Of a DNA stretch of 40,185 nucleotides, positions 1 through 40,185 are shown in pieces (positions within the stretch are counted from its first letter, which is position 1; each line of letters opens with the position of its first letter). The stretch is from Bacteroidota bacterium (GTDB taxonomy: Bacteria > Bacteroidota > JABWAT01). A model generated the notes under the pieces. The model did no database searches. It was not told the origin of the DNA and saw only the letters and a program-made list of their open reading frames with translations. The stretch lies in contig JAFLBE010000041.1 of NCBI GenBank assembly GCA_017303995.1, positions 1-40,185 on the forward strand. The letters are read 5' to 3'. The position numbers were made by a program, and so were the translations under genes.

Positions 1-80
1 TCCATCCGCTGTTGTGAAAATCCGGTTTTTAAACCAGAAACCAGCAAAAAGGCAACCAGAATCCAGACAGAACGTTTCAT
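1..80 (-). CDS. Start of a secreted protein (partial, runs off window)
   Basis: Reading the minus strand from 80 gives an ATG followed by MKRSVWILVAFLLVSGLKTG and then FSQQRM before the window ends. This is a typical Sec signal peptide (two basic residues, a hydrophobic core, likely cleavage near FS-Q). The ATG overlaps the TGA of pepA in an ATGA arrangement, so the gene is translationally coupled to the end of the pepA operon. Only 26 codons are visible, so its function cannot be told. FSQ is a common end of signal peptides in Bacteroidota-type organisms and also ends the signal peptide of the secreted gene at 13732. Confidence 0.7.
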   Translation of the reverse strand, partial: MKRSVWILVAFLLVSGLKTGFSQQRM

Positions 81-1555
81 TTTACCTTTGTCCGTAAATA
101 GTCAGTAAGTAATCTGACGCCAAATCCTGATCCACCTTTTGAGAGATACTGATCCTGACTGTCAAGAAAAGCAGGTCCTGCAATGTCAATATGTGCCCAG
201 GACTGATCGGCATCAACAAATTTCTGAAGGAATTTCCCAGCGGTGATTGCACCTGCATACCGGCCACCTACATTTTTTACATCAGCAACATCAGATTTAA
301 TTTGAGGTGCATATTCGTCAAATAGAGGAAGCGGCCACACTCTTTCGTAAGTTTTTGTTCCGGCTAGAATCAGAGTCTGGGAAAGCTCATCATCGGTGGT
401 CATCAGTCCGGCAGCTTTATCACCAAGGGCAACAACACACGCACCGGTTAAGGTTGCAAGGTCAATGATAACTTCAGGTTTATACCGTTTTGCATACTCG
501 AGTGCATCACATAAAATAAGACGGCCTTCGGCATCGGTATTATCAACTTCAATGGTGATCCCGGCCATTGAGGTAATAATATCGCCTGGACATTGTGCAG
601 ATCCGGAAGGCATATTATCTGTGGACGGAACAAGGCCGATCACATGAACCGGCAGGTTGATTCTGGCTATGGCTTCCATCGTACCAATAACGGCAGCAGC
701 ACCACCCATATCGCCTTTCATGTCACCCATCCCGGCAGATGGTTTAATCGAAATTCCACCGGTGTCAAACGTGATACCTTTACCAACGAGAACAACGGGT
801 TTCCCTTTAACTCCCTTTGGTTTATGCTCCAGAATGATGAAAACGGGTTCGTTCACCGATCCTTTATTGACGGCTAGAAGTCCGCCCATTTTGAGATCTT
901 TAATTTGCTTCTTATTCAGAACTGTACATTTATATTCGAATTCTTTAGCACTTTTTGATGCACGTGAAGCCAATTCAGCCGGTGTAAGTTCATTCCCGGG
1001 TGCATTTACAAGTTCACGGGCGAAAATCTGACTGAAACTGATGGCAACCGATTCTTCAATGGCCGCATTTACAGTTTTGCCAGAAAGTTCGTTGCATAAA
1101 ATGATGAGTTCTCTGAGCTTTTTCTTTTTGTTTTCATCTTTTTTGTAAGTCGTGTACTGGTAAGAACCGAGTACAAAACCTTCTGCAAAAGAAGCAAACC
1201 AGGAAGCTTCAGGTTTGGCATCGAGTTGAGTCAAATTTGAGAAATCTGCTGATGCTGACAGATGTGAAAGAGACCTGCCTGCTTTGGCGAGTGCATTTCC
1301 TGCCCGGCGGAAGGTTTCATTCCAGTTTCCTTTTACCGGTTTCAGTTCAAGGAAAATAATGCGTTCTGCAGTTTTACCTTTTCCATCCGGATAAAAACGG
1401 AATCCGTCAAGGGAATCTTCAGTTTTGTTGATGTGGGAAAACAGTGAAAAAAGATCAGGACTCGATGAAAGTAACTGAAACTCTTCTTTTTGTTTGAAGA
1501 AAAAGATAAAATGGGTATCAGCAGGTTTATGTTTTGAGGTAAATTTGATGTTCAT
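77..1555 (-). CDS. pepA: Leucyl aminopeptidase (peptidase family M17)
   Basis: Cytosolic metallo-aminopeptidase that removes N-terminal residues from peptides during protein turnover. The 492-residue length fits M17 enzymes. The metal and catalytic segments are present: VGKGITFDTGG near 257-266, MKGDMGG about 25 residues later, and the family signature NTDAEGRL near 339-346 with the metal-binding Asp and Glu and the active-site Arg. The N-terminal third is the usual poorly conserved macro-like domain. Its ATG overlaps the stop of the upstream DHH phosphoesterase by four bases (ATGA), and its own stop overlaps the next gene the same way, so it sits inside a tightly coupled minus-strand operon. 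Confidence 0.95.
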   Translation of the reverse strand: MNIKFTSKHKPADTHFIFFFKQKEEFQLLSSSPDLFSLFSHINKTEDSLDGFRFYPDGKGKTAERIIFLELKPVKGNWNETFRRAGNALAKAGRSLSHLSASADFSNLTQLDAKPEASWFASFAEGFVLGSYQYTTYKKDENKKKKLRELIILCNELSGKTVNAAIEESVAISFSQIFARELVNAPGNELTPAELASRASKSAKEFEYKCTVLNKKQIKDLKMGGLLAVNKGSVNEPVFIILEHKPKGVKGKPVVLVGKGITFDTGGISIKPSAGMGDMKGDMGGAAAVIGTMEAIARINLPVHVIGLVPSTDNMPSGSAQCPGDIITSMAGITIEVDNTDAEGRLILCDALEYAKRYKPEVIIDLATLTGACVVALGDKAAGLMTTDDELSQTLILAGTKTYERVWPLPLFDEYAPQIKSDVADVKNVGGRYAGAITAGKFLQKFVDADQSWAHIDIAGPAFLDSQDQYLSKGGSGFGVRLLTDYLRTKVK

Positions 1556-2556
1556 TCTGTTATTTCCATAGCATTTAAAATAGGTTCGGCATCTGCGATT
1601 AATCTGGCGATTGCATGGTCAGTCATCTCTTCCATTTTTCCACCGGATGCATTTTTATGTCCGCCACCTGAATACTGACTGGCAAGACGGTTTACATCGA
1701 TATCGCCCTTCGACCGGAATGATAATTTGTATCCGTAGGGTTGCTCAATCAGCAGAATTCCCATGACAACACCTTTTACAGACAGAAGATATTTTACAAA
1801 CCCTTCAGAATCTTCAAGTGTTGCACCAAACCGGTCAAAATCCGATTTTTTAACTACACTATAGGCAAGCCGGCCATCGTATGCCGTTCTGATTTGTGAA
1901 AGAAACAAACCCTGAAGTTGCAAAGATTGCAGAGTTCTTTGTTCATTCACCCATCCATAAATTTCGGAAGGTTCAACCCCTGACTCAATGAGATAGGCGG
2001 TTTTCCGGTGAACGGCTGGTGTCGTTCTTGGAAAACGGAAATTGCCGGTATCGGTCATAATTGAGGTGTAAATACCGGTTGCAGCATCCTGACTAACGGT
2101 CATTTTTCCGGAATGAAACGTGATAAAATCATAGACCATTTCACCGGTTGCGCATGAATTGATATCAATACAAAGCAGATCGGCAAAATCTCCCGGGTAC
2201 AAATGGTGATCGATTACCACAATGTTTCCCTTTGTACGTTCCACGTAAGGCGCCATTTCTTCTGTCCGGTCAAGCTGATTACAATCCAGAATAATGGTAC
2301 AATCTGCGTTTTCGAGGATATGGGCGTGAATGGTGGTGTTAAACGTTTCAAACCGGGCATCCTTGTTCATATAATCGAATGCTTCAGGAAGTGGTGACAC
2401 GTTGATGATTCTGACGATTTTACCCAACGACTCAAAATAAGAGAAAAGGGCAGCTTCAGCTCCCAATCCATCTCCATCCGGACGAACGTGCGTGGTAAGA
2501 ACAATCTTTTGCGATTGGTCGATCAGTGTTTTGAGTTGAATCCAGTAATTTTCCAT
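1552..2556 (-). CDS. nrnA: DHH-family phosphoesterase, NrnA-like oligoribonuclease/pAp phosphatase
   Basis: Likely degrades 2-5 nt RNA fragments (nanoRNA) and possibly dephosphorylates pAp. The 334 residues show the DHH-DHHA1 layout: an N-terminal metal motif TTHVRPDGDGLGAE (near 18-31), an ILDCNQLD block, the DHH motif in VVIDHHLYPGD near 114-123, and the C-terminal substrate-binding GGGHKNASGGKM near 296-307. Many bacteria without Orn use NrnA for this role. The gene overlaps pepA by four bases. It is preceded by a strong hairpin 10 nt before its ATG that separates it from korB, and I see no clear Shine-Dalgarno in that gap. Assignment to NrnA rather than another DHH subfamily is an inference. 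Confidence 0.85.
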   Translation of the reverse strand: MENYWIQLKTLIDQSQKIVLTTHVRPDGDGLGAEAALFSYFESLGKIVRIINVSPLPEAFDYMNKDARFETFNTTIHAHILENADCTIILDCNQLDRTEEMAPYVERTKGNIVVIDHHLYPGDFADLLCIDINSCATGEMVYDFITFHSGKMTVSQDAATGIYTSIMTDTGNFRFPRTTPAVHRKTAYLIESGVEPSEIYGWVNEQRTLQSLQLQGLFLSQIRTAYDGRLAYSVVKKSDFDRFGATLEDSEGFVKYLLSVKGVVMGILLIEQPYGYKLSFRSKGDIDVNRLASQYSGGGHKNASGGKMEEMTDHAIARLIADAEPILNAMEITE

Positions 2557-2565
2557 AGTAAACTT

Positions 2566-2587
2566 AAAGAGCCCTCTCGGGCTCTTT
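2566..2587 (-). terminator. Hairpin between korB and the NrnA-like gene
   Basis: Perfect 9-bp stem AAAGAGCCC / GGGCTCTTT with a TCTC loop. Read on the minus strand it follows korB and runs into TTTAAGTTT, a weak U-tract; on the plus strand it is followed by T5. It ends about 10 nt upstream of the next ATG, so it could either attenuate transcription into nrnA-pepA or mask its ribosome entry site. Confidence 0.6.
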
Positions 2588-2591
2588 TTCC

Positions 2592-3629
2592 TTAATTATT
2601 TTCCCAGACATCGCCTTCATTGAAGAGACTTTCAAGGTTTCCTTTCCCTCTTTTTCCCTTCGCCAGTTCAATCTGATTAACCAGACCTTTTTCGTAAGTA
2701 GGACGTTCAACATCTCTGAATACACCGAGTGGTTGCGGGTAGTCAGAACTTCTGTTCATTCTGCTCAGAATGTGTGCCCAGGTTGGATCCTTCGCATGTT
2801 CATCATGAACAGCAAGATCATTGATGGAATAAGTCCCATCAGCAAGATTCACGATTTTTGGAGTCAGGCCATCCATGATGATACCTTTGTCATTTTCTTT
2901 CCCGTAAACCAATGGCTTCCCATGTTCCAGATAAAGAACACTGTCCTGTTTGGTATCTTTTTCGGTTAAGGCAGAAAATGTTCCGTCATTAAAAATGACA
3001 CAGTTTTGATAAACTTCAAGGAAAGAAGTTCCTTTATGTTTATGTGCCCGCCGAATCATTTCCTGAAGATGTTTGGTATCCCGGTCAATTCCGATGGCAA
3101 CGAAACCAGCTTCAGCACCCAGTGCAACTGATGTTGGTTTGAAAGGAGTGTCAATTGATCCATATGGAGAAGATTTGGTTACTTTTCCAACTTCAGAAGT
3201 CGGTGAATATTGACCTTTTGTCAAACCATAAATTTCATTGTTGAACAGGATAATGTTCACATCAAAATTGCGGCGGATGATATGAATAAAGTGATTTCCA
3301 CCAATGGAAAGTGCATCACCATCACCGGTAATGATCCAGACGCTGAGATCAGGATTTGCACCTTTTACACCTGAAGCAAATGCAGTTGCACGACCGTGAA
3401 TGGTGTGCATACCATAAGTATTCATGTAATAGGGAAACCTGGAAGAACATCCGATTCCTGAAACGAAAACAAAGTTTTCCCGGGGAATTCCGAATTCTGG
3501 CAAGGTTCTCTGAACAACTGCCAGAATCGCATAATCACCACAACCCGGACACCATCTGACGTCCTGATCTGAAGTGAAATCTTTTGCAGTCAGTTTAATA
3601 GATTCGATTTTATTTAGAACTTCTGACAT
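2592..3629 (-). CDS. korB: 2-oxoacid:ferredoxin oxidoreductase, beta (TPP) subunit
   Basis: Thiamine-pyrophosphate subunit of a 2-oxoglutarate (or related 2-oxoacid):ferredoxin oxidoreductase, which decarboxylates the oxoacid to an acyl-CoA and reduces ferredoxin. At 345 residues it has the expected length. Visible are WCPGCGDYAIL with Cys27/Cys30, the G-I-G-C-S-S-R segment at 58-64, the TPP/Mg motif GDGDALSIGGNHF starting at 102, and NNEIYGLTKGQ about 25 residues later. Only two bases separate it from korA, so the pair is one transcript; an AGGGG stretch before the ATG can serve as Shine-Dalgarno. Substrate choice (2-oxoglutarate versus pyruvate or branched-chain oxoacids) rests on family resemblance. 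Confidence 0.93.
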   Translation of the reverse strand: MSEVLNKIESIKLTAKDFTSDQDVRWCPGCGDYAILAVVQRTLPEFGIPRENFVFVSGIGCSSRFPYYMNTYGMHTIHGRATAFASGVKGANPDLSVWIITGDGDALSIGGNHFIHIIRRNFDVNIILFNNEIYGLTKGQYSPTSEVGKVTKSSPYGSIDTPFKPTSVALGAEAGFVAIGIDRDTKHLQEMIRRAHKHKGTSFLEVYQNCVIFNDGTFSALTEKDTKQDSVLYLEHGKPLVYGKENDKGIIMDGLTPKIVNLADGTYSINDLAVHDEHAKDPTWAHILSRMNRSSDYPQPLGVFRDVERPTYEKGLVNQIELAKGKRGKGNLESLFNEGDVWENN

Positions 3630-3631
3630 GA

Positions 3632-5461
3632 TTATCCCCTGAGCACTTCATCAATTTTTTTAGTGATTTCGGAAGCCTTGAATGGCTGACCGTAGACTTT
3701 GTTGAGCTGAATTGTAGGAACCAGAAAATCTGACCGCAGAAGACTGGCAAGTTGCCCTGTATTCATTTCAGGAACCAGGACTTTTTTGAAGCCCTTTAAC
3801 AACGATTCAACATTTTTTGCCATTGGATATAAATGGCGGATGTGAAGGTGCGAAACTTTCTTTCCGGCACTCTGCTGAAGTTCAACCGCTTTTCTGATTG
3901 CACCATAAGTAGAACCCCACCCTACAACCAGTACATCACCGGTTTCGTTTCCGAAAAGTTCAGCGGGTACAATATCATTGGCGATATTTTCAATTTTCGC
4001 TTTTCTCAGGTAAACCATGTTATGGTGATTTTCAGGATCATAACTTATGTTTCCTGAAACATTGGCCTTTTCAATTCCACCGATACGATGTTCCAGATTT
4101 GGTGTTCCCGGTTTGATCCACGGACGGGCATTGAATTCATTCCGGCTGTAAGGCAACTTGCCATTTTTTTCAGTCAGGAATTCAACTTTAATTTCAGGAA
4201 AGTCAGAAGGTGACGGGATCTTCCAGGGTTCTGAACCATTTGCCAGGTAACCATCTGAAAGGATAATTACCGGAGTCATATATTTAATCGCAAGTCTGCA
4301 GGCTTCAAAAGCCATAATAAAACAATCTGAAGGCGTAGCTGGGGCAATTACCGGAAGCGGTGCTTCACCGTGCCTACCATAAATGGCCTGATTCAAATCG
4401 CTTTGTTCGGTTTTCGTTGGAAGTCCTGTTGAGGGTCCGCCACGTTGAATATTCACAATGACCAGCGGAAGTTCAGTCATCACGGCATAACCGATTGCTT
4501 CACCTTTAAGAGAAACACCCGGACCTGAAGTTGTTGTCATGCCCAAATCACCGGCAAAAGAAGCACCGATTGCAGAAGCTATCGCAGCAATTTCATCTTC
4601 AGCCTGGAAGGTTTTGATGCCAAAATTTTTAAGTTTGGAAAGATCATGAAGAATGTCTGAAGCGGGTGTGATGGGGTAACTGCCGAGGAAAAGTTCAAGA
4701 CCGGCTTTTTGTACGGCGGTTACAAGTCCGATTGCCATGGCAGTATTCCCGGTAATATTCCGGTATTTTCCTTTTGGCAGCTGGGCAGATGAAATTTCAT
4801 ATTTGGATTGGAAAGCTTCAGTAATAACACCATAGTTAAAACCGGCTTTTAATGCCCGGATGTTGGCTTCAACCAATTCTGGTGTCTTCTTGAATTTGTC
4901 TTTGATCCAGGCAATTGTTGGTTCACTGTCACGGCTGAATAACCAGAAAATGAGACCGAGAGCAAAAAAGTTTTTACACCGGTCTACCGTTTTGTTTGGA
5001 AGCTTGAGGTCTTCAAGTGCGAGTCCGGTCAGGTGGGTAATCCTGATTTTAAAAACACGATATTTAACCAGGCTGTTATCTTCGAGCGGAGAAACTTCGT
5101 AACCTGCATATTTCAGGTTTTTTTCGGTAAACTGATCCTCGTTTGCAATGATAATGCCATTGGTATCCAGTTCACGAAGGTTAACCTTCAGAGCGGCGGG
5201 GTTCATTGCAACCAAGACATCACTATGATCGCCCGGCGTATGAATTTTTCCTGACCCAATGTGAACCTGAAAACCAGAAACACCATAAAGGGTTCCGATC
5301 GGCGCCCTGATTTCAGCAGGGAAGTCTGGCAGAGTGGCAAGATCATTGCCCATCATGGCTGAAACATTGGTAAATTGGGTACCAGTCAACTGCATTCCAT
5401 CGCCGGAATCACCAGCGAAACGAATTGTCACGTCCTCGAGGACTTGAACTTCTTTCTCCAT
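3632..5461 (-). CDS. korA: 2-oxoacid:ferredoxin oxidoreductase, fused gamma-alpha subunit
   Basis: Partner of the downstream beta subunit. The 609 residues are a fusion: an N-terminal gamma-type domain (about 1-190, with [15 protein letters not shown] near 12-27) followed by the alpha/pyrimidine domain (about 230-600, with [14 protein letters not shown] and [17 protein letters not shown]). Such fusions are common in FCB bacteria and support reductive or ferredoxin-linked TCA chemistry. No ferredoxin-type delta subunit is encoded beside it, so electrons presumably go to a free ferredoxin. The gene heads the minus-strand transcript; a TTG-N20-TAATTTTG promoter ends about 25 bases before its ATG. 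Confidence 0.93.
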
Positions 5462-5485
5462 TTCGAATTTGCCTTAGAATTTGGT

Positions 5486-5516
5486 CAAAATTAAATCTGT
5501 TATCTATCCGTTACAA
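5486..5516 (-). promoter_or_regulatory. Promoter of korAB (TTG-N20-TAATTTTG)
   Basis: On the minus strand TTG (5514-5516) is followed after exactly 20 bases by TAATTTTG (5486-5493), matching the Bacteroidota -33/-7 consensus and placed some 25 bp before the korA ATG. The same spacing is found at both tRNA genes in the window. The rest of the 5462-5732 gap holds nothing else I recognise. Confidence 0.6.
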
Positions 5517-5732
5517 CGGATTTTTGGTCTTTCAGATTCCAGATTGCAAATATCCAAATGAAAAAAAGAAAAACAAAGTTTAATTGATTATAAAATCAAC
5601 GTTTTCAAGGTTTTGTGACCGGTGATAACTATGAAACTTTAATAAGTAAGGCGATGCAGGATAAGGAAGTAAAGGGCAGGGCAGTGTGACTGAATAAATT
5701 TAACAAAACTGAACTAAAAACGAAATAAAATA

Positions 5733-5761
5733 AAAAAGGGGACTTTTTAAGTCCCCTTTTT
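5733..5761 (-). terminator. Rho-independent terminator of rpsF-rpsR-rplI
   Basis: Perfect 13-bp stem AAAAAGGGGACTT / AAGTCCCCTTTTT with a 3-nt loop, five bases beyond the rplI stop. The A/T flanks make it symmetrical, so it may stop transcription from both directions. Confidence 0.9.
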
Positions 5762-5766
5762 AAAGA

Positions 5767-6231
5767 TCAGGCTTCAGTTTCAACCTTGGGTTGATTGCTT
5801 TCAACAATCACCTTGATTTCACCAACAATATCCTGGAAGAGTTTAATCTCAACTGTATATTCACCAACCTTGTTAATGTGATCCAGGTTGATTTTACGAC
5901 GGTCAATTTTAAATCCTTTAGAATCCAATTGTTCTGCAACTGCTGCAGTGGTAACTGAACCGAAAAGTTTTCCATCTTCACCGGTGTTCATTTCAAAATG
6001 AAGCACAACTTTTTCGAGTTGGGATTTCAGGCTTTCGGCAAGTGCAACACTGTTTGCACGCAGTTTGGCAAGACGTTTTTTCTCGCCTTCAACGGTTTTC
6101 AGGTTTTTTTCAGTTGCAATAATTGCAAACTGCTGAGGAACCAGGTAGTTACGGGCGTAACCATCACGAACTTTAACAATATCACCAATCGTTCCAAGTC
6201 CGTCTATTTCTTGTTTCAGAATAACTTTCAT
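5767..6231 (-). CDS. rplI: 50S ribosomal protein L9
   Basis: Two-domain L9 of the large ribosomal subunit that binds 23S rRNA near the L1 stalk. The N-terminal RNA-binding domain (VILKQEIDGLGTIGDIVKV, then GYARNYLVPQQFA) is followed by the long connecting helix (about 40-75) and the C-terminal domain with KLFGSVTTAAVAEQL. At 154 residues it is close to the usual 148-150. An AGGAG precedes the ATG at good spacing. It is the last gene of the rpsF-rpsR-rplI operon, a standard bacterial order, and is closed by the hairpin at 5733-5761. Confidence 0.97.
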   Translation of the reverse strand: MKVILKQEIDGLGTIGDIVKVRDGYARNYLVPQQFAIIATEKNLKTVEGEKKRLAKLRANSVALAESLKSQLEKVVLHFEMNTGEDGKLFGSVTTAAVAEQLDSKGFKIDRRKINLDHINKVGEYTVEIKLFQDIVGEIKVIVESNQPKVETEA

Positions 6232-6245
6232 GTGATAGACTCCTG

Positions 6246-6503
6246 TTAACGGATAGAGGTTGAAACGTAAGGCAGAATTGCCAGGTGACGTGCACGTTTG
6301 ATGGCAGTAACAAGAACCCGCTGATGGTAAGCACAGGTTCCTGTGATACGGCGGGGAATGATTTTACCTTGTTCGGTGATAAACCGGCCAAGACGTTTTT
6401 CGTCTTTATAGTCAATATAGAGAACACCAGATTCGCAAAAACGGCAGGTGCGTTTTACGTTTGTCTGATTTCTGTTGGTCGGGCTTTTTCTTCTCATAAT
6501 CAT
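6246..6503 (-). CDS. rpsR: 30S ribosomal protein S18 (zinc-type)
   Basis: Small-subunit protein that forms a heterodimer with S6 on the platform of the 30S subunit. The core [20 protein letters not shown] and [13 protein letters not shown] is diagnostic. Cys20, Cys23, Cys57 and His60 (CRFC ... CAYH) match the zinc-binding 'C+' form of S18. The protein may start at the first ATG (6503) or at the third codon (6497, MRRKSP), which is the more usual N-terminus. It lies between rpsF and rplI with short gaps of 15 and 14 bases. Confidence 0.97.
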
Positions 6504-6518
6504 AGTAGTGCCTGCCTT

Positions 6519-6905
6519 TTAGTTTTGAATGGGTGTAGTTGGAACTGCTTCGGCGGCTTCTTTTTCATAAGCTACCTTTTTTGCATCCTTCTCACGCTGA
6601 CCAAGAATTTTCTTGTCAATCAGAACAGTAAGAAAACGGAGCACATAATCATCGAGCTGAAGAGCACGTTCAATAATTGCAACAGAAGTTGTTGCGGCTG
6701 TGTATTCCATGGTTACATAAAACCCGGAATGTTTTTTCTGGATCGGATAGGCGAGCCTTTTCCGTCCAACCTTATCCAGTTTCAGGATTTCGGCGTTTTG
6801 TTCCTTAACAACTTCTGTAATCTTTGCGATGGTATCTTCGATCATATTCTCTTCGATCGCCGCATTGATTATATAGGTTGTCTCGTAACGATTTGGACTT
6901 GTCAT
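6519..6905 (-). CDS. rpsF: 30S ribosomal protein S6
   Basis: Platform protein of the 30S subunit and partner of S18. The 128 residues show the ferredoxin-like S6 fold: RYETTYIINAAIEENMIEDT, then KLDKVGRKRLAYPIQKKHSG, then YVTMEYTA and ALQLDDYVLRFLTVLI. A charged and alanine-rich C-terminal tail is typical. It heads the ribosomal operon. Its leader of roughly 100 bases contains a strong hairpin that may be the S6:S18 autoregulatory site. Confidence 0.97.
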   Translation of the reverse strand: MTSPNRYETTYIINAAIEENMIEDTIAKITEVVKEQNAEILKLDKVGRKRLAYPIQKKHSGFYVTMEYTAATTSVAIIERALQLDDYVLRFLTVLIDKKILGQREKDAKKVAYEKEAAEAVPTTPIQN

Positions 6906-6957
6906 GAGGTTTCCCTTTGGACTATGGCCTTCAGTTTATTCTGAAAGCAGGTTGACC

Positions 6958-6994
6958 GGCAGCAGGTTAAAAGTCCGGGAATCTGTCTGCTGCC
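6958..6994 (-). promoter_or_regulatory. Candidate S6:S18 autoregulatory hairpin in the rpsF leader
   Basis: On the minus strand GGCAGCAG and CTGCTGCC form a perfect 8-bp stem around a 21-nt loop containing CCCGG, ending about 50 bases before the rpsF start. Many bacteria carry an mRNA hairpin with an essential CCG in this leader that binds the S6:S18 dimer. The position and CCG content fit, but I have not matched the full consensus. Confidence 0.35.
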
Positions 6995-7016
6995 TGACCA
7001 GAATTCCGGAGAGCTA

Positions 7017-7047
7017 CAAATTTACTTAATTAATGGCGCAATTACCA
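7017..7047 (-). promoter_or_regulatory. Probable rpsF operon promoter
   Basis: TAAATTTG (minus strand, 7017-7024) fits the TAnnTTTG -7 element exactly. At the N20 position upstream is TGG instead of TTG, so the -33 box is weak. It overlaps the last codons of hppA and would give a leader of about 105 bases. Confidence 0.4.
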
Positions 7048-9196
7048 GTGCAACGACAGACATTAATTTTATAAGGATATTCAGGGACGGACCGGCAGTA
7101 TCTTTAAACGGATCACCAACCGTATCACCAATTACCGCAGCCTTGTGTGCATCTGATCCTTTTTTGATCACGGTACCATCTTTTAGGGTGTAACCATGCT
7201 CAAAAGATTTTTTTGCATTATCCCAGGCGCCACCGGCATTTGACATGAAAATGGCGAGAGCAACACCAGAAACCGTACATCCGGCAAGCATTCCTGCTAA
7301 AGCTTCTTTTCCGAGACCCGGCATAAATCCGAAGAAAACCGGAATTGCGATTGCCATGAGTCCTGGCAGAACCATTTGTTTTAAGGCAGCCGAAGTTGAA
7401 ATATCAATACATTTTTTATAATCAGCTTCCACACCTTCTTTTCCTTCAAGCAAACCTGGAATTTCACGGAACTGACGGCGAACTTCCTGAACCATTTCCA
7501 TTGCAGCTTTTCCAACCGCATTCATCGCCATGGATGAAAATAGGAAAGGAAGTACACTTCCGATAAATAATCCGGCCATGATGGTTGGGTTTGCAATGTT
7601 GATACCGGTTTTAAAGTCGATACCTGCAGCAGTCATATAAGCTGTGAATAACGCCAGGGCTGTTAATGCTGCAGATGCAATTGCAAATCCTTTTCCAATT
7701 GCAGCAGTTGTATTGCCAACCGCATCAAGGGTATCGGTTCTGCGGCGAACTTCTTTTGGCAATCCAGCCATTTCAGCGATTCCACCGGCATTATCAGAAA
7801 TTGGGCCATAAGCATCAACAGCAAGCTGGATTCCAGTAGTGGAAAGCATACCCAAAGCAGCAATCGCAACACCGTAAACACCGGCAAGCTGGTAAGAACC
7901 CATAATTCCGATTGCAATCAGAATAACAGGAATTGCGGTAGACTGCATGCCGACAGCAAGTCCGGCAATAATGTTGGTTGCTGGTCCGGTAACTGATTGT
8001 TCAACAATACTATTTACGGGTCCTTTTCCTGTTGCACAGTAATGTTCGGTAACAAGACCAACGGCGATTCCGATCAGAAGGCCAAAAACAGTCGCACCAA
8101 ATACATTCATTGCAGTAATCGGCAGGAGACTCATGGTATCAATCATGACGGCAGACGGCCACATCCATGATGTAATAAAGTAAGTGGCAATCAGCATCGC
8201 ACCACCGGCACCAAAGGTTCCGATATTCAACGCCATCTGTGGGTTTCCGCCTTCTTTTGTGCGGACAAAAAACGTTCCGATAACCGAAGCAACAATTCCT
8301 ACTCCGGCAAGAATCAATGGCAGCAGAACTGGTGCAAGGCCATTATATTGAGGAGAATTCGCAACAATTGAAGCACCAATCACCATGGTTCCGACAATGG
8401 CACCCACATAAGATTCAAAAAGATCTGCGCCCATTCCGGCAACATCACCCACATTATCACCTACGTTATCAGCAATAACGGCTGGGTTACGAGGATCATC
8501 TTCGGGGATGCCGGCTTCTACTTTTCCGACAAGATCAGCACCAACATCAGCAGCTTTTGTATAAATTCCACCACCTACACGGGCAAATAAGGCAATTGAG
8601 GATGCACCTAAGGAAAACCCAGAAATGACATTCAACAATTTGACAACGTTGTGATGCCAGGCTCCACTGGTTTCTTCGGTTATGCTTGAAGCAAGAATAT
8701 TGACGTCAAAAATGTTGGCGTAAAGAATGAAAAGTCCGCCAAGACCGAGAATTCCGAGTCCGACAACAGACATCCCCATAACAGATCCGCCAGAAAAGGC
8801 AATCTGAAGGGCTTCTGCCAGACCAGTTCTCGCCGCATTAGTTGTTCTGACATTAGCTTTTGTGGCAACTTTCATTCCAAAGTAACCGGCCAGAGCAGAA
8901 CAAACTGCGCCGACAGCAAAAGAAACGCCTACCAGTGGACTTGAATCAGCCTGACCCATGTTGGCAAAAGCAAGCAAGCCCGCAACTCCAACAACGAAAA
9001 GGAAAAGAATTTTGTATTCTCTGGATAGAAACGCCATCGCACCGTCAGAAATTGCTTTTGCAATCTGAGCCATTCGGGGCGTTCCTTCTTCCTGTTTGTT
9101 GATCCAGGAAGATTTATAATAGGCAAAGGCCAGAGCAAGGACGCCTGACCCGAGGATGATGTAAATAAATATTGAGTCGAGCATGAAGGTATTCAT
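7022..9196 (-). CDS. hppA: Membrane-bound ion-pumping pyrophosphatase (K+-dependent type)
   Basis: Integral membrane enzyme that couples hydrolysis of pyrophosphate to pumping of H+ and/or Na+. At 724 residues with about 16 hydrophobic segments it has normal size. The substrate-binding block includes [19 protein letters not shown] followed by [12 protein letters not shown] (about 225-258); a second acidic block is [17 protein letters not shown] near the C-terminus. Near 493-502 the sequence reads [10 protein letters not shown], with Ala where K+-independent enzymes have Lys, so it should need K+. Whether it pumps H+, Na+ or both cannot be decided by eye. It follows pth by 53 bases but has long enough spacing for its own control. 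Confidence 0.96.
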
Positions 9197-9249
9197 AGCC
9201 GGATGGAGTCTCCCTTGTTGATTCTGCTGTTTGGTTTGTTTAAACGAAC

Positions 9250-9813
9250 TTATTTTTGGTTAAATAAATTCATTGCTTTTGGCAGTCCGTCTGCAACAAT
9301 CGTTAGCACACTTTCGGCTGCCTGAGAAATCATGGTCTCTGTCTGGTCACGTTCTGAAGCTGGAAAGGGAGACAAAACATAGTCTGCCTGCCGCCCTTTT
9401 TCGAACTGGTTACCCACACCACATCTGACTCTGATAAACTGATCAGTTGAGAGCCGGTTGATAATATCAATCAGCCCGTTATGACCACCTGCACTTCCGC
9501 CAAGCCGTATTCTGACTTGCCCTGTGGGAAGATTAATGTCGTCACTGATCACAATCAGATGATCTGGGGTTTCTTTAAAAAAATGAACGGCAGATTGAAT
9601 AGCCGTTCCGCTGAGATTCATGTAAGTAATGGGTTTCATCAGAAGGATCCGGTCCGGGCCCAACTGTGATTTCACCGTCATGGCATTAAACTGCCTGTGT
9701 TCGACGGTTAACCCTAATTTTGATGCGATTTTGTCTATAACCAAAAACCCGGCATTGTGCCGGGTTGTGGTATATTGATTTCCGGGGTTACCCAAGCCTG
9801 CAATGATAAACAT
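9250..9813 (-). CDS. pth: Peptidyl-tRNA hydrolase
   Basis: Releases tRNA from peptidyl-tRNA that drops off ribosomes. The 187 residues match bacterial Pth1: [18 protein letters not shown] at 6-23 with Asn9 and the catalytic His19, [11 protein letters not shown] with the conserved Asn, [11 protein letters not shown] with the catalytic-site Asp, and [10 protein letters not shown]. It starts three bases after the rplY stop, the usual prs-rplY-pth order. A typical essential housekeeping gene. Confidence 0.97.
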
Positions 9814-9816
9814 GTA

Positions 9817-10452
9817 TCAGGCTTTGGTTTCCTTTTTGCCTTTTGCAACCACTTCAGGTTCTGCAACACCGGCAGTGGCAGTTGCAGCATCATAATCTTC
9901 ACCACGTTTGCGGGTGATAGAAACGACAGGTGCAATTGCATCTTCAAGAATCTGGATTCCGTCAATAACGATGTCACTAACGTGAATGCTGTCACCCAGA
10001 TCAAGGTTGGTAATATCAACAGTGATATGATCAGGAAGGTGCTTTTGATCACAGCGAACTCTGAGGTGGTGAAGATTAATTTGAAGAAGACCACCATTTT
10101 TGGCAACGCCAACTGATGTACCGGTTGTGGTAACAGGAACTTCAACAGTGATTTTTTCATCGCCCGCAACTGCCTGAAGGTCAAAATGGATGCAACGATC
10201 GGTAACCGGGTCAAACTGTAATTCTTTTACCAAACCTTGTTTGGTTTCGCCATTACTCAGTTTGAGTTCAACCAGATGTGATTCGGTTGTGTAGATAAGG
10301 GGAATAAGTTCATTTTCCATTACTGAAAAATGGATATTTTCTTCACCATGGTGATAAATTACGGCAGGTACACGGCCTTCTTTGCGAATTGCCTTTGTAC
10401 CGGTTTTTTTGATCTCACTTCTGATGAGACCATTTAACTGAACGACTTCCAT
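9817..10452 (-). CDS. rplY: 50S ribosomal protein L25, long CTC/TL5 form
   Basis: Binds 5S rRNA in the large subunit. The 211 residues show an N-terminal L25 domain (about 1-95, with GTKAIRKEGRVPAVIYHHGE and HFDLQAV) and the beta-rich TL5/CTC domain (about 96-190, with NGGLLQINLHHLRVRC and LDLGDSIHVSDI). The C-terminal tail is rich in Ala, Glu and Lys. It sits between prs and pth, the arrangement seen in many bacteria, with 41 bases to prs and 3 to pth. Confidence 0.95.
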   Translation of the reverse strand: MEVVQLNGLIRSEIKKTGTKAIRKEGRVPAVIYHHGEENIHFSVMENELIPLIYTTESHLVELKLSNGETKQGLVKELQFDPVTDRCIHFDLQAVAGDEKITVEVPVTTTGTSVGVAKNGGLLQINLHHLRVRCDQKHLPDHITVDITNLDLGDSIHVSDIVIDGIQILEDAIAPVVSITRKRGEDYDAATATAGVAEPEVVAKGKKETKA

Positions 10453-10493
10453 ACTATTTTACTCCGTCACTAAACATTAATAATAAGCTGTTT

Positions 10494-11426
10494 TTATTCA
10501 AAAAGCGATGAAATTGATTCATCGGTATAAATTCTATGAATAGCTTCCGCAAAAACTTCAGAAACAGACATAACTGTGATTTTTTCACAGGGCTCTTTTA
10601 GAGGAATACTGTCTGTTATGTACAATCGAGAAAGTACTGAGTTTTCGATTTTTTCAATTGCATTTCCCGAAAGAACCGCATGCGCAACGGCGGCCTGAAC
10701 AGATAGAGCACCTTTTTCCATTAAGGCAGCAGCAGCATTGCAAAGAGAACCGGCTGTATCGACCAGATCATCAACCAGTAAAACATTTTTTCCTTCAGCG
10801 TCACCAATGATATTCATAACTTCAGCAACGTTTGCTCTGGGCCGGCGTTTATCTACAACAACAAGATCGGCTTCCAGTTTTTTTGCAAAAGATCTTGCCA
10901 GTTTGATTCCACCGACATCTGGGCTTGCAACAATCAGATTAGGAATCTTTTTCTGACGGAAGTACGGAATAAAAACTGCTGAGCTGTACAAGTGATCAAA
11001 CGGAATGTCAAAAAATCCCTGGATTTGTGCTGCATGCAGGTCCATGGTTACAATTCTGTCTGCACCGGCAGTAGTCAGAAGATTAGCCACAAGTTTTGCT
11101 GCAATCGAAATACGGGGTTGATCTTTTCTATCCTGACGGGCATATCCAAAATAAGGAATGACAGCTGATACCCGGTTTGCACTTGCTCTTTTTGCTGCAT
11201 CAAGCATGATGAGCAATTCCATGATATTGTCACCCGGCGGAAAGGTAGACTGGATGACATAAACATCACAACCCCTGATGGATTCAAGATACTGCCCTGA
11301 GATTTCGCCATCAGAAAAATTCTGAATAGCAGCGTTCCCCAGAGGTAAACCCAATTGTGCGGCCACGCTTTCTGCGAACTTACGGTTAGAACGTCCGCTG
11401 AAAATCTTAATCTTTTTTTGGTACAT
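10494..11426 (-). CDS. prs: Ribose-phosphate pyrophosphokinase (PRPP synthase)
   Basis: Makes PRPP from ribose 5-phosphate and ATP for nucleotide, His and Trp synthesis. The 310 residues are of class I length. Visible are the N-terminal KIFSGRSNRKFAESVA, the ATP-binding YFGYARQDRKD, the MDLHAAQIQGFFDIPFDHL segment with the conserved His, and the PRPP loop VDDLVDTAGSLCNAA (about 216-231). In the loop Ala and Ser replace the commoner Gly and Thr (DTAGS for DTGGT), a mild variant. It starts 42 bases after tRNA-Gln and may be cotranscribed with it. Confidence 0.97.
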   Translation of the reverse strand: MYQKKIKIFSGRSNRKFAESVAAQLGLPLGNAAIQNFSDGEISGQYLESIRGCDVYVIQSTFPPGDNIMELLIMLDAAKRASANRVSAVIPYFGYARQDRKDQPRISIAAKLVANLLTTAGADRIVTMDLHAAQIQGFFDIPFDHLYSSAVFIPYFRQKKIPNLIVASPDVGGIKLARSFAKKLEADLVVVDKRRPRANVAEVMNIIGDAEGKNVLLVDDLVDTAGSLCNAAAALMEKGALSVQAAVAHAVLSGNAIEKIENSVLSRLYITDSIPLKEPCEKITVMSVSEVFAEAIHRIYTDESISSLFE

Positions 11427-11468
11427 GTTGGTTAAGTTGTGGTTAACGCACGCCAGGAGTGTTGAATG

Positions 11469-11540
11469 CTGGGGCGGCAGGATTCGAACCTGCGAGTGTC
11501 GGCTCCAAAGGCCGATGCCTTACCGCTTGGCGACGCCCCA
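11469..11540 (-). tRNA. trnQ: tRNA-Gln (anticodon UUG)
   Basis: The minus strand folds into a full cloverleaf: acceptor TGGGGCG / CGCCCCA, D-arm GCC-AAGCGGTAA-GGC, anticodon arm TCGGC-CTTTGGA-GCCGA with anticodon TTG, T-arm GCAGG-TTCGAAT-CCTGC, and discriminator G at 11469. The CCA end is not encoded. A textbook promoter lies directly upstream. Confidence 0.96.
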
Positions 11541-11556
11541 GTAAATTTGAGAGCGA

Positions 11557-11587
11557 CAAAATTACAACTATCTGCTTACTATGTCAA
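11557..11587 (-). promoter_or_regulatory. Promoter of tRNA-Gln (TTGACA; TTG-N20-TAATTTTG)
   Basis: On the minus strand TTG (11585-11587, within TTGACA) is followed after exactly 20 bases by TAATTTTG (11557-11564), about 16 bp before the tRNA 5' end. This matches both the sigma70 spacing (TTGACA-N17-TAATTT) and the Bacteroidota TAnnTTTG form. Confidence 0.75.
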
Positions 11588-11646
11588 GAATCAGATGATT
11601 TTTTTGGAATAAGTTGAGAAGGGGATTGAAGGAACAGGTCGAGATG

Positions 11647-11682
11647 GAAAAAAACGGCCGATTCAGGAAACCAGAACCGGCC
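11647..11682 (-). terminator. Terminator of the histone-like gene
   Basis: A 12-bp stem with two mismatches (left arm starts GGCCG, right arm ends CGGCC, loop AAA) followed on the minus strand by G and a run of T7. It lies 15 bases past the stop codon of the gene at 11698. Confidence 0.8.
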
Positions 11683-11697
11683 TAAAATTCAAGAAAA

Positions 11698-11916
11698 TTA
11701 TTTTTTCTTGGCTTTTACTGCTGCTGCTTTGGTTGCTTCAGCATTTTTTAAATCCTGAACTTCTTTACGGATATCCTGAGAAAGAGTTTTCAGGTCAGCC
11801 ATAGATTTCCGTACACGGGTGCCGGCAGCCTTGTTTCCTTTTTCATAGAATGCAACAAAGTCTTTTTGAGCGCTTTCTAACAAAGCGTGGACATCTGCAT
11901 AACGATTTTTAGCCAT
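11698..11916 (-). CDS. Histone H1-like (Hc1-type) DNA-binding protein
   Basis: Small basic protein of 72 residues. It resembles the short Hc1/histone-H1-like proteins of Bacteroidota and Chlorobi, with the hallmark stretch DFVAFYEKGNKAAGTRVRKS (about 19-38) and a helical SMADLKTLSQDIRKEVQDLK; the tail TKAAAVKAKKK is Lys/Ala rich like H1 tails. It probably binds DNA non-specifically and compacts the nucleoid. The gene stands alone, with its own TTGACA-N17-TAATAT promoter, an AGGAG 9 bases before the ATG and a terminator, as expected for an abundant protein. Confidence 0.85.
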   Translation of the reverse strand: MAKNRYADVHALLESAQKDFVAFYEKGNKAAGTRVRKSMADLKTLSQDIRKEVQDLKNAEATKAAAVKAKKK

Positions 11917-11977
11917 TTGGTTTATCTCCTAGTTGTGTCAAGTGTATCTTTTCGTTGTTGATTTCTAACGAAGGTGC

Positions 11978-12006
11978 ATATTACGAAGATTCATTTTTCA
12001 TGTCAA
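11978..12006 (-). promoter_or_regulatory. sigma70-type promoter of the histone-like gene
   Basis: Minus strand TTGACA (12001-12006), 17-base spacer, TAATAT (11978-11983), about 62 bases before the ATG at 11916. This is close to the general bacterial consensus and lacks the TTTG end of the -7 box seen at the other promoters in this window. A separate 8-bp inverted repeat (ATTTTACC / GGTAAAAT) lies upstream at 12031-12063. Confidence 0.6.
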
Positions 12007-12072
12007 GTCTTCCCGACATCAAAAAGCCTTATTTTACCCTTTTAGACTCGTTTTTGGTAAAATACCTGAATT

Positions 12073-12744
12073 TTATTTTTCGATGGTAAGGAATCTGTCT
12101 TTTTTTTGACCAAATTCTCTGATCCCGGCACAATTTGTAAACTGTAAAGGAAATGAGCCATTCCATTCATTTATCCAGGAATAGGTGTCGTTCACTGATT
12201 TTTCTGAATCGACCCAAATTTTCAATTCTTCAAAGGATGATACTCCATCTGGTGGGAGGGTTTCGTCGAGATAAAAAGCAGAAGCGCCTTCCAATTCTAG
12301 CTTTTCAACGAGGCATACCGGGCTTATTATTCGGGCACTTCCATCCAAATCAGCAGTTGCCAGCAAGACCAGGTTTGAAATTTCACCTGACAATGAATTT
12401 AATGTTTGGCTATTTACAGCGATTGTGCCGTTTCTCAAAGAAACAATTTTTCGCTGATGGCCTGAAAATGAAATCGCAGGTGCCATGCCTTCCGCAAGGA
12501 AGTTGACCATTGGTTTTAAAATTGAACTGGTGAGAGTCGAAATTAATTTCTGACTGATGGGTTCAGGCAGATCAGGAGCCGGTTGAAATAAGAGTGCAGA
12601 ATTGATCTCCATTTGTAGGGCAGCAAATCTTCTTCCGTCAGGAATGAGAATAAAAACCTCTCCGGATGCTTTTATGCACCTTCCTAAATTTTCAAGAAGG
12701 CGTGTATCTGAGAGGTAAAAATCACTAAGGTAAAGTACGTTCAA
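12073..12744 (-). CDS. Protein of unknown function, faint amino-acid-kinase resemblance
   Basis: The 223 residues have no family I recognise with confidence. The segment APAISFSGHQRKIVS (about 97-111) resembles the AISLTGWQAGI region of aspartokinases, and the preceding helix and N-terminal VFILIPDGRRFAALQ could fit that fold, but the ATP-binding glycines and catalytic Lys are not visible, so any kinase activity is doubtful. There is no signal peptide. It starts with TTG at 12744, overlapping the TGA of the upstream gene (TTGA), so it is translated by coupling with the secreted beta-rich protein at 12741-13502. Confidence 0.55.
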   Translation of the reverse strand: MNVLYLSDFYLSDTRLLENLGRCIKASGEVFILIPDGRRFAALQMEINSALLFQPAPDLPEPISQKLISTLTSSILKPMVNFLAEGMAPAISFSGHQRKIVSLRNGTIAVNSQTLNSLSGEISNLVLLATADLDGSARIISPVCLVEKLELEGASAFYLDETLPPDGVSSFEELKIWVDSEKSVNDTYSWINEWNGSFPLQFTNCAGIREFGQKKDRFLTIEK

Positions 12745-13502
12745 TTTGCTCTCTTTCTAATTTCAAAATCAGGCACGAAAAACCCAAGCATTACACCAAG
12801 ACTCCCGGATGTCACTTTTTCAGCAGTTCTGATCTGTCGAAAAACAAAACTACAATTCACATAATTCCCCAGGTAAATGCTGTAACCGGCAGTTCCTTCT
12901 AGAAAAAGCTGTTTTTTTGAGGTCATTGCACCAACTTCCAGGAAAAAACTGCTCAAATAAGAGGTTCGTGGGTAGGTTCTGAAATAAAAATCGAGTCCGG
13001 TGGCAAGATTTCCTGAAAAGGTGACGTTTTGATTTCCCGTAATAATCCCCCCATTCAACCTGCTTCCATAAAAAGAGCGCCCTGAAGGACTTCTTAAATG
13101 ATAACCAAACCCAAGCGATAACAAAGTGATTTTGGAAAGCGATTTATTTTCGCTGTCAAGGCTATATTCATCAAAAAGAAACCTTGCAGAGGCCGTTGAA
13201 TCAGACTGTTCAAGTTCAAACCTTTTTCCGATGATCTGCGAGGGTTGGTTACTGAAAAAAGATTGACCCACTCTGACTCCACCGGTAAAAGAAAGGAATC
13301 CTTTCAGGGTGATTTCAGATTGGATGTCACGTTTTTCAAATTCCTGTTTTGCCAATGCACTATCAAGATAATCGGGCGGAAGTTCAATCAGGAACCGGGT
13401 TTTGGTTGATTTGACTTCCTGGGCAAAGGAGACAGATATGCTCACAAAACCAAATTGACTTAGAAAAAGTATAAATAAAAAAGTTAAATTGCTGATTTTC
13501 AT
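12741..13502 (-). CDS. Exported beta-barrel-like protein, function unknown
   Basis: 253 residues with a clear signal peptide (hydrophobic core LTFLFILFLSQFGFVSISV, cleavage likely after SFA near residue 27). The mature part is rich in alternating aromatic and small residues (FLSFTGGVRVGQSFF, LLSLGFGYHLRS, GNLATGLDFYFRTYP, LFLEGTAGYSIYLGNY, SGSLGVMLGFFVPDF), the pattern of outer-membrane beta strands. It may be a small porin-like or OmpA-type barrel in the outer membrane. The final strand is not followed by a terminal Phe as in classic porins. Its stop overlaps the TTG start of the gene at 12073-12744, so the two are one unit. Confidence 0.65.
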   Translation of the reverse strand: MKISNLTFLFILFLSQFGFVSISVSFAQEVKSTKTRFLIELPPDYLDSALAKQEFEKRDIQSEITLKGFLSFTGGVRVGQSFFSNQPSQIIGKRFELEQSDSTASARFLFDEYSLDSENKSLSKITLLSLGFGYHLRSPSGRSFYGSRLNGGIITGNQNVTFSGNLATGLDFYFRTYPRTSYLSSFFLEVGAMTSKKQLFLEGTAGYSIYLGNYVNCSFVFRQIRTAEKVTSGSLGVMLGFFVPDFEIRKRAN

Positions 13503-13612
13503 AGCCGTTAAAGTACATTTTTTTTTAGAATGATGCGAAATCCGTGATTTTTAAATGTTACACAATCTTGAAAGTTGGAAACAAATGGCAATAAAAATGA
13601 CAAAAAAATGAC

Positions 13613-13650
13613 TTGGCTTTGGTAAAAAATAAAAATAAACTTTATCTTTA
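13613..13650 (+). promoter_or_regulatory. Possible promoter of the first T9SS gene
   Basis: Two overlapping readings are possible: TTGGCT (13613)-N17-TAAACT, or TTTG (13618)-N21-TATCTTTA (13643-13650). Either would give a leader of about 75-90 bases before the ATG at 13732. The region 13503-13731 otherwise holds only the divergent upstream regions of the two flanking genes. Confidence 0.35.
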
Positions 13651-13731
13651 ATTGACTCTTTTTCTTAACCATTCAATTTGGCAAGACCAAAACAAAAGAG
13701 TTTTCATTTAAATAATTTAAGGAAAAAACGA

Positions 13732-15012
13732 ATGAAAAAAATGATAATACTGTTTTTTTTGTCACTGGTGCCTGTTCTTGGGTTTTCACAGGCGGTTTAT
13801 CCCGGAAATGGAAATTCTGGTTTTGGGGGAGTGCTTGGAACCGGGAATTTTTCAATTAATGACAACGGGACAACCGTAACGATTACCTTTACAAAGGGAA
13901 GTGGCGGGTTTAATGATGCAATTGTTGTTTACATTGATAGCGATGGGTCAAGAAACTTTCCATTTACTGTTACCTTTACTGATGAAGGGGATAATCTGAG
14001 AAAAGCTATTTCAGGAAGAAGTTCCGGTAGCAATACCGTATTGTTATTCCCAGGTAGTTTTGAAGCAGATTATGCGCTTGCTTTTGCACCCGCAGAGTCT
14101 TTTGGTGGTTTATGGCAACTTGAAACTGGAAGTCACACCTTTATTTCCAGTGCTAACTTATCATCATTCTCCACAACCGATCCTGTATATACGGTCTCTT
14201 TTACCTGGGCAAGCATCGGGTTAACAGGGGGTCCTGGTGATAATTTTGATTTTCTGGTCACCTATCTCTCCACAACTGCGTTCCGTGCGAATGAAACTAT
14301 TGGTGAAGGTCTTGAGGGGGGTAACCCAGGCTTTGGAGCCGCTGCATTTACCGGGTTCCGCTCTTATTATCAGGGTGGATATGACACACCCCTCCCAGTT
14401 GAATTACTTTCCTGGTCAGCAACGCCAGCTGATAATAAAGTCATTTTGAACTGGGAAACGGCTTCAGAGTTGAATCATGCCGGATTTGAAATCCTTCGTT
14501 CAACAACAAAAGACGGAAAATTTCAGTCAATATTGAACTATAAAGACAATGATGCCTATGGCTATAAAGGTCAGCAAGGCGGTAAATATTCGTTTGTTGA
14601 TGACCGCAAAGTATACAACGGACTTACCTATTTTTATAAATTGGTTGATATAGCTGTTGATGGCAAACGCACCGAGCATACCACCATTTCTGCAATTCCA
14701 ACAGATGGCAAGCCTGTTCAGCCTGGTTTTGAATCTCCGGCTGAGTTTGCAATCAAGGGTTTATATCCGAATCCATTCAATCCGAGTGGAAACCTGGAAT
14801 TTTCGCTTCCTAAAAAAGGATTTGTATCAGTTGAACTCTATAATGTGATTGGTCAAAAAGTGGCAATTGCATTTCAGGGAACTCTGGAAGGTGGAAAAAA
14901 CCATACGAACCGGATCGAAATTTCGGGAAATGGTCTTCCTTCTGGTGTTTATCTGGCTGTTGTCAATTACTCAGGTCAGCGCCTGACCAGTAAGTTTACT
15001 CTTCTGAAATAA
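13732..15012 (+). CDS. Secreted protein with T9SS C-terminal sorting module (twin 1)
   Basis: Starts at MKKMIILFFLSLVPVLGFSQ, a clear signal peptide, preceded by AAGGAA; an in-frame TTG at 13678 would add 18 unlikely residues. The 426 residues contain an N-terminal beta-rich domain (about 21-210: YPGNGNSGFGG, NGTTVTITFTKGSGGFNDAI, YIDSDG) resembling carbohydrate- or DOMON-type modules, a fibronectin-III-like linker (LPVELLSWSATPADNKVILN, WETASELNHAGFEILRS) and a C-terminal sorting domain with LYPNPFNPSGNLEFSLPKKG and LPSGVYLAVVNYSGQ, ending KFTLLK. Proteins with this tail cross the outer membrane by type IX secretion and are usually attached to the surface. Its last 216 residues are identical to those of the next gene. 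Confidence 0.88.
   Translation: MKKMIILFFLSLVPVLGFSQAVYPGNGNSGFGGVLGTGNFSINDNGTTVTITFTKGSGGFNDAIVVYIDSDGSRNFPFTVTFTDEGDNLRKAISGRSSGSNTVLLFPGSFEADYALAFAPAESFGGLWQLETGSHTFISSANLSSFSTTDPVYTVSFTWASIGLTGGPGDNFDFLVTYLSTTAFRANETIGEGLEGGNPGFGAAAFTGFRSYYQGGYDTPLPVELLSWSATPADNKVILNWETASELNHAGFEILRSTTKDGKFQSILNYKDNDAYGYKGQQGGKYSFVDDRKVYNGLTYFYKLVDIAVDGKRTEHTTISAIPTDGKPVQPGFESPAEFAIKGLYPNPFNPSGNLEFSLPKKGFVSVELYNVIGQKVAIAFQGTLEGGKNHTNRIEISGNGLPSGVYLAVVNYSGQRLTSKFTLLK
14362..15012 (+). repeat. Shared 3' module, copy 1 (651 bp)
   Basis: Aligns without gaps to 15988-16638. I count seven substitutions in 651 bp, all at third codon positions and all synonymous. Similarity stops at the stop codon and drops sharply upstream of RSYYQGG. 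Confidence 0.95.
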
Positions 15013-15033
15013 TCATTAACTCAGTTTACTTTT

Positions 15034-15073
15034 AAATCCGTTTTGCAATCTTGCAAAGCGGATTTTTTGTTTT
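15034..15073 (+). terminator. Terminator of T9SS twin 1
   Basis: Stem AAATCCGTTTTGCAA / TTGCAAAGCGGATTT (15 bp with one G-T pair and a minimal loop) followed by TTTGTTTTT on the plus strand, 21 bases after the stop. The rest of the 15013-15339 gap holds the next promoter; nothing else is seen. Confidence 0.88.
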
Positions 15074-15219
15074 TACCTGCCTTCAACCCGCATAACTCTC
15101 CAGAAACAGAAATTCCCTAAGTCTATTATTTATCAAGCCAGTTCGATTGTTTATCTTAATATAAGTAATAAAAATTGTTAATTATGCTAAGTTTTCTTCC
15201 AAATAATCAGGTAGCAAAA

Positions 15220-15250
15220 TTGGAATTGGTTACGACGCGAATTATTTTAG
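15220..15250 (+). promoter_or_regulatory. Probable promoter of T9SS twin 2
   Basis: TTG (15220-15222), 20 bases, then TATTTTAG (15243-15250). This keeps the spacing of the tRNA promoters and matches six of eight positions of TAnnTTTG. Predicted leader of about 80 bases. Confidence 0.45.
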
Positions 15251-15339
15251 AATCGATCCAGTCTCTTTATAAGGGATATAAGAATTCTGGTGTTTTTTAG
15301 TTTTTTACTAAACAAATCACAACGTAAGGAATTCTATCC

Positions 15340-16638
15340 ATGATTAAAATGATATTCGCACTATTTCTACTCAGCCTTCCTTTTACAGGAATGTCGCAGG
15401 CAATTTATAACGGGAACGGGAATACTGGCGCTGGTGGCGGGGGTACACTTGGAACCGGAAGTCTTTCCATCGCTGACGATGGAACCACGGTTACTATATC
15501 ATTTACCCGGGGTCCTGTTGCCTTTTATGATGCAGTTGTTATTTACATTGATAGTGACAACAGCGGAGATTTTGCAAACACAAGTTCTTTTACTGATGAA
15601 ACCAGCGGCGTGCGACGGGCTGCTTCAGGGTTATTAACCCCAAATCAAGCCCTGGTTAATTTTTCGCCCGGCTTTCTTGCAGACTATGCTGTTTCCTTTT
15701 CTGCAGTTGAAGGTTTAGGTCAGGTTTACCAGTTAATAGCAGGACCCTCAAGTCACGTTCTTGCGGTTGGTGCCAACCTTTCAACGACTGATCCTTTTGA
15801 ACCAGTCTTTACCGTTTATTTTCCATGGACTGCAATTGGTCTCACCGGAGCAGAAGGTGAAAACTTCAGATTTGTTGTTACCTTAATTGACCCGCTTACA
15901 GGCTATCGCTATGACGAAGCAATTGGTGATGGAATAAGCAGTGGAAATCCCGAGATCCCTTCAAGCGTTACTTATACCGGTGGTCGTTCTTATTATCAGG
16001 GTGGATATGACACACCCCTCCCAGTTGAATTACTTTCCTGGTCAGCAACGCCAGCTGATAACAAAGTTATTTTGAACTGGGAAACGGCTTCAGAGTTGAA
16101 TCATGCCGGATTTGAAATCCTTCGTTCAACAACAAAAGACGGAAAATTTCAGTCAATATTGAACTATAAAGACAATGATGCCTATGGCTATAAAGGTCAG
16201 CAAGGCGGTAAATATTCGTTTGTTGATGACCGCAAAGTATACAACGGACTTACCTATTTTTATAAATTGGTTGATATAGCTGTTGATGGCAAACGCACCG
16301 AGCATACCACCATTTCTGCTATTCCTACAGATGGCAAGCCTGTTCAGCCTGGTTTTGAATCTCCGGCTGAGTTTGCAATCAAGGGTTTATATCCGAATCC
16401 ATTCAATCCGAGTGGAAACCTGGAATTTTCGCTTCCGAAAAAAGGATTTGTATCAGTTGAACTCTATAATGTGATTGGTCAAAAAGTGGCAATTGCATTT
16501 CAGGGAACTCTGGAAGGTGGAAAAAACCATACGAACCGGATCGAAATTTCAGGAAATGGTCTTCCTTCTGGTGTTTATCTGGCTGTTGTCAATTACTCAG
16601 GTCAGCGCCTGACCAGTAAGTTTACCCTTCTGAAATAA
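15340..16638 (+). CDS. Secreted protein with T9SS C-terminal sorting module (twin 2)
   Basis: 432 residues starting MIKMIFALFLLSLPFTGMSQ, a signal peptide of the same length and style as twin 1; TAAGGAA stands before the ATG. The N-terminal domain (about 21-215: YNGNGNTGAGG, DGTTVTISFTRG, VVIYIDSDNSG) is clearly homologous to that of twin 1 but only roughly half identical. From RSYYQGGYDTPLPVELLSW to the end the protein is identical to twin 1, including the FN3-like linker and the YPNPFNPS sorting domain. The pair is likely exposed on the cell surface or released. The binding target of the variable domain is unknown. Confidence 0.88.
   Translation: MIKMIFALFLLSLPFTGMSQAIYNGNGNTGAGGGGTLGTGSLSIADDGTTVTISFTRGPVAFYDAVVIYIDSDNSGDFANTSSFTDETSGVRRAASGLLTPNQALVNFSPGFLADYAVSFSAVEGLGQVYQLIAGPSSHVLAVGANLSTTDPFEPVFTVYFPWTAIGLTGAEGENFRFVVTLIDPLTGYRYDEAIGDGISSGNPEIPSSVTYTGGRSYYQGGYDTPLPVELLSWSATPADNKVILNWETASELNHAGFEILRSTTKDGKFQSILNYKDNDAYGYKGQQGGKYSFVDDRKVYNGLTYFYKLVDIAVDGKRTEHTTISAIPTDGKPVQPGFESPAEFAIKGLYPNPFNPSGNLEFSLPKKGFVSVELYNVIGQKVAIAFQGTLEGGKNHTNRIEISGNGLPSGVYLAVVNYSGQRLTSKFTLLK
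15988..16638 (+). repeat. Shared 3' module, copy 2 (651 bp)
   Basis: Second copy of the 651-bp block at 14362-15012, in direct orientation at a fixed offset of 1626 bp. Seven silent differences, no insertions or deletions. Confidence 0.95.
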
Positions 16639-16661
16639 ACTGAATAAACCCGCATTTTTTT

Positions 16662-16691
16662 CAGTCGCAGGGGAGTGTTCTTCTGCGACTG
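16662..16691 (+). repeat. Inverted repeat after T9SS twin 2
   Basis: CAGTCGCAG / CTGCGACTG, a perfect 9-bp stem with a 12-nt loop, 23 bases after the stop. The T-run lies before the stem, not after it, so it is not a classic intrinsic terminator, though it may protect or end the mRNA. Confidence 0.6.
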
Positions 16692-16842
16692 ATGAATTAA
16701 ACCTGCCAACCCCTGAATCTCTTAAATTTATTAAGTCTAAATGAATCAAAACTTTAGAAAAATAAAATAAAAGTTGTGACCTGTGGCAACATTTCCAAGT
16801 CTTATTGGCTGTAAATTTGTATCACTTTTAACGGCAGCCCTT

Positions 16843-16986
16843 ATGATAAAAAAACTTATTTCTCCGACCTTTATTTCTATCCTTCTGGTAATTGGAATTC
16901 TTTTGATTGCCTTACTCATCAGTTCATATAATAATGAACAACTTCCCTCCAAACGAAGCACAGTAAACATTTCTGCATCCTTCTGA
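16843..16986 (+). CDS. Possible small single-pass membrane protein
   Basis: An ATG-initiated frame of 47 residues (MIKKLISPTFISILLVIGIL then LIALLISSYNNEQ) with one strong hydrophobic helix after a basic start and a polar tail. A longer GTG-started version from 16783 is possible. There is no good Shine-Dalgarno and no recognised family, and an AT-rich region can give hydrophobic frames by chance. It is the only candidate gene in the gap 16639-17092. Confidence 0.25.
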   Translation: MIKKLISPTFISILLVIGILLIALLISSYNNEQLPSKRSTVNISASF

Positions 16987-17092
16987 GCCTTCTTTCGTTT
17001 CTAACCCGATTATAATTTATTTAAGATAAAAATATCTGTTTCTTTGTACTGTATTCTCTTTGCGTTTTGAAAATTAACCCACAGGGTGAAAA

Positions 17093-18817
17093 ATGGAAAT
17101 CCGGGGAAAGCGCGCCATTGTTTTAGGTGGGGCAGGCCTTGTTGGCCGGGCCGTTTGCAGGCTAATGATTGAGGAAGGTGTTCAGGCACTCATGGTTACC
17201 TCCCTTCTTGATTCGGAGGCTGAAGAGTTTATTAGTCAACTTAAAATTGAATATCCTGATGTACCGGTCAACTATTCACTGTTCGGTGGTAATTTATTTG
17301 TCCGGTCAGAGTTAAAATATTATTCCCGCTCTGAAATATTTGGGAACGAACAAAATCGCCGGCAGTTTATCAGTGACATTCTCGAACCACTATCCACTGA
17401 CATCCTGAATCAATCTGCACTCTATCAGCTCATCACTTCTTTTCAGCCACATGTTCTGGTTGATTGCATCAACACCGCAACGGCTGTGGCCTATCAGGAT
17501 ATTTTCTCTGTCGCTTCTGATGTGTTTTTAACTGTAAAATCTGACCATCCAGAAACAACGCAATTGAAATCGGAAATCGAATTGCTTCTCGGTTCACTGT
17601 ATGTTCCGCAACTGATCAGACATGTACAGATTATGCAGCAATCAATGAAACTGGCTGGCTGTGAAATGTATCTGAAAGTAGGGACTTCTGGTACAGGCGG
17701 AATGGGGCTGAACATTCCCTATACCCATTCAGAAGACAAACCTTCAAGAATGTTGCTTGCAAAGGCAGCTATGGCCGGGGCCCACTCGTTACTGTTATTT
17801 CTCATGGCACGAACGCCAGATTCCCCAATTATAAAAGAAGTAAAACCCACCGCTGCAATTGCCTGGAAAAAAATTGGATTTGGGCCTATAAAAGTAAGAG
17901 GCCGGCAATTGATAATGGAAGACTGTTTGCCCGGGAATGCTTTTTCTTTATCGGGGAAACTTGAATCAAATCTGAACCCAGATGAAAAAATCATTCATTT
18001 AAAGTCTGAAGGAAAACCTCGTCTTCTCGAAGCCCCATTTATTGATACGGGTGAAAACGGAATGTTCTCGTTGGGTGAATTTGAGGCGTTGACTGATGAT
18101 GGACAAATGGAATTTATAACTCCTGAAGAAATAGCACAAACCATCTTGTGGGAAATTAAAGGCAGAAATACAGGAAGTGACATAGTAAATGCACTTGATA
18201 ATGCGACCATGGGGCCAACTTACCGGGCTGGTTATCTGAGAAAACGGGCACTTGATACTTTGCGAAAACTTGAAAAGCAGCACGGTGTTGATTCTGTTGC
18301 CTTTGAAATTCTGGGTCCTCCCAAATTATCGAAATTGCTTTATGAGATTTATTTGCTGAAGGAAATTTTTAAAAGTTTTGAAGCAATTTCAGCTGAAACA
18401 CCAGAAAAATTATCATCTGCGATGATGGATTTGATTTCTTCACGTCAGGAAGTACGATCCAGAATATTATCAATTGGAATTCCCATTCTTTTACCCGATG
18501 GCAAACAATTATTGAGGGGAAGCGTAATTAAAATTCCGGGCGGAAATCACACTTTTGAGGTTACCCCTGAAGCTGTTGATTTATGGGCGCAGGATGGTTG
18601 GGTTGATCTCAGAATTGAAAACATGTTGAAATGGAAAAACCGGACAACCCACATTCTTGGTGAAATTGCATCGTTGCCTTCAAAGGATACAAGTTCCCGG
18701 ATTACCCGTAACCGGGATTACTGGTATCACGATAAAGAAGAGAAAGACATTCATCTTGGCAAGGTTGCAGCCTGGATTTTTATTCATGAAGAAAAGGGGC
18801 AACGAATGAAAGCATGA
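17093..18817 (+). CDS. Large NAD(P)-binding Rossmann-fold protein, SDR-like
   Basis: 574 residues beginning MEIRGKRAIVLGGAGLVGRA, with the dinucleotide-binding GxxGxxG at Gly12, Gly15, Gly18. A VLVDCINTATAVAYQD stretch near 124-139 fits the end of the Rossmann domain. Further on are KVGTSGTGGMGLNIPYTHSE (about 197-216) and a long C-terminal region (about 330-574) that I cannot assign. It is twice the size of a classic short-chain dehydrogenase, so it is an extended or atypical oxidoreductase of unknown substrate. No Tyr-x-x-x-Lys pair can be named with confidence. It stands alone, with 275 bases before and 247 bases after it. Confidence 0.7.
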   Translation: MEIRGKRAIVLGGAGLVGRAVCRLMIEEGVQALMVTSLLDSEAEEFISQLKIEYPDVPVNYSLFGGNLFVRSELKYYSRSEIFGNEQNRRQFISDILEPLSTDILNQSALYQLITSFQPHVLVDCINTATAVAYQDIFSVASDVFLTVKSDHPETTQLKSEIELLLGSLYVPQLIRHVQIMQQSMKLAGCEMYLKVGTSGTGGMGLNIPYTHSEDKPSRMLLAKAAMAGAHSLLLFLMARTPDSPIIKEVKPTAAIAWKKIGFGPIKVRGRQLIMEDCLPGNAFSLSGKLESNLNPDEKIIHLKSEGKPRLLEAPFIDTGENGMFSLGEFEALTDDGQMEFITPEEIAQTILWEIKGRNTGSDIVNALDNATMGPTYRAGYLRKRALDTLRKLEKQHGVDSVAFEILGPPKLSKLLYEIYLLKEIFKSFEAISAETPEKLSSAMMDLISSRQEVRSRILSIGIPILLPDGKQLLRGSVIKIPGGNHTFEVTPEAVDLWAQDGWVDLRIENMLKWKNRTTHILGEIASLPSKDTSSRITRNRDYWYHDKEEKDIHLGKVAAWIFIHEEKGQRMKA

Positions 18818-19064
18818 ATTTATTGTAGTGAAATGCAATAAAATCAGTGTTTTAAAACAAATAATGCTTGCTTACAAATAAAAATCTGATTAAGTTTATA
18901 ACAATGATGAAAAGTTGAGTGATTTTGTTAAAATTTTAACTTTTTATCCGCAATCAAAACAAATTTGTGATTCAATTAACACAAATACAGGTAATTATAT
19001 AGTATCTTACATAAATACTTATTTACCAACAACCTGAACAGGCAACAGGCTAAGGGAAGCAGCA

Positions 19065-20444
19065 GTGGAAGTTATTGATTCATTCAAGAAAATGGCCGAA
19101 GGCGTTTACTCAACCGGAAATGGTGTTCACCGTATCGGTGATGAGAACGGACTTTTGTCTGCCTATCTGATTGAAACCTCAATTGGCCTTGTTCAAATAA
19201 ATACAGTTCCAGAACTGTTTAAAACCTATTTTCCAGTTTTTAAAAAATTACCTGTCGCTATATTTGCAGGTGGTCCTAAGACTAACGAATTGGGTGATTC
19301 TTATACTGGATTTGAATTTGAACTCTGGATTTCACGGTTCATGGATTTTATGAATCCGAACCGCATTAAATTTATCAGCAGTGAAGAAAACCTGAAGCGC
19401 ATTTATGGCCGTCTCGAAATACCGATGAACGGGAATTTTGTAAATGATGAATTGGGAACCGAACGAGCCCGTTTTGTAGGCAAAAGATGGATTGATGATG
19501 TGTTTGAATGGTGTCCGATTCAGGATGAAATGACAGTTGGTACAGTTAAATTTCAGTACATCAGTGATAATCATCTGGTTGTTTATGATCGTAAGAAGCT
19601 GGTGTTTGACTCAGAATTATTTCCAAATATCGTTTTAAACGGAAGAGCCACTTCCTTTGTTGAAGAAAGATTAAAATCAGCCAGACCATTTTCGCCCAAG
19701 CAGGAAGAGCTTGAATTGATTGTTGCCGGTGCAAGTATTGGTACCCGGCCGGGTGTAACTTCAAACTTTATCTTAAGCTGGAATAACCGGCTTGCCTGGA
19801 TTGATCCGCCGGCAAAAGCATTTGAAAAAGGTGTTCAGCTTGGTGTAAATATTGATCAGGTTCAGGATTTTATCATTTCACACGTCCATGAAGATCATAT
19901 TGAAGGTTTTAGCAGCATTCTCGCCCGTAAAATCAATCAGAAGAAAAAACTGAGTTTGATTTCAGTTCCCGAAATATACGATCAGGTGAAAACTATTTTT
20001 TCTCCGAATTTCGGCGATATTGCCCAGCATATTGATTTTCAAAATATAAATGACCCGCTTTTTGGCAATTACCATGGTGCCAGTTTTGAAACCAGAATAA
20101 ATTACCATCCGGTTCATACACTGGGCTTTAAAGTTGGATTTAATGGCAAAAAAGTGGGTATCAGCGGTGATATTCTTTATAAGAAAACCATTCTTGATTC
20201 CCGTCTTAAAACCGGTGATGTCTCAAAGCAAGACTTTGAAAAATTGATCCCAACCTGGTTTTCAGATTGCAATGTTCTGCTCCATGACACAACCGTCAGC
20301 GGGGATCCTGTTCACACTGCTCTAGCTGATGTTGAAGAACTTGCTTCACAACTACCTTCATCTGTTAAAGTTTTCGGTTACCATGCCGGAGCGGCAATTG
20401 AGTCTGCGACTGTTCAGCAGGCAAAATTTGGCGAACACCTGTAA
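19065..20444 (+). CDS. Metallo-beta-lactamase-fold hydrolase with degenerate N-terminal half
   Basis: 459 residues; starts at GTG with AGGGAAG about 7 bases upstream. The C-terminal half (about 225-459) is a metallo-beta-lactamase domain: SNFILSWNNRLAWIDPPAKA, the metal motif HVHEDHIEG (His272, His274, Asp276, His277), YHPVHTLGF with a further His, VGISGDILYKK with the bridging Asp, and a late VFGYHAG. The N-terminal half looks like the same fold without metal ligands (SAYLIETSIGLVQINTVPEL, then FAGGPKTNELGD where HxHxDH would be). The substrate is unknown. The gene lies just upstream of tRNA-Pro and is probably a separate transcript. Confidence 0.78.
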   Translation: MEVIDSFKKMAEGVYSTGNGVHRIGDENGLLSAYLIETSIGLVQINTVPELFKTYFPVFKKLPVAIFAGGPKTNELGDSYTGFEFELWISRFMDFMNPNRIKFISSEENLKRIYGRLEIPMNGNFVNDELGTERARFVGKRWIDDVFEWCPIQDEMTVGTVKFQYISDNHLVVYDRKKLVFDSELFPNIVLNGRATSFVEERLKSARPFSPKQEELELIVAGASIGTRPGVTSNFILSWNNRLAWIDPPAKAFEKGVQLGVNIDQVQDFIISHVHEDHIEGFSSILARKINQKKKLSLISVPEIYDQVKTIFSPNFGDIAQHIDFQNINDPLFGNYHGASFETRINYHPVHTLGFKVGFNGKKVGISGDILYKKTILDSRLKTGDVSKQDFEKLIPTWFSDCNVLLHDTTVSGDPVHTALADVEELASQLPSSVKVFGYHAGAAIESATVQQAKFGEHL

Positions 20445-20451
20445 AACACGC

Positions 20452-20482
20452 TTGATTCAGCTTTCGGTTTTAATTACCTTTG
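20452..20482 (+). promoter_or_regulatory. Promoter of tRNA-Pro (TTG-N20-TACCTTTG)
   Basis: TTG (20452-20454), exactly 20 bases, then TACCTTTG (20475-20482), a perfect TAnnTTTG, 14 bases before the tRNA 5' end. It starts right after the stop of the preceding gene. Confidence 0.75.
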
Positions 20483-20496
20483 CATCTCCAAAAGTT

Positions 20497-20570
20497 CGGG
20501 GCGTAGCGCAGCCTGGTAGCGCGTACCCTTGGGGTGGGTGAGGTCGCAAGTTCAAATCTTGTCGCCCCGA
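20497..20570 (+). tRNA. trnP: tRNA-Pro (anticodon GGG)
   Basis: Cloverleaf: acceptor CGGGGCG / CGCCCCG with discriminator A, D-arm GCGC-AGCCTGGTA-GCGC, anticodon arm TACCC-TTGGGGT-GGGTG with anticodon GGG (top pair T-G), T-arm GCAAG-TTCAAAT-CTTGT. CCA is not encoded. A T6 run follows immediately. The 3' end overlaps, on the opposite strand, the last codons of comEC. Confidence 0.95.
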
Positions 20571-22963
20571 CTTTTTTGGTTTTTCCCACTCGCTTTTTTT
20601 GTTTCAACCGTAATGGTTTCCCCATCAGTTAAAAAGCGGATTTCACCGCTTTTTTGCGTTTGGAGCAGTTCACTTCCATCAAAAACCCATTTTTCTTCAA
20701 TTTCTGCAACCGGTAGCCGGTATCGGTTATTCAATCCAGCAGAAATAACTGCATATTTCGCCTGCGCAACACCCATCCAGTCATCTGACGAAGATGTTTT
20801 ACTTCCATGATGTGAAACTTTGATTACTGTTGTGTTAAACCATTCGGGGGTTACCTGGCTGACCAGTAACTTTTCAATTGGCTTTTCAAGGTCACCGGCT
20901 GAAAGTAATGAAAAATTCCGGTATTGATACCTGATGAGAAAGCTTTTGTCGTTCATATTCCGGGTCAGATTCTGAGGATCAAATAGGTATAGTTTTTCTT
21001 CAAGGCCCAGTTTTATCACTTTTTTTTCTCCTGTCAGTTGAATTGAAGTTCCCCTTTGCCGGAAATTTGCAATCGTTTTTTGGAAAAGGGGAGAAGCACC
21101 ACATGTATCGCCAAGAATAATTGTTTTTATCGGGATGACAGAAGACACAGCAATCAACCCGCCATAATGATCAAGGTGCGGATGGGTAATAATAACCAAA
21201 TCAATGTTTGACTTTCCCCAGTACTTTAACCGGTTGGTAATTAACTCAGAAACCTGTCTGCCATCTTTCTTTACAGGACCGGCATCGATCAGGGTTAAAT
21301 GCCCGTCCGGTGATAAAATCCACATGAGATCGCCCTGTCCACAAGACATGAAGGATATTTCTGTCTGCTTTTCTTTACCTGTTTGAATCGCCAGAATAAA
21401 ACCAATGACAATAATTCCTGAGAATAAAACCACTTTTCTGAGTGTAATTCCGTATAGGACAAGGGTTGTTACAATTCCAAAAATCAGAATAAAAACTTCT
21501 TGTGTTTCAAATGAAACTGTCATTCCACTTAACGGAAGCCTGGAAAACCAGGTGGTTATTTCCTGCATGAGGTAAACAATAAAAGAGGCAGCTGTACCAA
21601 AAACCGAAGCCAAATACACGGAAATAGATGAAATTATTACTGAAAGAAAGCCAGTCATCATAACCAACGAAGTGGCCGGAATAACTATTAGGTTTGCCAA
21701 TGCACCTGTTACCGGAAGATTTTGAAAAAACAGGACAGTTACCGGTGATGTTGCGATAATTGCAAAAAGGGTAAGTTTTAATGGTGACAGCAACTTTTGG
21801 CCTAGTGCCTTTGTAGATTTTCGGGGTAAGATCCGATCTGCAAATAAAAGTCCGGCAACGGCACCAAACGAAAGCAGAAAACCGGGTTGGGTTGCCTGAA
21901 TCGGGTCATAGGCAATCATGAGAATAAAAGCAAAAAACAAGGAGGACCAACCAGTTGATTTCCCCTGTTTCAAAATACTGAGCAAAACGATAGAAGACAT
22001 GACCACAGCTCTTACCATGCTGGCCGACCAACCCGTCAGCCATCCATAAATAAAAAGACCGGAAATCGTAAAAATGACCCGGAAGGTTTCACCATGGAAC
22101 GGAAACCAATATCTGACCCGAACCCAGGGGGAAAACAACAGCAGGGTTACAAAACCAACATGAAGCCCACTTACACTTAAAATATGCAGTGTTCCTGTCA
22201 CAGAATATGCCTGTACCGACTCTGGTGGCATCCAGGAACGGTAACCGAGCAACAATCCACGTACGAATCCCTGTCCGTCACGGGTGGGTATGTGGTTACT
22301 GATTTGGGTTTCTATCCAAAACCGCACTTCACCCAACAATTGGCCAGAAATTGAACCTGATTCTGCATTTGCTTTCAGCCAGCTTATATTCTCTGGGAGA
22401 ATGAGGCCTAAAATGTGATTACTTTCGAGATAGTCACGGTAATTAAATTCACCAAAATTATCAGGTTCAGCCGGTGACGTTACCTGGGCTTCAACTTCAA
22501 AACCAATACCTTCCCTTATTATTGGCGTCAGCATTGAATCCGTATAAAAAAGGACTTTGAAATTACCTTCCAACCATTGGTGACTGACTTTTAGACTGTC
22601 AACAAAGAATTCAGCAGAACCCCTTAACCCGGGCTTTCGATCAATTGTTGTAAAATGTCCTTTAAGTTGAATCTGTTGTGACGGGAAATGAAGGGAAGTC
22701 AGGTTGGTCTGACTTTTTGAGTAAAAGGCCGTGAGAAAAGTAAACGAAGCCAATAAAGTCAAATTCCGAAATAAAACCAGAATTGCATGTGGATTTTTTC
22801 GTGTAAACCAAAAAAGACTGCTGCTAACAAAAAATAGAATAGATGAAGTGAAAAACAGAATCTGAAGGGTAAATGAAATATAAAAACCAGCTAAAAGCCC
22901 TAAAATACAGGCTAATGCAAGCCAGAAAACCGGTTGGTTAAACGGATTGAATGGTTCTTTCAT
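20552..22963 (-). CDS. comEC: ComEC/Rec2-type DNA uptake channel
   Basis: Polytopic inner-membrane protein that imports single-stranded DNA in natural transformation. At 803 residues it has the full three-part layout: N-terminal membrane helices and an OB-type periplasmic domain (about 1-230), the Competence domain with SVTGTLHILSVSGLHVGFVT and further helices (about 235-520), and a C-terminal metallo-beta-lactamase domain (FMSCGQGDLMWILSPDGH, LTLIDAGP, IITHPHLDHYGGL near 585-597, KVSHHGSKTSSSDDW). The MBL domain keeps its metal ligands. It overlaps the upstream gene by 26 bases. Its final codons (SRGDKI) lie inside the antisense of tRNA-Pro. Other competence genes are not in the window. Confidence 0.93.
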   Translation of the reverse strand: MKEPFNPFNQPVFWLALACILGLLAGFYISFTLQILFFTSSILFFVSSSLFWFTRKNPHAILVLFRNLTLLASFTFLTAFYSKSQTNLTSLHFPSQQIQLKGHFTTIDRKPGLRGSAEFFVDSLKVSHQWLEGNFKVLFYTDSMLTPIIREGIGFEVEAQVTSPAEPDNFGEFNYRDYLESNHILGLILPENISWLKANAESGSISGQLLGEVRFWIETQISNHIPTRDGQGFVRGLLLGYRSWMPPESVQAYSVTGTLHILSVSGLHVGFVTLLLFSPWVRVRYWFPFHGETFRVIFTISGLFIYGWLTGWSASMVRAVVMSSIVLLSILKQGKSTGWSSLFFAFILMIAYDPIQATQPGFLLSFGAVAGLLFADRILPRKSTKALGQKLLSPLKLTLFAIIATSPVTVLFFQNLPVTGALANLIVIPATSLVMMTGFLSVIISSISVYLASVFGTAASFIVYLMQEITTWFSRLPLSGMTVSFETQEVFILIFGIVTTLVLYGITLRKVVLFSGIIVIGFILAIQTGKEKQTEISFMSCGQGDLMWILSPDGHLTLIDAGPVKKDGRQVSELITNRLKYWGKSNIDLVIITHPHLDHYGGLIAVSSVIPIKTIILGDTCGASPLFQKTIANFRQRGTSIQLTGEKKVIKLGLEEKLYLFDPQNLTRNMNDKSFLIRYQYRNFSLLSAGDLEKPIEKLLVSQVTPEWFNTTVIKVSHHGSKTSSSDDWMGVAQAKYAVISAGLNNRYRLPVAEIEEKWVFDGSELLQTQKSGEIRFLTDGETITVETKKASGKNQKSRGDKI

Positions 22964-23822
22964 TTCTTCCGGAAAGAGATAAGTTTATGAGTACTCTGAG
23001 ATCAAGTATACTTGAAGGTACAAAACTTGCCGGAAAATTGAAAATAAGCGGGACGGGATTAAAGGTGTGTGATGACGTTGAATTGTCTTCTGCATTTCCG
23101 TGATCGCTGCAAATAATAACGTTTATTGGGTTGCCGCAAACGTCAATATGTTCTAAGAATGCAGAAATTGTTAGTATTTCATTTACGGAAGCTTCACTAT
23201 TTTGATCGTGACCCAAATGATCAAGAAAAAAGTAGTCGGTCATTCCAAAATCAATGGTATTGAACTGTTTTAAAAGATGTTTAAACGCACCTTCAGGAAA
23301 ACCGGGGTCATCAAGGTCAGTAAATCGTTTTAAATGACCAAAATTAAGAGAAGGCGGGAAACCAATACCCTGATGGAGATCGTCAATTGAATGCAAAGGT
23401 TTACCGTTGAGGGTTTGCAGGAACCCAAATGTGTTCATCCGCATCTTTCGTGACTCAATCGCCTGAAAATACCGGTCGGGATAAACGTTTAACATATCCC
23501 ATGAAAATCCCTTTTCTTCACAATCCTGAATAACAGAATCTGATGCAAGCCATGGGCGGTGACTGGTGTGCGGATAGGGTCCGTGATGTTTGCCGAGGTC
23601 AAGTGCAGCATTCCGGCCCGTCAGAAGGGCAATCTGACCCGTTCCAGACTGAGGTAAGCCATCAACGGCAAGGCAGGCATCAACAGGATGGCAGGTCCAC
23701 CCTGGAATTATGTCATAGATCAGTTTATAAAGGAAACTATCGGGACATTTGGAAAAGGGGTTGGATTGAGAATCAGCGGGTGCGATCCCCAATCCATCTA
23801 TAAAAAGGAACCAGGTTTTCAC
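22938..23822 (-). CDS. Alkaline-phosphatase-superfamily metalloenzyme (phosphomutase-like)
   Basis: 294 residues starting with GTG at 23822 in a GTGA overlap with the DoxX stop. Metal-ligand motifs of the alkaline phosphatase/phosphoglyceromutase superfamily are in order: FLFIDGLGIAP with Asp9, LPQSGTGQIALLTGRN with the likely nucleophile Thr61 (or Ser59), DYFFLDHLGHDQNSE, and NVIICSDHGNAEDNSTSSHT. This is shorter than iPGM or DeoB and resembles the small 'metalloenzyme domain' proteins found in several phyla. A phosphatase or phosphomutase activity is likely, the substrate is unknown. It sits between DoxX and comEC in a chain of overlapping genes. Confidence 0.8.
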   Translation of the reverse strand: MKTWFLFIDGLGIAPADSQSNPFSKCPDSFLYKLIYDIIPGWTCHPVDACLAVDGLPQSGTGQIALLTGRNAALDLGKHHGPYPHTSHRPWLASDSVIQDCEEKGFSWDMLNVYPDRYFQAIESRKMRMNTFGFLQTLNGKPLHSIDDLHQGIGFPPSLNFGHLKRFTDLDDPGFPEGAFKHLLKQFNTIDFGMTDYFFLDHLGHDQNSEASVNEILTISAFLEHIDVCGNPINVIICSDHGNAEDNSTSSHTFNPVPLIFNFPASFVPSSILDLRVLINLSLSGRNERTIQSV

Positions 23823-24220
23823 TTCTGATTAAAGGAATATTTTCCGGGGCCGAGGAAAAGCAGGCCAATAAATGCAAAGCCAACTTCAATAGCATGGGAA
23901 GCACCCATTAATCCGTCGCCCTTTCCAAGGTGAGTTGCTGCAGCGACAATCATTGTGCAAATCAGAAAAAAGGCAGCTGTTCGTGCAAAAAAGCCGGCTG
24001 CCAGTAACGCGCCGCCAAGAAATTCAGCAAGAGCGCCCATAAAACCCCAAAAAACCGGAAGGAAAGTGATTCCAAGAAATTCAGTATTCCGGCCAAGTGA
24101 TTCCCAGCGATCGGGTCCGCCAATTATTTTAGGCCATCCATGAAGAACCATCATAATTCCAAGGCCGATACGCATAATCAGAAGTCCGAGATCTTTGTTT
24201 GCGGAAAGAAAGGAAATCAT
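23819..24220 (-). CDS. DoxX-family membrane protein
   Basis: 133 residues with four membrane helices. Characteristic DoxX features are LLIMRIGLGIMMVLHGWPKI at the start, FWGFMGALAEFLGGALLAAG in the middle and GVGFAFIGLLFLGPG-like end (here EVGFAFIGLLFLGPGKYSF). DoxX-type proteins are tied to redox and thiol stress complexes in some bacteria; their exact role is unclear. Both ends overlap neighbours by four bases (ATGA upstream with DUF3501, GTGA downstream), so it is translated together with DUF3501. Location after rubrerythrin, the Fe-S protein and DUF3501 suggests a link to oxidative-stress handling. Confidence 0.88.
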   Translation of the reverse strand: MISFLSANKDLGLLIMRIGLGIMMVLHGWPKIIGGPDRWESLGRNTEFLGITFLPVFWGFMGALAEFLGGALLAAGFFARTAAFFLICTMIVAAATHLGKGDGLMGASHAIEVGFAFIGLLFLGPGKYSFNQK

Positions 24221-24810
24221 TTGTTTTTTTCCAGCAGGTCAGAAATCAGAGAAGTGCGGATTTCATTTCCTAGTAAGAGGCTATGCTGATAGGTTTTCTG
24301 ACTGATTTTCATGTAAGCAGGAACCTGAACATTTTGAAATTCTTCGATTTGGGCAGGTGTGAAAGGAAAACGGATATAATGAACCGAACTGATGCGGTCT
24401 TCTTCACTTCTTCCAGCTTCAAACTCTGCAAAAACCTGGTTGCTGCCAAATTCAATCCAGAGTGATTTACCGTCAGTCAGTCCAAGAAATTTGTGGAGAT
24501 CTTCACGGATTTTTTCTTCTTCAGTAATTTCGATAAACAGGGTCGCACTGAGTTCATTTTCAGCGGGGAGCAGGGAATTGTAAACATCAATTTCATGCTG
24601 AATTGCTTCATCATGAACCATTCTCTCTGCCCGCATCATTTCCTGAATCTGGAATTTCATGGTTTTCCGATTTTCAAACACCATAGAAATCTGATTGCCA
24701 AGTAAAACCCTGCGATTGGTTTTGTAAGAAATGATGTCGGAACGGTAAGTGTTTCGTACTTTTTCGTAATCGATTATGTTTAGTAATTCGTTGATTTCGA
24801 TTGTTTTCAT
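24217..24810 (-). CDS. DUF3501 family protein
   Basis: 197 residues, cytoplasmic. The segment MVFENRKTMKFQIQEMMRAE (about 43-62) is typical of DUF3501, a family whose genes are repeatedly found beside a rubrerythrin and a CCG-type Fe-S protein, as here. No catalytic motif is apparent; SSVHYIRFPFTPAQIEEF near 141-158 is also characteristic. It heads the overlapping set DUF3501-doxX-phosphatase-comEC and is separated from the Fe-S gene by 141 bases containing a repeat. Its function is unknown; a role in peroxide or metal stress with its neighbours is inferred from context. Confidence 0.85.
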   Translation of the reverse strand: MKTIEINELLNIIDYEKVRNTYRSDIISYKTNRRVLLGNQISMVFENRKTMKFQIQEMMRAERMVHDEAIQHEIDVYNSLLPAENELSATLFIEITEEEKIREDLHKFLGLTDGKSLWIEFGSNQVFAEFEAGRSEEDRISSVHYIRFPFTPAQIEEFQNVQVPAYMKISQKTYQHSLLLGNEIRTSLISDLLEKNK

Positions 24811-24872
24811 GTAGTCATCCTTTTTTTAAATTGAATGGGGGGGAGGTTTTGAAAAGCAATAAAACCACCCCG

Positions 24873-24940
24873 TTCCGGGCACTTTCCCGATTCTCGGGAC
24901 TCAGTGACCGGATCACCCCTCCTTGAAAAGGAGGGGAATT
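24873..24940. repeat. Partial copy of the MITE-like intergenic repeat
   Basis: Contains AACCACCCCG, a small hairpin CCCGA-TTC-TCGGG and a 21-bp palindrome (24916-24936, starting CCCCTCCTTG) that recurs exactly at 36358-36378. It lies between the Fe-S protein gene and DUF3501 and could act as a weak terminator or mRNA processing site. Confidence 0.75.
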
Positions 24941-24951
24941 TTTCCAAATTT

Positions 24952-26409
24952 TTATTTTTTGTTTAAGCCGTAGGCTTTGTGAATCATGATAACCGGATGT
25001 TCCGGCTTGATTTTGTGATCAGATGCCTGATAAACCTGCATGCCGGCCAACGTACAGTCAGAGCAGGTGACATCGCAGGGCTTTGAGTTCATGGCGGCAA
25101 CCAATTTGTTTGCCTGCTTGATAGAAGCCTCAAAAAATTCGGTTTTCATTCCCCAACCGCCATCCATGCCTGAACATTTGTCAACCAGATTCACTTTTGT
25201 ATTGGGTACCAATTTCAGAAGGTCACGGCTCTTGTAGCCCATGTTCTGGGCTTTGAGGTGGCAACTGAGGTGGTAATTTACAGTTCCGATTTCTTCAACA
25301 AAATCCAGTTTCAGCTTATCATTTTTCTTTAGCCAGATTAGATATTCAGAGATATCATAAGTTGCTTTGGCAACACTTTGGATTTTAGTATAGACATCCT
25401 TATCATTTTTTTCAAAATAATGAAGGTATTCCGTTTTGATCGTCAGTGAGCAGGTTGGCGGACCGGTTACTACAATTTTGTAGCCACGTTCAACCCAATC
25501 GGCGAGTTCCAGAATATTGGGTAGAGATTGCTTTTTGAAACCTTCAATGTCGCCGGGTGAAAGATAAGGTGCTCCGCAGCATTGCTGACGTGGATAAACC
25601 ACCTCAACCTCGTTATGTTCAAGGATTTCAATTGCTGCTTTTCCAACATCCGGATCATTATTGTTCGTGAAACAGGTTCCGAAAACGACTACTTTTTCGC
25701 CGGAGGCCTTTTTAGGTTTAACAACAGTTCTGTGTTTTTTGAACCATTTTTCAAGCGTTTCACTGTGAAAGGCAGGAAGTTCACGGTCTTTGTGAATGCC
25801 AACAATTTTGTGCATGGCGGCACGGATCAATTTGGTGTTATTTGCAAAATTGGCAAGCGGAGCAAACGTTGTTCCCAGTTTTCCTGAGAAGTCAGTATTG
25901 CTTAAAAATTTATCGTTGGATTTGATTCCCCGTTCTTTGGTTCTGATGGCCTGTGCCCGGGTCATCAGTTTGGGGAAGTCGAGCATGAAATCATGTTCTT
26001 TTGCAGGCGTGTAAGGACAGATCGGATCGCAAAGTTTACACTGATAGCAAAGATCAATCACATTCCAGATTTCTTTTTCTGACAGGTCGGATACTGTACC
26101 CGAGAAAGTGGCTTCAATACTGGCTTCGACTGCATGTTCGCCTTCAGGACGTGAATCGTCATACTCGTGACGTTCAACCTGCTCACCTACAAGACCAGAT
26201 TGAACTGCCTTGGCACGTTTCAGATCGGTGTGATTATCAATTGCATTAAAAAGATCAGGAAAAGAAGGGCAAATATTAAAACATAAACGGCAACCGTTAC
26301 AAACATCAAAAACACGATGGATTTCCGTATTTAAGGAAGTTTTATTCCAGTAGGTTGGGTTGTAAACGTCGTAGATTGCGTTGGAAGTATCGGAATGATT
26401 AAGTGCCAT
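24952..26409 (-). CDS. CCG-domain iron-sulfur protein (HdrD/GlpC-like)
   Basis: 485 residues. Two [4Fe-4S] motifs of ferredoxin type are visible: CNGCRLCFNICP with Cys37, 40, 43, 47 and CYQCKLCDPICP starting at Cys121. The C-terminal half has two cysteine-rich (CCG-like) segments: QQCCGAPYLS near 278, with GPPTCSLTIK following, and SCHLKAQNMG plus DKCSGMDGGWG near 383-420. This is the build of heterodisulfide-reductase HdrD and GlpC, which pass electrons between ferredoxin-like clusters and a disulfide or quinone. With rubrerythrin and DUF3501 beside it, the protein more likely supplies electrons to peroxide reduction than acts in glycerol metabolism; this is inference. Confidence 0.88.
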   Translation of the reverse strand: MALNHSDTSNAIYDVYNPTYWNKTSLNTEIHRVFDVCNGCRLCFNICPSFPDLFNAIDNHTDLKRAKAVQSGLVGEQVERHEYDDSRPEGEHAVEASIEATFSGTVSDLSEKEIWNVIDLCYQCKLCDPICPYTPAKEHDFMLDFPKLMTRAQAIRTKERGIKSNDKFLSNTDFSGKLGTTFAPLANFANNTKLIRAAMHKIVGIHKDRELPAFHSETLEKWFKKHRTVVKPKKASGEKVVVFGTCFTNNNDPDVGKAAIEILEHNEVEVVYPRQQCCGAPYLSPGDIEGFKKQSLPNILELADWVERGYKIVVTGPPTCSLTIKTEYLHYFEKNDKDVYTKIQSVAKATYDISEYLIWLKKNDKLKLDFVEEIGTVNYHLSCHLKAQNMGYKSRDLLKLVPNTKVNLVDKCSGMDGGWGMKTEFFEASIKQANKLVAAMNSKPCDVTCSDCTLAGMQVYQASDHKIKPEHPVIMIHKAYGLNKK

Positions 26410-26450
26410 GCTGACAGTCTCCGGGTTGGGTTAGAAGTGGCCTTAAATTT

Positions 26451-26514
26451 AAAAAAAGCGGATTGCCCTGTTTTTATACCAACCATGTTTTGTCAACAGT
26501 GAACAGGGCAATCC
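26451..26514 (-). terminator. Hairpin between rubrerythrin and the Fe-S gene
   Basis: Perfect 13-bp stem GGATTGCCCTGTT / AACAGGGCAATCC with a 29-nt loop, followed on the minus strand by GC and T7. It starts ten bases after the rubrerythrin stop, so transcripts probably end here in part, giving rubrerythrin higher expression than the genes downstream. Confidence 0.75.
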
Positions 26515-26523
26515 GGAAAGCAA

Positions 26524-26940
26524 TTACTTCATTGAATCGAGGGTAGACTGGAATTTGCCGGCGTGTGATTTTTCAGCACGGGCAAGGGTTTCAAACCATT
26601 CTGCAACTTCTGCGAAACCTTCTTCACGTGCAGTTTTTGCAAAACCCGGATACATTTCAGTGTATTCATAAGTTTCGCCGGCAACTGCAGCTTTGAGGTT
26701 ATCTTCAGTTTCACCGATCGGGAGACCGGTAGCAGGATCACCAACTTCTTTAATAAAATCAAGGTGCCCAAAGGCGTGTCCGGTTTCGCCATCTGCGGTA
26801 TTTTTGAAAACACCGGCAACTTCAGGATAACCTTCAATATCAGCTGTACGTGCGAAATACAAATAGCGGCGGTTTGCCTGGGATTCACCGGCAAAAGCTG
26901 CCTTCAGGTTTTCGATGGTCTTGGAATTTTTCAGACCCAT
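26524..26940 (-). CDS. Rubrerythrin (ferritin-like domain only)
   Basis: Non-haem diiron peroxidase protecting against hydrogen peroxide. The 138 residues form one ferritin-like four-helix bundle with the diiron ligands in place: Glu19 ([14 protein letters not shown]), Glu52 and His55 ([10 protein letters not shown]), Glu89 and Glu92 ([10 protein letters not shown]), Glu123 and His126 ([11 protein letters not shown]). The C-terminal rubredoxin domain of classic rubrerythrin is absent, so an external electron donor is needed; the Fe-S protein downstream is a candidate. AGGAG precedes the ATG. It heads the rubrerythrin/CCG Fe-S/DUF3501 module. Confidence 0.93.
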
Positions 26941-26998
26941 GATTGATCTCCTTTGATTAACGGATTAAATACAATGATTTATTTTCTTAAAACAGGTG

Positions 26999-27029
26999 CA
27001 AATCTACTGAGAGATAAGTTCTCATTTAA
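26999..27029 (-). promoter_or_regulatory. Rubrerythrin promoter with an embedded palindrome
   Basis: On the minus strand TAGATTTG (26999-27006) is a perfect -7 box; TTA stands at the N20 position (27027-27029) with TTG three bases further up. Between the boxes lies the near-palindrome tgagagataagttctca (27008-27024), TGAGA-N7-TCTCA, where a repressor would block the promoter. No known PerR/Fur consensus is matched. Confidence 0.45.
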
Positions 27030-27129
27030 CAATGTAAATATAACCATTTCAGAAGATAATTGATTCCTTTACTGGGCATCATTTCAATTGATTGTTCTTA
27101 TGATTGCGATAGAGAAAATCGATTTTTGA

Positions 27130-27167
27130 CTAGGCGTGGTTAATGCATTCCCATTAAGCCACGCCGG
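27130..27167 (-). repeat. Inverted repeat spanning the 3' end of the Y-family gene
   Basis: GGCGTGGTTAATG pairs with CATTAAGCCACGCC (13 bp with one bulged base). The stop codon and the last three codons form one arm. It could end the transcript, but only a short interrupted A/T run (AAAAA after TAGTC on the minus strand) follows, so termination is uncertain. Confidence 0.45.
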
Positions 27168-28311
27168 CAAATTTTACCAGCTGATGTCCGTATTTGAGTT
27201 CAAGCCGGTCGATGGCTTTGAAAATTTTGTCTTCCCGGGTTTCTTCTTTCGTATCCCAGAGCAGAAGCTGTTCAACAGTTCTGAATAACCGGTCGGCGGT
27301 GATGACCATGAGCCCAACCTGCACCCGCCGGATAAGCATTCCTGCCAGCAGTCTCTCCAGTTTTTCGTACACCAGCCGTTCAGCATGAATCCCGCCGGGA
27401 AAGTTCAGTTGCCGGTAATCAGTCTGATGATCAGCAAACTGAAGGGAAATTTTAAACTTTCCGGCAAGCAAATTCCGTGACCGCAAGGTCTGACAGAGCC
27501 GGTGAAGTCCGTTGAACAGATAACCCCGCACAAGTTCGCCGTCATTGGTGGGTTCCTGAAACACAATTTTCTCGGTGAGAGCCGTTGATGCCGTATTTGG
27601 CGTGACCAGCCGGTCGTCAATTCCGCTGGCGTACCGGTGAACCGACTGACCCGGGAGTCCGAAAATCTGCTTGAGATAGGAAACGTCGACTTTCTGCACA
27701 TCACCCACGATCAGCAGATTCAGATCACGCAGACGGATGAGCATATCCTGTTGAATATCGGGTAAAATGTGAGTCGGATTCGGCGACAGAAATGGTTTTT
27801 CTTCACCTTCCGGAACGATGATCAGTTTTTCGTTGGAAAAGAGAGCCTGATCGGCGGCGGTTTTGCTCACCAGCTTGTTGACGGCAAGTCCTGAAAAAGC
27901 CGGAGTGCCGAGGTCGGATTCCAGTTCTTTTTCCAGTTTATAGAGCACGTTTTGCTCCTGTCCCCACAGACGGCGGGTTCCGGTAAGATCAATGTAGCTG
28001 GAGGAATAAGACGGCTGCTCAATCACCGGGGAATAGTAAGCCAGCCGTTTTTTGATCTGAGCCAGGGCCTGATCGTACAATTGCCGGTCAGCAAGAGCAA
28101 CTTTGGCATCGGGAATCCGGCTGAGGACTTTTTGCAGGGGCTGCCCCTGAACGATGCCCATCCGTTTACCTTCATCAGAGACGGCCAGAACGGGTGAACG
28201 TTGCTGATAAACGCCAACAATGACAATGGGGTGACCTTTCCATTCGGGATGGCGCTGCTCGATGAGCCGGGTATAAAGTGACTTGATTTTGAGGTGACCG
28301 ATCTGTTTCAT
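27154..28311 (-). CDS. Y-family DNA polymerase homologue lacking catalytic residues (ImuB-like)
   Basis: 385 residues from the ATG at 28311 (MKQIGHLKIKSLYTRLIEQR); an in-frame GTG at 28362 lies in repeat DNA and is unlikely. The fold of DinB/UmuC polymerases can be followed: PIVIVG, ADRQLYDQALAQIKKRL, IDLTGTRRLWG, GLAVNKLVSKTAA, the helix-hairpin region and a little-finger domain. The three metal-binding carboxylates are gone: Lys8 stands where Asp8 of Pol IV would be, and YSSSYIDLT replaces YSIDEAYLDVT, so Asp103 and Glu104 are Ser. This is the state of ImuB, a non-catalytic adaptor in SOS mutagenesis. Near the C-terminus EQLLLWD resembles the ImuB clamp-binding QLPLWG. No imuA or dnaE2 is nearby. 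Base composition looks richer in G+C than its neighbours. Confidence 0.82.
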   Translation of the reverse strand: MKQIGHLKIKSLYTRLIEQRHPEWKGHPIVIVGVYQQRSPVLAVSDEGKRMGIVQGQPLQKVLSRIPDAKVALADRQLYDQALAQIKKRLAYYSPVIEQPSYSSSYIDLTGTRRLWGQEQNVLYKLEKELESDLGTPAFSGLAVNKLVSKTAADQALFSNEKLIIVPEGEEKPFLSPNPTHILPDIQQDMLIRLRDLNLLIVGDVQKVDVSYLKQIFGLPGQSVHRYASGIDDRLVTPNTASTALTEKIVFQEPTNDGELVRGYLFNGLHRLCQTLRSRNLLAGKFKISLQFADHQTDYRQLNFPGGIHAERLVYEKLERLLAGMLIRRVQVGLMVITADRLFRTVEQLLLWDTKEETREDKIFKAIDRLELKYGHQLVKFAGVA

Positions 28312-28362
28312 ATAGTAAAAGTACTGCATAAAAAGACAGTAGTCAAGGTGGTTACGGGTCAC

Positions 28363-28593
28363 CGGAGGGAGAGGGGACGTGGGACAAGTGACGGAAATTG
28401 CAGGAAAAAATAATCACGGGTCACAAATTACGGGTTACAAATCACGAATCACAGGTCACGAAAACCAGGGACAAGTGACTAGTAAATTTAAAGAAAGGTC
28501 ACTGAGCGAAGTCGAAGTGCCCTTTCTTTTCGGACAAATCACGGGTTACAAATTACAGGAAGCGGATTACAAATTTCAGCATCTCCAAAACCA
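28363..28593. repeat. Block of degenerate 'acgggtcac/acgggttac' repeats
   Basis: Contains several imperfect direct copies of the words atcacgggtcac, aaattacgggttac, aaatcacg and gggacaagtgac, for example near 28418-28455 and again at 28538-28562. The same words occur at 28349-28362 and 39610-39751. No coding potential is evident. An inverted repeat at 28493-28526 is listed separately. Confidence 0.75.
28493..28526 (-). terminator. Terminator-like hairpin downstream of kynU
   Basis: On the minus strand GAAAGGGCACT pairs with AGTGACCTTTC (10 of 11 positions), loop of 12, followed by TTTAAATTT. The loop has the CTTCGCTCAGTG-type wording of a known kind of dispersed intergenic palindrome, so a repeat may have been recruited as terminator for kynU. 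Confidence 0.5.
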
Positions 28594-29871
28594 TTACGTT
28601 ACATCACCTGACCGTTGCCGGAAACTCAGAAAAAGCTGCCGGTTCACAATTTCCGACATTTTCAGGACTGCAACTGCCAGATCCTCAAACGTTGTGTAAA
28701 GCGGAGTAATCCCGATTCTGATATGATCGGGCTCACGGAAGTCCGGAATGATGACCGGACCACCATCCACGCCGGCAATCAACGCCTGGCAAATGGCATA
28801 TGCTTCGGGGTGACGGAAGGAAATGTGTGATCCGCGCTGATCCGGATTTTCAGGCGAACCCAGAGTAAACCCGAGTGGTAACAAAACTTCCTTCCACATT
28901 TCAATCAGGAATTCAGATTGCAGAAGGCTTTTCTTTCTGAGTTTTTCCATTCCAGTTGTCACCAGTAAATCAACCGAGGCATCAACAGCTGCCAGAGATA
29001 AAACCGGCGGCGTTCCGACAGTGAATTTACGGATTCCGGTAGCCGGTTTGTAAACCAGGTTAAAATCAAACGGACGTGCATCACCAAACCATCCCCAAAC
29101 AGGCGGAGTCAGGTGATCCTGCAACTCCTTCCGAACATATAAAAAAGCCGGAGAACCAGGACCGCCATTCAGATATTTGTAGGTGCACCCAACGGCGAGA
29201 TCAGCATCCGATCCGTTCAGATCAATCAAAACTGCTCCGGCGGCATGACTTAAATCCCACAGTATCAACGCACCAGAGTCATGAACCTGTTTGGTTACGT
29301 TTTTCATGTCATACATGAACGCAGATTTGAACGTCACATGACTGAGAACCACAAGCGCAACGTCGTCAGAAAGTGCAGTTTTTATGTCCTCATCCGAAAC
29401 CGTCATACCATCCTTGCTTGGAATCAGACGAAGCGAATAATCAGGTCCGAGCTGATACATTATCCCCTGAAGAATATACAGATCGGAAGGGAAGTTAAGG
29501 GTATCCGAAACGATGACTTTTCGTCCGGGACGGGCAGAAACGGCAGCCCAGGCAAGTTTGAACAGATTTTGTGAAGTGGAATCGGTTACCACAACTTCAT
29601 CTGATTTCGCACCAATGAGTTCTGCGATTTTTCCGCCAGTTGTGGCTGATTGGGTGTACCAGCCTTCATTCCAGCTTCTGATCAGCCGGGTTCCCCAGGT
29701 TTCCTGAATTTCTTGCTGAAGCCGGTCAGCCGTTACTTTTGGAAGCCGGCCGAGGGAATTTCCATCCAGATAAATCAGGTTTTCAGAACTGTGAACAAAC
29801 CATTGCCGGGTGAAGGCAATCGGATCGTTCTGATCCAATTCACGTGCCTGTTCAATCCATTTAGTTTTCAT
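28594..29871 (-). CDS. kynU: Kynureninase
   Basis: PLP-dependent hydrolase that splits kynurenine into anthranilate and alanine (or 3-hydroxykynurenine into 3-hydroxyanthranilate) in tryptophan degradation or NAD synthesis. The 425 residues fit the family: YLDGNSLGRLPK near 35, NEGWYTQ, VVTDSTSQNLFKL for phosphate binding, FPSDLYILQG, LWDLSHAAGAV with the PLP-contacting Asp and His, and TYKYLNGGPGSPAF near 229-242 with the Schiff-base Lys. No tryptophan dioxygenase, kynurenine formamidase or monooxygenase is in the window. It overlaps the upstream SGNH hydrolase gene by 11 bases, so the two are cotranscribed. Confidence 0.95.
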   Translation of the reverse strand: MKTKWIEQARELDQNDPIAFTRQWFVHSSENLIYLDGNSLGRLPKVTADRLQQEIQETWGTRLIRSWNEGWYTQSATTGGKIAELIGAKSDEVVVTDSTSQNLFKLAWAAVSARPGRKVIVSDTLNFPSDLYILQGIMYQLGPDYSLRLIPSKDGMTVSDEDIKTALSDDVALVVLSHVTFKSAFMYDMKNVTKQVHDSGALILWDLSHAAGAVLIDLNGSDADLAVGCTYKYLNGGPGSPAFLYVRKELQDHLTPPVWGWFGDARPFDFNLVYKPATGIRKFTVGTPPVLSLAAVDASVDLLVTTGMEKLRKKSLLQSEFLIEMWKEVLLPLGFTLGSPENPDQRGSHISFRHPEAYAICQALIAGVDGGPVIIPDFREPDHIRIGITPLYTTFEDLAVAVLKMSEIVNRQLFLSFRQRSGDVT

Positions 29872-30490
29872 TTTCGGATTCTTCTTTTAAAACCGGTAAA
29901 AGGATAGAAAGAGCCAGAGCTGCCCATTTTTCGTATGACTTCCCTGAAGGGTGAAGCAAATCACCTGCAAGGAACGAAATGTCATCTTTTACCTCCCGGC
30001 TGAAAGTGGTGATATCAACGTAATTCACACGTCGTTTTTTAGATTCTTCCCGGTTAATCGTGTTGAACCGGTCAATTTCTTCGGATATTTTTTCCGGATT
30101 CCGGTCTTTTGCAAAAGGTGTTACACCCCAGTCAGGAATTGAAAACACGAGAACATGAAAAGGAATTTTATCCGCAAAAAAAATCGCTTCATCGAGAAGT
30201 CCGGTAAATTCAGTCCGGTACGTTTCAGGGTCAAGATGACGGTATTGGTTGTTGACGCCGATCAGAAGAGAAACCAGATCAAACGGACCTTCCGGATTGG
30301 ATTCCATTATGCCATCTGAAAGTTCATTTGTTGTCCAGCCGGTTTTGGCGATGATCACAGGTGGATCAACGGGGATTCCATTTTCTGAAAGTTTTGAAGC
30401 CATCAAAACCGGCCAGCTTTCAGATTCAGAAACACCTTCACCAATTGTGTAAGAATCACCAAGGGCAAGAAAGGAAAGAGGTTTTTTCAT
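29861..30490 (-). CDS. SGNH/GDSL-family hydrolase
   Basis: 209 residues from MKKPLSFLALGDSYTIGEG (ATG at 30490). The GDSY motif carries the nucleophile Ser13; a Gly in block II, GVNNQ (block III Asn) and DLLHPSGKSY near the C-terminus (catalytic Asp and His) complete the set. It is probably a cytoplasmic esterase or lipase-like enzyme, as there is no signal peptide. An upstream ATG at 30550 would add 20 residues, but that stretch encodes a dispersed repeat (accacgaactacacgaag), so the shorter start is preferred. It is coupled to kynU, whose start overlaps its 3' end by 11 bases; an esterase acting on formylkynurenine is conceivable but unproven. Confidence 0.85.
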   Translation of the reverse strand: MKKPLSFLALGDSYTIGEGVSESESWPVLMASKLSENGIPVDPPVIIAKTGWTTNELSDGIMESNPEGPFDLVSLLIGVNNQYRHLDPETYRTEFTGLLDEAIFFADKIPFHVLVFSIPDWGVTPFAKDRNPEKISEEIDRFNTINREESKKRRVNYVDITTFSREVKDDISFLAGDLLHPSGKSYEKWAALALSILLPVLKEESENEN

Positions 30491-30511
30491 TGAAGATTTG
30501 AAGGTGAATTT

Positions 30512-30530
30512 ACCACGAACTACACGAAGA
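30512..30530. repeat. Dispersed repeat fragment before the SGNH hydrolase gene
   Basis: accacgaactacacgaaga (TCTTCGTGTAGTTCGTGGT on the other strand) resembles a short interspersed word seen in intergenic regions of many genomes of this kind. Here it lies inside the possible N-terminal extension of the SGNH gene. Confidence 0.45.
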
Positions 30531-30605
30531 TTATAATTATCGGTTGTCATCCTGAGATAACAAAACTTGCATTTACGTCAAATACTGATTCTCTTGTCTG
30601 TAATT

Positions 30606-31373
30606 TTATTTCAAAATAATGCCAGGTAACCTGAAAAACCTGAGTACGACATTCATTTTTTTGAGTGAATAATAGTAGATTTTATAAATGAACGAGGATT
30701 TAGCAGGTTCGGGGATTTCATAACTAAGTTTTCCGGTCTTCTCATGCACAGGTTCGGTTCTGATTTTCTTTTCAATTACGATAATTCCATCATAGTAATG
30801 AATCGAATCAACTGATTTCGTAAAAGAACTTACACCGAAATTTTTCTGTACAGAATGGTAGCCATGGAGAAAATCAATGAAATTTTTACTGTATTCGATG
30901 AATGTTCCACGCCTTTTAAGTCCACCCCCATATTTTAACCAATAGGAAGTCATAAGGTCTTCACACAAATAAATTCCGTCATCAGAAACATGATCAAACA
31001 ACTCTTCAAAAGTGATTATTTGCTGGCTCATTGTGTGCCCGCCATCATCAATCAGAATGTCAATTTTGGGGATTTGTTGTTTAACTGATTTTAGAAAATT
31101 CCGGTCAGATTGCGATCCAATAAAAATGGAAATATTTTCTTCCTCTAAATTTTTACATTCCGGATTAATGTCGATCCCATAAATGGTAGCCTGATCGCCA
31201 AAATAATTTTTCCACATCTGAAGGCTTCCACCCTGAAAAACACCAATTTCAAGAATGGTTACCTTTTTATTTCTGAATCCTGAAAAATGTCTGTCGTAAA
31301 TGTCAAAATAGTGAATCCACTTATGAATCTGACGGTCATTGTTTGCACGGAAATATTTTTCAAGATCGTTCAT
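30606..31373 (-). CDS. SAM-dependent methyltransferase (macrocin/CmcI-type)
   Basis: 255 residues from ATG 31373 (MNDLEKYFRANNDRQIHKW) with GGAG about ten bases upstream; a TTG four codons earlier is the alternative start. The SAM-binding region is KVTILEIGVFQGGSLQMWKN (about 35-54), followed by ATIYGIDINP with the acidic residue at the end of strand 2, and IDILIDDGGHTMSQQ. This matches class I methyltransferases of the macrocin O-methyltransferase/cephalosporin hydroxylase (CmcI) type, which often modify sugars or small molecules. The acceptor is unknown; no glycosyltransferases are adjacent. The gap 31374-31466 separates it from the lipoprotein gene. Confidence 0.85.
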   Translation of the reverse strand: MNDLEKYFRANNDRQIHKWIHYFDIYDRHFSGFRNKKVTILEIGVFQGGSLQMWKNYFGDQATIYGIDINPECKNLEEENISIFIGSQSDRNFLKSVKQQIPKIDILIDDGGHTMSQQIITFEELFDHVSDDGIYLCEDLMTSYWLKYGGGLKRRGTFIEYSKNFIDFLHGYHSVQKNFGVSSFTKSVDSIHYYDGIIVIEKKIRTEPVHEKTGKLSYEIPEPAKSSFIYKIYYYSLKKMNVVLRFFRLPGIILK

Positions 31374-31466
31374 CTGTTGCTCCAATTGGGATCGTAAAAT
31401 TTGGGGGATTGGAAGACGGTTTGGGTTTAGATAGTTATTGTATTATCAATTTAAAAAATCTGAAGT

Positions 31467-32240
31467 TCAATTCTCCTTCCCATCCAAACCCAACGTTTCG
31501 ATTTTATCTTGAGAACGCTGAATGTAGAGGGTTGTATCCTTGTAAGAACTGTCATCGATGGCATTGAAAAATTCGTATGCTTTAAGAAAGTCTTTCTTTT
31601 CGTATGCATCGAGACCTTTTTTGTAGATCTGATCTTTGTCTTCGGTTTTTGTGACGACTTTTTCACCTTTTTTAACCGATTTCAAACCGTCGAGTGCATC
31701 CTGGTTTTGGGAATCGTAAGCTAAAACCCGGGTGAAACATCTTTTTGCAGTTGGGAAGTCTTTGCTTTTAACGGCAGCATTTCCATCCAAAATGTTTTTC
31801 TGCAGGCGTTTCATGATTTCAGCTTCATTTGAAGAAAGATAGGTTTTGGCTTCTGCATGATCAGGAATCAGAGCAAGTAGGGCTTTATAATGCCCGGCAG
31901 CGGTGAAAACATTATTTTTGGAAGCAGCATCACGGGCAGCTTTCTCTTTCAGGGAAGTAAAATCTGAAAGAAATTTGTCGAGTTCCATTATTTTATCTTT
32001 TGCAGGCTGATAGTTAAATTTTTCGGATAAAAATAACAGTTCCTGTTTGGCCTGTGCTAAAAGTGCCGGATCGGGGATTTTCTTTCCGTCAGCAATCCAT
32101 TTTTCGGCTCGTGTTATCGAAATTTCAATTTTTTGATCTTTGCTGAATCTGCCCGCCCAGAGTTCATCTGAAGTTGGTGCACAACCCGAAAATCCCCAAA
32201 GAAGAATCAATCCGGAAACAAAGGAAAAAAGTTTATTCAT
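31467..32240 (-). CDS. TPR-like lipoprotein
   Basis: 257 residues with a lipoprotein signal peptide (lipobox FSGC, lipidated Cys20) followed by Ala-Pro-Thr-Ser, so probably an outer- or inner-membrane anchored periplasmic protein. The rest is helical with repeated TPR-like units: AAGHYKALLALIPDHAEAKT, DFPTAKRCFTRVLAYDSQNQ and KGLDAYEKKDFLKAYEFFNA, typical of a protein-interaction scaffold. Its start overlaps the stop of the adenylate cyclase gene by eight bases, so the two are cotranscribed and might act together, for instance as a periplasmic input partner of the cyclase; that link is inferred only from the overlap. Confidence 0.85.
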   Translation of the reverse strand: MNKLFSFVSGLILLWGFSGCAPTSDELWAGRFSKDQKIEISITRAEKWIADGKKIPDPALLAQAKQELLFLSEKFNYQPAKDKIMELDKFLSDFTSLKEKAARDAASKNNVFTAAGHYKALLALIPDHAEAKTYLSSNEAEIMKRLQKNILDGNAAVKSKDFPTAKRCFTRVLAYDSQNQDALDGLKSVKKGEKVVTKTEDKDQIYKKGLDAYEKKDFLKAYEFFNAIDDSSYKDTTLYIQRSQDKIETLGLDGKEN

Positions 32241-33633
32241 AGATCACCCTGAAAATCTGAAGCTGAACCTGTTTATTTTTCATCGGAACGGTGAACGGTT
32301 CACTTAAAGTAAAGGAACCCTGTTTGATGTGATTTTTCACCACATCTGTAATCAGAACTTCTTCACCTCCTGCAGCCGAACACAGCCGGGCTGAAGTGTT
32401 CACTGTGTCACCGATTGAGGTGTAATCCATCCGGTCACGGCTGCCGATATTTCCTGAAACGACTTCACCCGAATGAATGCCGATGCCGAGTCTCAGCCTG
32501 TTAAATTCAGCGTCTTTTTCTGCCAGTTTTTTAAAGTAAATCTGGATGTCAACGGCAGCTTTGATTGCCCGTTCTTCTTTTCCATCTCCCTGAAAAACGG
32601 CCATGATTTCATCACCGACAAATTTATCGACGTCACCTTTATGTTTCCGGATGAAGCCAACCTGCATATCGAGAAGCTGATTCAGAAACTGAACAACCCG
32701 GTCTGGCGTGGTTCCTTCCGAAAAAGCAGTAAAACCACGGATATCCGAAAAGAAAAAACACAGTTCATTTCTGGTTCCGCCCAATTCATGCTGACCCGGA
32801 TCTCCGGTTTTAATTGCTTCAATGGTGGATTCTGACACATATTTTCCCATGAGAATCCGTTCTTTCACCGATTGGGTCATCTGATTGAAAGCTTCGGTAA
32901 GATCACCCAGTTCATCACCACCTGAAACGGGAACGACGGGATATCGGCCGTCAGCAACTTCTTTTGCAGCGTGATACAACCGGCGGATCCGACGGATGAG
33001 GATGGCTGTAACCGTGATGATAATCAGAATGGCGAGAAGAAATCCGGTCAGACCGGTGAAAAATACTTTTTCCTGTTTGGCGGCGATTAGTTCACGGATG
33101 GGTGTCAGGGAATAGGTAAGCTGGGTGTACCCGAGAAAAATCAGTTTGCCACCTGCTTCATATTCAATTTTTTTGGTAAGAAAAACACGTACATCATTGA
33201 TGAGGCGGCCTTTGGAAAGGGAATCGAGTTGTGAGAACTTGGTTTCCGCCATGGACGAATCGACCGGATGGAGCTGGTCAGAGTCGGCATAAACGTAATA
33301 ATTCCGGTTACGGTCAACAACAATAATGGATTCCAGTCCTGGAATGTCCTGAGCGATCAATTCAGCAACAACTGAGCGCAAAGCAACTTTATCGGTTTCA
33401 CCGACCGAAAGGGCTTCAGCTGCTGAGGTTGAAAGGGTTTGAAAAAGAGCATTGAACTGTTTATGTGAAAGATCTTCGAGGTCTTGTTTTTCAGATTCAA
33501 ACATCGTCGTGACGATGAACAGCAGAACGGAAAGAAAAACCAGTCCGAATACAAGCGTGTACTTAATCTGCAGCGTAATTTTGAATCTTTTCTTTGCAGG
33601 TTCTGCCTGTTGAATTTCGGGTACAGTTTCCAT
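32233..33633 (-). CDS. Membrane class III adenylate cyclase with HAMP domain
   Basis: Makes cAMP from ATP. The preferred start is the ATG at 33633 (466 residues, METVPEIQQAEPAKKRFKIT); a GTG at 33702 lies partly in repeat-like DNA. Order: first membrane helix (about 25-46), an extracytoplasmic sensor region of some 140 residues, second helix (FFTGLTGFLLAILIIITVTA), HAMP (about 215-270) and catalytic domain (about 285-466). Metal-binding Asp residues are in FFSDIRGFT and KFVGDEIMAVF; the Lys before VGDE and the Thr in DYTSIGDTVNTSARL favour ATP and the class IIIb type; Asn and Arg of the transition-state set follow. The following lipoprotein gene overlaps by eight bases. Confidence 0.92.
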   Translation of the reverse strand: METVPEIQQAEPAKKRFKITLQIKYTLVFGLVFLSVLLFIVTTMFESEKQDLEDLSHKQFNALFQTLSTSAAEALSVGETDKVALRSVVAELIAQDIPGLESIIVVDRNRNYYVYADSDQLHPVDSSMAETKFSQLDSLSKGRLINDVRVFLTKKIEYEAGGKLIFLGYTQLTYSLTPIRELIAAKQEKVFFTGLTGFLLAILIIITVTAILIRRIRRLYHAAKEVADGRYPVVPVSGGDELGDLTEAFNQMTQSVKERILMGKYVSESTIEAIKTGDPGQHELGGTRNELCFFFSDIRGFTAFSEGTTPDRVVQFLNQLLDMQVGFIRKHKGDVDKFVGDEIMAVFQGDGKEERAIKAAVDIQIYFKKLAEKDAEFNRLRLGIGIHSGEVVSGNIGSRDRMDYTSIGDTVNTSARLCSAAGGEEVLITDVVKNHIKQGSFTLSEPFTVPMKNKQVQLQIFRVIYE

Positions 33634-33702
33634 GCGCTTCCTTTTCCTGATTCTGTAAAAATAAATGAAAAGCCGGACGGGAACAAGAAGGATACCGGGC
33701 AC

Positions 33703-33731
33703 CTCGATATACTCCCTTCGGTCGTTACTCG
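33703..33731. repeat. Dispersed palindromic repeat fragment
   Basis: CTCGATATACTCCCTTCGGT then CGTTACTCG, a word-like intergenic sequence with imperfect dyad symmetry of a type found scattered in genomes of this group. It lies between the divergent cyclase and CYTH genes. Confidence 0.45.
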
Positions 33732-33878
33732 GTGACCGGTTTGGTTCCTACACGAAGAACCAAAGACATAAGGAATCAAGGTTTTTTTGGGAAAAAGGCG
33801 AAAAACCTGAGAAAAAATCTCAGAGTTCCAATTGAGTAAAGAATTTGAATTTACCATAAAAAAATGAATTTTGTATTT

Positions 33879-33904
33879 CTCTGCGTTCCCTGCGCCTCAG
33901 CGGT
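33879..33904. repeat. 'CTCTGCGTTCCCTGCGCCTC' dispersed repeat
   Basis: A short segment with the wording CTCTGCGTTCCCTGCGCCTC followed by AGCGGT, which recurs as an interspersed sequence in various FCB and other bacterial genomes. Only one copy occurs in this window, just before the CYTH gene. Confidence 0.4.
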
Positions 33905-33925
33905 CAAGTCTAAAATAAGGTATCT

Positions 33926-34426
33926 ATGCAAAACCTTGAACTTAAAGCCCATTGCCCTGATCTGGAAAAATATAAAAAACGGGCTGAAGAACTTCTCCCT
34001 CATCATTCTGAAATTCTGAACCAGAAAGATGTCTACTATGAAACGAAAACAGGCCGTCTGAAACTTCGGATTATCAACGGTCAAACAGCACAACTGATCC
34101 ATTATTTCCGTCCCGATCAGACCGAAAACCGGATCAGTGAGTACTATATTCAGGAATTAACGCCAGCTGACAGTTCAGAAGCTTTTCTGGACCGGATTTT
34201 CACCCGATGGAAAGTGGTTGAGAAAACCCGTTTCGTTTACCTGTATAAAAATGCCCGGATTCATCTGGACTCGGTTTCTGGATTAGGAAATTTTGCAGAA
34301 TTTGAAATTGTTGGGAATAATCACGATATATCACAAGAAGATCGCAATCTTTACCTTTATTTAAAGCAATTCTTCCGGATTTCTCCGGAACACGAAATTC
34401 AGGGTTCTTACTCAGACCTCATGTAG
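33926..34426 (+). CDS. CYTH-domain protein (class IV adenylate cyclase/triphosphatase type)
   Basis: 166 residues. It begins MQNLELKAHCPD, corresponding to the ExExK motif of CYTH enzymes with the first Glu replaced by Asn, as in many bacterial class IV cyclase homologues. Further strands carry charged residues facing the tunnel: KDVYYETKTGRLKLRI, ISEYYIQ, VVEKTRFVYLY, ARIHLDSVSGLGNFAEFEIV. The family includes CyaB-type adenylate cyclases, thiamine-triphosphatases and inorganic triphosphatases, and sequence alone does not decide which. AAGG precedes the ATG. The acyl-CoA carboxylase gene follows after seven bases. It is divergent from a genuine class III cyclase. Confidence 0.82.
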   Translation: MQNLELKAHCPDLEKYKKRAEELLPHHSEILNQKDVYYETKTGRLKLRIINGQTAQLIHYFRPDQTENRISEYYIQELTPADSSEAFLDRIFTRWKVVEKTRFVYLYKNARIHLDSVSGLGNFAEFEIVGNNHDISQEDRNLYLYLKQFFRISPEHEIQGSYSDLM

Positions 34427-34433
34427 GGAATTT

Positions 34434-36089
34434 ATGGGAAAAATCGGAAAACCGGTCAGAGTTGATGCTGCATTTGAAACACGAAAAGCAGCTTTTCTTG
34501 AAAAAATGAACCGCCTCAGGGAACACGAACAAAAAGTTCACCTCGGTGGCGGAAAAAAGGCCATTGAAAAACATCATGAAAAAGGAAAACTCACTGCCCG
34601 TGAACGAATTGCGAAACTGATCGATCCGTCTTCAGATTTCATTGAAATCGGACTTTTCACTGCAGAAGGATTGTATCGTGAACATGGTGGCGCCCCTTCG
34701 GCAGGAACGGTGATGGGGATCGGATCCATTCATGGGAGGAAATGTGTAATTGTTGCAAATGATGCCACGGTAAAGGCAGGTGCCTGGTTTCCGATGACGG
34801 CCAAAAAGAACCTTCGTGCCCAGGAAATAGCCATGGAAAATCGGATTCCGATTATTTACCTGGTGGATTCTGCCGGTGTTTTTCTGCCGATGCAGGAAAA
34901 AATATTTCCCGATAAAGAACATTTCGGACGGATTTTCAGGAATAATGCGATGATGAGTTCCATGGGAATTCCGCAGATTTCTGCAATCATGGGCATGTGT
35001 GTTGCCGGTGGTGCCTATTTACCCATCATGAGTGATGAAGCCTTGATTGTGGAAGGAACGGGCTCGGTTTTCCTTGCCGGCTCGCATCTGGTAAAAGCTG
35101 CAATCGGTGAAGATATAGATAATGAATCGCTGGGCGGTGCAACAGTTCATTCTGAACTTTCGGGCGTGACCGATTACAAAATGAAAAATGATGACGAGTG
35201 TCTGGAGAAAATCCGCAGTCTCGTTTCCCATCTGGGCCATCCCATCAAAACCGGATTTGACAGAATTGAGTCATCTGACCCTGATTTTCCTGTTGAAGAT
35301 TTATATGGATTTCTGCCGGATTCCGGATCGAAACCTTACGACATGATGGAAATTATTGCCCGCCTTGTGGATGGCAGTGAATTTGATGAATACAAAGCCG
35401 GTTATGGCAAAAGCATTATTACCGGATATGCCCGGGTTGATGGCTGGTCGGTTGGGATTGTGGCCAATCAGCGGTTGGTGACAAGAACAAAAGCCGGGGA
35501 AATGCAGATTGGCGGCGTGATTTATTCTGATTCCGCTGATAAAGCGGCACGGTTTATCATGAACTGCAACCAAAAAAGAATTCCGCTCGTTTTTCTTCAG
35601 GATGTGACCGGATTCATGGTGGGTTCCCGTTCAGAGCATGGCGGTATCATTAAAGATGGTGCCAAAATGGTGAATGCAGTTGCCAATTCGGTTGTACCGA
35701 AATTTACTTTTATCATCGGGAACAGTTACGGCGCCGGGAATTATGCCATGTGCGGAAAAGCCTACGATCCCCGACTTATTTTTTCCTGGCCAACAGGACA
35801 AATTGCCGTTATGGGTGGAAAACAGGCCTCTGAAACTTTGCTCTCCATCAAAATTCAAACTGCTGAAAAACACGGACATCACGTCAGCGACTCTGACCGT
35901 CAGGAATTCCTGAAAGAAATCAGTGACCGGTATCAGGCACAAATGAATCCGGTTTTTGCTGCTGCCCGCCTCTGGACCGATGGAATTATTGACCCGGCAG
36001 AAACCAGAAAAATCATTTCAACCGGAATTGAAGTTGCCAATCATCAGGGAGATTTGCCGAGATTCAATCCGGGAGTGTTGCAGACTTGA
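34434..36089 (+). CDS. Acyl-CoA carboxylase carboxyltransferase (beta) subunit, MccB-like
   Basis: 551 residues, the length of methylcrotonyl- and geranyl-CoA carboxylase beta subunits. Order: N-terminal HLGGGKKAIEKHHEKGKLTA and RERIAKLIDPSSDFIEIG, then the acyl-CoA-binding half (IIYLVDSAGVFLPMQ, MGMCVAGGAYLPIMSDE, GSVFLAGSHLVKAAIGED), then the biotin-binding half (GVIYSDSADKAARFIMNCNQ, IPLVFLQDVTGFMVG, IGNSYGAGNYAMCG, WPTGQIAVMGG). LVDSAGVFLPMQEKIFPDKE is the MccB-type form, so the substrate is likely 3-methylcrotonyl-CoA or a related branched acyl-CoA. The biotin carboxylase/carrier subunit is not in the window. Seven bases separate it from the CYTH gene. Confidence 0.93.
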   Translation: MGKIGKPVRVDAAFETRKAAFLEKMNRLREHEQKVHLGGGKKAIEKHHEKGKLTARERIAKLIDPSSDFIEIGLFTAEGLYREHGGAPSAGTVMGIGSIHGRKCVIVANDATVKAGAWFPMTAKKNLRAQEIAMENRIPIIYLVDSAGVFLPMQEKIFPDKEHFGRIFRNNAMMSSMGIPQISAIMGMCVAGGAYLPIMSDEALIVEGTGSVFLAGSHLVKAAIGEDIDNESLGGATVHSELSGVTDYKMKNDDECLEKIRSLVSHLGHPIKTGFDRIESSDPDFPVEDLYGFLPDSGSKPYDMMEIIARLVDGSEFDEYKAGYGKSIITGYARVDGWSVGIVANQRLVTRTKAGEMQIGGVIYSDSADKAARFIMNCNQKRIPLVFLQDVTGFMVGSRSEHGGIIKDGAKMVNAVANSVVPKFTFIIGNSYGAGNYAMCGKAYDPRLIFSWPTGQIAVMGGKQASETLLSIKIQTAEKHGHHVSDSDRQEFLKEISDRYQAQMNPVFAAARLWTDGIIDPAETRKIISTGIEVANHQGDLPRFNPGVLQT

Positions 36090-36094
36090 GGGGA

Positions 36095-36140
36095 AGAAGT
36101 CAGAAGTTAGAAGATAGAAGTTAGAAGATAGGAGTTAGAA
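36095..36140. repeat. Tandem AGAAGTTAG-type repeat
   Basis: A 14-bp unit (agaagttagaagat) is present twice in perfect tandem at 36102-36115 and 36116-36129, itself made of 7-bp subunits; degenerate units flank it. It follows the carboxylase stop directly. Confidence 0.85.
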
Positions 36141-36189
36141 AAGAGTAGAAATGCGGCACTTTTTGCTGTTGAGTATCAGGAATAAAATT

Positions 36190-36378
36190 CCCCTCCTTTT
36201 TCAAAGGAGGGGTGGCGTAGCCGGGGTGGTTTGGCTGTTTGAATAAAAATCCTGTCACCCTGAGTGAATTTGAACTTTGTTCAAATTATTATCGAAGGGT
36301 AGATTGGGGTGGTATCCATTGCCTTGTACTTTTAGAAAACAGCCAAACCACCACTAACCCCTCCTTGAAAAGGAGGGG
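36190..36378. repeat. MITE-like element with nested inverted repeats (189 bp)
   Basis: Left end 36190-36240 and right end 36337-36378 are imperfect inverted copies of each other, including 16 perfect bases (ggtggtttggctgttt at 36225-36240 and its complement at 36337-36352). Each end also holds its own palindrome (starting CCCCTCC, 36190-36212 and 36358-36378). In the middle is a third imperfect inverted repeat (ccctgagtgaatttgaa ... cgaaggg, about 36257-36299). There is no open frame and no clear target-site duplication. The 343-base gap 36090-36432 consists almost wholly of such repeats. Confidence 0.8.
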
Positions 36379-36386
36379 AACCTGAT

Positions 36387-36432
36387 CATTAACCATTAAC
36401 AATTAACCATTTACCATTTACAATTAACCATT
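36387..36432. repeat. CATTAAC-type AT-rich repeat
   Basis: Repeats of attaaccattaacaattaacc type (aaccatt, aacaatt, taccatt words) reach up to the ATG of the Nudix gene, leaving no Shine-Dalgarno. Confidence 0.8.
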
Positions 36433-36915
36433 ATGACCCCCACTATCCGTGTTATTGACTGTTTCATTTTCCGTAAAAATCCGGATGGGGAGTTCGAGTA
36501 TTTACTGCTTCACCGTGCACCAAAAAAGATGTACAACGGTCACTGGCGAATGGTTGGCGGAAAAATAAAAGCCGGTGAAAAAGCCTGGGAAACGGCCATC
36601 AGAGAAATGAAGGAAGAAACCGGACTTTCACCTTTAGAACTGTGGTCGGTTCCTTACGTCAACCAGTTTTATGAATGGGAACATGACCGGATCAATTCAA
36701 TTCCAGTTTTTATTGCGAAAGTTGATGATTCCAAGGTACTTCTTGACGATGAACATGACCGGTTTCGCTGGGTTTCAGAGACTGATGCTGCCGGGTTACT
36801 TTCTTTTCCGGGACAAATTGACGGATTGCGGGCTGCCCATCTGATGCTGACCTCAAACCCTGATCTTGCAGATCTTTTAAAAATTAAGTTTAACGACCAA
36901 CAGGACAAACCATGA
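36433..36915 (+). CDS. Nudix hydrolase
   Basis: 160 residues. The Nudix box GX5EX7REUXEEXGU is complete: GGKIKAGEKAWETAIREMKE with ETGL at 42-65 (Gly43, Glu49, Arg57, Glu58, Glu61, Glu62, Gly64). The surrounding sequence (YLLLHRAPKKMYNGHWRMV, VPVFIAKVDD-like strand, HDRFRWVSETDA) resembles dNTP or dihydroneopterin-triphosphate pyrophosphohydrolases, but Nudix substrates are hard to predict and a CoA-linked one would suit this operon. The ATG abuts an AT-rich repeat without ribosome binding site. Its stop overlaps the ATG of the AtuA-like gene (ATGA). Confidence 0.88.
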   Translation: MTPTIRVIDCFIFRKNPDGEFEYLLLHRAPKKMYNGHWRMVGGKIKAGEKAWETAIREMKEETGLSPLELWSVPYVNQFYEWEHDRINSIPVFIAKVDDSKVLLDDEHDRFRWVSETDAAGLLSFPGQIDGLRAAHLMLTSNPDLADLLKIKFNDQQDKP

Positions 36916-38270
36916 AAACTTCCATTCGAATTGCAGCCGGACAAGGATTCTGGGGTGATTTGCAACGTGCGCCCGTTGACCAGGTAACGCACGGACAAAT
37001 TGACTATCTGGTGATGGATTACCTCGCTGAAGTCACTATGTCAATCATGCAAAAACAGAAGCAAAAAGATCCGGCACTTGGGTATGCCCGGGATTTTGTT
37101 TCCGTCATTGAAAAAATCCTTCCCGATCTGATGTCCAAAAACATTAAAGTCATCGCAAATGCCGGTGGCGTGAATCCGTTCGCCTGCCGGGATGCGGTGT
37201 TGGAGGTTGCAAAAAAACTGGGAATTACCGGACTTAAAATTGGTGTCGTTCATGGGGATGACATTTTAAAACGCCTTCCTGAATTTCTTGAAACCGGAAT
37301 TGAACTCGAAAATATGGATACCGGTGAATCCATCTGGAAAGTTCAGCATCGACTGCTTTCTGCAAATGTTTATTTCGGCGCTTTCCCAATTGTTGAAGCG
37401 TTGGATCAGGGTGCTCAAATTGTGATCACCGGCCGTTGTACCGATACGGGTCTGACGCTTGCCCCAATGATTCATGAATTCGGCTGGAAAAATGACGATT
37501 GGGATTTACTGGCTGCCGGAACTGTCGCCGGACATATTCTCGAATGCGGTGCCCAGGCTTCGGGTGGTAATTTTCTTGGCGACTGGAAATCAGTTCCCGA
37601 TTTTGCCAACATCGGGTTCCCGATTGCTGAAGCGCATCCTGATGGCACTTTCATCATCACCAAACATGAATCGCTTGGCGGATTGGTAAATACGATGACA
37701 GTTAAAGAACAGTTGTTGTATGAAATCGGAGATCCAACTCAATACATTGGTCCTGATGTGGTTGCCGATTTTACGTCAATTCAGGTTGAAGATGCCGGCG
37801 AAAACCGGGTAAAAGTTTTTGGAATAAAAGGCCGGCCGAATACACCGTTTTATAAAGTTTCTGCTTCTTATGAAGATGGCTATTTTTCATCTTCAACTTT
37901 GGTTTATTCCTGGCCTGATGCTGCAGAAAAAGCAAAAGCTGCCGGTGAAATCCTTAAAAAACGCCTGGATTTGCTGGGTTTTCAGTTTGACGAGTACAAT
38001 GCCGAATATATCGGGATGAATTCGTGTCACGGGCATTTGGCTGATAAAGTTGAGGATTACCCTGAAGTGATGCTTCGGGTTTCAGTTCGGGGAAGTGACA
38101 AAAAGTCAATGACTGGTTTTGGGATGGAAATTGCACCGCTGATTTTAACAGGTCCGCCTGCTGTGACAGGTTTTGCCGGTGGTCGTCCAAAACCGTCGGA
38201 TATTGTGGCCTACTGGCCGGCACTTATTCCCAAAACGGTGATTTCACCCAAAGTTGAAGTAACGGGGTAG
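36912..38270 (+). CDS. AtuA-like protein, DUF1446 (N-terminal part of split AtuA)
   Basis: 452 residues of the DUF1446/acyclic terpene utilisation family: AAGQGFWGDLQRAPVDQVTH at the start, IDYLVMDYLAEVTMSIMQKQ, NAGGVNPFACRDAV, VITGRCTDTGLTLAPMIHEF, LAAGTVAGHILECGAQASGG and LGGLVNTMTVKEQLLYEIGD are characteristic. AtuA is needed for growth on citronellol/geraniol in Pseudomonas, but its reaction is not established; homologues also accompany leucine-degradation genes. In Pseudomonas the protein has an extra C-terminal domain which here is a separate gene (38490). It overlaps the Nudix gene by four bases. Confidence 0.9.
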   Translation: MKTSIRIAAGQGFWGDLQRAPVDQVTHGQIDYLVMDYLAEVTMSIMQKQKQKDPALGYARDFVSVIEKILPDLMSKNIKVIANAGGVNPFACRDAVLEVAKKLGITGLKIGVVHGDDILKRLPEFLETGIELENMDTGESIWKVQHRLLSANVYFGAFPIVEALDQGAQIVITGRCTDTGLTLAPMIHEFGWKNDDWDLLAAGTVAGHILECGAQASGGNFLGDWKSVPDFANIGFPIAEAHPDGTFIITKHESLGGLVNTMTVKEQLLYEIGDPTQYIGPDVVADFTSIQVEDAGENRVKVFGIKGRPNTPFYKVSASYEDGYFSSSTLVYSWPDAAEKAKAAGEILKKRLDLLGFQFDEYNAEYIGMNSCHGHLADKVEDYPEVMLRVSVRGSDKKSMTGFGMEIAPLILTGPPAVTGFAGGRPKPSDIVAYWPALIPKTVISPKVEVTG

Positions 38271-38318
38271 GTTTTTTAATTTCTGGATGTAAACTCCCCG
38301 TCGCTTTTGGCGCCCGGT

Positions 38319-38386
38319 TGTCATGCTGAACTTGATTCAGCATCCAGTATAAAAGGCATGGATCCCGGATCAAGTCCGGGATGACA
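38319..38386. repeat. REP-like double hairpin
   Basis: Two hairpins, ATGCTGAA-cttga-TTCAGCAT (38323-38343) and TCCCGGA-tcaag-TCCGGGA (38363-38381), are enclosed by outer arms TGTCAT/ATGACA. This four-way palindrome type is known as an intergenic repeat in several phyla. It lies in the 219-base gap between the two AtuA genes. Confidence 0.85.
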
Positions 38387-38489
38387 TCATTTTTGAATCA
38401 GCCGTACTATATACAGTTGTGTTTTTTTAAATTTCCGCCTTTTTTACCAACGTCAACCAAAACAAATATTTTAAAATCTGAGTTAAACC

Positions 38490-38822
38490 ATGAAAACAAT
38501 TCGTCTTTTTGATATCGCCCACGGCCGTTCCGGAGATAAAGGCGATACGTCGAATATTGGTATCATTGCAAGAAAGCCGGAATTTTACCCGATTCTTGTT
38601 GAAACGTTAACGCCAGAAACAGTGAAATCCTGGTTTGGTCCGATTTGCAAAGGAAAAGTTGAACGGTTTGAACTTCCGAACATTCAGGCGCTGAACTTTT
38701 TACTTCATGAGGCATTGGGAGGTGGCGGAACGGTTACACTGAAACTGGATGCACAAGGAAAAACAATGGCCGCAGCCCTGTTAAAAATGGAAATTCAGGT
38801 TCCCGATGAACTGGAGGTGTAA
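38490..38822 (+). CDS. AtuA C-terminal-like domain protein (split AtuA)
   Basis: 110 residues: KTIRLFDIAHGRSGDKGDTSNIGIIA at the start, then YPILVETLTPETVKSWFGPI, NIQALNFLLHEALGGGGTVT and LKLDAQGKTMAAALLKMEI. This is the domain that forms the C-terminus of long AtuA proteins, here encoded alone; stand-alone copies next to a DUF1446 gene are known in several phyla. It presumably pairs with the product of the gene at 36912. Two bases separate it from the enoyl-CoA hydratase gene, so they are cotranscribed. Confidence 0.85.
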   Translation: MKTIRLFDIAHGRSGDKGDTSNIGIIARKPEFYPILVETLTPETVKSWFGPICKGKVERFELPNIQALNFLLHEALGGGGTVTLKLDAQGKTMAAALLKMEIQVPDELEV

Positions 38823-38824
38823 TC

Positions 38825-39604
38825 ATGTCTGTTCTGCTTTCCGAACAAAACGGCGTTCATTTCATTTTAACACTAAACAGACCTGAGAAACGGAATGCAC
38901 TGAATCAGGAACTGATTGAATCGCTGAAATCTGAACTGAACAAGGTTAAAAATCTGGACACCGTCAAAACGGTCACAATCCGTGCAAACGGACCTGTTTT
39001 CTGTTCAGGGGCTGATCTGGATATGCTCAAAGCTATTTCAACTTACACCGAAAAACAAAATAGTGCAGAGACCCAATCCATTGCTGACCTTTTTTACCTG
39101 ATTTACACGTTTCCCAAACCGGTTATTGCCGAGGTTCAGGGTGATGCGTTTGCCGGCGGATGTGGACTCGCAACCGTGTGTGATTTTGTTTTTGCTGCAG
39201 AAACAGTGAATTTTTCTTATCCGGAAGTCAAAATCGGTTTCATACCGGCAATTGTTTCCTGGTTTCTGATTCATAAAATCGGCGAAGGAAAAGCCCGGGA
39301 ATTACTACTGACCGGAAGAATGGTTCAGGCACCGGAAGCCCAGCGGATTGGGCTGATTAATTTTATCGCAGATTCTGGCCAGCTTCCCTTTGAAGTGGAT
39401 GTTTTCCGGTCAAACCTGGTTTCAACTGTTTCCGTGAATTCAATTTCTGAAACCAAAAAATTGATTGCAGAATTACATGGAAAATCTCTTGAAGATGGGT
39501 TAAAACTGGCGGTAAAAACAAATGTGAAAATCCGTCAGACGCCAGATTGTAAAGAGGGAATTGCTGCTTTTCTTGAAAAGAGAAAACCCCGGTTTTTGGG
39601 ATGA
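38825..39604 (+). CDS. Enoyl-CoA hydratase/isomerase (LiuC/AtuE-like)
   Basis: 259 residues of the crotonase family: LTLNRPEKRNALNQELIESL, GPVFCSGADLDMLK with the oxyanion-hole region, PVIAEVQGDAFAGGCGLATV and CDF, then NFSYPEVKIGFIPAIVSWFL. The first crotonase Glu is replaced (GGCGLA instead of GGGCELA), while the second Glu is kept in YPEVKIGFIPA. The IGFIPAIVS wording resembles LiuC/AtuE, which hydrate 3-methylglutaconyl-CoA or isohexenylglutaconyl-CoA. That step follows the carboxylase encoded at 34434. It ends the plus-strand run. Confidence 0.9.
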   Translation: MSVLLSEQNGVHFILTLNRPEKRNALNQELIESLKSELNKVKNLDTVKTVTIRANGPVFCSGADLDMLKAISTYTEKQNSAETQSIADLFYLIYTFPKPVIAEVQGDAFAGGCGLATVCDFVFAAETVNFSYPEVKIGFIPAIVSWFLIHKIGEGKARELLLTGRMVQAPEAQRIGLINFIADSGQLPFEVDVFRSNLVSTVSVNSISETKKLIAELHGKSLEDGLKLAVKTNVKIRQTPDCKEGIAAFLEKRKPRFLG

Positions 39605-39609
39605 GGGAC

Positions 39610-39751
39610 GGTTACGGATCACGGGTCACATATTACGGATTAATGCTTTGGAAAAACAAGTACCCGGCCTTCGATAACCTCAGAAACCAAAAAAAAACGA
39701 AATGCATTGTCGTTTTACTAACCTGTAATATGTAATATGTGACCTGTAACC
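39610..39751. repeat. Inverted pair of 'ggtcacatattac' repeats
   Basis: Left arm 39610-39642 and right arm 39719-39751 are imperfect inverted copies: GGTTAC/GTAACC at the outer ends and 13 perfect bases (ggtcacatattac, 39624-39636, versus 39732-39744). They lie between the convergent enoyl-CoA hydratase and MFS genes and could work as a two-way transcription stop. The words match the repeat block at 28363-28593. Confidence 0.75.
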
Positions 39752-39756
39752 TTTTC

Positions 39757-40185
39757 CTAACTCAATTCCAGTTTTCTGAGTTTTTTTGCTTTCCAGTTGG
39801 TGATGCCAACTACAACCAGCGTCATTGTTCCGCCAAAAATGACTGACGGAACCACACCGAGTAACTTTGCAGCAACTCCCGATTCAAACGCACCGATTTC
39901 ATTGGATGACCCGATAAAAATCTGGTTCACGGCCGAAACACGGCCCTTCATATTTTCAGGTGTGAAAACCTGCATGATTGTTGCCCGGATAACAACAGAA
40001 ATTCCGTCAAAAGCACCACTTAAAACAAGCAGAATCAGCGAGAAATAAAAGTTTGTCGAAAGTGCAAATAAAATCATGCAGACTCCAAACAATGCAACAT
40101 TGGTGAGTAAAATCGGACCAGCATTTTTCCTGATTGGGTTTCTTGCCAGCCACAAAGCAACCACAACTGATCCAATTGCCGGTGC
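39757..40185 (-). CDS. MFS transporter, C-terminal part (runs off window)
   Basis: The last 142 residues of a membrane protein: APAIGSVVVALWLARNPIRK, a helix ILLTNVALFGVCMILFAL, a helix FSLILLVLSGAFDGISVVIR, the cytoplasmic PENMKGRVSAVNQIFIGSSN motif and a final helix before a basic tail. The pattern GRVSAVNxIFIGxSNEIGxFESG is typical of the MFS_3/enterobactin-exporter (EntS)-like group. The frame stays open to the window edge, so the 5' part is missing; the apparent GTG at 40164 is an internal Val. Substrate unknown. Confidence 0.85.
   Translation of the reverse strand, partial: APAIGSVVVALWLARNPIRKNAGPILLTNVALFGVCMILFALSTNFYFSLILLVLSGAFDGISVVIRATIMQVFTPENMKGRVSAVNQIFIGSSNEIGAFESGVAAKLLGVVPSVIFGGTMTLVVVGITNWKAKKLRKLELS

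Follow-up and report, generated by a model that had tools for sequence, protein, structure and literature searches.

Two neighbouring genes in the window (the whole stretch of 40,185 nucleotides that we analysed), here called A and B, end in almost the same DNA. This is very probably the result of recurrent, homology-driven gene conversion (concerted evolution) in a tandem pair that is older than the split between the source genome (G000) and a sister genome (G002). Recurrent gene conversion had been proposed in the preliminary description of this DNA, and the sister genome strongly supports it. The features that matter here are listed below. (The gene starts, ATG 13732 for A and ATG 15340 for B, correct the listed frames.)

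13732-15012, + strand: gene A, predicted T9SS cargo of 426 aa, with a signal peptide, a front beta-sandwich, an FnIII-like domain, and a type-A sorting domain
15340-16638, + strand: gene B, predicted T9SS cargo of 432 aa, with the same architecture as gene A
13789-14360, + strand: front domain of A, with 48% protein identity to the front domain of B and an orthologue history
15397-15986, + strand: front domain of B, with a weak resemblance to CBM9/DOMON-like folds and no named sequence family
14362-15012, + strand: probable converted module of A (FnIII-like plus sorting domain)
15988-16638, + strand: probable converted module of B, with 7 silent differences from A
14752-15012, + strand: T9SS type-A sorting domain of A (TIGR04183/PF18962), about residues 362-440 of the listed reading frame
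16387-16638, + strand: T9SS type-A sorting domain of B (TIGR04183/PF18962), about residues 350-428
15034-15065, + strand: terminator-like hairpin 3' of A

We compared the two modules base by base. They align without gaps and differ at 7 of 651 positions (14436, 14442, 14694, 14700, 14811, 14925, and 15000 in the window). All seven differences are synonymous, and 216 residues and the stop codon are identical. (An eighth silent difference, at 14361, lies in the Arg codon just 5' of the module.) If substitutions were indifferent to coding, the probability that seven of seven would be silent by chance is about 4e-5 to 2e-4. Upstream of the module, the front (N-terminal) parts of A and B have 48% identity in protein and 55% in DNA, and downstream the identity ends at the TAA stop codon. 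The seven silent differences and 216 shared residues that had been counted by eye are exact, and the upstream parts described as roughly half identical, like the end of similarity at the stop codon, hold up on measurement. A search of the genome for further copies of the module with other N-terminal domains had also been suggested. In the 4.31 Mb genome the module is found at more than 70% DNA identity at only these two places. The next-best relatives are two places on contig C46, with 67-68% DNA identity. (The A/B protein matches 146 places in G000, nearly all via its C-terminal half.)

Several lines of evidence support the prediction that A and B are type-A T9SS cargo, as had been proposed from the sequence. 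Both N-termini are signal-peptide-like, and both sorting domains score above the curated cut-offs (36-38 bits against 23 for TIGR04183, and 35 against 27 for PF18962). G000 also encodes T9SS machinery, including SprA (PF14349, E = 5e-74) and a T9SS sortase (NF033707, 792 bits). The FnIII-like domain was assigned by fold. The front beta-sandwich, of about 190 residues, belongs to no named family in Pfam or NCBIfam, and a sequence search of the PDB with the full-length alignment found no match. A fold search with the whole protein returned only generic FnIII/Ig matches. For a structure model of the front domain alone (pLDDT 75, pTM 0.80), the best matches were CBM9 (1i82) and the gamma subunit of ethylbenzene dehydrogenase (2ivf), with E of about 2e-3 and TM of 0.4-0.47. 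This weakly suggests a resemblance to CBM9 or DOMON-like ligand-binding folds. In a sample of 394 genomes from the phylum, 6 (G000 included) encode the front domain or a relative, in some cases inside larger proteins.

The sister genome G002 holds both A and B in the same gene order. (The contig with the pair matches the public record JAIUNL010000022.1, from a Bacteroidetes MAG.) In G002, the edge of similarity between the twins is again sharp, and it lies at the same codon as in G000. We aligned the codons of all four genes (A0 and B0 from G000, A2 and B2 from G002), split the alignment at the edge, and asked whether each informative site groups the orthologues or the paralogues. On the 5' side of the edge, 122 sites are orthologue-type, 9 are paralogue-type, and 8 are crossed; within the module, the counts are 1, 103, and 0 (Fisher p = 1e-54 for the flip). 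Likelihoods under GTR+G switch in the same way. The front part favours (A0,A2),(B0,B2) with a deltaL of 133, and the module favours (A0,B0),(A2,B2) with a deltaL of 135 for the FnIII part and 22 for the sorting domain. Because the site patterns flip and the topologies reverse, A and B are older than the species split, with the modules homogenised afterwards in each lineage. The alignment in a related genome and the test for conversion tracts that had been suggested for this pair have thus both come out in favour of conversion.

The extent of divergence tells us more about these events. DNA identity over the module is 98.8% within G000, 88.5% within G002, and 75-78% between the genomes. In G000, dS between A and B is 0.055 over the module and 2.8 in the front part. 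The corresponding values in G002 are 0.23 for the FnIII part and 1.3 for the sorting domain, so the homogenisation events of the two lineages were separate. (Between the species, module dS is 1.1-1.6.) The comparison shows that the modules were homogenised after the split in both lineages, to different extents, and with the same upstream edge. Independent evolution of the modules in related genomes, which had been raised as an objection, was not found, except that in G002 the sorting domains have diverged from each other since they were last converted. The picture of variable surface domains on a constant export module finds no support in that form: between species, protein identity is 80-83% for the module, 76% for the front domain of A, and 85% for that of B. 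It is only within a genome that the modules resemble each other, as a result of conversion. We also looked for a donor, but the ratios (30:18 and 9:3) are not significant; transfer was perhaps from A to B. Finally, the terminator-like hairpins that follow A0, A2, and B2 are similar, and no similar one follows B0. One conversion tract in G002 may have extended beyond the stop codon. A caveat is that such hairpins can resemble one another by chance.

The twins sit within a block that is more diverged between the two species. In genes to the left of about 12 kb, dS to the sister genome is 0.06-0.6, and from 12.7 to 23 kb it is 1.3-2.3. The between-species dS of the twins, about 1.0-1.6, is in keeping with the surrounding block, and a dS that is high across the block leaves the argument for conversion within each genome untouched. 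When window positions 12100-23200 are compared with the G002 stretch (L056), there is a jump in divergence, and patches of 96-100% identity lie at about 5.4-7.1 and 9.1-10.4 kb. The jump and the patches suggest recombination or replacement between species.

We then surveyed other sorting-domain genes, using about 40 stretches rich in such genes from four related genomes (G000-G003) together with the window, for a total of 113 genes; each of these genomes has about 95-150 sorting-domain genes. Identity was computed from the DNA of the final 85 codons, and neighbours were defined as genes on the same strand within 8 kb. Identity was at least 70% in 53 of 109 neighbour pairs versus 2 of 2,095 other pairs from the same genome; these fractions are not genome-wide rates, because we chose stretches that contain clusters. 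The distant pairs listed with 76% or more belong to the same clusters and lie slightly beyond the 8-kb limit. Across the sampled clusters, the sorting-domain DNA of many neighbours is 80-99% identical, versus about 48% for non-neighbours in the same genome. Many pairs show an abrupt drop in identity, with 80-98% on one side and about 50% on the other. The drop falls at the edge of the sorting domain, about 80 codons before the end, or at the edge of the FnIII domain, about 200 codons before it. Among the 50 measurable pairs whose sorting domains have an identity of at least 0.75, the preceding DNA falls below 0.60 in 22. Post-split, paralogue-type tracts are found in the C85/C20 clusters as well. 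Sorting domains are also of a type peculiar to their cluster: in another cluster (C54) and its G002 counterpart (C11), mean identity is 0.86-0.88 both within and between the two, and against other clusters it is about 0.48-0.52. Recent tandem duplication accounts in part for some of the homogenised pairs, and the fact that other clusters are partly recent tandem duplicates counts against the generality of conversion. Also, G029, a single-contig genome with 83 sorting domains, has no homogenised neighbours (the maximum identity is 0.64 in 17 pairs). Homogenisation thus depends on the lineage and is not phylum-wide.

Conversion is not aimed at the export module as a rule: two neighbour pairs are near-identical upstream of the sorting domain instead. 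One is a pair of T9SS genes at about 176.2-179.8 kb of G000:C1 (L067 4220-5695 and 6323-7798), whose 1476-bp 5' parts are 99.66% identical and whose 3' ends are not shared, the reverse of the twins. The other is in G001:C21 (L132 3711-4883 and 7612-8784), where 1173 bp upstream of the sorting domain is 96% identical and the sorting domains are only 65% identical.

Three other loci were noted. In another species of the genus (G001:C11; L085 5784-6401 and 10452-11069), there is a second near-twin 3' end, of 618 bp with 92.9% identity; its sorting domains are 98% identical, and the two proteins are 741 and 1455 aa long. G003, unlike G000 and G002, has a second tandem pair, X/Y, in homogenised form. 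Between G000 and G002, the 3' cassettes of X/Y (L058 9990-10700 and 12339-13050, compared with L057) have 97-100% identity and the parts immediately upstream only 50-80%, which points to exchange between species rather than conversion between neighbours. Lastly, a single-contig genome of another family contains a mosaic trio (G007:C1:2360653-2377598; L116), in which the sorting domain of a 307-aa frame is 95% identical to that of one neighbour, and the FnIII part of this frame is 95-100% identical to that of another.

Could the twins have arisen in some other way? First, a duplicated module might have been newly fused to two front domains, or replaced from another locus or species. Such shuffling onto a cassette had been offered as an alternative to conversion, it would fit the sharp upstream edge, and elsewhere in the genome neighbours with unrelated front parts do have sorting domains in common. 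But it is not needed for the twins, whose front domains are homologous paralogues with same-order orthologues in both species. G000 contains no other donor copy, and two independent fusions at the same codon would be required in the two species, so we consider shuffling highly improbable here. Second, the 651-bp repeat might have been collapsed or mis-joined by the assembler. G000 is in 127 contigs, and the phase of the seven differences between the copies depends on the assembly alone. Nevertheless, there are two copies with distinct flanks as well as those differences. The separately assembled G002 has the same edge, and its modules, at 88.5% identity, would not confuse an assembler. Similar sharing of 3' ends occurs at many loci, including in the single-contig G007. 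We therefore give an artefact very little credence. Third, the strong protein-level constraint that had been proposed is real in part, as the silence of all seven changes and a between-species dN/dS of about 0.1 for the module indicate purifying selection, but constraint without recombination has practically no chance of being the sole cause and was ruled out, because the silent sites are near-identical too and because the module differs by 17-20% in protein between the sister species.

Recurrent gene conversion would work as follows. A and B are T9SS cargo genes that arose by an ancient tandem duplication, which predates the split from G002. Non-reciprocal homologous recombination between the direct repeats, which are about 1.6 kb apart, would be resolved as conversion, so that the FnIII and sorting-domain end of one gene is repeatedly overwritten by that of the other. 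Upstream, tracts would end once divergence between the front domains prevents pairing; downstream, they would end where homology is lost near the stop codon. Together, these losses of homology would produce the sharp edges. Purifying selection, acting on the module after each event, would leave mainly silent differences. From what is generally known of gene conversion in bacteria, we infer that the process is presumably RecA-dependent, and that the edges are probably set by loss of homology and not by selection for distinct front domains. Recombination between direct repeats explains the same gene order, the sharp edges, and the separate events. Recurrence for the twins rests on two lineages, since only two genomes hold the pair. 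Such local conversion probably acts on many other neighbouring T9SS cargo genes in these genomes.

The usual view of T9SS sorting domains is that they are a shared tag that evolves slowly. Given how much more alike neighbours are than non-neighbours, trees of sorting domains in these genomes report position and conversion, not the history of the cargo. Relying on the C-terminal half of T9SS cargo to assign orthology or family will mislead. Conversion also provides a natural way of joining new front domains to an export tag that already works. A broader proposal, which we think rather unlikely, is that in this Bacteroidota lineage sorting domains form locus-specific types, with each cluster keeping a sequence of its own that conversion spreads among otherwise unrelated neighbours, possibly because these neighbours use a common export or anchoring route; the tag would then evolve by neighbourhood and not by cargo.

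Recombination among T9SS cargo genes is already known in Porphyromonas gingivalis. In open-licence papers that treat type IX secretion together with domain shuffling, gene conversion, or concerted evolution, we found no report of neighbourhood-wide homogenisation of sorting domains. In Helicobacter pylori, the bab and hom outer-membrane paralogues undergo concerted evolution. These are also surface-protein genes that are partly kept alike by intragenomic gene conversion; they differ in using another export route, in lacking a separable secretion tag, and in not being homogenised neighbourhood-wide over many cargo genes. Lasting concerted evolution has been described as very rare in prokaryotes (Wang and Chen 2018, PMC6053082). 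Those cases are similar in that paralogues are closer within a species than to their orthologues, which was ascribed to recurrent conversion, but they involve whole genes, mostly for members of stable complexes (PMC6053082), while the homogenisation here is limited to domains and is frequent among cargo genes. In Neisseria meningitidis, the 3' end of the secreted-protein genes tpsA/tpsC also recombines with nearby homologous cassettes. There, the 3' end affects a growth-inhibition function (PMC3848433), whereas the twins share an export part and have no silent cassettes. A close T9SS example is rgpA/kgp/hagA of P. gingivalis, whose domain rearrangement and allelic exchange have been discussed in terms of gene conversion (Dashper et al. 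2017, PMC5266723). As with the twins, these are T9SS cargo genes with near-identical downstream domains that recombine within one genome. But P. gingivalis exchanges adhesin domains, which leads to diversity between strains (PMC5266723), while in the twins the sorting-domain end is homogenised and the front domains stay apart.
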